In this document: piece by piece, positions 1 through 64,000 of the stretch
Position numbering within the stretch: position 1 is the first letter of the stretch
How the letters are laid out: every line of letters begins with the position of its first letter
Assembly: GCF_000328705.1 (NCBI RefSeq)
Contig: NC_019673.1
Span: 9,125,501 to 9,189,500 of the forward strand
Origin: Saccharothrix espanaensis DSM 44229
Lineage (GTDB): Bacteria; Actinomycetota; Actinomycetes; Mycobacteriales; Pseudonocardiaceae
Reading direction: 5' to 3'
DNA: 64,000 bases
Position numbers and translations under genes: made by a program
Notes under the pieces: generated by a model
What the model was told of the DNA's origin: nothing
What the model saw: the letters and a program-made list of their open reading frames with translations, nothing else
The model's database searches: none

Positions 1-107
1 CCGCGGTGCGGCTCCTGCTGGCCCGGATCGCGGACCCGGCGCGCGCGCCCGAGACGATCCGGCTGCCGCCGGCGTTGAAACACCGCCATTCCTGCGGGTG
101 CCACTAG
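1..107 (+). CDS. LacI-family transcriptional regulator, C-terminal end
   Basis: Only the last 34 codons (reading frame from base 3, stop TAG at 105-107) lie in the window. They read LLLARIADP, then APETIRLPP, and end in CGCH. This is the usual end of LacI/GalR regulators, where the effector-binding domain closes with an ARI-P-ETIRLP strand followed by a Cys-Gly-Cys-type tail. The sugar isomerase-like gene starts 12 bp downstream on the same strand, so the regulator may control it. The assignment rests on this short tail only. Confidence 0.7.
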   Translation, partial: AVRLLLARIADPARAPETIRLPPALKHRHSCGCH

Positions 108-119
108 TACGGTGGGGCG

Positions 120-890
120 GTGCTGGTACCCGGCCTGGTTTCGGTGACCTTCCGCGCGCTCTCCGTTGCCGAGGTGGTCGACCTGGCGCGGTCGTGCGGG
201 TTGTGGACCGTCGAGTGGGGTGGCGACGTGCACGTGCCGATGCACGACCTGGCGGGTGCGCGGGACGCGCGGAACCGTTGCGCGGACGCGGGTCTGAGCG
301 TGTCGGCGTACGGCTCGTACTACCGGGCGGGCAGCACGGACCCCGCCGAGTGGCCGGCCGCGGTGGCCGCGGCGGCCGAGCTGGGCGCGCCCCGGATCCG
401 GCTGTGGGCCGGGACGACCGGGTCGGCCGGCACCTCCGCCGGGCAGCGCTCCCGGGTGGTGGCGGCGATCCGGGACGCGGCGGAGTTCGCCGAGGACTAC
501 GGGATCCGGATCGCGGTGGAGCACCACCGCGACACGCTGACCGACACGCTGGAGTCGGCGAACCGGCTCTACGCCGAGGTCGGCCACGGCTCGGTGGTGC
601 CGTACTGGCAACCGCGCGGCGCGCAGGACGTGGCGAGCGCGGTCGAGGAGGTGCGCACCCTGCTGCCCAGGCTCACCACGGCGCACGTGTTCTCGTGGGG
701 CGCGGGCGGCGGGTGCGACCGGCTGCCGCTGGCCGCGCGGGAGGACCTGTGGCGGCCGGTGCTGGCGGAGCTGGCGCGCGACGGCGTGGACCGGCACGTG
801 CTGCTGGCGTTCGTGGCCGACGACTCGCCGGAGCGGTTCCGGGCGGACGCGGCCGTGCTGCTGGAGTGGGTCAACGCCGCGGCGGCGTGA
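120..890 (+). CDS. Sugar phosphate isomerase/epimerase-like TIM-barrel protein
   Basis: A 256-residue protein with the fold pattern of the xylose isomerase-like / AP endonuclease 2 family. It opens with a short beta strand (GLVSVTFRALS), has GLWTVEWGGDVH near residue 30, and carries metal-ligand-like segments such as IAVEHHRDTL near residue 140. These enzymes isomerise or epimerise sugars and inositols in the cytoplasm; the substrate cannot be told here. The GTG start at 120 is preceded by TACGGT and exactly 6 bases, which fits a leaderless transcript. The 3' end overlaps the convergent GH76 gene by 20 bp. A LacI regulator lies upstream, so a role in sugar catabolism is likely. Confidence 0.75.
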   Translation: MLVPGLVSVTFRALSVAEVVDLARSCGLWTVEWGGDVHVPMHDLAGARDARNRCADAGLSVSAYGSYYRAGSTDPAEWPAAVAAAAELGAPRIRLWAGTTGSAGTSAGQRSRVVAAIRDAAEFAEDYGIRIAVEHHRDTLTDTLESANRLYAEVGHGSVVPYWQPRGAQDVASAVEEVRTLLPRLTTAHVFSWGAGGGCDRLPLAAREDLWRPVLAELARDGVDRHVLLAFVADDSPERFRADAAVLLEWVNAAAA

Positions 891-1977
891 CGGGGTCGCG
901 CGGCGGCGTGCCGCCCTCGCGTTCCAGCAGGGCCGCGGCTTCCAGCGCCATCCACCCGCCCAGCTGCACGGACAGGTCGCGTTCGGCGCTGCCCGCAACG
1001 GCTCTGCCGGTGGCCTCCGTCCACTCCGGACCGAACAGCGGGCCGCTGACGACCATGGACCGGTTGTCCCACACCGCATCCGCCGACCGGAACACCAGGT
1101 CGGCGGCCTTCGCGGCCTCCGGGCGGTCCAGCCGGAGCGCGGCCTGCGCGAGGTAGCGCACCAGGATGCCGCTGAACAGGCCGCCGTCACCGCCGCCGTG
1201 GCCGCGCAGGACCCCTTGCGCGGCAAGGTGCTTGTCGACCGAGGCGATCACCTCGGCGGCGAGGTCCTGGTACGGCGGCCCGAGTTCGACGCACGCGCCG
1301 AGCACCACGCCCTGGCAGTAGGTGTAGAAGTTCTTCTCGACCTCGCGCACCGAGCCGTCCGGGTGGACGTGCAGGCCGTCCCAGAACAGCCCGGTGTCCG
1401 GGTCGCGCAGGCAGTCCCGCATCCAGTCCACGATGGACCGCGCGCGGGTCAGGTCCTCGCGCTCGCCGCCGGTCCCGGCGAGCCGGGCGAAGAAGATCGC
1501 GGCCGGCCCGTTCGCCGGGACGTTCTTGAAGTCGTCGTTGCGCTTCCACCAGATCCCGCCGCCGCCGTGGTCGGTCCACCCGGACCGCAGCCGGCGCGCG
1601 ATGACGTCCACGGCGTGCGGGTTGCCCACCCCGGCCCGGTCGGCGCGTTGCAGGGCGAGGCCCAGCCAGGCGACGTCGTCGTAGAAGTCGTTGGTCCAGC
1701 CGACCAGGTTGCGCACCCGGATCCCGCGGACGAGCCGGCGGACCAGCTTCAGCCGGGCTTCCGACGGCGCGCGCAGTTGCGCGTCCAGCACGCAGTCCAG
1801 CAGGTGCGCCTGCCACCAGTAGTTGAACCGGACGTGCACCCGGCCGGGCCAGTCCACCGGCCACCCGGCGGAACCCAGGACGGTGCCCGGCAGCCCCCAG
1901 ACCCGGCGCAGGTGGCGCGACTCGACTGCACGTTCGGCCACGCCGGCGCGGGCGCCCGAGAGCTGGGGGGTGGTCAC
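871..1977 (-). CDS. Glycoside hydrolase family 76 (alpha-1,6-mannanase-type)
   Basis: This 368-residue protein has the GH76 signature: two adjacent Asp residues in NDFYDDVAWLGLAL (about residue 115), WWKRNDDFKN, and a repeated (alpha/alpha)6-toroid pattern ending in LGGWMALEAAALLE. Family members cleave alpha-1,6-mannan. No signal peptide is visible, so it may act in the cytoplasm or leave by another route. The GTG start at 1977 follows the stop of the TrmH gene after 3 bp, so the two are probably co-transcribed. Its tail overlaps the sugar isomerase-like gene by 20 bp, tail to tail. The link with the LacI/isomerase pair suggests mannose-type sugar use, which is an inference. Confidence 0.85.
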   Translation of the reverse strand: MTTPQLSGARAGVAERAVESRHLRRVWGLPGTVLGSAGWPVDWPGRVHVRFNYWWQAHLLDCVLDAQLRAPSEARLKLVRRLVRGIRVRNLVGWTNDFYDDVAWLGLALQRADRAGVGNPHAVDVIARRLRSGWTDHGGGGIWWKRNDDFKNVPANGPAAIFFARLAGTGGEREDLTRARSIVDWMRDCLRDPDTGLFWDGLHVHPDGSVREVEKNFYTYCQGVVLGACVELGPPYQDLAAEVIASVDKHLAAQGVLRGHGGGDGGLFSGILVRYLAQAALRLDRPEAAKAADLVFRSADAVWDNRSMVVSGPLFGPEWTEATGRAVAGSAERDLSVQLGGWMALEAAALLEREGGTPPRDPVTPPRR

Positions 1978-1980
1978 GGC

Positions 1981-2730
1981 TCAAGCTTGCGGACTGGATC
2001 GGTCCAGAAGCTCGCCGGAACCGCTTCCCGGAGCGCTCGTCGGGGGCGCTGCCCGGAACAGTTCCCAGTGGTAGAGCGCCATCGCCACGCTCGTGGTCAG
2101 GTTGTAGCTGGACACCAGCGGGCGCATCGGCAGCGAAACCACCCGATCGGCGCGCTCCCGGACCGCGGCGGACAGCCCGTGCCGCTCCGAGCCGAACGCC
2201 AGCACGGCGTCGTCCGGGATGCGCGCGGAGCGCAGGTCCTCGCCGTCGGCGTCGAACGCGATCACCTCGCCGGGCACCTCGCCGAGCCCGCCCAGCCGCG
2301 CCACCGGGAGCGCGAAGTGCAGCCCGGCACTGCCCCGCACGACGGTCGGGTGCCACGGGTCGACGTCGCCGAGCGACACCACACCCCGTGCGCCCAACCC
2401 GGCGGCGACCCGCACGACCGCGCCGAGGTTGCCCAGGTTGCGCGGGTTGTCCAACAGCACCAGCGGGGCAGACGGCACGACCGCGGCCCAGTCCACCGCG
2501 GGCCGCCGCGCCACCCCGGCCACCCCGGTCGGGTGCGCGCGACCGGCCACCCGGACGAACCCGGCGGCGTCGACCTCGGTCGCCCGCTCGAACGCATCGA
2601 CCAGGTCAGGCGCGTGCGACCGGGCGAACGCGACCGCCGCGCCCCGGTCCAGCACGACCAGCGGCTCGACCACCGCGCCGAACCGCAGCGCGTGCTTGAC
2701 CGCGTGGAACCCCTCCAGCACGACACCCAT
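1981..2730 (-). CDS. TrmH/SpoU-family RNA methyltransferase
   Basis: A SPOUT-class methyltransferase of about 249 residues. The three SpoU motifs are visible: LVLLDNPRNLGNLGAVVR (motif 1), IPDDAVLAFGSERHGLS (motif 2) and LPMRPLVSSYNLTTSVAMAL (motif 3, the knot that binds S-adenosylmethionine). The family 2'-O-methylates ribose in tRNA or rRNA; the target base is unknown. An open frame extends upstream to 2835, but homologues begin near MGVVLEGFHAVKHAL, so ATG 2730 is preferred. The GH76 gene follows after 3 bp. Confidence 0.85.
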   Translation of the reverse strand: MGVVLEGFHAVKHALRFGAVVEPLVVLDRGAAVAFARSHAPDLVDAFERATEVDAAGFVRVAGRAHPTGVAGVARRPAVDWAAVVPSAPLVLLDNPRNLGNLGAVVRVAAGLGARGVVSLGDVDPWHPTVVRGSAGLHFALPVARLGGLGEVPGEVIAFDADGEDLRSARIPDDAVLAFGSERHGLSAAVRERADRVVSLPMRPLVSSYNLTTSVAMALYHWELFRAAPPTSAPGSGSGELLDRSSPQA

Positions 2731-2881
2731 GGAGAACCCCGCCCACCCCCACGCTCCGAGCAGGGCCGCTGCCGCTACTTCCGGGCCGCCGCTACTTCTT
2801 GTCGGTGTCCCCACCGCTGCCGGTCTCGCCGCCACCGTGGGCCATGCCTGCCGGGGTCGAATTGATCACCGGCGGAGACTA

Positions 2882-3814
2882 CTACGCCACATCGAGCTTG
2901 ACGCCCACCTTCCGGTACGCCGGAAGGTCGCGGACGACCAACGTCAGCCGGGGCCGGCCCGCGTCGTTCACCGACTGGGTGAGCTCGTAGACGTCCCGAC
3001 CCGGCACGAGCCCCAGCTTGTCCACCCGGACGTGGTACCCGGCGGGCAGCGTGATCACGTACCGCGCACACGCGATCGTGTTGCCGAACGACACCAGCAG
3101 CTCGTCGGGCAGGTAGCCCTTCACGAACGGCGCGCACTTCGCGGGCCAGTCGACGTCCACCACGAAGCTCACCTCGGCGTCGCGCGGCGCGGGCTCGTCG
3201 AGGTGGATCATCGTCTTGAGCCGCTGGTGGTCCAGCCAGGCGGCGCTCACGCCGAACCGCGTGCCGCCTTCCCCGCCCACCTCGACGCTGCGCACCTTCA
3301 CCCTCACCCGCCGCTTGAGCCGGACCGGCCAATCCCAGTTCACGCGATCGGTGAAACTACAGAAGTCCAGCTCGTCGCAGCACACCACAATGGTGAACGC
3401 GATGCGTTGTCGGACGTCGCCGTTGGACTTGATGTCGACTTCCTGGAGCCAGTCCCGCACTGCCCATTTCCGGCCGTGTCGCTTTTCCAGCGCGTCGCCG
3501 TACCGGAGCAGCAACTCGCGCCCCGACCGGTCCCGCCGACGCCATTCCACCCGGTTGAGCACGAGCAGCGCCAGCAGCACCGCGGCACCGCCCGCGACCA
3601 GTCCGAGCCCGGCGGTGCGCGGGTACCCGGAACCGAACCCGGCCAGCGCCACGCCACCCACCAGGAGCGCCGCCGCCACCACCTCCACCGGGCCCAGGAC
3701 GCCCGAGTGCACCACGTAGTCGCGCCACCGCGAACCGATCGCCGAACCCGGCGTGCGCCGCCTCGCGCGCCGCGCGGGTTCCTGAACGTCAAGACGTGCC
3801 CGAGCCACCCCCAT
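2882..3814 (-). CDS. Membrane protein of unknown function
   Basis: I do not recognise the family. The 310-residue protein has a basic N-terminus (residues 1-30), two likely membrane helices (about 42-62 and 67-86) and then a soluble domain of about 220 residues rich in beta strands, with two pairs of cysteines (VVCCDELDFC near residue 145, and CAPF / CARY further on). With both termini in the cytoplasm the large domain would be cytoplasmic. It reads in the same direction as the TrmH gene but is separated from it by about 150 bp. The ATG at 3814 has only a weak ribosome-binding site, so the start is uncertain. Confidence 0.6.
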   Translation of the reverse strand: MGVARARLDVQEPARRARRRTPGSAIGSRWRDYVVHSGVLGPVEVVAAALLVGGVALAGFGSGYPRTAGLGLVAGGAAVLLALLVLNRVEWRRRDRSGRELLLRYGDALEKRHGRKWAVRDWLQEVDIKSNGDVRQRIAFTIVVCCDELDFCSFTDRVNWDWPVRLKRRVRVKVRSVEVGGEGGTRFGVSAAWLDHQRLKTMIHLDEPAPRDAEVSFVVDVDWPAKCAPFVKGYLPDELLVSFGNTIACARYVITLPAGYHVRVDKLGLVPGRDVYELTQSVNDAGRPRLTLVVRDLPAYRKVGVKLDVA

Positions 3815-3933
3815 CGCCGACCGCCTCTCCCCGACCCATGCTCGAAGGGTAAAGCACCGGCGAGGGCTTTCTTTGACATTCGTACGGTCGGGTCGGCGGA
3901 TTGGTCCACTCCGGTGAGCGGTGAATGGCCGTT

Positions 3934-4323
3934 CTATCGCCGATTGGTGAACTGCACCGAATTACACGTTTGTTCAGCCCGCCGCTTCAGGAGGTAGCCG
4001 ACCCACGAACCGACCACCGCGAGCGCCACCAGGAGCTGCACGGTGCCGGCCGCCGACTCGGGGTAGAGCACCCCGTCGAGGTAGGTGTCGATGAAGCCGT
4101 CGACCAGCGCCGGCTGCCCGGCGGCGGTGCGGAAGGTGTTCTCCAGCCAGGTCAGCGGGCAGTCCAGCGGGAACGCGACGATCAGCACGCCCCACGCGGC
4201 CATCGCCAGGTGCGGGTAGATCAGCCGCGGCCGGTGCCACGCGAGGAAGCCGCCCACCAGCAGGAAGAGCAGCACCCCGAAGTGGAGAACCATGACCAGT
4301 TCGGCGAGTGCCAGCGCGACCAT
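3934..4323 (-). CDS. DUF2784-type small membrane protein
   Basis: A 129-residue protein with three or four membrane helices. It contains the DUF2784 hallmark strings FLLVGGFLAWHRPRLIYPH and IVAFPLDCPLTWLEN. Function is unknown; the family is found widely in bacteria as a stand-alone inner-membrane protein. ATG 4323 is chosen over an upstream in-frame ATG at 4362 because it has a good ribosome-binding site (GGGAGG, about 6 bases upstream) and matches where the family begins. No operon partner is apparent: the gene upstream ends 63 bp away. Confidence 0.8.
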   Translation of the reverse strand: MVALALAELVMVLHFGVLLFLLVGGFLAWHRPRLIYPHLAMAAWGVLIVAFPLDCPLTWLENTFRTAAGQPALVDGFIDTYLDGVLYPESAAGTVQLLVALAVVGSWVGYLLKRRAEQTCNSVQFTNRR

Positions 4324-4386
4324 AGCGACCTCCCTGGATCCCAGGGTAGGACGGCCCCTCACCTCGCGCGCGGCATATGACCCCCG

Positions 4387-5076
4387 TCACCCGCGGGGCA
4401 GCGCCTGCCAGGGGACCCGGGAGGCGACGTCGAGCAGCAGGTCCGCCAGGTGCCCGAGCGGGGCCTGCACGATCGGGCCGGGCACCGCGGCGGCCAGGTT
4501 GTGCTCGTCGAACGCGATCGCCACCCCGGCGGCCCGGGGGTCCTGGAGCAGCGCCTGCGGCAGGCCGGAGGCCAGCAGCGCGGTCGCGAACGCCGGGTTC
4601 TTGCGGCGCACCTCGTACCGGGCGTCGAACACCGGGTCGCCGGTGGCCACGAACTGCTCGAACAGCCCCCACACGCTGTCGGTGCGGGGGCTGATCAGCA
4701 CCCACGGACCCGGCATCGGCCGGGGCACGACGACGACGGAGTACGAGCGGTACTCCGACGCCACCACGTTGTCCGTGCGGAACACCACCTCGACGGCCAG
4801 CACGGGCACCCCGCGCCAGTGGCCGACGAGCTGGAACCTCACCCTGCTGCGATCGGCCTCCAACATCCGGCCGATCTGGGGCACGCGCTCCTGGAAGCCC
4901 TGGTCCTCGGCGACGAACCGCCACCCCAGACCGGCCTCCAGCGCGCGCATCTGCTGCTCCCACTGGTTCACGAACCGCTGGTCCGTGAACGGGTTGCGCT
5001 TGCGGCGCGCCAACCCCACGGCGACCCCCACACCGAGGATCGCCACGATCACCAGTAGCAGGACGAGGGCGGTCAC
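4387..5076 (-). CDS. Membrane-anchored protein of unknown function (paralogue of the 9168-9863 gene)
   Basis: A 229-residue protein with one N-terminal membrane helix (residues 3-22), a basic stop-transfer stretch (RRKRN), and a soluble cytoplasmic domain. The soluble part begins with GLGWRFVAED and continues with alternating strands. The gene at 9168-9863 has the same plan: an N-terminal helix, a basic linker, then a GWQFEETD-type start of the domain. The gene starts 1 bp after the pyrE stop, so pyrE and this gene are probably one operon. The function is not known. Confidence 0.65.
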   Translation of the reverse strand: MTALVLLLVIVAILGVGVAVGLARRKRNPFTDQRFVNQWEQQMRALEAGLGWRFVAEDQGFQERVPQIGRMLEADRSRVRFQLVGHWRGVPVLAVEVVFRTDNVVASEYRSYSVVVVPRPMPGPWVLISPRTDSVWGLFEQFVATGDPVFDARYEVRRKNPAFATALLASGLPQALLQDPRAAGVAIAFDEHNLAAAVPGPIVQAPLGHLADLLLDVASRVPWQALPRG

Positions 5077-5077
5077 G

Positions 5078-5662
5078 TCAGGCCAGGCCGAGGTCGGCGA
5101 GGTCGAGGAGGTAGCGGTAGGGCAGGCCCTCGGCCTCGATCACCTCGCGGGCCACGGTGCCGCGGTCCACGACGGTCGCCACGCCGACGACCGTCGCGCC
5201 CGCGTCGCGCAGCGCTTCGACCGCGGTCAGCACGCTGCCGCCGGTGGTCGAGGTGTCCTCGACGGCCAGCACCCGCTGCCCGGCGACCTCGATGCCCTCG
5301 ATCCGCCGCTGCATCCCGTGCTGCTTGGTGGCTTTGCGCACCACGAACGCGTCGAGCACGTCACCGGCGGACGCCGCGGCGTGCATCATCGCGCACGCCA
5401 CCGGGTCCGCGCCGAGGGTCAGCCCGCCGGCCGCGACGTAGTCCCAGTCGGCGGTGAGCTGCCGCAGGAGCTTGCCGATCAGCGGGGCGGCGGCGTGGTG
5501 CAGCGTCGCGCGGCGCAGGTCGATGTAGTAGTCGGCCTCGGCGCCCGAGGACAACGTCACCTTGCCGTGCACGACGGCCAACTCGCTCACCAGCCGGGCC
5601 AGTTCGGCCTTCGCACCGGAGTCCAGAACCACTTCTGTTCGCACGGCTCCCAAGACTGTCAT
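5078..5662 (-). CDS. pyrE: Orotate phosphoribosyltransferase
   Basis: PyrE makes orotidine 5'-phosphate from orotate and PRPP in de novo pyrimidine synthesis. The 194-residue protein shows the PRPP-binding loop VLAVEDTSTTGGSVLTAVEA near residue 125, the orotate-site segment SSGAEADYYIDLRR near residue 38, and the flexible-loop KATKQHG. Length is normal for the family. The ATG at 5662 lies only 23 bp from the divergent start at 5686, so both promoters must overlap. The downstream membrane-protein gene starts 1 bp after the pyrE stop. Confidence 0.93.
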   Translation of the reverse strand: MTVLGAVRTEVVLDSGAKAELARLVSELAVVHGKVTLSSGAEADYYIDLRRATLHHAAAPLIGKLLRQLTADWDYVAAGGLTLGADPVACAMMHAAASAGDVLDAFVVRKATKQHGMQRRIEGIEVAGQRVLAVEDTSTTGGSVLTAVEALRDAGATVVGVATVVDRGTVAREVIEAEGLPYRYLLDLADLGLA

Positions 5663-5685
5663 ACGCGCCCGTACGCTGGCACACC
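5663..5685. promoter_or_regulatory. Overlapping divergent promoters of pyrE and the LURP-one gene
   Basis: Only 23 bp separate two divergent start codons. Rightward, TACGCT at 5672-5677 is followed by 8 bases and the GTG at 5686. Leftward, TACGGG (reading 5673 to 5668) is followed by 5 bases and the ATG at 5662. The two hexamers overlap in a central GTAC. There is no room for leaders or Shine-Dalgarno sites, so both transcripts are probably leaderless. Confidence 0.5.
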
Positions 5686-6252
5686 GTGAACCTGTTCGGC
5701 ACCGACACGCTGGTCATCGAGCAGCCCTGGGGCCCCGGCCGGCACCTCTTCGGCACCCGCTACCGGGTGCGGGCCTACACCGAGCACGACGTCCCGGTCG
5801 CCGACGCGACCGACCGGAAGGGACTCGGCCCGGTCCGCAAGCTGCTGCGCACCACCGGTTTCTCCGGCCGCACGACGTTCGACCTGGTCGTGGCGCAGCA
5901 CGGGCAGCCGCTGCTGCTGATCCACAAGGGCCCCGGCCGGCCGCCGGTGCGGGTGTCCCGGCCGGACGGCACGCCGGTCGGCGCGCTGCACCGGGAGAGC
6001 CACACCCACTTCGCGCTGCTCGACCCGGCGGGCACGCGGCTGTGCTACTTCGGCGACGCCGCCGGCTTCAGCCAGGGCGCGATCGCCAAGCGCGACGGCC
6101 GGCGGGTGCGGCGGGACGTGCTGCGGTTGCGGCCGGGCACGCCCGAGCCGGTGCGCACGCTCGCCGTCGCGGTCGGCCTGGCGTTCGACGTGGTGCGCGG
6201 CAAGGGCACCGCGCACACCGGCGGCGGCGGGTTCGACCTCCCCGCCGCCTGA
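5686..6252 (+). CDS. LURP-one/scramblase-like protein
   Basis: A 188-residue protein resembling the LURP-one / phospholipid-scramblase fold: it opens with LFGTDTLVIEQ and continues in repeated beta hairpins (RTTFDLVVAQHGQPLLLI, PVRVSRPDGTPVGALHRE, FALLDPAGTRLCYFGD), with no membrane helix until a possible weak one at the C-terminus. The biochemical role is unknown in bacteria. GTG 5686 has no Shine-Dalgarno site and appears leaderless. Its TGA stop is the first three bases of a 13-bp tandem repeat. Confidence 0.65.
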   Translation: MNLFGTDTLVIEQPWGPGRHLFGTRYRVRAYTEHDVPVADATDRKGLGPVRKLLRTTGFSGRTTFDLVVAQHGQPLLLIHKGPGRPPVRVSRPDGTPVGALHRESHTHFALLDPAGTRLCYFGDAAGFSQGAIAKRDGRRVRRDVLRLRPGTPEPVRTLAVAVGLAFDVVRGKGTAHTGGGGFDLPAA

Positions 6253-6353
6253 CCTGCCGGCCTGACCTGCCGGCCTGACCTGCCGGCCTGACCTGTTGAC
6301 CTGACCTACCGACCTGACCTACCGACCTGACCTGCCGACCTGACCTGTTGACC
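6250..6353 (+). repeat. 13-bp tandem repeat, eight units, starting at a stop codon
   Basis: Eight contiguous 13-base units of the form TGACCTGCCGGCC begin with the actual TGA of the preceding gene. Units 4 and 8 read TGACCTGTTGACC; units 5 and 6 read TGACCTACCGACC. Every unit carries TGA, and because 13 is not a multiple of three the repeats place stops in all three forward frames. The region lies between convergent genes. Confidence 0.95.
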
Positions 6354-6414
6354 TGGACCTGCCCGCCGCTCGAGCTGCCGTCCCGTGGCCGGCGCGCCGG
6401 CCGGGTCGCGCCGG

Positions 6415-6846
6415 CTACCAGGCGTCCTGGGTGAACTGGCCCGGCTCGTCGTCGTCATCGCCCCGGCGGGCCGAGCGCGGCTGACCGGCGGCGACGACGT
6501 CCTGCGGGTCGTCGCCCTCCTCCAGCGCGTTGTAGGCGCGCTGGAGCTCCGGCACGCCGGACTGCAACGCGCGCTGCACGCTCTCGTCGCCGGCGCGCTC
6601 GCCGGACGCGATGTCCTGCCAGGTCATCTCGCCCGCGTCGATCCGCCGGGCGAGGTCGCGCAGCTCACGCGGCGCGGCGGCGCTGTTGGCGAACCGCGAG
6701 ATCTCGGCGTAGTCGGCCTCGGACAGCCCCTTGGACCGCAACTGCACCTGCGAGGCTTCGCGGGAGACCCGCTCGGCGGCGGCCATCCGGGCGTCCACGT
6801 CGGCGACCAGCGCGTCGAGCCGGGCCTTGTCGTAGGGGAAGGTCAC
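6415..6846 (-). CDS. Unknown protein of the type VII secretion-associated operon
   Basis: A 143-residue, mainly helical, hydrophilic protein starting with VTFPYDKARLDALVADVDAR and ending in a very acidic tail (DDDDEP). I do not recognise a domain. The GTG start (6846) overlaps the stop of the WXG100-like gene in a GTGA, so it is translationally coupled to it. Partners in such operons are often chaperones or scaffold factors for the secreted target, but nothing in the sequence proves this. The gene ends about 60 bp from the tandem repeat. Confidence 0.75.
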   Translation of the reverse strand: MTFPYDKARLDALVADVDARMAAAERVSREASQVQLRSKGLSEADYAEISRFANSAAAPRELRDLARRIDAGEMTWQDIASGERAGDESVQRALQSGVPELQRAYNALEEGDDPQDVVAAGQPRSARRGDDDDEPGQFTQDAW

Positions 6847-7772
6847 GGCGCACCGCCGCCCGTGCCGCTGGGAGCGGGCGCGGGAGCCCCGCCACCACCG
6901 GCCCCGCCACCGGTCCCACCGCCTCCGCCGCCACCCGCGCCGGCGCTGTAGCGCCCGGTGCCGCCGACCGCGCTCTTGAGCCCGTACCCGTCCAGCGCCA
7001 GGCTGAACGCGCCGGACTTCACGGCGGACTTGCCGTTGTCGAACTTCTGCTTGCCGTCCTGCACGCCGTCCACGACGTCGAGCAGGTCGTTGACGTCGCG
7101 CACGTCCTTGAGCTTGGCCAGCGCCGTGCCCATGGCGACGATCCCGTCGACCATGCCCTGGACGCCCTCGATGATCGCCTGGATGGACAGGATGATCTTG
7201 CGGATGGCGTCGACGATCTGGATCGCGTCGTAGACCATCCACACCGCGCGACCCCAGCCGACCACCGGGATGGGTGCCATCAGGACGGCTTCCATCAGCT
7301 TGGTGACCAGCTTGTCCAGCAGGGTCAGCGCGAGGCCGGTGGCGGTGCGGCAGGTCGCGGCCATGGACTGGAACTTGTTGCCGATGATCCGGGCCACCTG
7401 CGAGTCCGCCTCGATGGCGAGCACCCACATGGTGTTCATCCGGACCTGGAACGCCTGCGAGGCGTCGCCCTCCCAGTGCGGCGCGAGCTGCTCGACGCCC
7501 TGGCCCACGTTGTGCCGGACGGAGTCGAGCGCCTTGGCGACCTGGTCCCACGCGTTGGCGTTGGCGTCGATCTTCTCGAAGTCGCCGATCAGCGGGCTGA
7601 TCAGCGACTCGACCAGGTTCTCGCCGGTGACCTTCTGGTAGATCCAGTTGACGCCCTGGATCTTCCAGCCGGCCTTCTCGACCAACTCCTTGGTCGTCTG
7701 CCGGCCGGGCCGGTCCTCGGCGGCCGCGCGCAGGGCGACGGCGGGGTCCTCGACGTCGGCGTACGCGGTCAC
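6843..7772 (-). CDS. WXG100-superfamily-like type VII secretion target
   Basis: A 309-residue protein. Residues about 70-200 resemble long WXG100/PPE-type helical hairpins, with a W-E-G turn in HWEGDASQAF (near residue 104) between two helices. A hydrophobic helical segment follows (PIPVVGWGRAVWMVYDAI), and the tail is almost only Gly, Ala and Pro (from about residue 270). The GTG start (7772) overlaps the upstream gene by 4 bp and the next gene overlaps by 4 bp, so all three are coupled. No EccC, EccD or mycosin gene is in this window, so the secretion machine would have to be elsewhere. Confidence 0.7.
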   Translation of the reverse strand: MTAYADVEDPAVALRAAAEDRPGRQTTKELVEKAGWKIQGVNWIYQKVTGENLVESLISPLIGDFEKIDANANAWDQVAKALDSVRHNVGQGVEQLAPHWEGDASQAFQVRMNTMWVLAIEADSQVARIIGNKFQSMAATCRTATGLALTLLDKLVTKLMEAVLMAPIPVVGWGRAVWMVYDAIQIVDAIRKIILSIQAIIEGVQGMVDGIVAMGTALAKLKDVRDVNDLLDVVDGVQDGKQKFDNGKSAVKSGAFSLALDGYGLKSAVGGTGRYSAGAGGGGGGGTGGGAGGGGAPAPAPSGTGGGAP

Positions 7773-8122
7773 CGGCCACCTCCGAGCGTGGGCGCCTGCG
7801 CGGCCTCGGCGAGCTTGGCCAGCACCTGGTCGAGGATGCTCATCGCCATCTCGTCGCCCTGGGCGTACATGTCGGCGGCCTTGGTGAGCGCGCCGGCTTC
7901 CTTGGTCATCATCTGGTTGGCGAAGTCGAGCGTCTCGCCGTAGAGGCCCGCCACCCCGGTGACGACCGGCTGGAGCAGCGTGAGCAGCCCGGTGAAGCCG
8001 GAGGTGTCACCGCCCTTGGTGACCGCGTGGTCCTTGATGGTCAGGAAGTGCTGCGCGTTGCGGGTCAGCAGCTCGCCGTACCCGTGCAACTCCGCAGGCT
8101 CGACCTTGAAGCCTTCACCCAT
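7769..8122 (-). CDS. EspC/ESX-type secretion target protein
   Basis: A 117-residue helical protein of the type VII secretion-target (EspC-like) group: it starts with GFKVEPAELHGYGELLTRNA, the typical first helix of this family (V-P-x-x-L), and has a central GD-SGFTGLL turn and a second long helix with M-x-Q-GDEMA. These proteins are thought to be co-exported as helical hairpins with partner proteins. It is the first gene of the three-gene coupled operon. A GGAGGAGGG tract upstream of ATG 8122 can serve as ribosome-binding site. Confidence 0.75.
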   Translation of the reverse strand: MGEGFKVEPAELHGYGELLTRNAQHFLTIKDHAVTKGGDTSGFTGLLTLLQPVVTGVAGLYGETLDFANQMMTKEAGALTKAADMYAQGDEMAMSILDQVLAKLAEAAQAPTLGGGR

Positions 8123-8391
8123 GGACGGATCCCTCCTCCTCCAAGTCGGGGAGTGGGACGATCCGGAGTCCGCTCAGGTTCCCTCGTCCGAGTGATCAGA
8201 CCCCCGAACGGTCTCATTACGCCTGGACCACGAGGCCCATTCACGTTCGGCCGGCCCGATTGCCCCGACCCTGCGACTGCCGGCCACCCCCGCCGGCCGA
8301 CCCGGCGTCGGACAGCGCACAGGGACCGACGTCCGCTCGGGAACGGCCACCCGAAGTGCGCCGCCCGGCCCGCCTCCGCCCGAGCAGTGGC

Positions 8392-9171
8392 TCAGGTGCG
8401 GTTGCGGCCGCCGGCGGCTCGGGAGGCGAGGCGGCGCAGGAGGGCGCGGGGCACCAGGCGGGCGGCGGTGATGATCGCCTTGTACTGGGCGCCCGGGATG
8501 GAGAGTTGGCGGCCGGCGCGGAGGTCGGCCAGGCAGTCGTGCACCACGCGGTCGGCGTCGAGCCAGAGGAACTCGGGGTTGTTCGACATGTCGATCCGCG
8601 CGCGGGCGTGGAACTCGGTGCGGACGAAACCCGGGCACAGCGCCAGCACGCGGACGCCGGTGCCGGCGGTGGCCTGGGCCATGCCCTCGGAGAACGCCGT
8701 CACCCACGCCTTGTCGGCGCTGTAGGTCGACCCGCGCCCCGGCAGGAAGCCGGCCACGCTGGACACGTTGACCACGTCGCCCCGGCCGCGCGCGACCATG
8801 CCGGGCAGCGCGGCCCTGGTCAGCCGGAGCACGCTGGTCACGTTCACGTCGAGCTGGGTCTGCAGCTCGTCGGCGTCCGCCGCGACGAACTCGCCCGAGA
8901 TGGCGAAGCCCGCGTTGTTGACCAGCAGGTCGAACGTGCGGTCGGCCAGCACGGCCTCGACCCGCGCCCGGCCGTCGGCGGTGGACAGGTCGGCGGGCAG
9001 CACCTCGACCCGCACGCCGTGCCGGGACCGGAGCTGCTCGGCCTCGGACTCCAGGCGGTCGACGGTCCGCGCGACCAGCACCAGGTCGTGGCCCTCGGCG
9101 GCCAGCCGGCGGGCGAAGGCCGCGCCGATGCCCGCGGTCGCCCCGGTGACCAGGGCCAGCGGCGGGGTCAC
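8392..9171 (-). CDS. Short-chain dehydrogenase/reductase
   Basis: A classical SDR of 259 residues. It has the NAD(P)-binding glycine motif [17 protein letters not shown] (residue 8), NNAG (residue 88), the catalytic Ser in NVSSVAG and the catalytic Tyr and Lys in YSADKAW. An Arg at LVARTVDR after strand 2 favours NADPH. The substrate cannot be inferred. The GTG start (9171) overlaps the stop of the upstream membrane-protein gene in a GTGA, so the two are translationally coupled. Confidence 0.88.
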
Positions 9172-9863
9172 GGCTTGCGGCCGAACTGCGGGCGGTGGAC
9201 CTCGCCACCGGTGTCGGCCTCCGGATCGGCGTCGAACGGGTCGACCACGTCAGCCAGCTCCCCGAGATCGCGCAGCAGTCGTTCCAGGCGGGCGGGTGTC
9301 GAGTTCGGCGGCGCGGCCGCCAGCACCCAGTCGTTCTCCAGCCAGACCACGGTGACGTCCGCGCCGATCTCCTCGGCGGCGTCGACCAGGTCCGGGGTGA
9401 TCAGCTTGCGGGCGGCGGGCAGTTCGCTGACGAACGCGTACCGCGAGCCGACCGGGCCGAGCAGGTCGGGCATCTGGTCGCGCTGGAACGGGACGCTGGG
9501 CAGCCACAGCTCCACGACCACGCTGATCGCCCGCCGGCAGCGCACGCCGACCAGCACCGAGTTGACCTTGCCGCCGGTCTCGTGGTCGAGCACGTACACC
9601 TGGCGGCGGCCGTCCGCGGTGAAGGTCGAGCCCGCCACCACGTCCTTGGCCACGCCGGTGCCGTAGTACGCGATCGCGCCGCTCTCCCAGCGGGTGGGCA
9701 GCACGTGGTCGGTCTCCTCGAACTGCCACCCGCGCAACGCCGCCCACCGACGCCGTTCGCGGTTACGCGCGGTTCGCTGCGCCCGGTCGGTCGCCAGCAG
9801 AGCGAACCCCGCCACGCCCGCGACCGCGGCGACGGTGAACCAGACCCACGCCGGTATGCCCAC
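9168..9863 (-). CDS. Membrane-anchored protein of unknown function (paralogue of the 4387-5076 gene)
   Basis: About 231 residues from GTG 9863: an N-terminal membrane helix ([20 protein letters not shown]), a basic linker, and a soluble domain that begins with [10 protein letters not shown]. Its architecture matches the gene at 4387-5076. I prefer GTG 9863 over an ATG at 9923 because it places the helix at the N-terminus and is preceded by TACCCT and 7 bases, a plausible leaderless promoter. The SDR gene overlaps its stop by 4 bp. The function is unknown. Confidence 0.6.
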
Positions 9864-10017
9864 GAGTGCGAGGGTAGCGGGCGCCGGCGACCAAACGAAG
9901 ATCACTTGGCGGCTCGTTCGCATGATCGGCCCAACCCGTTACCCGGGACGCCGCTACGACGGCTTTCTCGATACACCCCGGGTGTGTCGGGACACGCCGG
10001 TGGTCGCGGCCGGTCAC

Positions 10018-10058
10018 GCCACCGTCCCGGGACGCGCGGGGCTTCCCGGGACGGTGGC
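10018..10058 (-). terminator. Terminator hairpin downstream of clpB
   Basis: A perfect 15-bp inverted repeat (arms 10018-10032 and 10044-10058, each containing CCACCGTCCCGGGA or its complement) with an 11-base loop. It lies 43 bp beyond the clpB stop. There is no U tract, which is common for actinobacterial terminators. Confidence 0.75.
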
Positions 10059-10100
10059 GGACCTCCGATCGGACCCGCCGACGATCGAACCCGCCGACGG

Positions 10101-12683
<2,583 letters not shown>

Positions 12684-12743
12684 TCCTCACCTCGGTCGGT
12701 GGTTCCCTGCCTGCGGTCAGCCTGGCAAACCGGCCGCCATCCC

Positions 12744-12780
12744 GCTCAACGTCAGAAAAGTTGAGCCGGTTCCGCTCAAC
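12744..12780. promoter_or_regulatory. HAIR operator (HspR site) upstream of clpB
   Basis: GTTGAGC - 7 bases - GCTCAAC at 12760-12780 is a perfect inverted repeat that matches the HspR-associated inverted repeat (CTTGAGT-N7-ACTCAAG). An extra half-site, GCTCAAC, lies at 12744-12750. The same motif is found twice upstream of dnaK. Confidence 0.85.
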
Positions 12781-12849
12781 CTAGCCGATCCGGTGTGTCG
12801 TAGGCCACGCCTTGACCTCCACCTTGCTCGAAGTCTTACCGTGCGTGAC

Positions 12850-13227
12850 ATGACCGTGAAGCTGAACCACACCATCGTTTCCGCTCACGACGCCCGCGCG
12901 ACCGCGGACTTCCTGGTGGAGGTCTTCGGGTTCGCCCCCGCCGTCCCGTTCGGGCCCTTCCTGTGCGTGGAGACCGCCAACGAGGTCTCCCTGGACGTCA
13001 TGGCCGCCGAGGAGGAGATCACGCCCCAGCACTACGCGTTCCTGGTCTCCGACGCCGAGTTCGACCAGATCTTCGGCCGGGTCCGCGAGCGCGGCCTGAC
13101 CTACTGGGCCGACCCCTACCAGCGGCGGGCCGGTGAGATCAACACCAACGACGGCGGCCGGGGCGTCTACTTCGAGGACCCGAACGGTCACCGGCTGGAG
13201 ATCCTGACCGTGCCCTACGGCGGCTGA
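12850..13227 (+). CDS. VOC/glyoxalase superfamily protein
   Basis: A single-module VOC protein of 125 residues: it starts with KLNHTIVSAHDARATADFLV (first beta-alpha-beta unit) and ends with GVYFEDPNGHRLEILTVPY, the classic final strand with the metal-ligand Glu. The family covers glyoxalases, dioxygenases and drug-resistance proteins, and the substrate is not known. The ATG at 12850 is preceded by TACCGT and 7 bases, so it may be leaderless. It is transcribed away from clpB. Confidence 0.8.
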   Translation: MTVKLNHTIVSAHDARATADFLVEVFGFAPAVPFGPFLCVETANEVSLDVMAAEEEITPQHYAFLVSDAEFDQIFGRVRERGLTYWADPYQRRAGEINTNDGGRGVYFEDPNGHRLEILTVPYGG

Positions 13228-13276
13228 GCCCGAAACTCCGGTGCGCCAGGGTGTCCGGATCACGATCATTCGGGGC

Positions 13277-13657
13277 ATGAGCTCACTCGTGCACAGCATC
13301 ACCTTCCACTGCCGCGACCCCTACGCCCTGGCGACGTTCTGGAGCCAGGTCACCGGGCGGCCCATGGCCGACGAGGACCTGCCGGGCGACCCGGAGACGC
13401 ACGTCTGGCTGCCGGCCGGCCCGAGCCTGCTGTTCACCCGGGTCCCGGGGGAGAAGGTGGTCAGGAACCGGGTGCACCTCGACGTCCAACCCGACTCCAC
13501 CCGGGACGAGGAGGTGCGGCGGCTGCTGGGCATCGGCGCCACCCTGGTGGACGACCAGCGCCGCCCGGACGGCACCGGCTGGGTCGTGCTGGGCGACCCG
13601 GAGGGCAACGAGTTCTGCGTGGAGCGCAGCGCGGCCGAGCGGGCCGCGACCTCCTGA
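13277..13657 (+). CDS. VOC/glyoxalase-like protein
   Basis: A second VOC protein, 126 residues, starting LVHSITFHCRDPYALATFWS and ending GWVVLGDPEGNEFCVERS. The D-P-x-A-x-x-F-W start and the D-P-E-G-N-E-F-C-V end are typical of the glyoxalase-like group common in actinobacteria. It lies 49 bp after the first VOC gene; the two are not close paralogues. The enzyme activity is unknown. Confidence 0.8.
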   Translation: MSSLVHSITFHCRDPYALATFWSQVTGRPMADEDLPGDPETHVWLPAGPSLLFTRVPGEKVVRNRVHLDVQPDSTRDEEVRRLLGIGATLVDDQRRPDGTGWVVLGDPEGNEFCVERSAAERAATS

Positions 13658-13663
13658 GCCGGG

Positions 13664-13735
13664 TCACCCACATGTCGCAACCGGTTGTCCACACGACGGG
13701 GGCAGTTGTCCACAATCCCCAGGTGTGAATCCACA
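13664..13735 (+). promoter_or_regulatory. Four DnaA-box-like 9-mers at 21-bp spacing
   Basis: Two perfect actinobacterial DnaA boxes (TTGTCCACA) lie at 13685-13693 and 13706-13714. Two weaker copies ending in CCACA flank them in the same orientation: TCACCCACA at 13664-13672 and GAATCCACA at 13727-13735. Each start is exactly 21 bp from the next, i.e. two helical turns. Confidence 0.7.
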
Positions 13736-14081
13736 GGCGATCGCGGCCCACCGCACCGGTGCGGAAGACCAGCCGCCGGCCGGGTGAGACCCCCGTCCCG
13801 CCGCCGCGGCGGGGCGGGGGCCGTTCCGCCGAAACACCAGGTCTGCGGACTGATCGCCGCACAGTGGAGAGCATTCGGCCAACTCGGTACCGGTCGCCTG
13901 GAATGTTCATCCGAAGGTCGGAACGTATGGTGACCTTGGGTAACCCCACTGCACTCGAAGGTGGCATCAAGGAGTCAACCGGCCAGTTGACGGGTTAGCC
14001 TCCCCTCGTCGGGGATGGAAGCTTGACGAGGACGTAGCGCCTTGCTGGCGCCGCCAGAAACGTGGAGACTGCGCCCGGACC
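13736..14081. other. Intergenic region with a GC-rich hairpin, upstream of the flavohemoglobin gene
   Basis: No gene seen. The main element is a 13-bp stem with one G-T wobble (arms 13791-13803 and 13807-13819, loop 3 bases), which could act as a terminator for the VOC genes. Downstream, TAGCCT at about 13997 is a possible -10 for the flavohemoglobin gene, with a roughly 75-base leader containing a small TCCCC/GGGGA hairpin. I could not identify a convincing NO-responsive operator. Confidence 0.4.
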
Positions 14082-15257
14082 ATGACTGCGAACGCTGTGT
14101 TGAGCCCCATCCCGAGCCCTCCTCACCGAGAACCTCCTCCGGGTGTCACCGCAATGGTGCGGATGATCCGGGAGAGCTTCGCGGTCGTGGAGCCGCGCTC
14201 CGAAGAGGTCGCCAAGTTCTTCTACGGAATGCTGTTCAGCCTCGCACCGGCCACCCGCGAGATGTTCCCCGCGAACATGGAGGTGCAGCGGAGCAGGCTG
14301 CTGCGGGCGCTGGTCCACGTCGTGCAGATGGTGGACCGGCCGGACGACCTGATCCCGTTCCTCCGCCAACTGGGCCGTGACCACCGGAAGTTCGGCGTGG
14401 TCAACGTCCACTACGAGTCGGTCGGCACCGCGCTGCTCGCGGCCGTGAAGAAGTTCGCCGGCACCGCCTGGACGCCGCAGGTCGAACTGGCCTGGGCCGA
14501 GGCGTACACGATCATGGCGCGCGCCATGCAGGAGGCGGCGGCCGCCGACGACGGCCCGGCCTACTGGCACGCGACCGTGCTGGAGCACCAGCGGGTGAGC
14601 TGGGACCTGGCGGTCGTGCGCCTCCAGCCGGATCACCCGGTCGGGTACCGCGCGGGCCAGTACGTGAGCGTCGAGACGCCGCAACGGGCCCGGCTGTGGC
14701 GGTACTTCTCGCCCGCCAACGCCCCGCGCGACGACGGCATCATCGAGTTCCACATCCGGTCCGTCGAAGGCGGCTGGGTCAGCCGGTCGGTGGTCGGACA
14801 CACCCAACCGGGTGACGTGTGGCGGATCGGGCCGCCGATGGGCCGGCTGCACGTCGACCGCAAGTCCGGCAACGACGTGCTCATGGTCGCCGGCGGCACG
14901 GGCGTCGCGCCGATGCACGCGATCATCGACGAGATGGCGCAGTGGGGCGAGAACCCCCGCGTGCACCTGTTCGTCGGCGGGCGCACCCGCGAGGACCTCT
15001 ACGACCTGGACAACCTCCAGCGCGTCGCGGCGAGCAACCCGTGGCTGACCGTCGTGCCGGTGCTGGAGTCCGACCCCGGCGCGCGCGGCGTGGAGCAGGG
15101 CACCCTGGCCGACGTCGTCACCCGCTACGGGGCGTGGGAGGAGCGGGACGTGCTGGTCTGCGGCTCCCCGTCGATGATCCGGGCCACCGTGTCCCGGATG
15201 CTCGTCGCCGGCACGCCGCTGGACCGGATCAAGTACGACCCGTTCACCCTGGACTGA
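14082..15257 (+). CDS. Flavohemoglobin-like protein (globin + FAD/NAD reductase)
   Basis: A 391-residue fusion. Residues about 25-150 are a globin domain with a probable proximal His in GRDHRKFGV. Residues about 160-390 are a ferredoxin-reductase-type module: FAD site LWRYFSPAN, NAD site VAGGTGVAPMHAI, and a CGSPSM near the end. Such proteins detoxify NO or transfer electrons to lactate or quinones. The short insertions and altered FAD motif recall the mycobacterial type II group, but this is only an impression. ATG 14082 has no strong ribosome-binding site; an in-frame ATG at 14154 is an alternative. Confidence 0.85.
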   Translation: MTANAVLSPIPSPPHREPPPGVTAMVRMIRESFAVVEPRSEEVAKFFYGMLFSLAPATREMFPANMEVQRSRLLRALVHVVQMVDRPDDLIPFLRQLGRDHRKFGVVNVHYESVGTALLAAVKKFAGTAWTPQVELAWAEAYTIMARAMQEAAAADDGPAYWHATVLEHQRVSWDLAVVRLQPDHPVGYRAGQYVSVETPQRARLWRYFSPANAPRDDGIIEFHIRSVEGGWVSRSVVGHTQPGDVWRIGPPMGRLHVDRKSGNDVLMVAGGTGVAPMHAIIDEMAQWGENPRVHLFVGGRTREDLYDLDNLQRVAASNPWLTVVPVLESDPGARGVEQGTLADVVTRYGAWEERDVLVCGSPSMIRATVSRMLVAGTPLDRIKYDPFTLD

Positions 15258-15433
15258 CCCCGACTCCGCCGACCGGCGTGCGGGCCGGGGGCGGAGGGGG
15301 TCGGCGCGGTGTGGCAGACCGAGCGGGCGGCAGGCAGTACTCGAAGCGGTCCGCGCGGCCGGGCACGTGCCCGGAACGACGAAGGCACCGGCCGGCGGGT
15401 GCCGGGACGGTGCCAGGTGTCTCGTGGGCGCGC

Positions 15434-15862
15434 TCAGCGCTGCCGGTTGGGCTTCCAGACCACCAGGGCGGTCTCGTGGCGCACCGGGACCAGGTCGCGG
15501 CGCAGCGAGGCGTGCACCGACGCGGCCGCGTGCTCGGCGGCGGCCAGCGCGGAGGCCAGCTGCTCGGTCAGCTCGGCCACGTGCGAGCGCAGCGCGCCGA
15601 CCTCGTTCTCCAGCTCGATGATCCGCTTGATGCCCGCCAGGTTGACGCCCTCCTCCTGGGAGAGCCGCTGCACCTCGCGCAGCACCACGATGTCGCGCAT
15701 CGAGTACCGCCGGCCGCCGCCGGACGTGCGGCCCGGCGACACCAGGCCCATCCGGTCGTAGGCCCGCAAGGTCTGCGCGTGCAGACCGGACAGCTGCGCC
15801 GCCACCGAGATGACGAAGAACGGGGTGTCCTCGTCAGTGCCCGGTGGGAACGGGAACGTCAT
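15434..15862 (-). CDS. hspR: Heat-shock repressor HspR (MerR family)
   Basis: A 142-residue MerR-type protein. The winged helix-turn-helix is in FVISVAAQLSGLHAQTLRAY (residues 16-35), and GRTSGGGRRYSMRDI is typical of HspR. A coiled-coil dimerisation helix follows. HspR binds the HAIR operator and represses dnaK and clpB, usually with DnaK as co-repressor. The start (15862) overlaps the dnaJ stop in an ATGA, so it is translated with dnaJ as the last gene of the dnaK operon. Matching operators are present upstream of dnaK and clpB. Confidence 0.95.
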   Translation of the reverse strand: MTFPFPPGTDEDTPFFVISVAAQLSGLHAQTLRAYDRMGLVSPGRTSGGGRRYSMRDIVVLREVQRLSQEEGVNLAGIKRIIELENEVGALRSHVAELTEQLASALAAAEHAAASVHASLRRDLVPVRHETALVVWKPNRQR

Positions 15863-17028
15863 GTCGACCTCTTCTCCACCAAGGCGTTGAGGTCCGCCCT
15901 CGGGTCGTGCTGGGCGGTTGCCGACGCGTACGCCTCCAGCGCCTCGCGCGCGGCGGCGTCCATGTTGTTCGGCACCGCCACCTGCAACGTGATCAGCAGG
16001 TCGCCGACCTGCCCGTCCCGCTTGGCGATGCCCTTGCCCTTGGCGCGCAGCACCTGACCCGACGCCGTGCCCGCGGCCACCTTCAGAGTCACCTTGCCCT
16101 CCAGCGTGGGCACGGTCAACGTGGTGCCCAGCGCCAGTTCGGGGAAGGTCACCGGCACGGTCACGGTCAGGTTGTTGCCCGACCGGCCGAACAGCGGGTC
16201 CGGGTTGACGTGCACGCGCACGTAGAGGTCGCCGTGCGGCCCCTTGTTGCGCCCCGGCTCGCCCTGCCCGGCCAGCCGGATCCGCTGGCCGTCGTCCACG
16301 CCCGCCGGGATCCGGATGGTCAGCGTGCGGGTCTTGGTGCTGACCCCCTCGCCGCCGCAGTCCGGGCACGGGTCGTCGATGATCCGGCCGGTGCCCCGGC
16401 AGTCCGCGCACGGCTCGGAGAACGCGAACGCGCCCTGGTTGCGGGTGACCAGGCCGGCCCCGCCGCAGTTCGGGCAGGTGCGCGGCGAGGTGCCCGGCCG
16501 CGCGCCGGACCCCGAGCACGTCGAGCAGGTCGCCGGGCTGGACAGCCGCATCGGCACCGTCGCGCCCTTGACCGCCTCGGTGAAGTCGATCCGGACGTCG
16601 GTCTCGACGTCCTCGCCGCGGCGCGGCCGGGTGGCCGACGCCGTCGGGCCGCCGCCGCGCCGGTTGAACAGGCCGCCGAGCAGGTCGCCGAGCCCACCGC
16701 CCGCGCCGCCGGCCTGCTGCTGGCGGTTGAACAGGTCGCCGACGTCGAAGCCGCCGCCCTGGCCGAACCCGCCGGGAAAGCCCCCGCCGCCCGAGAACAG
16801 GCGGCGGGCCTCGTCGTACTGCTTGCGCTTCGCGGCGTCCGAGAGCACGCCGTAGGCCTCGGACACCGCTTTGAAGCGCGCCTCGGCCTTGGCGTCACCG
16901 GGGTTGGCGTCGGGGTGCAGCTCCCGGGCCAGCTTCCGGTACGACTTCTTGATCTCGTCGGCCGAGGCGTCGGAGGAGACGCCCAGCTCCCGGTAGAAGT
17001 CCTTGTCGATCCAATCCCGTGCACTCAC
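15859..17028 (-). CDS. dnaJ: Chaperone DnaJ (type I)
   Basis: DnaJ delivers unfolded clients to DnaK and stimulates its ATPase. The 389-residue protein has the J-domain with HPD in ARELHPDANPG (residue 38), a Gly/Phe-rich linker, four zinc-binding CxxCxGxG repeats (CSTCSGSG, CPNCGGAG, CADCRGTG, CPDCGGEG, residues about 157-220), and the client-binding C-terminal beta domains. GTG 17028 has a strong GGGGAGGGGG site. hspR overlaps its stop by 4 bp. Confidence 0.96.
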   Translation of the reverse strand: MSARDWIDKDFYRELGVSSDASADEIKKSYRKLARELHPDANPGDAKAEARFKAVSEAYGVLSDAAKRKQYDEARRLFSGGGGFPGGFGQGGGFDVGDLFNRQQQAGGAGGGLGDLLGGLFNRRGGGPTASATRPRRGEDVETDVRIDFTEAVKGATVPMRLSSPATCSTCSGSGARPGTSPRTCPNCGGAGLVTRNQGAFAFSEPCADCRGTGRIIDDPCPDCGGEGVSTKTRTLTIRIPAGVDDGQRIRLAGQGEPGRNKGPHGDLYVRVHVNPDPLFGRSGNNLTVTVPVTFPELALGTTLTVPTLEGKVTLKVAAGTASGQVLRAKGKGIAKRDGQVGDLLITLQVAVPNNMDAAAREALEAYASATAQHDPRADLNALVEKRST

Positions 17029-17045
17029 CGGACGCCCCCTCCCCT

Positions 17046-17722
17046 TCAGTCCTGCTGCTGCTGTTCGGACGCCGCTTCGGCGGCCGGCTCGTAGTCGGTC
17101 ACCGCGACCAGCGCGGGCCGCAGCACGCGCTCGCCGAACCGGTAGCCGCGCCGGAGCACGGCGGTCACCGTCGGGCCGGTCACGTCCGGGGACGTGCCGT
17201 GCTGGACGGCCTCGTGCACCGACGGGTCGAAGGCCTCGCCCTCGTGCCCGAACGGCTCCAGGCCGGTGCCGCTCAGAGCGCCGACCAGCTTGTCGGCCAC
17301 CGCCTTGAACGCGCCGGTCAGGTCGCCGTGCGCTCCCGCCCGCTCGATGTCGTCCAGCACGCCCAGCAGTTCGCCAGCGACGTTCGCCTTGGCCGTGTTG
17401 ACCACCAGTTCCCGGTCGCGCTCGACGCGCTTGCGGTAGTTGGCGTACTCGGCGGTCAACCGCTGGAGGTCGGCGGTGCGCTCGTCGAGCTGGGCCTTGA
17501 GCTCGGCGGCCTGGTCGCCGCCGGGCTCACCGGGCCCGGGGTCGATCTCGGCGTCGACCACCTCGGCCTCGGGGGCGGCGTGCCGGCCACCCTCCTCGGC
17601 CTCGGCGGTGTCGGAAGCGGGAGCCGGGGCGTCCTCCGCCGCGGGAGGACGCACCTCGCCCGTCTCCGGGTCGATGCGGCGGCGGTCGTTGACCACCACG
17701 TGCGGCTGCTCTTCCGACTGGG

Positions 17723-17726
<4 letters not shown>
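17046..17726 (-). CDS. grpE: Nucleotide exchange factor GrpE
   Basis: GrpE releases ADP from DnaK. The 226-residue protein has an acidic, low-complexity N-terminus (residues 1-75), a long coiled coil ([15 protein letters not shown]), the GrpE core [14 protein letters not shown], and the C-terminal beta domain with [10 protein letters not shown]. The GTG start (17726) overlaps the dnaK stop in a GTGA, which indicates translational coupling. It is somewhat longer than E. coli GrpE because of the acidic N-terminus, which is common in actinobacteria. Confidence 0.95.
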
Positions 17727-19582
<1,856 letters not shown>

Positions 19583-19620
19583 TGGGATTCCTCCTGGTAG
19601 TACGTGTGTGTGAGCCCCGC

Positions 19621-19680
19621 ATTGAGCGGCGTCGGCTCAAGTTTGCCAGGTTCGGCGGACTTGAGTCCAATCGACTCAAC
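19621..19680. promoter_or_regulatory. Two HAIR operators (HspR sites) upstream of dnaK
   Basis: TTGAGC-N7-GCTCAA at 19622-19640 and CTTGAGT-N7-ACTCAAC at 19660-19680. The second copy is nearly the canonical HspR-associated inverted repeat. Their centres are 39 bp apart, about 40 and 80 bp upstream of the dnaK start. Confidence 0.92.
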
Positions 19681-19750
19681 CTTTCTGCTCGTCCAACGAG
19701 CGGCGAGCGTCCGGTGTTCCCGTCGGGGCGTGATCCGGGACACTGCGGAC

Positions 19751-20314
19751 ATGGACTCGCCAGGCGACATGACGGCCGCCGTGACCGGCTCGGTGCTCGA
19801 CCGCACCGGCCGCACGCTGGAGGAGTGGCTCGACCTCGTGACCGCGTCGGAGGTGGACCCGCTCGACCGGAAGGCCGTCCGCGCGTGGCTGCGCGACACC
19901 CACGGCGTGAAGCAGAACACGCAGTGGGTGATCGCCGACGCCGCCGCCCGGCGGGCGGGCTGGGTGGAGCCGACGATCGCCGAGTACGTCGACTCCCAGT
20001 ACACGGGACGCAAGCAGGACCTACGACCCGTGTACGACCGGGTCGCGGTGCTCGCGCTCGCACTGGGCGAGGACGTGCGCGTGGAGGGCCGCGCGACCTA
20101 CGTGCCGTTCGTCCGGGGCCGGCAGTTCGCGGCGGTCCAGGCGCTGGCCGGCCGGGTCGACCTGGGCCTGCGGTTCACCGAACCGCCCGTCTCCGACCGC
20201 CTCACGCCCGGCGGCCCCGGCCAGTCGACGCACAAGGTGTCGATGACCGGGGCCGACCAGGTGGACGGTGCGGTGGAGGCGCTGCTGCGCGCCGCGTACG
20301 AGCAGAACGCCTAG
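19751..20314 (+). CDS. DUF4287/DUF5655-type protein
   Basis: A 187-residue protein. The N-terminal part (VLDRTGRTLEEWLDLV ... VRAWLRDTHGVKQNTQWVIA) fits DUF4287. The C-terminal part (RATYVPFVRGRQFAAVQ ... VDLGLRF ... VDGAVEALLRAAYEQNA) fits DUF5655, which folds like a DNA-binding or nucleotide-related alpha/beta domain. Function is unknown. The ATG (19751) follows GACACT and 6 bases, the leaderless layout seen elsewhere here. Its TAG stop shares the palindrome CTAG with the stop of the convergent lipoprotein gene. Confidence 0.75.
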   Translation: MDSPGDMTAAVTGSVLDRTGRTLEEWLDLVTASEVDPLDRKAVRAWLRDTHGVKQNTQWVIADAAARRAGWVEPTIAEYVDSQYTGRKQDLRPVYDRVAVLALALGEDVRVEGRATYVPFVRGRQFAAVQALAGRVDLGLRFTEPPVSDRLTPGGPGQSTHKVSMTGADQVDGAVEALLRAAYEQNA

Positions 20315-21096
20315 GCGGTGCGCAGCGTCAGGTCGCCGCTGTCCGTGCGGAGCACCAGCTCCACCGACGCGCCCGGGTCGTTCTTGACGCCGTTGAGGTT
20401 CTTGTCGCCGGTGCCCGCGTCCGCGTCGACCTTGTAGGAGCCCTGCGGCACCCGGACGGTGAGGTTGCCGGAGCCCGCACTCGCGTTCACCGACTGCGGG
20501 GAGGCCAGCTCGATGTCGACGTCGCCGGAGCCGTCGTCGACCACCACCGGGCCGCGCATCTTCGACAGCCGCGTGTTGCCCGAGCCGAGCTTGCCGGTGA
20601 ACGCGCCGCCGATGTCCGAGGCGACCAGGTCGCCCGAGCTGTTCTTCACGTTCACCGCGCCGGCGACGTCGCGCAGGGTCGTGTTGCCCGACCCGAAGGT
20701 GGCGTCCACGCTCGCGACACCCTCCAGGGCCACGTCGCCGGAGCTGTTCTCGCCGGTGACCTTGACGTCCTTGGACGGGACGGTGACCTCGTAGCTGGCC
20801 GTGCACCGGCTGCCGCAGCCGTCGAGGACGAGCACGTCGCCCTCCAGGCGGTGCGTCGCACCGGTCGGCTTGTCGGCGTCCTTCGGGTACTCCAGCTTCC
20901 GGACGACCTGGGTGCCCGACGCGCCCTCGGCGCTGCGCACCCGGACGTTGCCCGCGCCGTTCTGGATGCGGACGGTGGCGACCCCGTCGGTGATGTCCGA
21001 CGTGTCACTGGAGCTGTTCTCGACGAGCCGCACACAGGACGACAGCGTTCCCGCGACGAGTACCGCCGCGACGGACGCCAACGCGAGCCGCTTCAC
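20311..21096 (-). CDS. Lipoprotein with DUF4097-type beta-strand repeats
   Basis: A secreted lipoprotein of about 261 residues. After a basic start and hydrophobic helix, LVAGTLSSC is a lipobox-like end of the signal peptide. The rest is a right-handed beta solenoid with alternating S-S-G-D-V and G-S-G-N-T turns, characteristic of the DUF4097 / adhesin-like family. The function is unknown; it probably sits on the outer face of the membrane. Several GTG/ATG codons are possible starts (21096-21126). GTG 21096 is best spaced from GAGGGGG. Confidence 0.75.
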   Translation of the reverse strand: MKRLALASVAAVLVAGTLSSCVRLVENSSSDTSDITDGVATVRIQNGAGNVRVRSAEGASGTQVVRKLEYPKDADKPTGATHRLEGDVLVLDGCGSRCTASYEVTVPSKDVKVTGENSSGDVALEGVASVDATFGSGNTTLRDVAGAVNVKNSSGDLVASDIGGAFTGKLGSGNTRLSKMRGPVVVDDGSGDVDIELASPQSVNASAGSGNLTVRVPQGSYKVDADAGTGDKNLNGVKNDPGASVELVLRTDSGDLTLRTA

Positions 21097-21245
21097 CACC
21101 ACTGCCCCCTCAGGCATCAAGGTCATTGACCTAAAGCTAGGGGCTCAGGGGCTACCAAGCCCACGGGGGAAGCCCCCGAGCGGATACGGGGGTTGTCCCT
21201 ACCCCGTTTGTCAGCGGACCCGGCGCGCGCGGCCCGTCCGGCGGG

Positions 21246-21845
21246 TCAGGCCAGGTCCTCCACGACGGCGCGCAGCGCGGGCGCGCACCGGGCCGGGTCG
21301 TTGAGGAACCGGTCCGAGGCGATGACGTGCGTCCCGGTCATCCGCTCCCACACCAGGCCCTGCACCGGGACCACCGTGATGGTGAGCCGGAACGGCTTGA
21401 CGTACCGCCCGATCCGGTTCTCCACGCCGCGCACCACCTCGCCGATCGGCAGCGCGCCCGGCGACCGGCCGGTGTGCAGCCGCTCGTACTCCGCGGCGGG
21501 GCCGCGCAGCGCGATCACCGCCGCCCGCAGGCACGGCCGGACGGTCAGCGACGGCCCGTCCGGGTCGGCCGGCGTCGGCGTGGCCTGCTCGGTCCGGGCG
21601 TGGTCGAGCACGTCGGCCCACCACCCGAGCCACTCCTCGGCCGCGCCCGCCCGGTCCACGCCGGGTGGCACCGACACCGGGACCGACGGGTCCAGTCCAG
21701 GCAGCTCCGGCACGGTGTCGACCGAGAGCGCCAGCGTGTCCCGGAGGAACAGCGCGGTGTTGACCGACTGATTCGTCCCGTGCGACACCTGCCACGACTC
21801 ACGTCCGGCGAACCTCATGCGCCCAGTGTCCCGCGCAAAGGTCAT
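21246..21845 (-). CDS. Unknown protein, coupled to a TetR regulator
   Basis: A protein of about 199 residues that I do not recognise. It contains MRFAGRESWQVSHGTNQSVN near the N-terminus, AEEWLGWWADVLDHA in the centre and RLTITVVPVQGLVWERM further on; there is no signal or membrane helix. ATG 21845 overlaps the TetR stop in an ATGA and suggests coupling. The internal ATG at 21818, preceded by GACACT and 6 bases, could instead be a leaderless start. It may belong to the efflux operon, but nothing in the sequence shows that. Confidence 0.6.
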   Translation of the reverse strand: MTFARDTGRMRFAGRESWQVSHGTNQSVNTALFLRDTLALSVDTVPELPGLDPSVPVSVPPGVDRAGAAEEWLGWWADVLDHARTEQATPTPADPDGPSLTVRPCLRAAVIALRGPAAEYERLHTGRSPGALPIGEVVRGVENRIGRYVKPFRLTITVVPVQGLVWERMTGTHVIASDRFLNDPARCAPALRAVVEDLA

Positions 21846-22381
21846 CGCGGAGGCATCAGAAGGGACACGACCGGCTCCAACTGTTCGGCCGTTGGGGGGA
21901 AATCCGCGATCAACCCCTGGATCAGCAGCCCGTCCAACGCCGCCACGAACCCGAGGAACGCGGCCGGCTGCATGGTGCCGAACACCGACGACAGCAACGT
22001 GATCCACCGCCGGGCCGCGGGCCGCAGCTCCGGGCGCCGGGCGGCGAGCAGGTAGAGCTCGTACTCGGCGAGCGTGCGGCCGCGGTGCGGCCCGACCGCC
22101 TCGGCCAGGAACCGGGCCACCGAGCCCGGCGTGGGCTTCACCGCGCCGAAGCCGAGCGCCATCTCGCGCGCGGACCACGTGAGGGTCGCGATCAGCAGGT
22201 CGTCCAGGGTCGCGTAGTAGTAGGTGGACGACGACACCGGCACGCCGGCTTCCCGTGCCACGGACCGGTGCGAGACGCCCGAGACGCCCTCGCGCTCGAT
22301 CACCCGCAGCGTGGCCGCGAGCAGTTCCCGCCGCCGGCGCTCGCCGCGCGCCCGCCGCCCGTCAGCCGGTGGTCTGGCCAC
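21842..22381 (-). CDS. TetR-family repressor
   Basis: A TetR regulator of about 179 residues. The N-terminal HTH is recognisable in RVIEREGVSGVSHRSVAREA followed by VPVSSSTYYYATLDDLL. The C-terminal ligand domain is not specific. GTG 22381 overlaps the end of the SMR gene by 20 bp, so pump and repressor are almost certainly one operon. The likely target is the inverted repeat upstream of the SMR gene. The ligand is probably a cationic drug, by analogy to QacR/SMR pairs. Confidence 0.82.
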   Translation of the reverse strand: MARPPADGRRARGERRRRELLAATLRVIEREGVSGVSHRSVAREAGVPVSSSTYYYATLDDLLIATLTWSAREMALGFGAVKPTPGSVARFLAEAVGPHRGRTLAEYELYLLAARRPELRPAARRWITLLSSVFGTMQPAAFLGFVAALDGLLIQGLIADFPPTAEQLEPVVSLLMPPR

Positions 22382-22694
22382 TGCCCAGCTCGATCGCCAC
22401 GACACCCAGGACGACCAGCACCAGGCCGCCGACCATCAGCGGGTTGAGCTGCTCGCCGAACAGCACCACGCCGATGGTCGCGACGGCGGCGATCCCGAAC
22501 GCGCACCAGATCGCGTAGGCGACGCCGATCGGCATGCCGAGCTTGAGCACGAACCCGAGCGAGGTGAACGCGACGAGGTAGCCGACGACCACCACGACGA
22601 CCGGCCACGGCTTGGTGAACCCCTCGGAGAGCTTGAGCGACACCGTCGCCGCGACCTCGCCGACGATCGCCAGCGCGAGCAGCAGGTAGACCAC
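22362..22694 (-). CDS. Small multidrug resistance (SMR) efflux protein
   Basis: A 110-residue protein with four membrane helices. The key membrane-embedded Glu is in LLLALAIVGEVAATVSLK (residue 13), and PIGVAYAIWCAFGIAAVAT is the SMR signature in helix 3. The family exports cationic antiseptics by proton antiport as a dimer. Some family members export guanidinium, so that is an alternative. GTG 22694 has a good GGAGG site, 7 bases away. The TetR gene follows and overlaps. Confidence 0.88.
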   Translation of the reverse strand: MVYLLLALAIVGEVAATVSLKLSEGFTKPWPVVVVVVGYLVAFTSLGFVLKLGMPIGVAYAIWCAFGIAAVATIGVVLFGEQLNPLMVGGLVLVVLGVVAIELGSGQTTG

Positions 22695-22706
22695 CGGTGA
22701 GCCTCC

Positions 22707-22734
22707 AACTAGTTGTACAGGTGTCCCACTAGTT
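22707..22734. promoter_or_regulatory. Candidate TetR operator upstream of the SMR gene
   Basis: AACTAGTT (22707-22714) and ACTAGTT (22728-22734) form a pair of ACTAGT palindromes, 13 bases apart, 12 bp upstream of the SMR start. The position fits an operator for the TetR encoded in the same operon. No binding motif is known for this protein. Confidence 0.5.
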
Positions 22735-22824
22735 TATGTGATCGGCCACGCTCAGGTGGTTACCCGCGAGTAGTCGGGCGTAATGTGCCCACCCAGGAGA
22801 CCGGACGAGAAAGGCCGCCACCAC

Positions 22825-25053
22825 ATGGGAGCCCTCCAGCTCACCCTCGGCGCCGTCGGCGTCGCCGTCAGCGTGTACGCCTGGGGTCTGTTCGTGGCCG
22901 GCGTGGTCCGGATGATCAAGATCATCCGACTGGGCCAGCCGGACGCGACGCGCAACGGCCCGTTCTGGCCGCGGCTGCGCACCTTGGTCGTGGAGTTCGT
23001 CGCGCACACCCGGATGGCCAAGCTCCGCAAGGTCGCGCCCTGGCACTGGATGGTGATGTGGGGCTTCCTGATCGGCTCCGCGGCGCTGTTCGAGGCCTAC
23101 GGCGAGGTCTTCCAGCCGTCGTTCCACTGGCCGGTCATCGGCTCGTGGCCGGTGTGGGGCCTGGTGGTCGAGCTGCTCGGCCTCGGCACGGTGGTCGGCG
23201 GCGTGGCCCTCGCGGTCATCCGCCAGCTCAACCACCCGCGCCGCGCCGACCGGGTGTCCCGGTTCGCGGGCTCGAGCTTCAAGGCCGCCTACTTCGTGGA
23301 AGCGGTCGTGATCATCGAGGGTCTGGGCATCCTCGGCGTGAAGGCGTTCAAGCTGTCCTCCGGCCTGGAGGAGATGCCGCTGTGGTCGTCGTTCGTGACG
23401 CTGCCGCTGAGCCACCTGCTGCCGGCGAACCCGGACTGGGTCTCGATCATGGCGATCGTCAAGCTGCTGTCGGCCATGGCCTGGCTGGTGGTCGTCGCCC
23501 GGAACCTGACCATGGGCGTGGCCTGGCACCGCTTCAGCGCGTTCTTCAACATCTACTTCAAGCGCGAGGACGACGGCGGCGTCGCCCTCGGCGCGCTGCG
23601 GCCGATGATGAGCGGCGGCAAGGTCCTCGACCTCGAAGAGGCCGACCCGGACGAGGACACGTTCGGCGTCGGCAAGGTGGAGGACTTCACCTGGAAGGGC
23701 TGGCTGGACTTCAGCACCTGCACCGAGTGCGGCCGCTGCCAGTCCCAGTGCCCGGCGTGGAACACCGGCAAGCCGCTGTCGCCCAAGCTGGTCATCACCC
23801 AGCTGCGCGACCACGCCTTCGCCAAGGCCCCCTACCTGCTCGCCGGCGGCAGCAAGGACATGGCGGGCGACGAGGTCGGCCTGACCGAGGACAAGTACGC
23901 GGACTACCAGAAGCGCCTGGAGTCCGTCGACGTGCTGGCGATGGCCGAGGCCGAGCGCCCGCTGGTCGCCGGCGCGGCGGAGCTGGGCGTCATCGACCCC
24001 GAGGTGCTGTGGTCCTGCACCACGTGCGGCGCGTGCGTCGAGCAGTGCCCGGTGGACATCGAGCACGTCGACCACATCGTCGACATGCGCCGCTACCAGG
24101 TGCTGATCGAGTCGAACTTCCCGTCCGAGCTGGGCGGCATGTTCAAGAACCTGGAGAACAAGGGCAACCCGTGGGGCCAGAACGCCAAGGACCGCCTCGC
24201 GTGGACCGACGGCCTGGGCTTCGACGTGCCGGTGTTCGACGGCGAGCTGGGCGACACCGAGTACCTGTTCTGGGTCGGCTGCGCGGGCGCGTTCGAGGAC
24301 CGGGCCAAGAAGACCACCCGCGCGGTGGCCGAGCTGCTGCACACCGCGGGCGTCTCCTACACCGTGCTCGGCCCGGAGGAGACCTGCACCGGCGACCCGG
24401 CGCGGCGCGCGGGCAACGAGTTCCTGTTCCAGATGCTCGCCCAGCAGAACGTCGAGGTGCTCAACACCGTCTTCGAGGGCCGGGAAGCCGGCCGCCGCAA
24501 GATCGTGGTGACCTGCGCGCACTGCTTCAACACCCTGGCCAACGAGTACCCGCAGGTGGGCGGCCAGTTCGAGGTCGTGCACCACACCCAGCTGCTCAAC
24601 CGCCTGGTGCGCGAGCGCCGGCTGGTGCCGGTCGCCGAGGTCACCGAGGACGTGACCTACCACGACCCGTGCTACCTGGGCCGGCACAACAAGGTCTACG
24701 AGGCACCGCGCGAGCTGGTCGGCGCGTCCGGCGCGAACCTGCGCGAGATGCCCCGGCACGGCGACCAGTCCATGTGCTGCGGCGCGGGCGGCGCGCGGAT
24801 GTGGATGGAGGAGCGGATCGGCAAGCGCATCAACGTCGACCGCGTGGACGAGGCCCTGGGCACCGCGCCGTCGAAGATCGCCACCGGCTGCCCGTTCTGC
24901 CGCGTGATGCTCACCGACGGCGTGACCGCCCGGCAGAACGAGGGCCAGGCGGGCGCGCACGTCGAGGTCGTGGACGTGGCGCAGCTCCTGCTCACCGCCG
25001 TGCGCCGCGGCCAGGACTCGCCGGCCGCCGAGCCGGAGGCCGCCGACGCGTGA
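22825..25053 (+). CDS. etfD: EtfD-like membrane Fe-S oxidoreductase
   Basis: A 742-residue protein. The N-terminal 250 residues form five or six membrane helices of the NarI-like type. Two 4Fe-4S sites follow (CTECGRCQSQCPAW and CTTCGACVEQCPVD), then two cysteine-rich CCG-type domains (CAHCFNTLAN, DPCYLGRHNKVYEAPRE, CCGAGGARMWMEE). Mycobacterial EtfD (Rv0338c) has this architecture and passes electrons from EtfAB and acyl-CoA dehydrogenases to the membrane quinone pool. Two acyl-CoA dehydrogenases in the window are likely clients. ATG 22825 is preferred to 22783 because it starts directly at the first helix. Confidence 0.85.
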   Translation: MGALQLTLGAVGVAVSVYAWGLFVAGVVRMIKIIRLGQPDATRNGPFWPRLRTLVVEFVAHTRMAKLRKVAPWHWMVMWGFLIGSAALFEAYGEVFQPSFHWPVIGSWPVWGLVVELLGLGTVVGGVALAVIRQLNHPRRADRVSRFAGSSFKAAYFVEAVVIIEGLGILGVKAFKLSSGLEEMPLWSSFVTLPLSHLLPANPDWVSIMAIVKLLSAMAWLVVVARNLTMGVAWHRFSAFFNIYFKREDDGGVALGALRPMMSGGKVLDLEEADPDEDTFGVGKVEDFTWKGWLDFSTCTECGRCQSQCPAWNTGKPLSPKLVITQLRDHAFAKAPYLLAGGSKDMAGDEVGLTEDKYADYQKRLESVDVLAMAEAERPLVAGAAELGVIDPEVLWSCTTCGACVEQCPVDIEHVDHIVDMRRYQVLIESNFPSELGGMFKNLENKGNPWGQNAKDRLAWTDGLGFDVPVFDGELGDTEYLFWVGCAGAFEDRAKKTTRAVAELLHTAGVSYTVLGPEETCTGDPARRAGNEFLFQMLAQQNVEVLNTVFEGREAGRRKIVVTCAHCFNTLANEYPQVGGQFEVVHHTQLLNRLVRERRLVPVAEVTEDVTYHDPCYLGRHNKVYEAPRELVGASGANLREMPRHGDQSMCCGAGGARMWMEERIGKRINVDRVDEALGTAPSKIATGCPFCRVMLTDGVTARQNEGQAGAHVEVVDVAQLLLTAVRRGQDSPAAEPEAADA

Positions 25054-25068
25054 CCGGCTGAAAGACCA

Positions 25069-25102
25069 CCGAGGCCCCTCCGCCGTCGCGGAGGGGCCTC
25101 GG
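25069..25102 (+). terminator. Terminator hairpin after the etfD-like gene
   Basis: A perfect 15-bp stem (arms 25069-25083 and 25088-25102, starting CCGAGGCCCCTCCGC) with a CGTC tetraloop, 16 bp after the stop. There is no long T run. It probably works in both directions. Confidence 0.85.
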
Positions 25103-25107
25103 TCGTT

Positions 25108-25176
25108 GCACGGCCCGGTCGCGCGGGTCAGTCGTGCGGGTCAGTCGTGCACGGCCCGGTCGCGCGGGTCAGTCGT
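25108..25176 (-). repeat. 13-bp repeat, three units, containing the stop of the downstream gene
   Basis: GCGGGTCAGTCGT occurs at 25123-25135, 25136-25148 and 25164-25176. The larger 28-bp block 25108-25135 is repeated exactly at 25149-25176. Read on the minus strand, the unit contains TGA, and the unit at 25164-25176 holds the real stop (25169-25171) of the next gene. Confidence 0.85.
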
Positions 25177-25549
25177 TGTCCGCGATCCGGTCGTAGACCA
25201 GGTTGAGCACCCAGCTGGTCAGGGCCACGATGATCGCGCCCCAGAACGCCGGCCAGAAGCCGGTGACCTGGAACGGCAGCCCGAGACGCTCGGCCATCCA
25301 GCCTGTGAGCCAGAACATCAGGCCGTTGACCACGAGCCCGATCAGGCCGAGCGTGACGATGTAGAACACGCAGCCGAAGAACTTCACCACCGGCTTGACG
25401 ACCGCGTTGACGAGCCCGAACAGCAGCGCCACGCCGAGCAGCGTGCCGACCTTGGCCGGTGTCGAGCCGTCACCCAGGTCGATGCCGGGGATGATCGTGG
25501 AGACCCAGACCGCCACCGCGGTCAGCAACACCTGCACCAGAAAGCCCAT
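25169..25549 (-). CDS. Phage holin family-IV/YvlD-type membrane protein
   Basis: A 126-residue protein with four membrane helices, including VVSTIIPG-like and VNAVVKPVVKFFGCVFYIV, then GLVVNGLMFWLTGW. This is the pattern of the YvlD / phage holin family 4 proteins, which in bacteria are general membrane proteins and not lysis proteins. ATG 25549 begins MGFLVQVLLTAVAVW. The function is unknown. The TGA stop lies in a 13-bp repeat. Confidence 0.78.
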   Translation of the reverse strand: MGFLVQVLLTAVAVWVSTIIPGIDLGDGSTPAKVGTLLGVALLFGLVNAVVKPVVKFFGCVFYIVTLGLIGLVVNGLMFWLTGWMAERLGLPFQVTGFWPAFWGAIIVALTSWVLNLVYDRIADND

Positions 25550-25586
25550 GCCGCGCAGGCTAGTCGCTGACCGTGCTCCGACCGGG

Positions 25587-26840
25587 TCAGGCGCGACGCC
25601 TGCGCGCCGCGAACCAGGCCACCCCGCCGCCACCCACCAGCAGCCCGCCGATCAGCAGGAACGGCCCCGGCGACGCACCGGTCCCGGCCAGACCGCCCGG
25701 CGACGGCACGACCACCGCCGTCGCGCTCGTCGTGGTGGTTCCCGCTGTCGTGGTCGTCGGCGTCGTGGTCGCCGGCGGCGGCGTCGTGGGCGTCGTCGTC
25801 GGCGTGATCACGACTACCTTCGCGGCCGACTCGTCGTTCGCCCGGTCCGCGTCGGGCTCCTCGGTGACCACCCGGAAGCGCACCTCGTCCAGCGGCTCGG
25901 TCAGCTTCACCGTGACCGTCACCTCGACCCGGCCACCGGCTGGCACGGCGTCGGCGGTCCGCCAGACCCCCTGCCACGGCACCGCGCCCACGACACCCGA
26001 GACCGCCAGCCGCGACACCGGCGCCAGCCCGATCCGCACCGGCACGGTGCCCCGGTTCTCCAGCGGCACCACGACTTCCAGCAGGTCACCGACCCGCGCC
26101 GGGCCGTCCGGCGTGACGGTGAGCGGACCGGCCGCCGCGTCGTGCACCGCCTCGAAGTAACGCGCGTCGACCCGCACGTCCTGCCCGCCCGCGACGGTGA
26201 TCCGGCGGTCCGCGGGGACGTCGTGCCCGGTCGTCGGGTCGACCAGGAGCAGGTTTTCGGCCGCGCCGGGCGTGCCCGGGGAGAAGGTGAACTCGCCGTC
26301 CGGGACGTCGTGCACGCGCTGCACCCCGTCCGGGCCGGGGTGGTCGGCGGTGAGCGTGACGGGACCGCTCACGGCGTAGGTCCGGCCGGTGCCGGGTTGC
26401 GGGAGGGCGCGCTCGCCGTCCTGCTTCACGCCGTCGCCGTCGACGTCCCAGAAGCTGTAGCCCCAGACCGTCGCGCCCTTGATCCCGAAGTCGAACGTGC
26501 CGCCGGCCTCCTCCGGGAAGAACGAGGAGGTCGTGGTCGCCCGGTACACGTCGGTGTTGTGGTTGTAGATCGCCAGCGGGACGTCGGGCAGGTCCGCCCG
26601 GTAGCGGCCGGTGCCGTCGGTGCCGAACTCGCCGATGAACTCCTTGGTGGCAGCGTTGAACACGCGCACCGCGCGACCGTTCGCCAGCGGCGGCTCACCG
26701 GCGTCCACCACGCCGTTCTCGTTGCGGTCGAACCACACCAGACCGGTGATCGAGGTCGTGTCGTCCTGCGCCTGGGCCAGGCCCGGCAGCAGCACCGCGA
26801 GGGCGGCCGCGCAGCCGGCCGCCCAACGTGCGTTCTTCAC
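25587..26840 (-). CDS. Surface protein with SdrD-B-like domain and LAxTG sorting signal
   Basis: A 417-residue exported protein. Residues 1-25 are a signal peptide (AVLLPGLAQAQ). Residues about 30-200 carry SdrD-type B-repeat features: GLVWFDRNENGVVDAGEPP and DVDGDGVKQDGER, both calcium-loop-like. A CARDB-like region follows, then a Thr/Pro-rich stalk (about 340-380) and a sorting signal: LAGTGA, a hydrophobic helix and RRRRA. LAxTG is used by class E sortases of high-GC actinobacteria, so it should be linked to the cell wall. No sortase is nearby. GTG 26840 has a GGGGGA site. Confidence 0.8.
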   Translation of the reverse strand: MKNARWAAGCAAALAVLLPGLAQAQDDTTSITGLVWFDRNENGVVDAGEPPLANGRAVRVFNAATKEFIGEFGTDGTGRYRADLPDVPLAIYNHNTDVYRATTTSSFFPEEAGGTFDFGIKGATVWGYSFWDVDGDGVKQDGERALPQPGTGRTYAVSGPVTLTADHPGPDGVQRVHDVPDGEFTFSPGTPGAAENLLLVDPTTGHDVPADRRITVAGGQDVRVDARYFEAVHDAAAGPLTVTPDGPARVGDLLEVVVPLENRGTVPVRIGLAPVSRLAVSGVVGAVPWQGVWRTADAVPAGGRVEVTVTVKLTEPLDEVRFRVVTEEPDADRANDESAAKVVVITPTTTPTTPPPATTTPTTTTAGTTTTSATAVVVPSPGGLAGTGASPGPFLLIGGLLVGGGGVAWFAARRRRA

Positions 26841-26958
26841 TTGTCGTCCCCCGGAAATCGCCGTATGCGGGGCTATCGGCCACCCATCAGGTGATGTTTC
26901 GAGATCTGGATCACACGCGTGGCGCGCGCCCGGCGGTCGGTGGTCCTACGGTCGGACC

Positions 26959-27999
26959 ATGACATCCACGGGCGCTGCGGAGACGTCCGCGGCCGAGACG
27001 GCCAAGGGCGGCGAGAGCACGCTCACCGTGCTGCTGGCCCTGGCGGTGAACCTGGCCATCGCGATCATGAAGGCGATCGCCGGCGTGATCACCGGATCGG
27101 CCGCGATGCTCGCCGAAGCCGGGCACTCCGTGGCCGACACGTTCACCGAGGGCCTGCTGCTCACCGCGCTGCGGAGGTCCGAACGGCCGGCGGACCGCCG
27201 GCACCCGTTCGGCTACGGCAAGGACCGGTTCTTCTGGTCGCTGCTCGCTGCGGTGTCGATCTTCGTCTCGGGCGCGGTGTTCGCGTTCTACGAGGGCGTG
27301 CACACGGTGTTCGGCGAGCCGACCGAGCAGACCAGCCCCGGCGTCGGCTACCTGGTGCTGGCGATCGCGTTCGCGCTGGAGTCGGTGTCGTTCACCCAGG
27401 CGTTCCGGCAGGTCCGGCGCGGCGCCCGGGAGGAGGGCCGGTCGGTCGTGGCGTTCCTGCGGATGTCCGACGACCCGACCGTGAAGACGGTGTTCTTCGA
27501 GGACTCGGCCGCGCTGGTCGGCCTGCTGCTCGCGTTCGGCGGGCTGGGCCTGCACGACCTGACGGGGTCGTCGGTGTGGGACGGCGTGGCGTCGCTGCTG
27601 ATCGGCGTGCTGCTGGCGTTCTGCGCGTACGTCCTCGCGGGCACCAACCGGGGCCTGCTGATCGGCCGTCAGGCGGACCCGAAGCTGGTCAAGGCGGTGT
27701 GGGACTACCTGCGCGAGGTGCCCGAGGTGGAGCAGGTGGTGGACCTGCTGACGATGGCCGTGGGCACCGACCGGGTGCTGCTGTGCGCGCGGCTGGACTT
27801 CGACGACGCCCTGTCCGCGGCCGACCTGGAGCGGGCGTGCGTGCGGATCGACGGCGAACTGCGGGCCAGGTGGTCGGACTTGGACGAGGTCTTCCTGGAG
27901 CCGGTGCCCAGGACGGACCCGCACCTGCGCGAACGCGTCCTGGCCAGGTACGGCGACGTCTTCCGGTCCTCGGACGCGCCAGCCCCGGACGGGCGCTAG
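26959..27999 (+). CDS. Cation diffusion facilitator (CDF) transporter
   Basis: A 346-residue CDF exporter with six helices. The helix 2 metal site is in [16 protein letters not shown] (H-x-x-x-D), and [16 protein letters not shown] is the loop signature. Helix 5 has [15 protein letters not shown], where an Glu-Asp pair replaces the usual His-x-x-x-Asp; this occurs in the SLC30A9-like group, and it makes the metal hard to predict. A C-terminal regulatory domain follows ([18 protein letters not shown]). ATG 26959 follows TACGGT and 6 bases, so the transcript is probably leaderless. Its stop shares CTAG with dcd. Confidence 0.88.
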
Positions 28000-28577
28000 C
28001 GCCGGGTGTCGCTGCGGTGGAAGTTGAGGTGGGCGCGCGAGGGCGTCGGCCCGCGCTGCCCCTGGTAGCGCGACCCGGCCTGCGCCGAGCCGTACGGGAA
28101 CTCGGCGGCGGAGCTGAGCCGGAACAGGCACAGCTGCCCGATCTTCATGCCGGGCCAGAGCGTGATCGGCAGGTTGGCCACGTTCGACAGTTCCAGCGTG
28201 ATGTGCCCGGAGAACCCGGGGTCGATGAACCCGGCCGTCGAGTGCGTGAGCAACCCGAGCCGCCCCAACGACGACTTGCCCTCCAACCGACCCGCCAGGT
28301 CGTCGGGCAACGTGACCAGCTCGAACGTCGACCCGAGCACGAACTCGCCGGGGTGCAGCACGAACGGCTCGCCGTCCTGCGGCTCCACGAGGGAGGTCAG
28401 GTCGTCCTGCTGGATCGACGGGTCGATGTGCGTGTACCGGGTGTTGTTGAACACCCGGAAGAACCGGTCGAGTCGGACGTCGATGCTGGACGGCTGCACC
28501 ATGACGTCGTCGAACGGCTCCAGCACGAGGCGGCCCGAGTCGACCTCTTTGCGTAGATCGCGGTCACTCAACAACAC
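27996..28577 (-). CDS. dcd: dCTP deaminase
   Basis: Dcd deaminates dCTP to dUTP, and in actinobacteria often also hydrolyses it to dUMP. The protein begins with [11 protein letters not shown] and has [16 protein letters not shown], the catalytic segment [18 protein letters not shown] and [19 protein letters not shown] 28577 is chosen over GTG 28583 because family members start directly at LLSDRD and because TAGGCT lies 6 bases before it. The stop overlaps the CDF stop in a shared CTAG. The tRNA-Gly gene lies divergently upstream. Confidence 0.94.
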
Positions 28578-28615
28578 GACCACAGCCTATGTGTATGATC
28601 GGACCCGCACCGCAC

Positions 28616-28686
28616 GCGGGTGTAGTTCATTGGTAGAACGACAGCTTCCCAAGCTGTAGAGGCGGGTTCGATTCCCGTCACCCGCT
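28616..28686 (+). tRNA. tRNA-Gly (CCC anticodon)
   Basis: A 71-base cloverleaf: acceptor arms GCGGGTG (28616-28622) and CACCCGC (28679-28685), anticodon stem ACAGC/GCTGT enclosing the 7-base loop TTCCCAA, giving anticodon CCC, and T-arm GGCGGGTTCGATTCCCGTC. The discriminator is T, and CCA is not encoded. Its 3' half plus terminator recurs about 1 kb downstream. Confidence 0.95.
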
Positions 28687-28737
28687 CGTAGCGCGAAGGC
28701 CCAGGTCAGAGTCGACGACCTGGGCCTTTGTCATGTC
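28642..28737 (+). repeat. Copy A of a ~95-bp direct repeat (tRNA-Gly 3' half plus terminator)
   Basis: From the anticodon stem of tRNA-Gly through its terminator, this segment recurs at 29668-29762 at about 85% identity by eye. The core from GGCGGGTTCGATTCC to AGAGTC is nearly identical, with one deleted C in copy B. The intact tRNA at this end and a partial tRNA at the other is the usual geometry of an element inserted into a tRNA 3' end. Confidence 0.75.
28696..28730 (+). terminator. Terminator of tRNA-Gly
   Basis: Inverted repeat AAGGCCCAGGTC / GACCTGGGCCTT with a 9-base loop, followed by TTG. It lies 10 bp after the tRNA. A copy with one G-U change is at 29721-29753. Confidence 0.88.
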
Positions 28738-28906
28738 CCGCGCGCGAGCCGAGAGCGCTCCGCGTCCTGGTACCCGGCGAAACCCCCGCGCACTGCGGCA
28801 ACCCCGGAAGGTCGCGGACCGGAAGCGAGATCGCCGCCCCGATGACGACAGCGTCGCGCGCACATCGCACGACTCCGGACCCCGGACTGGGATACGGTTG
28901 TGCACA

Positions 28907-28990
28907 GTCTTCCCCGCGCGAGCGGGGGTGATCCGCCCTGATGACGGAGTCGAGCGGGATACGCCGTCCCGCCGGAGCGGGACCTGCTCG
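28907..28990 (+). CRISPR. Orphan CRISPR remnant, type I-E-like repeat
   Basis: Bases 28907-28935 are a 29-base repeat (GTCTTCCCCGCGC, then GAGCGGGGGTGATCCG) that matches the actinobacterial type I-E pattern: GT start, CCCCGC/GCGGGG stem and GTGATCCG end. Thirty bases later (28966-28990) there is a degenerate second copy, GTCCCGCCGGAGCGGGAC plus CTGCTCG, keeping the stem-loop. So one spacer (28936-28965) may survive. No cas gene is in the window. Confidence 0.55.
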
Positions 28991-29061
28991 GTATGATCCA
29001 CAACGCAGGTCAACGGGTCCTCCTCAACGCGCGTCGCCCAGTTGTTCCGGAGGCCGAGACC

Positions 29062-29637
29062 ATGACCAGTGCACGCCGCTTGGCCGGCTACACGTTGGAC
29101 GATTGGGAGCGCCTTGAGCCTGCGGAAGGCCACCGCGTCGAACTGGTCGACGGGCGGTTCGTGGTGAACGCCGCCCCAGCCGTGGCCCACCAACGTGTCG
29201 CGGATCGGCTGTGCCGACTGCTGGATGACGCAGTCGCGGACGGCGGCATGGAGGCTGTGACAGCGGTCGGCGTGCGCATCGCACCAGGGCTGGGCTACAT
29301 CCCGGACCTGGTTGTCTGCACGGAGTTGGTGGAGACCCCCACGGTCGCCGTGGAATTGGTCGCGCTCGCGGTCGAGGTGGTCAGCCCGTCCACGGCACGT
29401 CGCGATCGGCTGGAGAAGCCCGCCGCGTTCGCCGCAGCGGGGGTCCCTGCCTTCTGGCGGGTCGAAATCGGAGGCGTAGATGGTCCGATCATCTACTGCT
29501 ACCGGTTGGACCAAGACGTGTACGTGGAGGTGGCGACGCTCCGAGCCGGTGCCACCGGGACGGCGGACGTCCCCGGTGGGATGACCGTGACGGTCGACCC
29601 CGCCGACCTGATCGGCTCACGCCGCCCCGGTTCGTAA
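29062..29637 (+). CDS. Uma2-family PD-(D/E)XK nuclease-like protein
   Basis: A 191-residue Uma2 (DUF820) protein. The restriction-endonuclease-like core is visible: VELVDGRFVVN (residue 25), YIPDLVV (catalytic Asp, near 80), VEVVSPSTARRDRLEKPAAF (catalytic E-x-V and Lys, near 110) and GVPAFWRVE. The molecular role of this widespread family is unsettled. ATG 29062 has a GGAGG site. It lies between the two tRNA-Gly repeats, and its third-position GC is lower than that of the flanking genes, both compatible with acquisition. Confidence 0.85.
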   Translation: MTSARRLAGYTLDDWERLEPAEGHRVELVDGRFVVNAAPAVAHQRVADRLCRLLDDAVADGGMEAVTAVGVRIAPGLGYIPDLVVCTELVETPTVAVELVALAVEVVSPSTARRDRLEKPAAFAAAGVPAFWRVEIGGVDGPIIYCYRLDQDVYVEVATLRAGATGTADVPGGMTVTVDPADLIGSRRPGS

Positions 29638-29667
29638 TCGCGACAGAACTCTGTGGTGACACCCCCC

Positions 29668-29762
29668 AGGCTTCCTGGGCTGTAACGGCGGGTTCGATTC
29701 CGTCACCCGCTCGTAGCGCGAAGGCCCAGGTCAGAGTCAACGATCTGGGCCTTCGTCGTGAT
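29668..29762 (+). pseudogene. Partial tRNA-Gly copy with terminator (repeat copy B)
   Basis: This is the distal copy of the tRNA-Gly 3' half and terminator. The anticodon loop is altered (GCTTCCTGGGC), the T-arm lacks one C, and there is no acceptor or D-arm partner upstream, so it cannot fold as a tRNA. The stretch 29763-30030 that follows holds no gene I can support. Confidence 0.75.
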
Positions 29763-30030
29763 CCGGGTCCCGATCCCCGCTCCGGCACTCGCCACCCCGG
29801 CGGGTGTCCCGGGCCCATCGTGGCACGAGCCCCACCGCCCGGTATCGCGCCCAGGCCGGCGGTCGACGGGCCGTTGGCTATGTCGTCCTGGACTCCGCGC
29901 GGTCCGTCATGGACGGCCGGTGCGCCTATGCCACAGGCGAGTGGAATGGGTCCATGGCGGCAGGGGTGACACGGCGCTCTTGGTGCGCCAAGATGCGGGC
30001 CTCATTTCGCGCGATCAAGCCGAGGACAGA

Positions 30031-30519
30031 ATGCCACTGCGCCGCAGGACCGGGGTAGACACCACGTGGTTGGACGAGACGGCGAGCCCCAACGGCAAGC
30101 CGCTTCCGCCGAGCGTCGTCAGGACGTGGGCGGCGTACGTGGACGCCGCGAAGCGGGCCCGTCGCCGGCACGGCTTACTGGAGGTCACGTCGATCCTTGC
30201 GGCAGCGGCGATTCCGCCGGTGGCCCTGCTGACCGAACTGGACCTGGCGACTGCGCTGCTCGGGGCGACGGTGGTCGCGTCGAGCGCGCTGCGCCCGCTG
30301 TTCCAGTGGAAGGAGAACTGGCTGGCCAGAACGAATGTGCGTTACACGATCGAGCGCGAGGTGAATCTTTACACCATCGGGGCCGCCCCTTACGACGACC
30401 CCGATTCGGACCGGAAGCTCGTGCAAACTGTCGAACAAATCGCATTCGACGAACGTCAGAAGTGGGTGGCGCGCCGAGAGGTGACCACTGACGCCCCACG
30501 CTCGCCCGAGTCCTCGTGA
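30031..30519 (+). CDS. SLATT-domain (DUF4231-type) membrane protein
   Basis: A 162-residue protein with two membrane helices (LLEVTSILAAAAIPPVALLT and LATALLGATVVASSALRP) followed by FQWKENWLARTNVRYTIERE and a helical tail. This matches the SLATT family, predicted membrane effectors associated with nucleotide-signalling and other defence systems. No nucleotidyltransferase, reverse transcriptase or other SLATT partner is adjacent, so here it is an orphan. The start at ATG 30031 has GAGG 5 bases upstream; a longer frame upstream looks non-coding. Confidence 0.75.
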   Translation: MPLRRRTGVDTTWLDETASPNGKPLPPSVVRTWAAYVDAAKRARRRHGLLEVTSILAAAAIPPVALLTELDLATALLGATVVASSALRPLFQWKENWLARTNVRYTIEREVNLYTIGAAPYDDPDSDRKLVQTVEQIAFDERQKWVARREVTTDAPRSPESS

Positions 30520-30561
30520 TCGGGTACCGGAGCGGCGGACTTCTCGATCGTCGCCCCAAGT

Positions 30562-30963
30562 TCAGAGCGCGGGCAGCAGAGCGGCTCCCCAGAGCTTCAG
30601 CCAGGTGTACGCGCCGGCGGTGAACCGGTCGAACGGGCCGCGCGGCTCCTCACGCTTGAGCACCACCCTGCCCCGGGCCAGGACGGCGATCACCACCACC
30701 ACAACCCCGACCGTCACGACCGGCGCGGTGGTCAGGCCCCACCAGAGCAGCAGACCGACGGCCAGGAGTTGTGCCCACGCGAACAGCACGACGGCCAGGT
30801 CACCGAAGACCTCCACGAGGAACCCGCCGACCGCACGCCCCGCGACCAGCGGAGCCCGCACGACTGCCGTCAGCGCACGCTTGACCCACCACGGACGGTC
30901 CGACGCACGGCGCGCGGCGTGGACCGCCTTACGTGCGGCAGCCAACTTCGACTCACGGGTCAC
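30562..30963 (-). CDS. Small membrane protein of unknown function
   Basis: A 133-residue protein with a basic, helical N-terminus (TRESKLAAARKAVHAARRAS) and two membrane helices (FGDLAVVLFAWAQLLAVGLLLWWGL and APVVTVGVVVVVIAVLA). I do not recognise the family. The start is GTG 30963. The gene converges with the SLATT gene (42 bp apart) and lies next to the toxin-antitoxin pair, but it reads in the same direction as that pair and could be transcribed after it. Confidence 0.55.
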   Translation of the reverse strand: MTRESKLAAARKAVHAARRASDRPWWVKRALTAVVRAPLVAGRAVGGFLVEVFGDLAVVLFAWAQLLAVGLLLWWGLTTAPVVTVGVVVVVIAVLARGRVVLKREEPRGPFDRFTAGAYTWLKLWGAALLPAL

Positions 30964-31004
30964 GTCCCCATGATCGTCCGGCTCGCCCGCCGCACCAAGG
31001 CCGG

Positions 31005-31379
31005 CTACGACAGGCGATCGCGCACGAACCCGGCCATCGCCGCCTGGTCCGCGTCACCCCTGGCCGCGAGCACGATCAGCGCCACCAGCTCCGACTGGGT
31101 GATCATCGGGACGAAGCCGTTGACGTAGCAGAACGTCAGCATGCCGATGGCCGCCGTGCGCTTGTTCCCGTCCATGAACGGGTGGTGCACCTTCACGACC
31201 CCGTAGGCCAGGGCCGCGGCCTTGTCTGCGACGTCCGGGTACAGCTCGTCGCCGCCGAACGTCCGGGCGGGCGCGGCGACGGCGGACTCCAACCCTTCCG
31301 GCTTGATCACCGGGCCGGCGCCGTGGGGGCGTGACAGCTCGATGAGCTCGGCGGAGGTCAGGTACCTCCAGTCGGCCAT
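31005..31379 (-). CDS. Doc-type (Fic-fold) toxin
   Basis: A 124-residue Doc homologue. The catalytic motif VHHPFMDGNKRTAAIGM (residues about 63-79) is complete (H-P-F-x-x-G-N-K-R). Doc phosphorylates elongation factor Tu and stops translation. The motif is intact, so the protein is probably active unless neutralised. The ATG at 31379 overlaps the antitoxin stop in TGATG, so translation is coupled to the antitoxin. Confidence 0.9.
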   Translation of the reverse strand: MADWRYLTSAELIELSRPHGAGPVIKPEGLESAVAAPARTFGGDELYPDVADKAAALAYGVVKVHHPFMDGNKRTAAIGMLTFCYVNGFVPMITQSELVALIVLAARGDADQAAMAGFVRDRLS

Positions 31380-31546
31380 CAGATCTCGCCCAGGAGCTTC
31401 AAGGCCGCGCGGTACTCGGCGTCGATCTTCGCGGCGGCTTCGGCCAGGGACAGCGGAGCCGGGCCGGGGCGGGTCAGGTCGCGGGCGGGCAGCAGGTCGC
31501 GGGCGGCACGGCGGTCCGCGGCGGGCACGATCGCGGGCTCGGTCAT
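31379..31546 (-). CDS. Doc antitoxin (Phd-like, small)
   Basis: A 55-residue protein directly upstream of doc, overlapping by one base. It has the helical C-terminus expected of a toxin-binding antitoxin (LSLAEAAAKIDAEYRAALKL). The N-terminal DNA-binding domain of a full Phd is not obvious. ATG 31546 has an excellent ribosome-binding site (AAGGAGGG). The function is inferred from position and from the coupled start. Confidence 0.78.
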   Translation of the reverse strand: MTEPAIVPAADRRAARDLLPARDLTRPGPAPLSLAEAAAKIDAEYRAALKLLGEI

Positions 31547-31614
31547 CGGTCCCTCCTTCGCGGACCGCGAGAGCTTCGCAGGTCGACAGGGTCGCCGAAA
31601 GTCGTTTCCCGACC

Positions 31615-32016
31615 TCACTCGCCGCTGCGCCACGCCTCGTTGTAGCGGCGTTCGCGTTCCTGGTCGGACTCGGTGTTGCGGGCTTTTCGGAACGTGCTGG
31701 CCGACGCTCTGGGGTAGCCGTACTTGGTCATGCGGTGGTCGGTGGACTCGATCGCGTACGAGACCGCGAAGTACACGCCGACCACCAGGCCCAGGGAGCC
31801 GCAGGCCACGGCCAGGGGCAGGGGGGAGTCCAGGCCCCACACCAGGGCCAGGGCGATGACCACCGTCAGCGGGAGGACCTGGAGGAACGCCCGCACCACG
31901 AACCACGCCAGCCACGTCCGCTTGGTGGCCTGGTGGAAGACCCACTCGCGGTACTTCAGCGGCAGGCGGCCGCCGACCAGGTACCAGGCCCGCAGCGGGA
32001 TCGGGGGGCTGGTCAT
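31615..32016 (-). CDS. DUF5313-type small membrane protein
   Basis: A 133-residue protein with two membrane helices (FLQVLPLTVVIALALVWGL and AVACGSLGLVVGVYFAVSYAI) and a basic C-terminus (STFRKARNTESDQERERR). The start RAWYLVGGRLPLKYREWVFH fits DUF5313. The function is unknown. The ATG (32016) overlaps the stop of the MarR regulator in an ATGA, so these two genes are coupled, and the membrane protein may be its main target. Confidence 0.7.
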   Translation of the reverse strand: MTSPPIPLRAWYLVGGRLPLKYREWVFHQATKRTWLAWFVVRAFLQVLPLTVVIALALVWGLDSPLPLAVACGSLGLVVGVYFAVSYAIESTDHRMTKYGYPRASASTFRKARNTESDQERERRYNEAWRSGE

Positions 32017-32459
32017 GAGGTCGCCGCGATCACTCGGGTCAGCACTCGGTGCAGGTCTTCCAGTTCGGCCAGTGTCATCCCGAGCCGCTCGACCACGGCC
32101 GGGGGGATGGCCAACGCCTGTTCGCGCAACGCCGCGCCCTCCTCGGTCAACGCCACGGCCAGTTGCCGCTCGTCCGACGACGCCCGGCCGCGGGTCACGT
32201 ACCCGATCGACTCCAGCCGCTTGAGCAGCGGCGACAGGGTCGCGGGCTCCAGCGCGAGCAGTCCGGCCAGCTCTTTCACCGACAGCGGTTCGCTGCCCCA
32301 CAGCGCCAGCATCACCAGGTACTGGGGGTGGGTGAGCCCCATGGGCTCCAGCAGCGGCCGGTAGAGGGCCACCACGTTCCGGGACGCGATGGAGAGCGCG
32401 AAGCAGACCTGCCGGTCCAGGGCCAGCGGATCGCCCTCGAAAGTTTGTGTACTAATCAT
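32013..32459 (-). CDS. MarR/OhrR-like redox regulator
   Basis: A 148-residue MarR protein with DRQVCFALSIASRNVVALYR at the N-terminus, where the Cys corresponds to the peroxide-sensing Cys of OhrR. The winged HTH is in LSVKELAGLLALEPATLSPLLKRLE. OhrR normally controls an ohr peroxidase; none is here, and instead a DUF5313 gene overlaps it. The start codon ATG 32459 lies in a perfect palindrome, and TACTGT 8 bases upstream suggests a leaderless start. Confidence 0.85.
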   Translation of the reverse strand: MISTQTFEGDPLALDRQVCFALSIASRNVVALYRPLLEPMGLTHPQYLVMLALWGSEPLSVKELAGLLALEPATLSPLLKRLESIGYVTRGRASSDERQLAVALTEEGAALREQALAIPPAVVERLGMTLAELEDLHRVLTRVIAATS

Positions 32460-32463
32460 TAGT
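32451..32463. promoter_or_regulatory. MarR/OhrR operator overlapping the start codon
   Basis: ACTAATCATTAGT is a perfect 13-bp palindrome that includes the ATG of the MarR gene (32457-32459 as CAT on the plus strand). MarR proteins usually bind such AT-rich palindromes. Binding here would cover the transcription start. Confidence 0.7.
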
Positions 32464-32473
32464 GCACACAGTA

Positions 32474-32854
32474 CTACCGCGACTCCAGCTCCGCCCAGCC
32501 CCCACCCGACGCCAGCACGGCCCGCACGCCTGCGGCGTGCTCGACGACACCCGCCAGGTCACCGTGCAGCAGGGCCGCGCGGTCCGCGTCGACCGGCTCC
32601 CGGTCGTCCCGCCACAGCTCCAGCGGCAGGCTCACCACGAACACCACCGAGTCGACCAGCCGCGACACCGGCGCGTCAGCGGGGCACGCCGACCGGATCG
32701 CGTTGCACGCCCGCACGACCTCCTGCAACCTGGCCACGGCGGACGCGGGCGTGCCGTCCCACTCCCCGTCCGGCCACACCCGCGTGCTCAACGCCAGCCA
32801 CAGGCGCCACCCGGCGGCCGACTCGGTCTCGTCCCGCGGCACCCAGGAACCCAT
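32474..32854 (-). CDS. Unknown small cytoplasmic protein
   Basis: About 126 residues from ATG 32854 (MGSWVPRDE). It is mainly helical, with a WRLWLALSTRVWPDGEWDG segment and RLVDSVVFVVSLPLELWRDD. I do not recognise the family. Upstream in-frame starts at 32893 and 32923 are possible, because ATG 32854 is only 2 bases from its GGAGG. The gene reads towards the MarR gene, ending 15 bp from its start. Confidence 0.5.
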   Translation of the reverse strand: MGSWVPRDETESAAGWRLWLALSTRVWPDGEWDGTPASAVARLQEVVRACNAIRSACPADAPVSRLVDSVVFVVSLPLELWRDDREPVDADRAALLHGDLAGVVEHAAGVRAVLASGGGWAELESR

Positions 32855-33048
32855 GCCCTCCACTGTGCGGCGACCGGGCCGGACAAGCCCCATGACGCTG
32901 CACACACGGATCGGGCGGCGCATTCGGCCTCGGCAGGCCGAAGTCCACCCGGCTGTCGTCGGTGCCGAAGACGTCCCGTGCGGCCCGGTCGAGGGCCCCC
33001 GGCGTGCGCGGGCGACGCATACCCAAAGTTTTTCCGCGAAACTCCGTC

Positions 33049-33780
33049 ATGTCCTCGCGTTTCGCGACTCCTACCCACATGCGAACCGGTGTCAACGCGC
33101 GTCCGTCGTCCGCGGCGGGCGCAGGTCGGCATGTCTCGGGGCCGGGAATCGCGCTGGTGGACCCCATACCGCTGTTCCGCGAGGGCCTCTCGGCCGTCGT
33201 GCGACGAACACCGGGGCTGCACTGGCTCGGCTCGACCGGGCACCTGCACACGGCCGTCCGCCTGCACGAACGGCTGCGGCCGGACGTGCTGCTGATCGAT
33301 TCGGTGCTCGACCCGCAGGGCCACCTGGCGACCCTGCTGGTCGGCAACGACCCGCAGCTGCTGGTGATCTCGCTGGTCCGCGAGCCGCACCGGACGGCGA
33401 AGTACGTGCGCGCCGCGCTGGCCGCCGGCGTGCGCGGGATGGTGCCCCGGGCCGGCGAGATCGGCGAGGTGCTCCAGGCGATCGTGCGCGGCCACCAGGA
33501 GCGGATGTACCTGGACCCGACGCTCGCGCCGCTGGCCGCCGGCTTCACGCCGACCGCCGAGGCCGGGTCGCGCCGCGCGCTGTCCCGGCGCGAGTACGAG
33601 GTGCTCCAGCTCATCGCCGACGGCTTGGAGAACCAGGCGGTGGCCAACGAGCTGTACGTCTCGGTGGAGACCGTCCGCACGCACGTGAAGAACATCTTGC
33701 GCAAACTCCGCGCGCGGGACCGGACGCACGCCGTCTCGCTCGCCTACCAGGCGGGACTGCTCAGCAGCAACATGAAGTGA
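33049..33780 (+). CDS. LuxR-family (NarL-type) response regulator
   Basis: About 243 residues. The receiver domain starts with GIALVDPIPLFREGLSAVV, has the probable phospho-acceptor Asp in RPDVLLIDSVLD and a KYVRAALAAGVRGMVP end. The C-terminal LuxR HTH is LSRREYEVLQLIADGLENQA and VSVETVRTHVKNILRKL. No histidine kinase is adjacent. The start could also be ATG 33079. The gene precedes fadE5 by 114 bp but has its own end; a functional link is not shown. Confidence 0.82.
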   Translation: MSSRFATPTHMRTGVNARPSSAAGAGRHVSGPGIALVDPIPLFREGLSAVVRRTPGLHWLGSTGHLHTAVRLHERLRPDVLLIDSVLDPQGHLATLLVGNDPQLLVISLVREPHRTAKYVRAALAAGVRGMVPRAGEIGEVLQAIVRGHQERMYLDPTLAPLAAGFTPTAEAGSRRALSRREYEVLQLIADGLENQAVANELYVSVETVRTHVKNILRKLRARDRTHAVSLAYQAGLLSSNMK

Positions 33781-33824
33781 CCTCGTCTCGTGCGCCACAA
33801 CCGGGTGGTCGGCCTTGCCGGGGT

Positions 33825-33862
33825 TACTGACAGGTAATACCCTGTTGTTACCGGTCAGTAGG
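33825..33862. promoter_or_regulatory. Inverted-repeat operator upstream of fadE5
   Basis: Two 13-base arms, TACTGACAGGTAA (33825-33837) and TTACCGGTCAGTA (33848-33860), are complementary at 12 of 13 positions across a 10-base spacer. The right arm with the following GG contains TTAC-N5-AGTAGG, the motif also present at 48069-48083 and 51094-51108. Confidence 0.75.
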
Positions 33863-33894
33863 GGACAGCCCCGACCTTCATGGAGTGAGACGAG

Positions 33895-35733
33895 ATGGGT
33901 CACTACAAGAGCAACGTCCGGGACCTCGAATTCAACCTGTTCGAGGTCTTCAACGTGCAGGACCACCTCGGCACGGGGCCGTTCGAGCAGGCGGACGAGG
34001 ACACCGCGCGCGGCGTGCTCGCCGAGCTGAACAACCTCGCCGTGGGTCCGCTGGCGGAGTCCTTCGCCGACGCCGACCGCAACCCGCCGGTGTTCGACCC
34101 GAAGACGCACTCGGCCACGCTGCCCGAGTCCTTCAAGCGGTCCTACCAGGCCCTCTGGGACGGCGAGTGGTACCGCCTGTCGCTGCCCAACGACCTGGGC
34201 GGCTTCGGCATCCCGCCGTCGGTGCAGTGGGCGGCGTCGGAGCTGATCCTGGGCGCGAACCCGGCCGTCTACATGTACCTGGCGGGCCCCAACTTCGCGA
34301 CGGTCGTGCACCGCAACGGCACCGAGGCGCAGCAGAAGTGGGCCGAGCTGATGATCGAGCGCGGCTGGGGCGCCACCATGGTGCTCACCGAGCCCGACGC
34401 CGGCTCCGACGTGGGCGCGGGCCGCACCAGGGCCGTGCTCCAGGAGGACGGCTCGTGGCACCTCGACGGCGTCAAGCGGTTCATCACCTCGGGTGACCAG
34501 GACCTGACCGAGAACATCATGCACCTGGTGCTGGCGCGGCCCGAGGGCCCCGGCATCGAGGCGAAGGCCGGCACCAAGGGCCTGTCGCTGTTCCTGGTGC
34601 CCAAGTGGCACTTCGACCCGGAGACCGGCGAGTCGACCGGCGAGCGCAACGGCGCCTTCGTGACCAACGTCGAGCACAAGATGGGCCTCAAGGTCTCCAC
34701 GACCTGCGAGCTCACCTTCGGCCAGCACGGCACACCCGCCAGGGGCTGGCTGCTGGGCGAGGTGCACGACGGCATCGCGCAGATGTTCCAGGTCATCGAG
34801 TACGCCCGGATGATGGTCGGCACCAAGGCCATCGGCACGCTGTCCACCGGCTACCTGAACGCGCTGTCCTACGCCAAGGAGCGGGTGCAGAGCGCCGACC
34901 TGACCCGGATGACGGACAAGACCGCGCCCCGCGTGCCCATCACGCACCACCCGGACGTGCGGCGTTCGCTGATGTTGCAGAAGGCGTACGCCGAGGGCCT
35001 GCGCGCGGTGTACCTGTACACGGCGACGTTCCAGGACCGGATCGCCCTGGGCGGCGAGGGCAAGGAACTGGCCGAGAAGGTCAACGACCTGCTGCTGCCG
35101 ATCGTCAAGGGCGTCGGCTCGGAGCGGGCCTACGAGCAGCTCGCGCAGTCGTTGCAGACGCTGGGCGGTTCGGGCTTCCTGCAGGAGTACCCGATCGAGC
35201 AGTACATCCGGGACTCCAAGATCGACTCGCTGTACGAGGGCACCACCGCGATCCAGTCGCTGGACTTCTTCTTCCGCAAGATCATCCGGGACAAGGGCCA
35301 GGCGCTCGGGTTCCTCAACGGCGAGATCCAGAAGTTCCTCGACAACGAGGGCGGCAACGGCCGGCTCAAGGAGGAGCGGGCGCTGCTCAAGCAGGGCCTG
35401 GAAGACCTCCAGGGGATGCTCGGCGCGCTGGTCGGCTACCTGACCACGTCGCAGGAGGACGTCCGCAACCTGTACAAGGTCGGCCAGAACACCGTCCGGC
35501 TGCTGATGACCGCCGGCGACGTGCTGGTGGGCTGGCTGCTGCTGCGCCAGGCCGAGGTGGCGCTGGCCAAGCTCGACGGCCAGGTCTCCGCCCGGGACAA
35601 GGCGTTCTACGAGGGCAAGGTCGCGGTGGCGTCGTTCTTCGCCAGGTCCGTGCTGCCGGAGCTCTCCGCCCGCCGCAAGATCGCGGAGACCACCGACAAC
35701 TCGCTGATGGACGTGGACGAAGCCGCGTTCTGA
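33895..35733 (+). CDS. fadE5: Acyl-CoA dehydrogenase, FadE5-type
   Basis: A 612-residue acyl-CoA dehydrogenase with the long C-terminal extension of the mycobacterial FadE5 group, which oxidises acyl-CoAs over a wide chain-length range. FAD and substrate motifs are visible: [15 protein letters not shown] (residue 160), [13 protein letters not shown], and the catalytic Glu in [16 protein letters not shown] (residue 445). Electrons should go to EtfAB and then to the EtfD-like protein at 22.8 kb. ATG 33895 has GGAG 9 bases upstream. An inverted-repeat operator shared with the cluster at 46-53 kb precedes it. Confidence 0.93.
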
Positions 35734-35760
35734 TCCGGACGCGACGACCCGGTTCACGGC

Positions 35761-35795
35761 GGAAGGGCGGCACCCCCGGTGGGTGCCGCCCTTCC
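35761..35795 (+). terminator. Terminator after fadE5
   Basis: A perfect 15-bp stem (GGAAGGGCGGCACCC at 35761-35775, complement at 35781-35795), loop CCGGT, followed by TCGTG. It lies 28 bp after the stop, and probably also ends transcripts of the convergent DUF1206 gene. Confidence 0.85.
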
Positions 35796-35851
35796 TCGTG
35801 TCACGACCCGGGTGCGCCCCACGACATTCGTGGGCGTCGGACCCGCTGCGG

Positions 35852-36655
35852 TCAGACCTTGTGCGCCTTGGCGGCGGCGAAGCAGTACGCGCCGAAACCG
35901 AGGAAGCCGAACGCGATCACGGCCAGCAGGAACACGCCGTAAGGCTGCGCGGCCAACGTGTGCAGCGCCTTGTCCAGGCCGCCGGACTCCGACGGGTCGG
36001 CGTTGATCGCCGCGAACCCGACCAGGATCCCGATCAGGCCGTACGAGATGCCCTTGCCGACCCAGCCGATCCGGCCCAGCCGCTCGACCCAGGTCCGGGT
36101 GCCGGCGGGCAGGTCGGACATGTCGAGGTCGTCCTCGAACTTCTTCTTGACGCCCTTGCGCGCGATGGCCACGCCGAGCGCGATCACGGCCAGCGCCACG
36201 ATCCCGACCAGGACCTGGCCCAGCGGCAGCGCGAGCACCTTGGCCGTCCACGACTGCGGCTGCTCGTTCGAGCCGGACTGCGACTGCCCGGCCGCGTACC
36301 CGACGGCCGCGACGCCGATCGCGACGCCGGTGATCGCGCGGCCCGCCGACCCCAGCCGGCGGACGATCCGCTTGCGCCCCGCCGGCACCCACTGGTAGCC
36401 GGACACGGCCATCACCAGCTGCCACGCGGCGAACGCGAACAGCCCGATCCCCACGACCCACAGCAGCACCGGCCCGAAGCCGGTCTGCGCGAGGGTCGCG
36501 ACCGCGCCCTTCTGGTCGGCCCGCTCGCCGCTGTCACCGAGCACGACCTGCGCGGTCAACACCGCCAGCAGCACGTGCACCAGCCCGTAGCACACCATTC
36601 CCGCCCGGCCGAAGACCTGCACGGCCGGGTGGCGTCTCACCTCATGCACGTTCAC
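35852..36655 (-). CDS. DUF1206 membrane protein
   Basis: A 267-residue protein with six membrane helices in three repeated pairs, each starting with a R-x-G-x-x-x-x-G-x-x-Y/A motif (FGRAGMVCYGLVHVLLA, LGSAGRAITGVAIGVAA, LGRIGWVGKGISYGLIG), the DUF1206 pattern. The function is unknown. GTG 36655 follows TAGTCA and 7 bases, which could be a leaderless promoter. The gene reads away from the VanW gene's end. Confidence 0.82.
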   Translation of the reverse strand: MNVHEVRRHPAVQVFGRAGMVCYGLVHVLLAVLTAQVVLGDSGERADQKGAVATLAQTGFGPVLLWVVGIGLFAFAAWQLVMAVSGYQWVPAGRKRIVRRLGSAGRAITGVAIGVAAVGYAAGQSQSGSNEQPQSWTAKVLALPLGQVLVGIVALAVIALGVAIARKGVKKKFEDDLDMSDLPAGTRTWVERLGRIGWVGKGISYGLIGILVGFAAINADPSESGGLDKALHTLAAQPYGVFLLAVIAFGFLGFGAYCFAAAKAHKV

Positions 36656-36713
36656 GATCGGGTGACTACCCGCTCGTGACCAGCCCCAACCGGAGCCGGC
36701 GGGAAACCCCGGA

Positions 36714-39062
36714 CTAGCCGGCGGGCGGCGGGGCCTCGCAGACGATCTTCGGCGACGGGTCGTAGCGCACCGTGTTGGACTCCGAGCGGGACTGGCCGGT
36801 GCGGCGGTCCTTGATCGTCCGGGTGTCGGTGACCGTGAAGCCCCGCGCGCCGGCGCTGGCCACGCACGGCGTGGTGCTCTTCTTGATCTCCTGCGGGTCG
36901 GTGAAGTTCGACTGCTCGCTGGTGGAGCCGCTGACGTCGTAGTTCTTGGTGCCCCACAGGACGATCTTGATCGTGGACGGCGTCCAGATGGTCTGGATCG
37001 CGATGCCCGTGTCGTCCGGGTTGGTGAACTTGATGTCGATCAGGCTGTTGCCCGCGCCGTCCATGAACACCGTGGCCTCGCGGCCGGCCGGGTAGCGCGA
37101 GATCCAGTAGCTGTGCTCCTTGTGGCCCGCGTCCTTCATGCCCGCGTGGTAGCCCGCGTTGTACAGCGTGGTGGCGAACTGCGAGATGCCGCCGCCGACC
37201 GCCCGGCCCGGCGCGCCGTTCTCGATGATGCCCGCCTCGACGTAGCCCTGCGCGGTGCCGCGCGGGCCGGTGTACTCGTTGAGCGAGAAGGTCTCGCCGG
37301 GCTTCACGATCGCGCCGTTCACCTTCTCCGCGACGACCCGGATGTTGGTGCCCGAGTCGCCGGCGAAGCCGCCGGTCTGGAACTCGCCGACGACCTCCTT
37401 GATGCCCATCTTGTTCGCCTGCTCGGTGGTGACCTTGGCGGGCGTGTGCTTGTACTCCGCCTTGATCTCGCGCTTGTCCGCGCTCTTGAGCACGTCGAGG
37501 AAGGTCGCCAGGGACTTCTCCCAGTCCACGCCCAGGCCGTCCACCGACTCCTTCACGGTGGGCCGGCCGCCGTCGAACACGATCTCGGCGTCCTTGCCCT
37601 CCTTCTCGGTGGCCTTGAGCTGCGGGCCGGCGGCCTCGACCACCTTGTTGTTGTCCACCTTGGCGGTCAGCCCGCCGTCCTCGGCGGGCTCGAACGCCAG
37701 GGTGGTGGCCAGCTGCTCGGGCGTCAGGGTCGCGTCCTTGCCCTCGCCCTTGATCACCACCGGCGCGGCGACGGCCGGCTTGCCGACCTCGTCGAGCGCC
37801 TTCGCGACGCCTTCCTTGGTGGTCTTCACCGGGGTGGTGCCGACCGGCAGGTCGATCGTCCCGCCGTCGGCCCAGGACGCCAGCAGCTTCTCCGACGCGG
37901 CCGGCACGTCGAGCTTCTGGCCCTGCTTCGGGTCGACCGCGACGGCGTTCGCGCCCTCGAAGCGGATGGTGCCCTCGGCCGGGTCGTGGTCGGTCTTGGC
38001 GCGCAGCGCCTCCAGCGCGGCGGTCAGCTTGGCGCTGTCGCTGCTGGTCGCGATGCCGACCTCGCGGGAGGTGAAGAACGAGGTCACCCGGGTGACCGGG
38101 GACAGCGGCTGGTCGCCGGCGCGGTCCAGGGTGGCGTTCCAGTCCAGTTCCAGCCCGGCGGACTTCGGGTCGAACTCGGTGGCCACGTCGCCGGCCTGGG
38201 TCTTCACCGGCTGGGCCAGCCGCGGGCCGATCTGGTCGCGCAGCTTCTGCTCGGCGGCGCTGTGGCTGAGCCCGCCGACGTCCACGCCGGCCACGCTCAC
38301 GCCGCGCGGCACGTTCCCGCTGGACAGCGCGATGTCGGCGCCGTAGAGCACGGCCAGGAAGCCGAGCACGCTCGCCGCGACGATGATCAGCTTGCGGCGG
38401 CTCTTGCGGCGCTGGTCGGTCTCCTCGGCGTCGGTCTGCTCGTCAACCATCACCGGGCCGAGCACGGTCGCCTCGGGCTCGGACACCGGCGTGGCGAAGA
38501 CCGTGGTCTCCTCCGACGGCTTCGGGTTGCGCGGGTTGCCGACCGGCGACCTCTCGGCGGGCACCTGGCCGGCCGGGGCCTGACTTGCGGGGCCTTGACC
38601 TGCGGGGTTCTGGCCGGTGGGGCCCTGATTTGCGGGGTTCTGACCTGCGGGGATCTGGCCGGCGGCGAACGCGCGGGTGGCGTCGACCGCCGGGATCGCG
38701 CGGGTCTCCTCGGCGGGCGGGACCGCGGGCCGGGCCGGCTCGGCCAGGCGCGCGGGCTCGGCGGGCGGGGTCGGCTGGTGCGCGCTCGTCTCGGCCGGCG
38801 GCGTGAGGTTGCGGGTCGACTCGTCGGACAGGATCCGGGTCGCGTCCGACGGCGGCACGGTGCGGACCGTCGGCGCGGCCGACGGCCCGGTGGGCTCGTC
38901 CGGCTCCTCCTGCGGCCAGGCGTCCTCGGTCGGCCAGGCGGCCTCCTGCACCGAGGACGCGGCGATCTGCGTCGTGCGCTCCGAAGCGGTGCCCGACGGG
39001 CGGACGGGCTCGAAGGCCCTCGTCCGCTCAGCGTCGTACTCCGGTCGCTGGTTCTCCGGCAC
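36714..39062 (-). CDS. VanW-family protein with disordered N-terminus
   Basis: A 782-residue membrane protein. Residues 1-215 are disordered and cytoplasmic, with many Thr-centred repeats (ERTRAFEPV, DATRILSD, DATRAFAAG, ETTVFATP). A membrane helix follows (LIIVAASVLGFLAVLYGADIAL, about 220-241). The extracellular part has peptidoglycan-binding-type 4 domains and then a VanW domain with GETFSLNEYTGPRGTAQGY and GGGISQFATTLYNAGYHAG. The family is probably involved in cell-wall structure. A 15-bp in-frame repeat around 38581-38660 encodes GQNPA/GQGPT units. GTG 39062 has an AGAGGGGGA site. Confidence 0.85.
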   Translation of the reverse strand: MPENQRPEYDAERTRAFEPVRPSGTASERTTQIAASSVQEAAWPTEDAWPQEEPDEPTGPSAAPTVRTVPPSDATRILSDESTRNLTPPAETSAHQPTPPAEPARLAEPARPAVPPAEETRAIPAVDATRAFAAGQIPAGQNPANQGPTGQNPAGQGPASQAPAGQVPAERSPVGNPRNPKPSEETTVFATPVSEPEATVLGPVMVDEQTDAEETDQRRKSRRKLIIVAASVLGFLAVLYGADIALSSGNVPRGVSVAGVDVGGLSHSAAEQKLRDQIGPRLAQPVKTQAGDVATEFDPKSAGLELDWNATLDRAGDQPLSPVTRVTSFFTSREVGIATSSDSAKLTAALEALRAKTDHDPAEGTIRFEGANAVAVDPKQGQKLDVPAASEKLLASWADGGTIDLPVGTTPVKTTKEGVAKALDEVGKPAVAAPVVIKGEGKDATLTPEQLATTLAFEPAEDGGLTAKVDNNKVVEAAGPQLKATEKEGKDAEIVFDGGRPTVKESVDGLGVDWEKSLATFLDVLKSADKREIKAEYKHTPAKVTTEQANKMGIKEVVGEFQTGGFAGDSGTNIRVVAEKVNGAIVKPGETFSLNEYTGPRGTAQGYVEAGIIENGAPGRAVGGGISQFATTLYNAGYHAGMKDAGHKEHSYWISRYPAGREATVFMDGAGNSLIDIKFTNPDDTGIAIQTIWTPSTIKIVLWGTKNYDVSGSTSEQSNFTDPQEIKKSTTPCVASAGARGFTVTDTRTIKDRRTGQSRSESNTVRYDPSPKIVCEAPPPAG

Positions 39063-39141
39063 CGCTCCCCCTCTTGCCTATCCGCAAGTTCCCGGGACTG
39101 CTTACCCGACCGGCGTCACGCGTCGATCACTTCTGGGTCGA

Positions 39142-39462
39142 TCAGAGGTAAAGGCCGGTTCCGTGGTCCGACCGCTCGCTCGCGATCGCGTGCACGTCCC
39201 GCTCCCGCAGCACGAGGTAGGTCGAACCCTGCACCTCGACCTCGTACTGGTCCTCCGGGTTGAACAGCACCCGGTCGCCGACCTTCACGTGCCGCACGTT
39301 CGTACCGACGCCGTGGACGTCGCCCCAGGCCAGACGCTTGGCCATCTGCGCGGTCGCCGGGATCACGATGCCGCCGCTGCTGCGGCGCTCACCGTCCTCC
39401 GGCGAGATCCGCACCATGACGCGGTCGTGCAGCATCTGGATCTCAAGCTTGACATCGGGCAC
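39142..39462 (-). CDS. GroES-like (Cpn10) co-chaperonin homologue
   Basis: A 106-residue protein with the Cpn10 fold pattern: MLHDRVMVRISPEDGERRSS at the N-terminus, the mobile-loop GGIVIPATAQ, KVGDRVLFNPEDQYEVEVQG, and a C-terminal extension (SERSDHGTGLYL). No groEL is near. It resembles the actinobacterial stand-alone GroES paralogues; the partner is unknown. GTG 39462 follows TAGACT and 6 bases, which fits a leaderless transcript. It lies between VanW and the thioredoxin-NHL gene. Confidence 0.82.
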   Translation of the reverse strand: MPDVKLEIQMLHDRVMVRISPEDGERRSSGGIVIPATAQMAKRLAWGDVHGVGTNVRHVKVGDRVLFNPEDQYEVEVQGSTYLVLRERDVHAIASERSDHGTGLYL

Positions 39463-39483
39463 CAGCAGAGTCTACGTGCCGCG

Positions 39484-41313
39484 TCAGACACCCTCGTCCA
39501 GACCGCCCATCATCAGGGGCAGCCGGTGGGGGCCGGCCGCACTGATGCGGATCGGCACGCCCCAGTCCTGGCGGGTGAGCTTGCACACCGGGTGCTCCAC
39601 GGACGGGTCGTCGGTGCAGCTCGCGGCCTGCGCGACGACGTGCAGCACGCCCTCGGTGAAGCCCTCCGCGATGCGCAGCGACCGGGTCAGGTCGGTGCCC
39701 ACGCCCGCGCCGCCGACCAGCAGCTCCGGCGGCGAGCTGGTGACCTCCAGGCGGGTCGACGGGCCGTAGCGGTCGTCGAGCTTGGTGCCGGCCGGCGGCG
39801 TGAACACCACGCTGAGCTCCAGGTCGCCGGGGGCGAGCACGGTCGGCGGGCGGCGCACCTTGTGGGCCTCGCCGAGCACCTGCGTGCCGGGGGCGACCGG
39901 CCGGTCCAGGCGGTGCGCGGCGGAGGCCACGACGACCAGTTCGCCGTCCAGGAAGAGCACGTCGGACGGCTCGGCCAGGTCGGTCGCGAGCGTGCCGACC
40001 TCGCCGGTGGCCGGGTCGTAGCGGCGGACCGCGCCGTTGTAGGTGTCCGCGATCGCGACCGAGCCGTCCGGCAGCACGGCCACGCCCAGCGGGTGCTGGA
40101 GGAGCGCCTGGTCGGCGTCGCCGTCCCGGTGGCCGAAGTCGAACAGGCCCTTGCCCACGGCGGTGCGCACCTGTCCGTCTTCCAGGTAGCGCAGGGCGGA
40201 GGTCTCGGAGTCGACCAGCCACAGCCGGTCGCCGGCCGCCGCCAGGCCCGAGGTCTGGGCGAAGAACGCCTCGGCGAACGGCCCGTCGCTCAACCCTTCG
40301 ACCGTGGTACCCGCGAACCGTTCCAGCCGGTCCTCGGCGGGGTTGAACAGGCCGAGCGTGTGGTTGCCGGCCAGCGCGATGACGACCCCGCCCGCCGGCT
40401 CCCACCAGGCGACGTCCCACGGGCTGGTGAGCGGGATGTCGAGCGCGGGGCCGTCGGTCTCCCCACCCCGCCACTGCTCGCCGGTGCCCGCAACGGTGGT
40501 GACCTCGCCGGTGTCGAGGTTCAGGCCGCGCAGCAGGTGGTTGACGGTGTCGGCGACGACCACGTGGTAGCCGACGCGCGCGGCGACCTCCGCGGGCAGC
40601 AGCGCGAGCCCGGCAGGCTCCGAGAAGCTGGGGTTCAGCCCGTCGCGGCGCCCCCGCTCGCCGGTGCCGATCCGGCGCAGGGCGGTCTCGCCGTCGGTGT
40701 CCAGCTCGACCAGGCGGTGGTGGGCGGAGTCGCTGACCAGGATCGTGCCGGAGGGCGTGAGCAGCGCCTTGGCCGGGAAGCGCAACTCGGTGTCGGCCGG
40801 GGCGGGCGGCACGTACGGGCCGTCGCCGCGGTGCAGCGTGCCCTTGGCGTCGTGCTCCTCGACCAGTTCGGCGACGATCTGGCGCAGCGCGTCGACGTGC
40901 CCCTCGCCGGCGGCGACGTGCACGACGTAGCCCTCGGGGTCGACCAGGACGAGCGTCGGCCAGGCTTTGACGGCGTAGTTCTGCCAGGTGGTGAGCTCCG
41001 GGTCGTCCAGGACGGGGTGGTGCACCCCGTAGCGCTCGACGGCGTCCGCGAGCGCCTCGGCGTCCGCTTCGTGCACGAACTTCGGCGAGTGGACGCCGAT
41101 CGTGACCAGGACGTCGGCGAACTCGGCTTCCAGCGGGCGCAGCTCGTCCAGGACGTGCAGGCAGTTGATGCAGCAGAAGGTCCAAAAGTCCAACAGGACG
41201 ACCTTGCCCCGCAACTCCTTGAGGCTGATGTCTCGCCCACCGGTGTTCAACCAGCTCCGACCGACCAGTTCGGGGGCGCGGACACGGGCACGGCGTCGAT
41301 GAGCGGTCGTCAC
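39484..41313 (-). CDS. Thioredoxin-like/NHL-repeat protein
   Basis: About 609 residues from GTG 41313. The N-terminal 150 residues are a TlpA/thioredoxin-like domain with active site DFWTFCCINCLHVLDEL (C-x-x-C: C-I-N-C) and KAWPTLVLVDPEG. Residues about 190-480 are NHL beta-propeller repeats (PAGLALLPAEV, LVSDSAHHRLVELD, VAIADTYNGAVRRYD). A beta domain closes the protein. There is no signal peptide, so it is predicted cytosolic. The family is common in bacteria with unknown substrate. An alternative start is ATG 41376. Confidence 0.82.
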   Translation of the reverse strand: MTTAHRRRARVRAPELVGRSWLNTGGRDISLKELRGKVVLLDFWTFCCINCLHVLDELRPLEAEFADVLVTIGVHSPKFVHEADAEALADAVERYGVHHPVLDDPELTTWQNYAVKAWPTLVLVDPEGYVVHVAAGEGHVDALRQIVAELVEEHDAKGTLHRGDGPYVPPAPADTELRFPAKALLTPSGTILVSDSAHHRLVELDTDGETALRRIGTGERGRRDGLNPSFSEPAGLALLPAEVAARVGYHVVVADTVNHLLRGLNLDTGEVTTVAGTGEQWRGGETDGPALDIPLTSPWDVAWWEPAGGVVIALAGNHTLGLFNPAEDRLERFAGTTVEGLSDGPFAEAFFAQTSGLAAAGDRLWLVDSETSALRYLEDGQVRTAVGKGLFDFGHRDGDADQALLQHPLGVAVLPDGSVAIADTYNGAVRRYDPATGEVGTLATDLAEPSDVLFLDGELVVVASAAHRLDRPVAPGTQVLGEAHKVRRPPTVLAPGDLELSVVFTPPAGTKLDDRYGPSTRLEVTSSPPELLVGGAGVGTDLTRSLRIAEGFTEGVLHVVAQAASCTDDPSVEHPVCKLTRQDWGVPIRISAAGPHRLPLMMGGLDEGV

Positions 41314-41411
41314 GTCCGGAGTCAACAACAGTTCAAGGGATCGGTGTTCCGAGGTCCACCATGTGGGCGAAACCATCGTTCGTTTCGTTCGTTTCGAGCT
41401 ACGATCGCGGT

Positions 41412-41894
41412 ATGACGACAAGCGTTGAGGAACGGACGGTGCTGCCACCCGCGCATCCGGAGAGCCTGTCGCCGTGGGTCACGGCGCTGTCCCGGACGGG
41501 CGATGACGCCGCAGTGCTCGTCGGCCCCGACGGAACGCGGTTGGCCCTGCCCCTTGAGGTGTTCGAAGTGTTGCGCGACGTCGTGACGGCCATGTCCCAA
41601 GGGTTGGCCATCACTGTCGCACCCCAGCACACCGTGCTCACGACGAGCGAAGCCGCGCACCTGCTCGGGGTCTCCCGGCCGACCCTGGTGCGCCTGCTCG
41701 AAGCGGGGGAGATCCCCCACGACAAGCCCAACCGCCACCGCCGGGTCAGGCTCGCGGACCTGCTCGCTTATCAGGCACGTACGCGCCGAGCCCGCTCTGC
41801 CGACCTGGACCAAATGGTGCGGGACGGCGAAGAGGGTGGGCTCTACGATCTCCCGCTCGACGCACCGGTCGAGCGACTGCCGGTAGACAAGTGA
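41412..41894 (+). CDS. Excisionase-type HTH protein, likely antitoxin
   Basis: A 160-residue protein with a central MerR/excisionase-type HTH (LTTSEAAHLLGVSRPTLVRLLEAGEIPH and HRRVRLADLLAYQ, residues 77-118). The N-terminal part resembles the toxin-binding region of such antitoxins. ATG 41412 follows TACGAT and 6 bases, so it is probably leaderless. Upstream there are two direct copies of CGTTCGTTT (about 41378-41396), possible binding sites for autoregulation. The PIN-domain gene follows, in the same reading frame. Confidence 0.8.
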   Translation: MTTSVEERTVLPPAHPESLSPWVTALSRTGDDAAVLVGPDGTRLALPLEVFEVLRDVVTAMSQGLAITVAPQHTVLTTSEAAHLLGVSRPTLVRLLEAGEIPHDKPNRHRRVRLADLLAYQARTRRARSADLDQMVRDGEEGGLYDLPLDAPVERLPVDK

Positions 41895-41897
41895 GCC

Positions 41898-42461
41898 TTG
41901 TTCTCAGCGTTCTTCGACACCTGCGTGCTGTTCAAGCCCTACCTGCGCGACACGATCCTGAGCATCGCCGAAGCCGGTCTCTACCGCCCGCTGTGGTCGA
42001 CGGGCGTCCTGGAAGAACTCGAACGCAACCTGCTTGAGCGCGGAGTGACCGGACCCCAGGTCCGGCACCTCCGCAACCAGTTGGGAGTCGTGTTCCCGGG
42101 AGCAGAAGTGACCGGCTACACCGACTTGATCGACGCGATGACCAACGACCCGAAGGACCGGCACGTGCTCGCGGCTGCGATTCGTGGTGGCGCAGAGGTC
42201 TTGGTGACGGAGAACCTCAAGGACTTCCCTGCGTCGTCGATGCAGCGCTACGACATCGAAGCCGTTCACCCGGACGTCTTCTTGCTGGACCAGTTGGACC
42301 TCGCCCCACGAACTGTGCACAAGGCGTTGCGGACCCAGGTGTCGCGCTACCGGCACTCGCCGCGGTCCGTCGGCGAACTGCTCGACATCCTGACGAACGA
42401 CAGCCATGCCTGCAGGGAGTTCGCGGCTGCCTGTCGCCGAGACACCATGTGGAGAAGTTGA
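41898..42461 (+). CDS. PIN-domain toxin
   Basis: A 187-residue PIN-domain protein. Acidic residues of the nuclease site are visible: FFDTCVLFKP (D7), ELERNLLER (E near 43), NDPKDRHVLAAAI (D near 92) and ENLKDFPAS (D near 114). PIN toxins cleave RNA. TTG 41898 is the only start close to the beginning of the domain; it follows the antitoxin TGA after one codon (GCC) in the same frame, so it probably depends on reinitiation. The protein is longer than VapC and belongs to the PIN_3-like group, known in HTH/PIN pairs. Confidence 0.8.
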   Translation: MFSAFFDTCVLFKPYLRDTILSIAEAGLYRPLWSTGVLEELERNLLERGVTGPQVRHLRNQLGVVFPGAEVTGYTDLIDAMTNDPKDRHVLAAAIRGGAEVLVTENLKDFPASSMQRYDIEAVHPDVFLLDQLDLAPRTVHKALRTQVSRYRHSPRSVGELLDILTNDSHACREFAAACRRDTMWRS

Positions 42462-42686
42462 CGTACTGGCAGCACACGATTCGGAGAACCAGCAGGACGA
42501 CCTCGCCGCGCACCTCCCCGCAACAGGTGGTCGGGAGCCGGGTTGCCGATGAACTCCCACACCACGCGTGCGCGTCCTGCGTGGACGACCAGGCGGTTGA
42601 CGTCGTCCGCTGGGTCGGCCACCCACTTCCGGTCCTCGGGGACGTCTTCCGGGTCGTGGATCTTCCCAGTCGCGGGGGAAGCCCAT
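42460..42686 (-). pseudogene. Frameshifted small gene
   Basis: On the minus strand, an ATG at 42686 with an AAGGAG site begins MGFPRDWED. The sense then moves to a second frame (DPEDVPEDRKWVADPADDVN, then RLVVHAGRARVVWEFIGNPA) and near 42520 to a third (GEVRGEVVLLVLRIVCCQYV). Each stretch looks coding in its own frame. Joining them gives a single small protein. The family is not recognised. The rest of 42462-42892 shows no other gene. Confidence 0.5.
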
Positions 42687-42892
42687 CGGCTCCTTCGGCG
42701 GCGCTGCGCGGGTTGGGCTGCGTTGGGCCGAAGCGATTGCGGTGGCCGAAGGGTTCGGGGTTGCGGGATTCGCGTCCTGAACGGCCGGTGCGAAGCACGG
42801 GTGTGCGGGGGCCGGCGGGCGACGTGTGAACGAGCTTGGCGACGCGGCGGGTGAAAGCGGCGGCGTGGCGGGGAAAGGGACGGGTGCGACGG

Positions 42893-43267
42893 TCAGCGGA
42901 CCGAGCGGGGGCCCAGGACTGACGCGCCCAGGTCGGTGACGCGGCGGCGGAGTTCGCGGTCGGCGGTGACGACTGCGGTGGGGCGGCCGGGGGCTTCGGC
43001 GCGGACCACGTCGACTATCGCGTCGTCGCCGGAGGACGTGGCGGAGACCACACGGACGCCGGGTATCGACTGCACGTGGCGGGCTTTGCCCTCCACCACC
43101 AGGACCACCTCCAGCGGTCCTTCGGCGAACCCGGACAGGCCCTGCTCACCCACTCCCACCAGGGAGTTCCGCAGTCTTTCGGCCGCTGCGGCACGGTCGC
43201 GCCACCAGCCGTCGGGCACCGATCCGATGACATTTGCGGCGTCAACCACCAAGAGCGGGAGGCTCAT
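42893..43267 (-). CDS. NYN/PIN-like domain protein
   Basis: A 124-residue protein: LLVVDAANVIGSVPDGWW at the N-terminus (first Asp and N of the NYN nuclease fold), VLVVEGKARHV, SSGDDAIVDVV (second Asp pair) and AVVTADRELRRRV (third Asp). This is the acidic-site layout of YacP-like NYN RNases. It is a single-domain protein, likely active on RNA. ATG 43267 is the only sensible start. It reads away from the small-ORF/hairpin region. Confidence 0.75.
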   Translation of the reverse strand: MSLPLLVVDAANVIGSVPDGWWRDRAAAAERLRNSLVGVGEQGLSGFAEGPLEVVLVVEGKARHVQSIPGVRVVSATSSGDDAIVDVVRAEAPGRPTAVVTADRELRRRVTDLGASVLGPRSVR

Positions 43268-43364
43268 CCGCCCATGCTCTCAGCAAACCCTCAAAAAACT
43301 GTCGTACCCCGGTGGCACCATGGATGGTGTCCATGGGGGACAAGACACATTCAGGGGGATAGTG

Positions 43365-43424
43365 ATGATGAGGCGTGCCCGTAGACAGGACGACACCTGG
43401 ACCGGCTCTGCCACGTCCAAGTAG
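43365..43424 (+). CDS. Candidate 19-residue micropeptide
   Basis: An ATG-ATG pair with AGGGGG exactly 6 bases upstream starts MMRRARRQDDTWTGSATSK, ending in TAG. The peptide is basic at the N-terminus and polar at the C-terminus. There is no recognised homologue. It could be a leader peptide, since a strong hairpin follows about 45 bp downstream, or chance. Confidence 0.3.
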   Translation: MMRRARRQDDTWTGSATSK

Positions 43425-43722
43425 TCCGGACATGTCCTAGCGAGAAGCAGTTCGGGGGAGATATGGGAAACCCCGCGGTGCTGCCAGGTCGGGGGTCCGA
43501 CAGCACCGCGGGGTCACCAGGAACATCGAGACACGATCGTGGACTGTTACACCCCCTACCGAGTGTGACACAGATCACGTTTCAGAACGTCTCGACAATG
43601 GTCGAAGGCCCTGCCGCGCGGGAGGTGCGACAGGGCCTTCGACGTTCCCCCTTCGCCCACACGCGCGAGACGGCGGGGCGTGTACCCGGTGTCGATCGGG
43701 TTGCCGTCTCAGCGCGGAGGTC
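43425..43722. other. Intergenic region with two strong hairpins
   Basis: A 14-bp perfect stem (43470-43483 with 43501-43514, ACCCCGCGGTGCTG, loop 17 bases) and a 13-bp perfect stem (43601-43613 with 43631-43643, GTCGAAGGCCCTG, loop 17). The second looks like a two-way terminator for the 48-residue gene at 43723-43869 and for anything read from the left. An ATG at 43463 with a GGGGGAG site begins a frame that runs through both hairpins and is probably not a gene. Confidence 0.55.
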
Positions 43723-43869
43723 TCAGCGGAGGGTGGTCACCTGGGACTGCGCGATCGCCATCAACTCGTGACGCATCGCCGGGGTCGGCGCCATCTCGAT
43801 CGCGCGGGCGACAGCCTTGCGGTTGCGAGCCTCGACACGACGAGCGCGGAGCTTCGCAGTGAAGTTCAT
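43723..43869 (-). CDS. Conserved-looking 48-residue basic protein
   Basis: A small open frame on the minus strand: MNFTAKLRARRVEARNRKAV, then ARAIEMAPTPAMRHELMAIA, and QSQVTTLR. It has an amphipathic, Arg-rich helix followed by a second helix. This type of small protein is frequent in this group of actinobacteria, from memory. A 4-codon frame (ATG AAC CCC CGA TGA) starts 11 bases upstream and its stop overlaps the start codon in an ATGA. The function is unknown. Confidence 0.65.
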   Translation of the reverse strand: MNFTAKLRARRVEARNRKAVARAIEMAPTPAMRHELMAIAQSQVTTLR

Positions 43870-44095
43870 CGGGGGTTCATCCCTCTCAACGGTGTCTCTC
43901 GGTGGTGTGCCTCAAGTATGCACCCTGCGCACACAGAAAGCACCCGATTATCCGGTGAGGTGGGGCACATACCGATGAATCTCCGGCCGCCACCTGAAGA
44001 GCCCCTACGATTCGCCTGGCAGACACCTACCCGCACAGGACAGCTCGACGATCAACACCCAGCGTGACCGCAGGACCGCGCCGGAGAGTCGGGAA
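43870..44095. promoter_or_regulatory. Promoter region of the 48-residue gene
   Basis: On the minus strand, CATACT near 43914-43919 is a possible -10 and would give a leader of about 40 bases with the overlapping 4-codon ORF. A 30-codon plus-strand frame (43976-44068) is present but has no supporting features. Confidence 0.35.
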
Positions 44096-45289
44096 TCAGT
44101 CCTCGCGCCCCAGCAGGAAGCGCCCGAAGTGCGGCACGGTGAACGCGATCTGGCCCCGCTCCGCGCTGTAGACCAGGCCTTTCTTGATGAGGCTGTCCCG
44201 CGCCGGCGACAGCGACGACGGCTTGCGGCCCAGCTGCTCGGCGACCTGCGCGGTGTTCACGCCCGCGTCCTTGCCGTCGGTCAGCTCCGCCATCGACCGC
44301 AGGTACTCCCGCTCGGCGGGCGTGGCCCGCTCGTAGCGCGACCCGAAGAACCCGACCGCGAGTTCCGCGTCCGCCTCCGGCGCGGCCACCGCCACGTCCA
44401 GCGGCGTGATCGGGTCGGCGGGCGCGGCGTCCCACGCGGCCTTGCCGTAGGCCTGGATGAAGTACGGGTAGCCGCCGGAGGCGTCGAACAGGGCGTCCAG
44501 CGCCTCCTCCGCGATCCCCGCCTCCTCGCGCTCCACCGGCGCGAGCACCGCCCGGTCGGCGTCCTCGCGTGACAGCCGGTCGATCCGCACGTACCGGAAC
44601 AGCCGCTCCGAGTACGACTTCGAGGCCGACAGCACCGCCGGCAGGTGCGGCAGCCCGGCACCGACCACGACCAGCGGCGCGCCCGACTGGGACAGCTCGT
44701 GACAGGCCGCGCACAGCGCCGAGATGTCGTCCGGCGGCACGTCCTGCATCTCGTCGATGAGCAGCGCCACCCCGGTGCCCACGTCCTGCGCCAGCTCCGC
44801 GACCTCGGTGAACAGCTCCACCAGGTCGATCTCGATGTCCCCGGAGTCGGCCCGGCCCTGCGCGGCCGGCACGTCGATGCCCGGCTGCCACCGGTCGCGC
44901 AGCTTCGCGTCGTCCGGGTTGGCGCGCAGCGCGAACGCCTTGAGCACCCCCAGCACGGACTCCACCCGGTCCGGCGCGCGGTGCCGCACGGCCAAGTCCC
45001 GGATCGCCCGGTGCAGCGCGGCCGACAGCGGACGCCGCAGCCCGGCCTCCGGTCGCGCCTCGATCTTGCCCGCGCCCCACCCACGCTTGACCGCCATCGA
45101 CCGCAGTTCGCCGAGCAGCACGGTCTTGCCCACGCCGCGCAGCCCGGTCAGCACGAGGCTGCGCTCCGGCCGGCCGCGCGCCACCCGTTCCAGGACGACG
45201 TCGAACGCGCCGAGTTCCTTGTCCCGTCCGGCGAGTTCGGGCGGGCGCTGCCCCGCGCCGGGGGCGAAGGGATTGCGGACCGGGTCCAT
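44096..45289 (-). CDS. Orc1/archaeal-ATPase-like AAA+ protein
   Basis: A 397-residue AAA+ ATPase with Walker A LTGLRGVGKTVLLGELR (residue 46), Walker B VALLIDEMQDVPPDD (residue 172), sensor-like LVVVGAGLPHLP, and a C-terminal winged helix (VAEQLGRKPSSLSPARDSLIKKGLVYSAERG). This fits the Orc1/archaeal ATPase group found singly in many actinobacteria, with unknown role. ATG 45289 follows TACCGT and 6 bases, so it may be leaderless. The SIMPL gene is divergent. Confidence 0.85.
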   Translation of the reverse strand: MDPVRNPFAPGAGQRPPELAGRDKELGAFDVVLERVARGRPERSLVLTGLRGVGKTVLLGELRSMAVKRGWGAGKIEARPEAGLRRPLSAALHRAIRDLAVRHRAPDRVESVLGVLKAFALRANPDDAKLRDRWQPGIDVPAAQGRADSGDIEIDLVELFTEVAELAQDVGTGVALLIDEMQDVPPDDISALCAACHELSQSGAPLVVVGAGLPHLPAVLSASKSYSERLFRYVRIDRLSREDADRAVLAPVEREEAGIAEEALDALFDASGGYPYFIQAYGKAAWDAAPADPITPLDVAVAAPEADAELAVGFFGSRYERATPAEREYLRSMAELTDGKDAGVNTAQVAEQLGRKPSSLSPARDSLIKKGLVYSAERGQIAFTVPHFGRFLLGRED

Positions 45290-45391
45290 CCTCGGACGGT
45301 ATCGAGGTGTCTAGGGCAGATCCAATACTCAGCGCGTGTCACGGCGTATCGGCGAGTCTAGTGAATTGGCTAGACGTGCTTATCGTTGCGC

Positions 45392-46048
45392 ATGGACCGG
45401 TGGGCGGGTTGGCTGGGTCACGTGGCTGAAGTCGTGACCAAGGGCACCGGCAAGGTCGAGCGCACCGCCGACCGGGCCGAGGTGCAGGTGAACTTCGAGA
45501 CCGTGGGAACGACGCGCAACGAGGCGGTGGAACTGCTGACCGGCCGCGTCGCCTCGATCGAGCCGGCGCTGGGACGGCCGGGCGTCGAGGTGCGGTCGCG
45601 GCAGCTCACCGTGCACGACAACTGGGACGGCCAGCAGCGGGCGGGCAGTCGCGCGGCGCAGCAGTACGTGCTGCGCGTGGACGACCTGACCCAGCTGGAC
45701 GACCTGCTGGCCGCGCTGGTCGCCGCCGAGCCCACCTGGCTCAACGGCCCGAGCTGGCAGTTGGCCGACGACGCCGACGCGATCCGCGAGGCCCAGCGCG
45801 AGGCCGTGGCGGACAACCGCCGGCGGGCGGAGGGGTACGCGGAGGCGTTGGGCGGCCGGCTCGGGTCGCTGCTCCGGCTCTCCGACGGCGACGGCGAGAC
45901 GTGGGCCGCGGAGGCGTCGGCGGGCCGGGCGATGGCGGCCTACGGCGGCTCGGTCGGCGACGCGCCCCGGATGGACGAGCTCAACCTGGAGGCGCAGCAG
46001 ATCGTCGTGACGGTCCGCTGCACGGCGACCTGGGTGCTGCTGAGCTAG
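45392..46048 (+). CDS. SIMPL-domain (DUF541) protein
   Basis: A 218-residue protein of the SIMPL/DUF541 family: VTKGTGKVERTADRAEVQVN at the N-terminus, the long helix AIREAQREAVADNRRRAEGYA and the C-terminal strand QQIVVTVRCTATWVL. Known members are oxidative-stress or signalling-related, often exported, but no signal peptide is visible here. TATCGT lies 5 bases before ATG 45392. The stop TAG shares CTAG with the convergent gene. Confidence 0.82.
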   Translation: MDRWAGWLGHVAEVVTKGTGKVERTADRAEVQVNFETVGTTRNEAVELLTGRVASIEPALGRPGVEVRSRQLTVHDNWDGQQRAGSRAAQQYVLRVDDLTQLDDLLAALVAAEPTWLNGPSWQLADDADAIREAQREAVADNRRRAEGYAEALGGRLGSLLRLSDGDGETWAAEASAGRAMAAYGGSVGDAPRMDELNLEAQQIVVTVRCTATWVLLS

Positions 46049-46668
46049 GCCCAGACCACCACGTGACCGGTGATCGTCCGGTCGGCCAGGCCCAGGACTT
46101 CGATCCGGAAGATCCGACCACCGGGCGTTCTCCCGCACACCTTGCTGCCGACGACCAGGTTCGTCGCGTCCCGGCGGACCTCCGCGGCGAGGTGACCGGC
46201 GCAGTCGGCGCGCTCGGGCAGCGAGTCGGCGAGCCATTCCTTCACGTCGTACGCGTCGCCGTACAACCGGGTGGGTGAAATCCGCCAGACGTTGAGACCT
46301 TCGACGTCGCGGGGTTCGGTCAAGTCGAGGTTGTAACCGCCGAAGACGAGCGATCCGCTGAACCGCACGTCCCCCGTCCCGGGATTCGGCGGCGCGAGGG
46401 CGAACGTCGATGCGGTCGTCGTGCCCGGGACGGACGCGGGCGCGACCGACCGCGGCGGCTCGACCCCGGCGGGCGTGGGCGTGGCACCGGTCGTGGGACG
46501 GAACGGCGCGCCGACCTGGACGGGCGGCGGGACGGCTTCGATCGACCTGACCTCGGTGGACGGTTCCGCCGAGGTCGAAACGGGTCCCGCTGCCGCAGGA
46601 GCGGAACTCGGCTCGCCGCCACCGTCGCGCGGCATGAGCGTCAGGACCGTGGCGACTACGCCGAGCAC
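46045..46668 (-). CDS. Membrane-anchored or secreted protein of unknown function
   Basis: 207 residues from GTG 46668: a short hydrophobic N-terminus (VVATVLTLMP), a Pro/Thr/Ala-rich linker of about 80 residues, and a C-terminal domain with two cysteines (RADCAGHLAAE and VGSKVCGRTP) that may form a disulfide. No upstream in-frame start is available, so the hydrophobic segment is short for a membrane helix. I do not recognise the family. The stop shares CTAG with the SIMPL gene. Confidence 0.55.
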   Translation of the reverse strand: MLGVVATVLTLMPRDGGGEPSSAPAAAGPVSTSAEPSTEVRSIEAVPPPVQVGAPFRPTTGATPTPAGVEPPRSVAPASVPGTTTASTFALAPPNPGTGDVRFSGSLVFGGYNLDLTEPRDVEGLNVWRISPTRLYGDAYDVKEWLADSLPERADCAGHLAAEVRRDATNLVVGSKVCGRTPGGRIFRIEVLGLADRTITGHVVVWA

Positions 46669-46737
46669 GGTGGCGATCGCCGTGGTCCGGTTCGACCCGT
46701 TGTGAAATCCGAAACTTCTTCCGGGATGGCCAGGTGG

Positions 46738-48015
46738 TCAGCGTTCCACGATCGCCGTCACGCCCTGGCCGCCGGCGGCGCAGAGGGAGATCAGGCCGCG
46801 GCCCGAGCCGCGTTCGGACAGGAGTTTCGCCAGCGTTGCCACGATCCGCGCGCCGGTCGCCGCGAACGGGTGGCCGGTGGCCAGCGAGGAGCCGTTGACG
46901 TTGAGCTTCGCGCGGTCGATCGGGCCCAGTGGCGCGTCGAGGCCGAGGCGGCTCTTGCAGAACTCCGCGTCCTCCCACGCCTTGAGCGTCGCCAGGACCT
47001 GCGACGCGAATGCCTCGTGGATCTCGTAGAAGTCGAAGTCCCCCAAGGACAAACCGGCGCGCGCGAGCATCCTCGGCACGGCGTGGACGGGTGCCATCAG
47101 CAGGCCCTCGCCGCCGTGGATGTAGTCGACCGCGGCCGTCTCGGTGAACGTCAAGTACGCCAGCACGGGCAGGTTGCGGGCCGCCGCCCACTCCTCGCTC
47201 GCCAGCAGCACCGTGGACGCGCCGTCGCTGAGCGGGGTGGAGTTGCCCGCCGTCATGGTCGCGTCCGCGCCCCGCCCGAACACCGGCTTGAGCGTGGCCA
47301 GCTTCTCCACCGACGAGTCCGGCCGCAGGTTCTGGTCCCGGGTCAGGCCCTGGAACGGGGTCACCAGGTCGTCGAAGAAGCCCCGGTCGTAGGCCGCGGC
47401 CAGGTTGTGGTGACTGGCGGCGGCCAGTTCGTCCTGGGCCTCGCGGGTGATGTCCCACTCGCGGGCGGTGATGGCGGCGTGCTCGCCCATGGACAGGCCG
47501 GTGCGGGGTTCGCCGTTGCGCGGGACGTCCGGCACGACGTGCTTGGGCCGCAGCTTGGCCACGGCCTTGAGCCTGGCCCCGACCGTGCGGGCCCGGTTGA
47601 ACTCCAGCAGCACGCCGCGCAGGTCTTCGTTCACGCCGATGGGCGCGTCGCTCGTGGTGTCGACGCCGCCCGCCACGCCCGACTCGATCTGGCCGAGCGC
47701 GATCTTGTTCGCCACCGCGATGACCGCCTGCAACCCGGTGCCGCACGCCTGCTGGAGGTCGTGGGCGGGCGTCTCGGCGGACAGCCCGCTGCCCAGCACG
47801 CACTCGCGCACCAGGTTGAAGTCCCGGCTGTGCTTGAGCACCGCGCCCGCGACCACCTCGCCGAGCCGTTCGCCGTGCAGCGCGAACCGGCTGACCAGGC
47901 CGTCCAGCGCGGCGGTGAACATGTCCTGGTTCGACGCGGCGGCGTACGGGCCGTTCGAGCGGGCGAAGGGGATTCGGTTGCCACCCAGGATGGCAACCCT
48001 GCGGATGTCGGCCAT
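46738..48015 (-). CDS. fadA2: Acetyl-CoA acetyltransferase / thiolase (FadA2-type)
   Basis: A 425-residue thiolase. Catalytic residues are visible: Cys in HDLQQACGTGLQAV (residue 90), His in YEIHEAFASQV (residue 344), LNVNGSSLATGHPFAATGAR (second His, near 385) and the last Cys in LISLCAAGGQG. It cleaves 3-ketoacyl-CoA. The order fadA2 divergent to fabG4-maoC with fadE5 elsewhere in the window recalls M. tuberculosis Rv0241c-Rv0244c. ATG 48015 has a GGGAGGAC site. The divergent operator is at 48048-48086. Confidence 0.93.
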   Translation of the reverse strand: MADIRRVAILGGNRIPFARSNGPYAAASNQDMFTAALDGLVSRFALHGERLGEVVAGAVLKHSRDFNLVRECVLGSGLSAETPAHDLQQACGTGLQAVIAVANKIALGQIESGVAGGVDTTSDAPIGVNEDLRGVLLEFNRARTVGARLKAVAKLRPKHVVPDVPRNGEPRTGLSMGEHAAITAREWDITREAQDELAAASHHNLAAAYDRGFFDDLVTPFQGLTRDQNLRPDSSVEKLATLKPVFGRGADATMTAGNSTPLSDGASTVLLASEEWAAARNLPVLAYLTFTETAAVDYIHGGEGLLMAPVHAVPRMLARAGLSLGDFDFYEIHEAFASQVLATLKAWEDAEFCKSRLGLDAPLGPIDRAKLNVNGSSLATGHPFAATGARIVATLAKLLSERGSGRGLISLCAAGGQGVTAIVER

Positions 48016-48047
48016 GGCGTCCTCCCGTGCGGGCGTGTGACCACCAT

Positions 48048-48086
48048 CTTACCTACTCGCCAGTAGACTTACTATTGAGTAGGGGG
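48048..48086. promoter_or_regulatory. Operator between fadA2 and fabG4
   Basis: The 36-bp core (48048-48083) starts with CTTACCTACTCGCCAGTAG and ends in TTAC-TATTG-AGTAGG. It aligns with 51073-51108 with about six mismatches. The 15-bp motif TTAC-N5-AGTAGG is also present upstream of fadE5 (33848-33862). Confidence 0.8.
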
Positions 48087-48092
48087 TGTGAT

Positions 48093-49466
48093 GTGGAGAT
48101 GGATCGCTACCAGTCGTTCGCCAGGTCCGGGATCGGGCGGTTCGTCGTCGGCAAGCTCGGCCTGCCCGATCCCCACCCGCTGCGCCGGCACTCGCCCGGC
48201 CGGCCCCCGCTCGACGGCCCGGTGCTGCTCGGCGGCCGGGGACGGCTGGTCGAGCCGGTCCGCGCGACCCTGGGGTCCATCGGCCTCGACGTCACGACCG
48301 ACCCCACCGAACGGACCGACACCGCCGGACGAACCGACACCACCCAACGGACCGAGGCCGCCGAACGGCCCGCCGCCCTGGTCTTCGACGCGACCGGCAT
48401 CGAGAAGGTCGAGGACCTGCGCGACCTGCACACCTTCTTCCACCCCTCGATCCGCTCACTCGGCCCGTGCGGACGGGTCGTGGTGCTCGGCACGCCGCCC
48501 GCGTCCGCCGTGTCCCGGATCGCGCAGCGCGCGCTGGAGGGCTTCACCCGCAGCGTGGGCAAGGAGCTCAAGCGCGGCGGCACGGCGCAGCTCGTCTACG
48601 TCGCCGAGGGCGCGGAGGGCAACGTCGAGTCGACCCTGCGCTTCCTGCTGTCCGGGCGGTCGGCGTACGTGTCCGGCCAGGTGATCCGGATCGGCGCGGG
48701 CCCGGTCGAGGCCCCCGACGACTGGGACGCCCCGCTCGCGGGCAAGGTCGCGCTGGTCACCGGCGCGTCGCGGGGCATCGGCGCGGCCATCGCCGAGGTG
48801 CTCGCCCGCGACGGCGCGCACGTCGTGTGCCTGGACGTCCCCGGCCAGGGCGAGGAGCTGTCCGCCGTCGCCAACCGGGTGAAGGGCTCCACGATCCAGC
48901 TCGACATCACCGCGCCCGACGCGCCCGCGCGGATCGTCGAGCACGTCGACCAGCGGCACGGCGGCGTCGACGTCGTCGTGCACAACGCGGGCATCACCCG
49001 GGACCGGACGCTGGGGCGGATGGACGAAGGCCGCTGGGACGCCGTGCTCCAGGTGAACCTGGCCTGCCAGGAACGCGTCAACCAGGCGCTGTTCGACTCC
49101 GGCGCGCTCCGGCCGAACGGGCGGGTCGTCGGCGTCTCGTCCATCGCGGGCATCGCCGGCAACGTCGGCCAGACCAACTACGCGACCACCAAAGCGGGCG
49201 TGATCGGCCTGGTCGACGCGCTGTCCGAGCAGGTCGACGGCACCGGCACGACGGTGAACGCGGTCGCGCCCGGCTTCATCGAGACGAGGATGACCGCCGC
49301 CGTGCCGCTGGTGATCCGCGAGGCGGGCCGGCGGATGAACAGCCTGTCGCAGGGCGGGCTGCCGGTGGACGTCGCGGAGACCGTCGCGTGGTTCGCCCAC
49401 CCTGCTTCGGCGGGCGTGAACGGCAACGTCGTGCGGGTCTGCGGGCAGAGCCTGCTGGGGGCGTGA
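48093..49466 (+). CDS. fabG4: Long 3-oxoacyl-reductase of the FabG4 type
   Basis: About 457 residues: an N-terminal flavodoxin-like half (residues 1-210) and a C-terminal SDR half with VTGASRGIGAAIAEVLA, VVHNAGITRDRTLG, the catalytic Ser in GVSSIAG and YATTKAG. This is the high-molecular-weight FabG type, which reduces 3-ketoacyl-CoA/ACP. GTG 48093 is preferred since AGGGGG is 6 bases upstream; ATG 48099 is an alternative. The next gene starts in the TGATG of its stop. Confidence 0.88.
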   Translation: MEMDRYQSFARSGIGRFVVGKLGLPDPHPLRRHSPGRPPLDGPVLLGGRGRLVEPVRATLGSIGLDVTTDPTERTDTAGRTDTTQRTEAAERPAALVFDATGIEKVEDLRDLHTFFHPSIRSLGPCGRVVVLGTPPASAVSRIAQRALEGFTRSVGKELKRGGTAQLVYVAEGAEGNVESTLRFLLSGRSAYVSGQVIRIGAGPVEAPDDWDAPLAGKVALVTGASRGIGAAIAEVLARDGAHVVCLDVPGQGEELSAVANRVKGSTIQLDITAPDAPARIVEHVDQRHGGVDVVVHNAGITRDRTLGRMDEGRWDAVLQVNLACQERVNQALFDSGALRPNGRVVGVSSIAGIAGNVGQTNYATTKAGVIGLVDALSEQVDGTGTTVNAVAPGFIETRMTAAVPLVIREAGRRMNSLSQGGLPVDVAETVAWFAHPASAGVNGNVVRVCGQSLLGA

Positions 49467-50269
49467 TGGCGAACCTGACCTGGCTGTACGCCAAGGCCGC
49501 GCTGACCGGGTTCACCCGGCGCGGCTCGGAGCTGCCGACCGCCGAGAAGTCGTTCCGGGTCGACGTCGACCGCGCGCACCTGGCCGCGTACGGCCGGGTC
49601 TGCGGGTTCGGGGTGGGCGACGGGCTGCCGCTGACCTACCCGCACGTGCTCGCGTTCCCGGCGCAGGTCGAGCTGATGACCGGGCGCGGGTTCCCGTTCC
49701 CGCTGCCCGGCCTGGTGCACGTGGCCAACCGGATCACCCGGACCCGGCCGCTGCACGCCGGCGAACCGCTGGACGTGCACGTGTCGCTGGCGAACCTGCG
49801 GCCACACGAGCGCGGGCAGCAGTTCGACGTGCGCTCGACGGCGTCGGTCGACGGCGAGGAGGTCTGGGTCGACGTGTCGACATATCTCCGCCGGGGCGAC
49901 GGGAGCGGCGAACCGGCCGGGAAGGACCGCGCCGAGCCGCCGACGCCGACCGGGCGGTGGCGGGTGCCGGGCGACACCGGCCGGCGGTACGCGCAGGTGT
50001 CCGGCGACCGCAACCCGATCCACCTGCACGCGCTGACCGCGCGCGCGTTCGGCTTCCCCCGGGCGATCGCGCACGGGATGTGGTCGAAGGCGCGCTGCGT
50101 GGCGGCGTTCGAGGGCCGGCTGCCGGACGCGTGCACGGTGGACGTGCGCTTCAAGGCCCCGATCCCGCTGCCCGGCGCGGTCGACTTCTCCGCCACCCCG
50201 ACCGGTGCCGGGTGGCGGTTCGCGCTGTGGTCGGACCGCCCCCACCTGGAGGGCGTGCTGCACGCCTAG
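49466..50269 (+). CDS. MaoC-family hydratase/dehydratase
   Basis: A 267-residue double hot-dog protein. The hydratase 2 motif is in the C-terminal half, VSGDRNPIHLHALTARAFGF followed by AIAHGMWSKA, with catalytic Asp/His. It would hydrate enoyl-CoA or dehydrate 3-hydroxyacyl-CoA, next to the FabG4 step; HtdX of M. tuberculosis has the same neighbours. The ATG overlaps the fabG4 stop. The stop TAG shares CTAG with the convergent TetR gene. Confidence 0.9.
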   Translation: MANLTWLYAKAALTGFTRRGSELPTAEKSFRVDVDRAHLAAYGRVCGFGVGDGLPLTYPHVLAFPAQVELMTGRGFPFPLPGLVHVANRITRTRPLHAGEPLDVHVSLANLRPHERGQQFDVRSTASVDGEEVWVDVSTYLRRGDGSGEPAGKDRAEPPTPTGRWRVPGDTGRRYAQVSGDRNPIHLHALTARAFGFPRAIAHGMWSKARCVAAFEGRLPDACTVDVRFKAPIPLPGAVDFSATPTGAGWRFALWSDRPHLEGVLHA

Positions 50270-51027
50270 TCTTCCTCGGGCGCCTGATCCTCCGGCACCC
50301 GATCCTCCGGCACCCGATCCTCGGGCGCTTGATCCGCTGGGGCCCGGTCCTCGGCGGGCTCGGGCGACCGGCGGGACGGCGGGTGCCAGACGTGGCCCGC
50401 GACCAGGTCGCCGAAGCCCATCCAGACCAGGTTCATCAGCCGGGCGGCGACCACGCCGGCCGGCTCCTCGGGGTTGTCCAGCCACCAGTCGGCCAGCGAC
50501 TCGCCCGCGCCGACCAGGGCGGCGGCCAGTGCCTCGGCCTCCTTGTCACCCGGTCTGGGCACGTCGGGGAACTCGCCCGAGTGCACCAGCAGCGCCGCCA
50601 CCAGGCTGATCGCCCGGCCGCGCAGGTCGGCCAGCTCCTCGGCGAACGGGCCGCCCTGCGAGGACGCCTGGCGGTGCAGGACCTGCCAGCTCGGCCGGTT
50701 GCCGCCGACGAACCCGAAGAACGCCCGCAGGCCGCTCCACAGCTGGACGTCCGGTGGCTGGTCGGCCTCCACGCCGGTCGCGATGGCCTCCATCATGCGG
50801 GTGGCCTCGCGCCGGATGCAGGTGGCGAACAGCTCCTCCTTGGAGCCCAGGTAGGCGTAGAGCATGGGTTTGGAGATGCCCGCGACGTCGGAGATCTCGT
50901 CCATCGACGCGGCGTGGAAACCCAGGCGCGAGAAGACGTCCACGGCCGCGTCCAGGATCTGCCGCTCGCGCACCGCGCGCGGCAGTCGCTTGGCCCGACC
51001 GGTGCGGACCGGTTGTTCTGCGTGCAT
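50266..51027 (-). CDS. TetR-family regulator, candidate for the lipid regulon
   Basis: About 253 residues. The HTH is FSRLGFHAASMDEISDVAGI with SKPMLYAYLGSKEELF. The ligand domain is helical and the C-terminus ends in an acidic Pro-rich repeat (APEDRVPEDRVPEDQAPEED) encoded by 15-bp in-frame repeats. ATG 51027 has GGAGGG upstream. It lies between the fabG4-maoC and SCP2-fadE units, and operators of the same motif precede both units, so it is the likely regulator. Confidence 0.85.
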   Translation of the reverse strand: MHAEQPVRTGRAKRLPRAVRERQILDAAVDVFSRLGFHAASMDEISDVAGISKPMLYAYLGSKEELFATCIRREATRMMEAIATGVEADQPPDVQLWSGLRAFFGFVGGNRPSWQVLHRQASSQGGPFAEELADLRGRAISLVAALLVHSGEFPDVPRPGDKEAEALAAALVGAGESLADWWLDNPEEPAGVVAARLMNLVWMGFGDLVAGHVWHPPSRRSPEPAEDRAPADQAPEDRVPEDRVPEDQAPEED

Positions 51028-51072
51028 CACACCCTCCAAGGCTGGGACAAGATTATCGGACCCCCTTGCCGC

Positions 51073-51109
51073 CTTACCTACTGGCCAGTAGGCTTACCTG
51101 CGAGTAGGT
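51073..51109. promoter_or_regulatory. Operator between the TetR gene and the SCP2 gene
   Basis: Starts with CTTACCTACTGGCCAGTAGG and ends with TTAC-CTGCG-AGTAGG (51094-51108). The internal TACTGGCCAGTA is a perfect palindrome. It closely matches 48048-48083. Confidence 0.82.
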
Positions 51110-51124
51110 AGCGGAGGTGCCACC

Positions 51125-51775
51125 ATGACCGTCGACCTCACCACCGAGGCGATCGCGAGGCTCAGCCCCCAGGAGCTGATCTCAACGCTCAAGCAGGTCG
51201 ATCCCGCGGACCCCGCGCTCAAGGACGTCGACATCGACGTCATCGCGCGCGGCATCGACCCGAAGAAGCTCGGCGAGGACGAGTTCGCCGACCTGCTGGG
51301 CGCGCTCGGCGACCTGGCCGATGGGGGCGCGGACCTCGACCTGGCCACGATGGACCCGCAGAACTTCGCCCGGATCATCTCGCGCGCGTCCAAGGACCAG
51401 ATCGACGCCGTGACCAACCGTCCCGGTCTGCGCGAACGGGTCCTCGACGAGGTGTTCCGGCGCATGGAGGTCCACTTCCGCGGCGACCGCGCGGGCGCCA
51501 CTCGTGCCGTGGTGCACTTCCGGCTGTCCGGCGGCTTCGGCGACGGCGGACACGACGTGTACGAGGCGATCATCGAGGACGCGGCCTGCACCATCAACAA
51601 CGGTGCCACCCGCGAGTCGCGCGCGACGATCACCCTGGGCCCGGTCGAGTTCCTCAAGCTGGCCACCGGCAACGCGTCCGCGCCGGTGCTGTTCATGACC
51701 GGCAAGCTCAAGGTCAAGGGGGACCTCGGCTTCGCGGCGGGGTTCATGAGCCTGTTCGACATCCCGAAGGCGTGA
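51125..51775 (+). CDS. SCP2 sterol-transfer-domain protein
   Basis: A 216-residue protein. The C-terminal 110 residues have the SCP2 lipid-binding fold: [47 protein letters not shown] and [20 protein letters not shown]. The N-terminal part is helical and unassigned. It probably binds acyl-CoA or lipids for the adjacent acyl-CoA dehydrogenase. ATG 51125 has GGAGG, 7 bases upstream, and follows the shared operator. Confidence 0.85.
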
Positions 51776-51782
51776 GGATCAC

Positions 51783-52997
51783 ATGGGCGGCTTTTCGCTG
51801 GAGCTGAACGAGGACCAGGAAGACCTCCGGGAGTGGGTGCACGGCTTCGCCAAGGAGGTCATCCGCCCGGCGGCGGCCGAGTGGGACGAACGGGAGGAGA
51901 CCCCGTGGCCGGTGATCCAGGAGGCGGCGAAGATCGGCCTGTACGGGTTCGAGGCGCTGGCCACCTGGTTCGCCGACCCGATCGGGCTGTCCCTGCCGAT
52001 CGCCACCGAGGAGCTGTTCTGGGGTGACGCCGGCATCGCGCTGGCGCTGATGGGCACCGGTCTCGCGGCGGCGGGCATCTTCGCCTCCGGCGAGCCCGAG
52101 CAGCTCGCCGAGTGGGTGCCGGAGTGCTTCGGCACCGAGGACGAGCCGAAGCTGGCCGCGTTCTGCGCGTCCGAGCCGCAGGCGGGCTCCGACGTCGCCG
52201 GCTACCGCACCCGCGCGGTGTACGACGAGGCCACCGACGAGTGGGTGCTCAACGGCCAGAAGGCGTGGGCCACCAACGGCGGCATCGCGAACGTCCATGT
52301 GGTTACCGCCGTGGTCGACCCCGCGCTCGGCTCGCGCGGCCAGGCCGGGTTCGTCGTGCCGCCGGGCACGAAGGGCCTGTCGTCGCCCGGCAAGATCAAG
52401 AAGCACGGCATGCGGGCGTCGCACACTGCCGACGTGTTCCTCGACGACGTGCGCGTACCCGGCCGCTGCCTGCTGGGCGGCAAGGAGAAGCTGGACGCGC
52501 GGCTGGCGCGGGCCCGCGAGGGGCGCAAGGCCGGCGGCCAGGCGGCCATGGCCACCTTCGAGACCACCCGGCCGACGGTCGGCGCGATGGCGGTCGGCGT
52601 GGCGCGGGCGGCCTACGAGTACTCGCTGGAGTACGCCAAGGACCGCGAGGCGTTCGGGCGCAAGATCATCGAGAACCAGTCCATCGCGTTCGACCTGGCG
52701 AACATGAGGATGGAGATCGACGCGGCCCGGCTGCTGGTGTGGCGGGCGGCGTGGATGGGCCGCAACAACGTGCCGTTCACCGCGGGCGAGGGCTCGATGT
52801 CCAAGCTCAAGGCGGGCGAGGTGTCGGTCTGGGCGACCGAGCGCGCCATCCACATCCTCGGCGGCGCGGGCTACACCCGTGAGCACCCGGTCGAGCGGAT
52901 GCACCGGGACGCCAAGATCTTCACCATCTTCGAGGGGACGAGCGAGATCCAGCGGTTGGTGGTGGCCAGGGCCATTTCGGGCATCCACATCAAGTGA
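51783..52997 (+). CDS. Acyl-CoA dehydrogenase
   Basis: A 404-residue FAD-dependent acyl-CoA dehydrogenase. Motifs: [15 protein letters not shown] (residue 120), [12 protein letters not shown] (157), CoA/FAD-site [32 protein letters not shown] and the catalytic Glu in [15 protein letters not shown] (residue 382). It starts 7 bp after the SCP2 stop, in the same operon. Its last 60 bp form one copy of a 71-bp repeat; the gene itself is intact, but its original downstream sequence has been moved 572 bp away by the insertion. Confidence 0.93.
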
Positions 52998-53006
52998 GTT
53001 GATCAC
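52936..53006 (+). repeat. Attachment-site copy 1 at the 3' end of the acyl-CoA dehydrogenase gene
   Basis: A 71-bp segment (GGACGAGCGAGATCC ... GTTGATCAC) identical at 69 of 71 bases to 53508-53578. It encodes the last residues of the enzyme and its stop codon, plus a few bases beyond. Confidence 0.88.
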
Positions 53007-53018
53007 CCCAGGCCGTCC

Positions 53019-53198
53019 TCAGGCCGTCCGGGAAGTGGACCGGGTCTTGCGGGCGCGGAAGACCCGGTCGACGGCCTTCCGGGCGCGCTCGTGGCTGGAC
53101 GGCATCAGGTGCGTGTAGGTGCGGAGCGTGAAGCCGGGGTCTTCGTGTCCCAGGTACTCCGCAAGCTCCTTAATGGACACTCCCTGCGACAGCAGCAC
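53019..53198 (-). pseudogene. C-terminal fragment of a tyrosine recombinase/integrase
   Basis: A 59-residue tail, VLLSQGVSIKELAEYLGHED, then PGFTLRTYTHLMPSSHERAR and KAVDRVFRARK, ending in TGA at 53019. It matches the end of phage-type integrases, with the catalytic H-x-x-Y region (LGH and TYTH) kept. Everything upstream of VLLSQ is missing. It reads towards the 52936-53006 repeat. A 11-bp hairpin (53038-53069) lies in its 3' end. The rest of the interval, to 53507, has no recognisable gene. Confidence 0.85.
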
Positions 53199-53507
53199 CG
53201 TTCTCCGGGATCGAGGCTTGCCGCCTTCGGCGAGGCGACCCGAGTCGCATGCGGCACCAGGCCGTGACTATCGCCCGGCCACGCGGGTGGATCATGCCGG
53301 GCACGGCGATCGACGTCCGCCGATGCTCCGCGCCAGCGCCAACGTGGAGGCCGGTCGAGACGGCGAAGGGCCTCTCTCAGCCCGTCTGGCGTCGGAGAAC
53401 GTTGGTCACCAACGATCAATGTTGAGACGTCATGGGCAGGTCGCACCGCGATTCCATATGACATCGTCAGATCAGGTCACCCTGGTGGGATCTTCACCCC
53501 CTCCGAA

Positions 53508-53578
53508 GGACGAGCGAGATCCAGCGGTTGGTGGTGGCCAGGGCCATTTCGGGCGTCCACATCAAGTGAGCTGATCAC
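53508..53578 (+). repeat. Attachment-site copy 2
   Basis: The second copy of the 71-bp segment. It still encodes [20 protein letters not shown] and the TGA, with two base changes (Ile to Val in one codon). It is followed directly by a strong hairpin which is probably the original terminator of the acyl-CoA dehydrogenase gene. Confidence 0.88.
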
Positions 53579-53588
53579 GTCGGGGTGG

Positions 53589-53630
53589 AAAGGGACGGGG
53601 TCTTCCGGGCGCGGACGGCCCCGTCCCTTT
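53589..53630. terminator. Hairpin terminator after attachment copy 2
   Basis: Arms AAAGGGACGGGG (53589-53600) and CCCCGTCCCTTT (53619-53630), followed by CGCC. It lies between the scar and the convergent MerR gene, and probably serves both directions. Confidence 0.82.
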
Positions 53631-53653
53631 CGCCTGCGAACGGCCGTGCGGTG

Positions 53654-54556
53654 TCAGCCGACCGCTGCGGCCAGCCAGGTGCGCTGGGCCGACGTGTCGG
53701 GGACCGGGGGCCAGCCGTTGATGACGGCCAGCAGGATCCAGTAGCGCTCCGACCTCGGGTCGCCGAACTCGCCCAGCCAGCGGGCCAGTTCGGGGCCCGT
53801 CGGCAGGTTCGGGACGTCCTGCCACTTCGCGTCGATGCGGGCCACGAACCGTGCCGCGTCGGGCGACCCCGGGTCGACGCCGGCCGCCAGTGCCTCGGCG
53901 GCCTGGTCCATCGCGTACTGGAACGCCGCCATCTGCTCCGGACCCGGGCCGGACATGTCCACGCCCTCCGCGCGCAGCTCCTGGTGCCGCTCGGACATCC
54001 GCCGGATCGACGCGCGGAAGTCCGGGTCGCGCACCAGGTTCGCCAGCTCCACCCACGCCTCCAGCTGCTCCGCCGTCGGGTCGTCGGGCAGCTCCACCTT
54101 CACCGACCGCATCCGGTCGCGGAACGCCGGGTCCATCTCCAGACCGCCGAAGACCTCGTCGAAGAAGTCGTCCAGGATCGCCTGGCGCTCCTGCTCGGAC
54201 AGCCTCGCCAACTCGTGCACCGCCTCCACCTCCCCGTTCCGGGCCACGACGCGCAGCACGGCCCGGCGCAGCCGGAGCGTGCGCATTTGCGCGTCGATGG
54301 CCTCCGCGTGCGTCCGGGCCACCTCGGCCACGGACACCTCCCGCGCGAGCACCCGTTGCGCGGTGGGCAGGTCGACGCCCAGGTCGCGCAGTGTCCGCAC
54401 GAGCTTGAGACGCGCCAACCCGTCGAGGTCGTAGGTGCGGAAACCGCCCGACGTCCGCCCCGCGACGGGGATCAGCCCGGAGTCGGAGTAGAACCGGATC
54501 GTCCGGGTGGACAGGCCGGTCAGCCGCGCCAGTTGGCCGATCGAGTAGTGCGTCAC
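53654..54556 (-). CDS. MerR-family regulator
   Basis: About 300 residues. The MerR HTH is at the N-terminus: THYSIGQLARLTGLSTRTIR, then FYSDSGLIPVAGRTSGGFR. The long C-terminal half is helical and unassigned, probably an effector-binding domain of the TipAS-like or multidrug-responsive kind, with no close family seen. GTG 54556 has AAGGTGG, 5 bases upstream. A palindrome upstream (54567-54594) is a likely autoregulatory site. Confidence 0.83.
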   Translation of the reverse strand: MTHYSIGQLARLTGLSTRTIRFYSDSGLIPVAGRTSGGFRTYDLDGLARLKLVRTLRDLGVDLPTAQRVLAREVSVAEVARTHAEAIDAQMRTLRLRRAVLRVVARNGEVEAVHELARLSEQERQAILDDFFDEVFGGLEMDPAFRDRMRSVKVELPDDPTAEQLEAWVELANLVRDPDFRASIRRMSERHQELRAEGVDMSGPGPEQMAAFQYAMDQAAEALAAGVDPGSPDAARFVARIDAKWQDVPNLPTGPELARWLGEFGDPRSERYWILLAVINGWPPVPDTSAQRTWLAAAVG

Positions 54557-54566
54557 GGGGACCACC

Positions 54567-54594
54567 TTGAACTCTCCAGTTACTGGAACTTCAA
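54567..54594. promoter_or_regulatory. MerR-type palindrome between the MerR and pentapeptide genes
   Basis: TCCAG-TTA-CTGGA (54575-54587) is a perfect inverted repeat, flanked by TTGAA (54567-) and TTCAA (-54594). MerR regulators bind such palindromes between -35 and -10 boxes. It lies in the 75-bp divergent region. Confidence 0.65.
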
Positions 54595-54630
54595 CCTCTT
54601 TTCGCCGATGATCCGGCAGCATCTCCCCCC

Positions 54631-55950
54631 GTGCACGACGCGCTGAGGCTGTTCGACGCGTACTGGCCGGCCCTGCTGGCGTTCCTGACCCTGCTCGTGG
54701 TCTGGCGGCTGGGCCGCGCCGCGTTCCGGGTGTGGTCGGGCCAGGACGGGCGCGCAGACCCGGGGGAACGGGTCCGGGCCGACGGCGCTCGCGGCTCGAT
54801 GGCGTGGGCCGTGATCAAGTGGTTGCTGCTGGCCGTCGTCCTCGCGGGCGTGACCGGGTTCGGGTTGTTCTGGCTGCTCGGTCGGCCCGCGCTGCCCTCG
54901 GCGGCCAGTTTCACCACCGCCGAGCTGCTCGACCTGCTCAAGATCGGGCTCGCGGTGGTGGGCGGGCTGGGTGCGGTCGTCGCGCTGGCGGTCGCCTACC
55001 GCAAGCAGCAGGTGTCGGAGGCCGCGCACACCATCGCGACGCGCCAGGACGAGCGCGAGTCCACCAAGTTCTTCAACGAGCGCTACGGGAAGGCCGCCGA
55101 GCAGCTCGGGCACGAGAGCTTCGCGGTGCGGTTGGCGGGCGTCTACGCGATGGCGGGCCTGGCGAACGACTGGCCGCAACAGCGCCAGACCTGCGTCGAC
55201 GTGCTGTGCGGCTACCTGCGCACGCCCTACCCCCGTGACGACCGCACCGAGCGCGAGGTGCGCCAGGCGATCATCACCACCCTGCTCGGCCAGGACTGGC
55301 GCTCACGCGCCCTGCGGATGGACTTCCGGGGCGTGGAGTTCGAGAACCTGGACCTCGCGGGCCAGTCCTTCACCGGCGACCACATGTTCGACAACGCCAC
55401 GTTCCACGGCGACCTGACCGACTTCCGGAACGCGACCTTCAGGGGCACCGTGACGTTCCGGGGTGCGCGGTTCACGGCCGCCGACACGTCGTTCGTCGGG
55501 ATCACCGCCCGCCAGGCCACGCTGGCGTTCACCGGCGCGGAGTTCACCGGCGACCTGGTCGACTTCGGCGGCGCGCGGCTCACCGAGTCCGAGCTCGACT
55601 TGTCCGGCTGCACGTTCCGCGGGACGACCCTCGACTTCTCCGGGCTGGACGCCGTGCCGGTCGACCCGGTGACCGGCCGGGAGTCGTCACTGGTGCTGCG
55701 CTCCGCGGACGCCGAGCGCTGCACGATCCGGTTCGCCGGCAGCAGGGTGAACCACCTCCGGCTGCACCTCGACGGTGCCCGGTTCGCGGACTGCGTGCTG
55801 GAGGCGGACGGCGTGGTCGCCGCCGAGGCCGACCTGAGCGTGGTCGGCGTCGAGCCCGAGGAGTTCGCGCAGGCGTTGCGCCGCATGAAGGAACGCCGGG
55901 CGCCCGAAGGTGCCCGGCGTTCCGGTGGAGCCACTGCGGTCGATCAGTAG
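54631..55950 (+). CDS. Pentapeptide-repeat-type membrane protein
   Basis: A 439-residue protein. Three membrane helices are in the N-terminal 130 residues (LLAFLTLLVVWRLG, WLLLAVVLAGVTGFGLFWLL, LLKIGLAVVGGLGAVVALAV). A helical region KFFNERYGKAAEQLGHESFA follows (typical of these proteins), then loose pentapeptide-like repeats (DFRGVEFENLDLAGQSF, ATFRGTVTFRGARF, DFGGARLTESELDLSG). The function of this family is unknown. GTG 54631 is used. A hairpin (55891-55922) is inside the 3' end of the coding region. Confidence 0.75.
   Translation: MHDALRLFDAYWPALLAFLTLLVVWRLGRAAFRVWSGQDGRADPGERVRADGARGSMAWAVIKWLLLAVVLAGVTGFGLFWLLGRPALPSAASFTTAELLDLLKIGLAVVGGLGAVVALAVAYRKQQVSEAAHTIATRQDERESTKFFNERYGKAAEQLGHESFAVRLAGVYAMAGLANDWPQQRQTCVDVLCGYLRTPYPRDDRTEREVRQAIITTLLGQDWRSRALRMDFRGVEFENLDLAGQSFTGDHMFDNATFHGDLTDFRNATFRGTVTFRGARFTAADTSFVGITARQATLAFTGAEFTGDLVDFGGARLTESELDLSGCTFRGTTLDFSGLDAVPVDPVTGRESSLVLRSADAERCTIRFAGSRVNHLRLHLDGARFADCVLEADGVVAAEADLSVVGVEPEEFAQALRRMKERRAPEGARRSGGATAVDQ
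55891..55922. terminator. Hairpin within the 3' end of the pentapeptide gene
   Basis: GAACGCCGGGC (55891-55901) pairs with GCCCGGCGTTC (55912-55922), loop 10 bases. It lies 54 bp beyond the stop of the convergent E2 gene and can act as the terminator of the branched-chain dehydrogenase operon while coding for the neighbour. Confidence 0.6.
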
Positions 55951-55988
55951 GTCAGGACTTCAGCAGGTCAGGACTTCAGTAGGTCAGG
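55949..55988 (-). repeat. 16-bp repeat at the end of the E2 gene
   Basis: AGGTCAGGACTTCAGC at 55949-55964 and AGGTCAGGACTTCAGT at 55965-55980, with a partial third copy. The E2 stop TGA (55976-55978) lies in the second unit. Confidence 0.85.
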
Positions 55989-57463
55989 GCGATGCCCGGG
56001 TCGGCGAGCAGGGCGCCCACGTCGGCGAGGAACTGCGAGCCCTGCTGGCCGTCGACCACGCGGTGGTCGAAGCTGAGGGCCAGTTGGCAGACCTTGCGCG
56101 GCACGACCTGGCCGTCGACCACCCACGGCATGTCGCGGATCGCGCCGAACGCGAGGATCGCGGACTCGCCGGGGTTGATGATCGGGGTGCCGGTGTCGAC
56201 GCCGAACACGCCGACGTTGGTGATGGTGATGGTCCCGTTCATCATGTCCGCCGGTGACGTCTTGCCGTCCCGGGCCACCGTCGCCAGCCCGTCCAGCGCG
56301 ATCGCCAGTTCCCGCAACGACATCCGGTCCGCGTCCCGGACCTTGGGCACGACCAGGCCGCGCGGCGTGGCGGCCGCGATGCCCAGGTGCACGTAGTCCT
56401 TGTAGACGATCTCGCCGGCCGCCGCGTCCCACGTCGCGTTCACGTCGGGCGTGCGGCGGGTCGCCAGCACCACGGCCTTGGCCGCGAACGCCAGCGGGGT
56501 GAGCTTGACGTCGCGGAACTCGGCCGTGCCCTTGAGCCGGGCGCGCAGCTCCATCATCGGCGTCACGTCGATGGTCAGGAACTCGGTGACGTGCGGCGCG
56601 GTGAACGCGCTGTCGACCATCGCCTGCGCGGTCGCCTTGCGGACGCCCTTGATCGGCACCCGGCGTTCCCGCGAGCCTGCGGCGTAGCCATTGTCCACAG
56701 TGGACGCCACAGTGGACGCCAGAGTGGACGCCGCAGCGGATGTCGTGGGTGCCGGTGCGGTGAGCGCCTGCTCCACGTCCTCGCGGGTGATCACGCCACC
56801 GGGGCCGCTGCCGGCCAGCACCTGGAGGTCCACGCCCAGGTCCTTGGCGAGCTTGCGGACCGGCGGCTTGGCCAGCGGGACGTACCCGCCCGGCTGCGCG
56901 ACCGGGGCCGGAGCCGCGACCGCCACCGGAGTCGGGGCCGCGACCGGAGTCGCGACCGGAGTCGCGACCGGAGTCGCGACCGGAGTCGGGGCCGGAGCCG
57001 GAGTCGCGACCGGAGTCGGTGCGGGGGGCGGCGGCGGGGCGACCGCGACCGACGAGGCCGCCGGCGCGGGGGCGTCCCGGCGGGCGCGGCGCTTGGCCGG
57101 CCCGGACTTCGGCCCGTACCCGACCAGGTTGGCCACCCGGCCCTCGCCCTCGGCGGGGGTCGCGGCCACGCCGTTGGTCTCCGGCGCGGCGGGCGCGGCG
57201 GGCGCGGCGGTGCCGGACGGGTCCACGTCGATGGTGATGATCGGGACGCCGACCTCGACCGTCTGGCCCACCTCCACCAGCAGCTCGGTCACCACGCCGT
57301 CCCACGGGCACGGCAGCTCGACCGCCGCCTTGGCGGTCTCGATCTCCACGATGATGTCGTTGACCTTGACCGTGTCGCCCGGACCCACGTGCCAGGTCAG
57401 GATCTCGGCCTCGGTCAGCCCTTCCGCCGTGTCCGGCAGGGGGAATCGCTTGAACTGCGGCAT
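55976..57463 (-). CDS. Branched-chain 2-oxoacid dehydrogenase E2 (dihydrolipoamide acyltransferase)
   Basis: A 495-residue E2. The lipoyl domain is N-terminal with the lipoyl-lysine in EIETAKAAVELPCPWDG (residue 46). A Pro/Ala/Val-Thr-rich linker (about 120-215; repeated PVATP units) follows, then the peripheral subunit-binding domain (PVRKLAKDLGVDLQVLAGSG), another linker and the acyltransferase domain with SFDHRVVDGQQGS. The substrate is 2-oxoisovalerate and related acids. ATG 57463 is 14 bases after the E1 beta stop. It is the last gene of the operon. Confidence 0.94.
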   Translation of the reverse strand: MPQFKRFPLPDTAEGLTEAEILTWHVGPGDTVKVNDIIVEIETAKAAVELPCPWDGVVTELLVEVGQTVEVGVPIITIDVDPSGTAAPAAPAAPETNGVAATPAEGEGRVANLVGYGPKSGPAKRRARRDAPAPAASSVAVAPPPPPAPTPVATPAPAPTPVATPVATPVATPVAAPTPVAVAAPAPVAQPGGYVPLAKPPVRKLAKDLGVDLQVLAGSGPGGVITREDVEQALTAPAPTTSAAASTLASTVASTVDNGYAAGSRERRVPIKGVRKATAQAMVDSAFTAPHVTEFLTIDVTPMMELRARLKGTAEFRDVKLTPLAFAAKAVVLATRRTPDVNATWDAAAGEIVYKDYVHLGIAAATPRGLVVPKVRDADRMSLRELAIALDGLATVARDGKTSPADMMNGTITITNVGVFGVDTGTPIINPGESAILAFGAIRDMPWVVDGQVVPRKVCQLALSFDHRVVDGQQGSQFLADVGALLADPGIALTY

Positions 57464-57477
57464 GTCCTGCGGTCCCC

Positions 57478-58500
57478 TTACCAGGCCAGTGAGCGGTCTA
57501 CGGCGTGCAGCACCCGGTCGAGGTCGGGGAGGAACTCCTCCTCCAACTTCGCCGGCGGGTACGGCGTGTCGAAACCGGTCACCCGCAGCACGGGCGCTTC
57601 CAGCGAGTAGAAGCACTCCTGCTGCACCTTGGCCGCGATCTCGCTGGCGATGGACGACTCGCCGGGCGCCTCGGACACCACGACCAGCCGGCCGGTCCGC
57701 CGCACCGAGTCGTAGACCGGGGCGAGGTCCAGCGGGGACAGCGTGCGCAGGTCGACGACCTCCAGCGAGCGCCCCTCCTCGGCGGCCGCGGCGGCGGCGT
57801 CGAGCGAGACGCGGACCATCGGGCCGTACGCGACGAGCGTGGCGTCCGTGCCGGTGCGCAGCACGCGGGACGAGTGCAGCGGCACGGGGGCTGCGGTCGT
57901 GTCGACCTCGCCCTTCTCGTAGTAGCGCCGCTTGGGCTCGAAGAACAGCACCGGGTCGTCGGAGTCGATCGCCTGCTGGATCATCCAGTAGGCGTCGGCC
58001 GGGTTCGAGCACGCCACGACCCGCAGGCCGGCGGTGTGCGCGAAGTACGACTCGGGCGACTCCGAGTGGTGCTCGACCGCGCCGATGCCGCCGCCGAACG
58101 GCACCCGGATCACCATCGGCAGCTTGAGCTTGCCCTGGGTGCGGGCGTGCAGCTTGGCGACCTGGCTGACGATCTGGTCGAAGCCGGGGAAAATGAAGCC
58201 CTCGAACTGGATCTCGCACACCGGCCGGTAGCCCCGGATCGCGAGGCCGACGGCGGTGCCGATGATGCCGGACTCGGACAGCGGGGTGTCCAGCACCCGC
58301 TGCTCGCCGAAGTCCTTCTGGAGACCGTCGGTGATGCGGAAGACGCCGCCGAGCTTGCCGACGTCCTCGCCCATGACGAGGACCTTCGGGTTGGCTTCCA
58401 TCGCCGCGCGCAGGCCGTTGTTGATCGCCTTGGCGATGGTCAGCGTCTGCACCGCGGCGGGCGCGCCGGAGGTGGGTCGGTTCATCGTCGGAGCAGCCAT
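57478..58500 (-). CDS. Branched-chain 2-oxoacid dehydrogenase E1 beta
   Basis: About 340 residues. Motifs: VLVMGEDVGKLGGVFRIT, TPLSESGIIGTAVGLAIRG, FPGFDQIVSQ and PGESSIASEIAAKVQQ. It forms the E1 heterotetramer with the upstream alpha subunit and decarboxylates branched-chain 2-oxoacids with TPP. ATG 58500 lies one base after the E1 alpha stop; an upstream GTG at 58512 would overlap it. Confidence 0.93.
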   Translation of the reverse strand: MAAPTMNRPTSGAPAAVQTLTIAKAINNGLRAAMEANPKVLVMGEDVGKLGGVFRITDGLQKDFGEQRVLDTPLSESGIIGTAVGLAIRGYRPVCEIQFEGFIFPGFDQIVSQVAKLHARTQGKLKLPMVIRVPFGGGIGAVEHHSESPESYFAHTAGLRVVACSNPADAYWMIQQAIDSDDPVLFFEPKRRYYEKGEVDTTAAPVPLHSSRVLRTGTDATLVAYGPMVRVSLDAAAAAAEEGRSLEVVDLRTLSPLDLAPVYDSVRRTGRLVVVSEAPGESSIASEIAAKVQQECFYSLEAPVLRVTGFDTPYPPAKLEEEFLPDLDRVLHAVDRSLAW

Positions 58501-58501
58501 T

Positions 58502-59698
58502 TCAGTGCTCACCTCCCGCGAAGCCGGCGTGGTAGGCCAGGAACTCGTCGCGCTGGGCGTCCAGCACGGGGTTCTCCTCGGCGTAGACGTTGCTGAAGAT
58601 CCGCTCGGCCGGCGGGGTCTCCAGGGCGACGCAGTGCTCGCGCATGGTGATGGCGAGCTCCTCGGCGTCGGCTTCGACCGAGTCGAAGAAGTCCTGGTCG
58701 GCCCACTGCTGCTTGACCAGGTGGACCTTGACCCGCTCGATCGGGTCCTTGAGCTTCCACAGCTCCAGCTCGTCGGAGAGCCGGTAGCGGGACGGGTCGT
58801 CGGACGTGGTGTGCGCGTCCATCCGGTAGGTGAAGGCCTCGATGAGGATCGGGCCGTTGCCCTGCCGGCACTCCTCCAGCGCCCAGCGCGAGACGGCGAG
58901 CGTGGCCAGCACGTCGTTGCCGTCGACCCGGATGCCGGGGAAGCCGTAGCCGCGGGCCCGCTGGTAGAGGGGCAGCCGCGACTGGCGCTCGGTGGGCTCG
59001 GAGATGGCCCACTGGTTGTTCTGGCAGAAGAAGACGAGGGGCGCGTCGTACACGGCGGCCCAGACGAAGCCCTCGTGCACGTCGCCCTGGCTGGTCGCGC
59101 CGTCGCCGAAGAAGCACATGGTGGCCTCGCTGTCGGCGTCGTCGCCGACCTTGCCGTCGAACTTCTGCCCCATGGCGTAGCCGGCGGCGTTGAGGACCTG
59201 GTTGCCGATGACGATCGTGTACGGGTGGAAGCGGTGCTCCACCGGGTCCCACGAGCCGTTGTCGGTGCCCCGGAACATGCCCAGGATCTCGTGCGGCTGG
59301 ATGCCCCGGCACCAGGCCACGCCGTGCTCGCGGTAGCTCGGGAAGGCCATGTCGACCGGCTTCAGCGCGCGGCCCGCGCCGATCTGCGCCGCCTCCTGGC
59401 CGAGCAGCGGCACCCAGAGACCCAGCTCGCCCTTGCGCTGGAGCGCGTTCGCCTCGCGGTCCGCGCGGCGCACCAGCACCATGTCGCGGTACAGGCCGCG
59501 CAGCTCCTCGGCGGAGATGTCGATGTCGAAGTCCGGGTGCGTGACCCGCTCACCCTCGGGGGTGAGCAGCTGCACCAGGTCGGCACCGCCCTCGTCTGTC
59601 GCTCGCAAGCCGGCGATCACCTGTTCCGCGGTCGGGGTGGCGGCCGTGGCCGGCGGGCTGTCCGGCCCCGGTTGCGTCCATTTCTCTGGGGACGACAT
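58502..59698 (-). CDS. Branched-chain 2-oxoacid dehydrogenase E1 alpha
   Basis: A 398-residue E1 alpha. The TPP-binding motif is FFGDGATSQGDVHEGFVWAA and FFCQNNQWAIS (residues about 193-235), and YRMDAHTTSDDPSRYR is the phosphorylation-loop region. Its substrate is a branched-chain 2-oxoacid, by the order E1 alpha-E1 beta-E2 without E3. ATG 59698 has GAGGAG upstream. It is the first gene of the operon. Confidence 0.93.
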   Translation of the reverse strand: MSSPEKWTQPGPDSPPATAATPTAEQVIAGLRATDEGGADLVQLLTPEGERVTHPDFDIDISAEELRGLYRDMVLVRRADREANALQRKGELGLWVPLLGQEAAQIGAGRALKPVDMAFPSYREHGVAWCRGIQPHEILGMFRGTDNGSWDPVEHRFHPYTIVIGNQVLNAAGYAMGQKFDGKVGDDADSEATMCFFGDGATSQGDVHEGFVWAAVYDAPLVFFCQNNQWAISEPTERQSRLPLYQRARGYGFPGIRVDGNDVLATLAVSRWALEECRQGNGPILIEAFTYRMDAHTTSDDPSRYRLSDELELWKLKDPIERVKVHLVKQQWADQDFFDSVEADAEELAITMREHCVALETPPAERIFSNVYAEENPVLDAQRDEFLAYHAGFAGGEH

Positions 59699-60150
59699 TG
59701 CGCCTTACTCCTCGTCTACGAGGCCGCCAAGTCGCTCGTGACGACCATGCGCGGCGGCACCGCCAGTCGCCGCCCCCTGGTGAGGGTGGTCGGGCAACCG
59801 TCGGCGCTGACGGTGTTTCTCATCCACATCCTGACACGCGTTCACCCAGGATGGTGAGCCCCGTCCCAGTTTGTGATGGTGCCCGCACGCTCCTGAACAG
59901 GGACAACGGTAGGAAGGCCAATCTTCGGCAGTCCGAGTAGGCCGTTCGTACAACGGACGGCGGTGTCCCGGTTACCGATCGTTAACGACAGTCCGTACGC
60001 CGGCGGACACACCCGGTTGGCGCAATCGCGCACTCACGACCTCGGGGGTTGGCCCGGCCGGCGGGGCGGGCACCCGTGGACGTCCGACCATCGGTGGCCC
60101 GGGGCTTGTCCACCAACCGGTACCGCCGCGACGCGTGCGAGTATCGGGAC
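59699..60150. promoter_or_regulatory. Intergenic region between the BKD operon and the M20 gene
   Basis: A 452-bp region with no supported gene. It holds the leftward promoter of the branched-chain dehydrogenase operon; I could not locate a clear -35/-10 pair. Near the right end GAGTAT, 6 bases before GTG 60151, fits the leaderless pattern for the M20 gene. Confidence 0.4.
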
Positions 60151-61563
60151 GTGGACCGTTCAGTGCTGACCCGTACCGTCCGTGGCCTCTGGGACGACGA
60201 CATCCTCCCGAGCCTGTCCGACTTGGTCGCGGTGCCCGCGATCTCACCCGCGTTCGACCCCGCGTGGGCCGAGCACGGGCACCTGGCCGCCGCGATCGAG
60301 CACGTCCGCGGCTGGCTCGCCGGGCGCGACCTGCCGGGCGCGACCATCGAGGTGGTCGAGCTGCCCGAGCGCACGCCGCTGCTGGTGGTCGACGTGCCCG
60401 CCACCGGCGACGCGACCGACACCGTGCTCCTGTACGGGCACCTGGACAAGCAACCGCCGGTGGCCAACTGGTCCGAGGGCCTGGGACCGTGGACGCCGGT
60501 CGTGCGGGACGGCCGGCTCTACGGCCGGGGCGCGGCCGACGACGGCTACTCCGGGTACGCCGCGATCGGCGCGATCGAGGCCGTCCGGGCGGCCGGCGGG
60601 GCGCACGCGCGGTGCGTGGTGCTGCTGGAGACCGGCGAGGAGTCCGGCAGCCCGGACCTGCCCGCCTACCTGGAGCACCTCAAGCCGGCGCTGGGCGAGG
60701 TGTCGCTGGTGGTCTGCCTGGACTCCGGCGGCAGCGACTACGACCGGATGTGGCTGACCACGTCGCTGCGCGGGCTCGCGCAGGCCACGCTGACCGTGCG
60801 GGTGCTGGAGAGCGGCCTGCACTCGGGCATGGCCAGCGGGATCGTGCCCAGCTCGTTCCGGGTCGCCCGGCAGCTGCTGGACCGGCTGGAGGACTCGGCC
60901 ACCGGCGAGGTGCTGATCCGCGAGATGCACGTCGAGGTGCCGGCCAACCGGGTCGCCGAGGTGCGCGAGGCGATCGCCAGCGCGCCGGGCGTGCAGGTGT
61001 CGTCGGTGCCGTGGGCGCCGGGCGTGCGGCCGGTGACCACCGACGAGGTCGAGCTGGGCCTCAACGCGGGCTGGCGGCCGACGCTGTCCATCACCGGCGC
61101 GGACGGCCTGCCCGCCCCGGAGGACGCCGGCAACGTGCTGCGCCCGTTCACCACGCTGGTGCTGAGCTTCCGGCTGCCGCCGACGGCCGACGCGAAGGCG
61201 TCGGTCGAGGCGGTCGAGCGGCTGCTGACCCAGGACGTGCCGTACGGGGCCGTCGTGGAGCTGTCCCGGGTCGAGCACGCCGACGGCTGGAACGCGCCGG
61301 AGCTCGCGCCGTGGCTGCGCAAGACGCTGGACGTGGTCGGCGAGGAGGTGTTCGACGCGCCGTGGCGGACGGTGTCGCTGGGCGGCTCGATCCCGTTCAT
61401 GGGCCTGCTGCACGACGCGTACCCGGACGCGCAGTTCCTGGTGACCGGCGCGGTCGGCCCGGACAGCAACTGCCACGTGCCCGACGAGTGGCTGCACCTG
61501 GGCCACGCGGCCCGGATCACCGAGGCCGTCGCCGTGGTGCTGGACGCGCACACCCGCCGCTGA
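60151..61563 (+). CDS. M20-family peptidase
   Basis: About 470 residues. Zinc-site motifs of M20 peptidases: LLYGHLDKQPP (His-x-Asp, residue 95), YGRGAADDGYSGYAAI (bridging Asp), VLLETGEESGSPDLP (Glu pair), CLDSGGSDYDR, and the final His in CHVPDEWLHLGHAARI. The central dimerisation domain is SLRGLAQATLTVRVLESGLH. It resembles the M20A/dipeptidase branch; the peptide substrate is unknown. GTG 60151 is used. The TGA stop begins a 14-bp tandem repeat. Confidence 0.9.
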   Translation: MDRSVLTRTVRGLWDDDILPSLSDLVAVPAISPAFDPAWAEHGHLAAAIEHVRGWLAGRDLPGATIEVVELPERTPLLVVDVPATGDATDTVLLYGHLDKQPPVANWSEGLGPWTPVVRDGRLYGRGAADDGYSGYAAIGAIEAVRAAGGAHARCVVLLETGEESGSPDLPAYLEHLKPALGEVSLVVCLDSGGSDYDRMWLTTSLRGLAQATLTVRVLESGLHSGMASGIVPSSFRVARQLLDRLEDSATGEVLIREMHVEVPANRVAEVREAIASAPGVQVSSVPWAPGVRPVTTDEVELGLNAGWRPTLSITGADGLPAPEDAGNVLRPFTTLVLSFRLPPTADAKASVEAVERLLTQDVPYGAVVELSRVEHADGWNAPELAPWLRKTLDVVGEEVFDAPWRTVSLGGSIPFMGLLHDAYPDAQFLVTGAVGPDSNCHVPDEWLHLGHAARITEAVAVVLDAHTRR

Positions 61564-61669
61564 TCCCGCAGCACTGAACCCCCGGCGCTGAACCCCCGGC
61601 GCTGAACCCCCGGCGCTGAACCCCCGGCGCCGACCCTCGGCGTTGATCCTCGGCGTTGATCCCGCGCGC
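61561..61669 (+). repeat. 14-bp tandem repeat starting at the M20 stop codon
   Basis: Units of the type TGAACCCCCGGCGC. The first, TGATCCCGCAGCAC, starts with the gene's own stop; four identical units follow (61575-61630), and then three degenerate 13-base units (CGACCCTCGGCGT, TGATCCTCGGCGT, TGATCCCGCGCGC). Confidence 0.9.
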
Positions 61670-61678
61670 GGACCCGGC

Positions 61679-63646
61679 TCACCGGGCCGGGTCCGCGCGG
61701 AGGTCGTCGAGCAGGGCGAGGGCGGCGGCCGGGTTGCCGCCGACGTGCCGGCGGGCCAGTGCCAGCCGGTCGAAGTCGGTGGCGCGGGTGCGGGCCTCGT
61801 CCAAGTCCGCGGTGAACACCCCGCGCACGGTCTCCAGGAACCGGATGCGCGCGGCGAGCGCGTCGCGCAGCTCGCCGACCTGCGTGGAAAGGCCCTGGTA
61901 GGCGTTCAGGACGCGTTCGGCGGACAGTGCCGGGCCCTGGTCCAGCAGGAGCAGGAACGCGGTCGCGCCGGCGCGGTCGTCCACCGCGGTCAGGGCTTCG
62001 GCGGTGGACCGGCGGGCCCGGTGCAGCTCGGTGTCGGCCAGGACGCGGACCACCTCCTCGATCGACCGGTCCGGCTGATCGCGGCCGAGGTCCACGATCG
62101 CGCGGGTGGCGCGGAACAGCTGCCGCGCCAGGCCGCCGGAGAGCACGTGGGCCAGCGCCAGGTATTGCTCGGGCAGGCCCACGACGTACCGGCGGACCAG
62201 CTTCTTGGCGTGGTCGAGGTCGAGGTGGCCGACCCGCACGACCTCGTCGAACGAGCCGTCGAACACGCTGAGCGGGCCGATGCCGGACCGGTAGGAACCG
62301 AGCTGCGCCTCGGTGGACACCGAGACCAGGTAGTGGCAGCCGGGGACGTCGAAGACCGCCTTGAGTTCGGCCAGGAACCGCCGCGCGGGCTCGCCGGTGC
62401 CGATCCGGTCCAGCTCGTCCACGGCGATGATCACCCGACCGGGTGTGCGGTCGGCGCGCTCGCCCAGCGCCGTCTGCTCGGCGACGGCCAGCGCCAGGAA
62501 GTCGCGGAAGCGCGTGACCAGCTCGGGGTGGCGCAACACCCGGTCGGTCGACCGGACGTGGGCGAGCACCAGCAGGTTCTCCTTCGCGGCGGCCACCAGC
62601 CGGGGCGGGGCGACCCGCCGGCGGAGCTTGGCCAGGCCGCGCGGCGGTTCGCCGGCGGGCAGGTGCGCGATGGCCGCCTCGCACGTCCGGGCGAACAGGT
62701 CCACCAGGAACTCCCGAGGCAGGTAGTCGACCGGCGCGGCGACCAGGACGGCGAGGTCGGGCAGGCGGTCCGGCTCGCGGTAGTGGCCCGCGCAGACCGC
62801 CCGCAGCAGGTCCGTCTTGCCCACGCCGCGCGCGCCGGTGACGGCGAAGGTGCCTCCGGTGCGCCGGTCGAGCAGCCCGGCCAGCTCGACGGCGGCCGGC
62901 GTGGGGACGTGCGCGCGCACGTCGTCCAGCGCGGACGCGTCGCGCACCGTCAGCGAGGTCGAGCAGACCGCCTCGGTGGCCTCGTCGAGCCGGGCGCGGA
63001 GCACCGGCAGGACCCCGTCCCGGCGCAGCGCCCGCGCCCAGTCCCGGAAGGCGGCGGCCAGGTCGTCCCGCCGCTGCGAGCGCAGGCCGAGGGTGAGCCG
63101 GGCGAACGCCGCGAACACCGCGCCCACACCGATCAGGGTCAAGGGCACGACCGGTAATCGGGCCACCGTGTCCAGCCCCTCCAGCGCGACCGCCACCAGC
63201 GGGAACGGCACGAAGGCCGCCGCGACGCCCCGGGAGTGCCGGGTGACCGACGAGCCCGACACCTCGACCGCGAGGGCCACGACCAGCGCCAGCGCGCCGA
63301 GCACGGCCATCCCCGCGAGGCCCAGCGCCCGGTCGGCCGCCTTCACCACCAGCCCGGCGGCCAGCACCAGGTGCAGGCCGACGGCGACGGCCACCGCCAC
63401 CGCGAACCCGGCCCGCGCCCCGGACCCCGCCGGTCCCGGCGCGAGCAGCCGCCAGTAGCGGGCCTCCTCCTCGTGGGCGGCGGCGAACACCGGCAGCCGG
63501 GCCGCGCGCACCGCCTCCACCAGGTCGTGCCTGGACAGACCGGCCGCGGCGAAGGACTCGCGCAGCTCGCCGCGGGCCACCTCGTCGTCCACGAGCCCAT
63601 CCAGGAACTGCTCGCGGTCCTCGTCGTCACGCCCGCGCTCGGCCAT
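61679..63646 (-). CDS. Membrane P-loop ATPase
   Basis: A 655-residue protein. The N-terminal 70 residues are charged; four or so membrane helices follow (about 80-180). The cytoplasmic part has Walker [18 protein letters not shown] (residue 268) and Walker [18 protein letters not shown] (residue 410), then [11 protein letters not shown] and a helical C-terminus. It resembles KAP-type/STAND-like P-loop NTPases with membrane insertions, but I cannot assign it firmly. It reads divergently from the GH63-type gene. Confidence 0.72.
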
Positions 63647-63732
63647 GCCCCGATGGTGCCCGAACCCACCCGTCCGGTGGGTCGGCGAGCGTCGGCGACC
63701 AGACCTCTGGATCGATGCCGCACACTGGTCCG

Positions 63733-64000
63733 GTGGACGAGCAACGGGAGCGGGCGAGGCTGGCGGCGTCGGACGCGCCCACCTCGCCGTGGCGGCTGTG
63801 GGGCCCCTACCTGGCCGGGCGGCAGTGGGGCACGGTCCGGGAGGACTACTCGGCGGGCGGCGACGCGTGGACGTCGTTCCCGTTCGAGCACGCGCGCTCG
63901 CGCGCCTACCGCTGGGGTGAGGACGGCATCGCGGGCATCTGCGACGTGCACGGCTTCCTCAACTTCGGGCTGGCGCTGTGGAACGGCCGGGACCCGATCC
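63733..64000 (+). CDS. GH63-type glucosidase, N-terminal part
   Basis: The first 89 residues of a gene that leaves the window. [38 protein letters not shown] and [10 protein letters not shown] match the start of the MGH1-type glucosidases of family GH63, which hydrolyse glucosylglycerate or alpha-glucosides. GTG 63733 follows CACACT and 6 bases, the leaderless layout. Confidence 0.78.

Follow-up and report, generated by a model that had tools for sequence, protein, structure and literature searches.

A probable AICE-type integration scar beside tRNA-Gly(CCC) in Saccharothrix espanaensis

The repeated tRNA end and the interval it encloses

The question raised by this locus is whether the short interval following a tRNA-Gly(CCC) gene of Saccharothrix espanaensis DSM 44229 is what remains of an integrated mobile element, and if so, of which type. 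The gene is the only tRNA called by ARAGORN in the window, by which we mean the whole 64-kb stretch of DNA analysed, and a preliminary description of the window had reported that its 3' half is present a second time, together with the terminator, about 1.03 kb downstream. The genome paper for S. espanaensis makes no mention of AICEs, CRISPR or genomic islands.

The repeat proved to be real, as the two copies align with one 1-nt gap and a local alignment score of 65.5, compared with a maximum of 13.5 from 300 shuffles of the downstream kilobase, and lie 1025–1026 bp apart (Table 1). It spans tRNA positions 29–72 plus some 48 nt beyond, and the terminator therefore belongs to the att core. When the tRNA and terminator were searched against the whole 9,360,653-bp genome, the partial copy was the second-best match (E 3.5e-27). 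The tRNA is intact at one end only, as had been described; the right copy is without the 5' half, carries substitutions in the anticodon region and has lost 1 nt, and ARAGORN does not call it. The lineage-specific spacer (GTAGCGC) is common to both copies, and their terminator loops are almost identical.

Table 1. Features at and around the tRNA-Gly(CCC) locus (window positions).
Feature	Position	Strand	Basis
dcd (dCTP deaminase), conserved gene to the left of the integration site	27996..28583	-	Pfam DCD 1.7e-45; adjoins tRNA-Gly(CCC) in 25/25 genomes
Intact tRNA-Gly(CCC) on the attL side, restored target gene	28616..28687	+	ARAGORN; identical 72 nt in 25/25 Saccharothrix genomes
Left att repeat copy: tRNA 3' half, spacer GTAGCGC and terminator	28644..28735	+	Alignment to 29670-29760
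Terminator hairpin 3' of the intact tRNA	28693..28731	+	RNA fold -28.8 kcal/mol, z -5.6
Single well-kept CRISPR repeat, then 33-nt spacer and degenerate second repeat	28907..28934	+	27/28 to the genome's own array repeat
Uma2-family nuclease gene, retained cargo	29062..29637	+	Pfam PF05685 2e-23; 88% aa identity with Uma2 of G008 at this locus
Right att repeat copy (attR side): partial tRNA without 5' half, and terminator	29670..29760	+	Alignment; G007 has the same Uma2 / partial-tRNA order
Second terminator hairpin	29718..29756	+	RNA fold -28.3 kcal/mol, z -7.0
DUF4231 gene, variable DNA beyond attR	30031..30519	+	Pfam 5.8e-14; absent by tblastn at the loci of 24 congeners
Small conserved gene, right-flank mark of the hot spot in most congeners	31615..31918	-	tblastn; 190 bp from the tRNA in G023
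marR-like gene, right-flank mark with the small gene	32013..32459		tblastn in congeners

The contents of the interval were also much as reported, with a Uma2 gene and a CRISPR remnant present and no integrase. The Uma2 gene is an intact ORF whose start matches that of its homologue in the congener genome G008, and with a dN/dS of 0.125 between the two it is under purifying selection and has been retained by it, though the mobility genes of the element are gone. The term decayed element is consequently apt for the missing mobility genes and not for Uma2 itself. The array in the same genome that matches the CRISPR repeat lies at about C1:2.034 Mb and differs from it by one base, and a decayed counterpart with a different spacer sits before Uma2 in G008. 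We considered a general link between Uma2 and CRISPR and rejected it, as CRISPR-like repeats are absent upstream of 11 other Uma2 loci. The interval DNA had no match among plasmids.

An integration hot spot next to dcd in Saccharothrix

We compared the site in the window genome with that in 24 congeners (25 Saccharothrix genomes). On the right side, most congeners have the small gene followed by marR-like, luxR-like and acyl-CoA dehydrogenase genes, and the small gene lies 0.5 kb from the tRNA in G013, 2.9 kb from it in the window and approximately 13 kb away in G008, with the content of the gap varying from genome to genome. This makes the tRNA-Gly(CCC) beside dcd an integration hot spot in Saccharothrix. 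In G023 the tRNA and terminator are followed after only 190 bp by the conserved right-flank gene, and this is the empty site that an insertion calls for among relatives. At this locus G021, which is the nearest relative in our tree, has a single tRNA and neither a further att copy nor Uma2, though it should be noted that 2.6 kb of other DNA fills the gap and the site is empty only with respect to this element. Far from all relatives carrying both copies and the same interval, Uma2 is found at the site in only two of the 24 congeners, G007 and G008.

In G008 the tRNA and terminator are followed by a 391-aa tyrosine integrase (PF00589), an HTH_17 protein and RepSA (PF20199, 3.9e-151), which together make up an intact AICE core. 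About 11 kb further on comes a second terminator, which matches the one next to the tRNA in the sister genome G007, and then the decayed CRISPR repeat, Uma2 and another terminator; from this order, G008 has the arrangement of the window with an AICE added at the tRNA. In G007, a partial tRNA copy comes after the 3' end of Uma2. G017 and G024 each have such a copy of their own, at 6.3 and 1.4 kb respectively, G022 has a degraded att copy at 0.85 kb, and in G004 the terminator is displaced, with no AICE core recognised. Integrase fragments were seen in G006 and G017 in a by-eye comparison to the G008 integrase, and an arm-type sequence (GTCACCG...) follows the terminator in G005–G008, G014, G015 and G017 and is unrecognisable in the window. 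Several stages can be seen among these genomes: the site empty, occupied by an AICE core, occupied by an AICE that lies in tandem to an older remnant, and reduced to a bare att scar.

We also note that G011 (L050), G018 (L043) and G024 (L038) have the same excisionase-like (antitoxin-like) gene directly 3' of tRNA-Gly(CCC), with a PIN-like gene, judged by eye, beside it in G011 and G024, and that in G024 the excisionase-like gene is flanked by an identical att pair of 42 nt.

Relation to AICEs and CIMEs

In 45 of the 200 genomes of the family that we sampled, the G008 integrase has a relative with an E value of 1e-60 or lower. When ARAGORN was run on the 23 loci where this relative is at least 59% identical (L072–L093 and L095), tRNA-Gly(CCC) was found within the fetched flank beside the integrase at all of them except L088, whereas five loci at 50–53% integrase identity (L097–L101) have tRNA-Gly(UCC) instead. 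In the 20 loci whose sequence we inspected, a hairpin-like sequence usually comes after the tRNA, with short repeated sites between this sequence and int. Beyond Saccharothrix, for which the hot spot is documented here, related integrases lie at the same tRNA elsewhere in the Pseudonocardiaceae.

The window's own genome also has an intact AICE of about 9.7 kb, located at tRNA-Gly(UCC) (C1:1427.7–1437.5 kb; locus L060, G000:C1:1425000-1440000) and encoding Int, HTH_17, RepSA, FtsK and GntR proteins, with an integrase 48% identical to that of G008. From the anticodon arm, its att repeat extends to 50–60 nt beyond the 3' end of the tRNA, and the att repeat of the window is of the same design, a tRNA 3' half plus downstream nucleotides, although the window has no such intact element and involves the other isoacceptor.

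Empty and differently filled sites, the AICE core in G008, the att copies that congeners have of their own, and the same att architecture at tRNA-Gly(UCC) bear out the earlier reading of the locus as a mobile-element integration scar. The interval is very probably the CIME-like residue of an integrative element that targeted a tRNA and has since decayed; an AICE whose tyrosine integrase was specific for tRNA-Gly(CCC) is the most likely type. Like AICEs of the pSAM2/RepSA type, the window shows the 3' end of a tRNA gene as target and an att repeat, and the use of tRNA-Gly(CCC) at 22 of 23 loci accords with the tRNA 3' ends used by AICE integrases. However, where the intact relatives in G008 and at tRNA-Gly(UCC) carry Int, the HTH_17 excisionase-like protein and RepSA, the window has only att repeats and cargo; we found no integrase, excisionase, rep or tra sequence in 28740–29670, and for this reason refer to the remnant as an AICE-type scar and not as an AICE. 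The intact tRNA with its 3' fragment as a direct repeat, along with the empty site in G023, is what defines an integration scar, and this is a clear but ordinary case of an already known type.

The 3' ends of tRNAs are common targets of AICEs, which can also be arranged in tandem (PMC3218068), and a three-step scheme has been put forward in which an ICE integrates, decays to an att-flanked CIME, and is then joined by a further element through accretion (PMC5704250). Following this scheme, the core of the incoming element, made up of the tRNA 3' half and terminator, would have recombined with the chromosomal tRNA-Gly(CCC), restoring the tRNA and terminator on the left and displacing the chromosome's own 3' half and terminator to the right. 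The integrase, excisionase, replication and transfer genes would later have been deleted, and some 0.93 kb would have stayed behind as a CIME-like remnant that could no longer move, with Uma2 as its one retained gene and a CRISPR mini-array in decay, and in G008 a new AICE would have accreted beside the older remnant. We infer the order of these deletions, as well as membership of the lost integrase in the integrase family of the G008 AICE. It should be noted that the incoming element would need to have carried a terminator nearly identical to that of the host, because both copies share the lineage-specific spacer and loop.

The cargo of the window lies between attL and attR without an integrase, as an att-flanked segment having neither recombination nor transfer genes, and in this it resembles a CIME, from which it differs in that its right att has core substitutions and a deletion. 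The tandem of an AICE with the same cargo in G008 is what the accretion scheme predicts, and is only consistent with mobilisation of the window remnant by a related element. For the terminator inside the att repeat we infer a functional meaning, in that it suggests how such elements may keep the host tRNA properly terminated. A broader generalisation, to which we would give little credence, is that the att cores of this AICE family carry a working tRNA terminator, with each integration restoring the tRNA and swapping the terminator, and that Uma2 and the mini-CRISPR might then be selected, defence-like cargo that stays at the site and is re-mobilised by later AICEs.

Descent of the remnant and other origins

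The age of the Uma2 unit was considered using a tree from dcd, luxR and acyl-CoA dehydrogenase (the branch of G008 is inflated in this, as the fetched locus ends before the last two genes), in which the window groups with G021, and G007 and G008 are in another clade. The dS values for the window and G008 are 0.53 for Uma2, 0.43 for dcd and 0.68 for marR, and those for the window and G007 are 0.54 for luxR and 0.27 for acyl-CoA dehydrogenase. As a pattern of sequence divergence these would fit one old insertion with later losses, and the remnant is perhaps shared by descent with G007 and G008. It is possible, if somewhat doubtful, that Uma2 and the CRISPR remnant arrived independently in the window lineage and in that of G007 and G008 on related elements, since the unit is absent from the site in the other 22 congeners, including all near relatives, and descent needs several losses. 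On the other hand, the Uma2 dS is within the range of the flanking core genes (0.27–0.68), and the order of CRISPR remnant, Uma2 and partial tRNA or terminator is common to both lineages.

An origin of the insert in a temperate phage, a satellite or a different island with a tRNA target, and not in an AICE, seems unlikely to us. It would agree with the absence of any AICE gene from the interval and with the displaced terminator of G004, and the apparent toxin-antitoxin pair between the att copies of G024 suggests that more than one type of element may use the site. However, the Uma2 protein had no match among 50,697 phage records, and the integrases at this tRNA in the family form one coherent group, accompanied by RepSA in G008. 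The alternative offered in the preliminary description, simple tandem duplication of the tRNA 3' half and downstream DNA followed by decay, would explain why the spacer and nearly all of the terminator loop are common to both copies, but it should have doubled what follows the tRNA and is contradicted by the single Uma2 and CRISPR repeat and by flanks that diverge directly after the two terminators, and with the congeners' partial tRNA copies at quite different distances and an AICE core at the same site in G008, we consider it highly improbable.

Returning to the integration scar, over a short stretch the sequence 3' of the right terminator is nearer to G018, G021 and G023 than is that 3' of the left, a resemblance which is suggestive of the right side being displaced chromosome. 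In a test of terminator exchange between lineages, the correlation with core divergence was 0.23 downstream and 0.35 upstream of the tRNA, and both are significant. Beyond attR, positions 29761–31600 contain the DUF4231 gene, a gene for a 133-aa protein that has no match in Pfam, and a gene of Fic/Doc type preceded by a small partner; by tblastn, none of these was found at this locus in the 24 congeners, and the segment may be an additional, older insertion. G007 has at this tRNA a 1137-aa cargo protein (L036:2370-5783) with trypsin-like peptidase, STAND NTPase and TPR domains, which from its predicted domains resembles a defence-type architecture.
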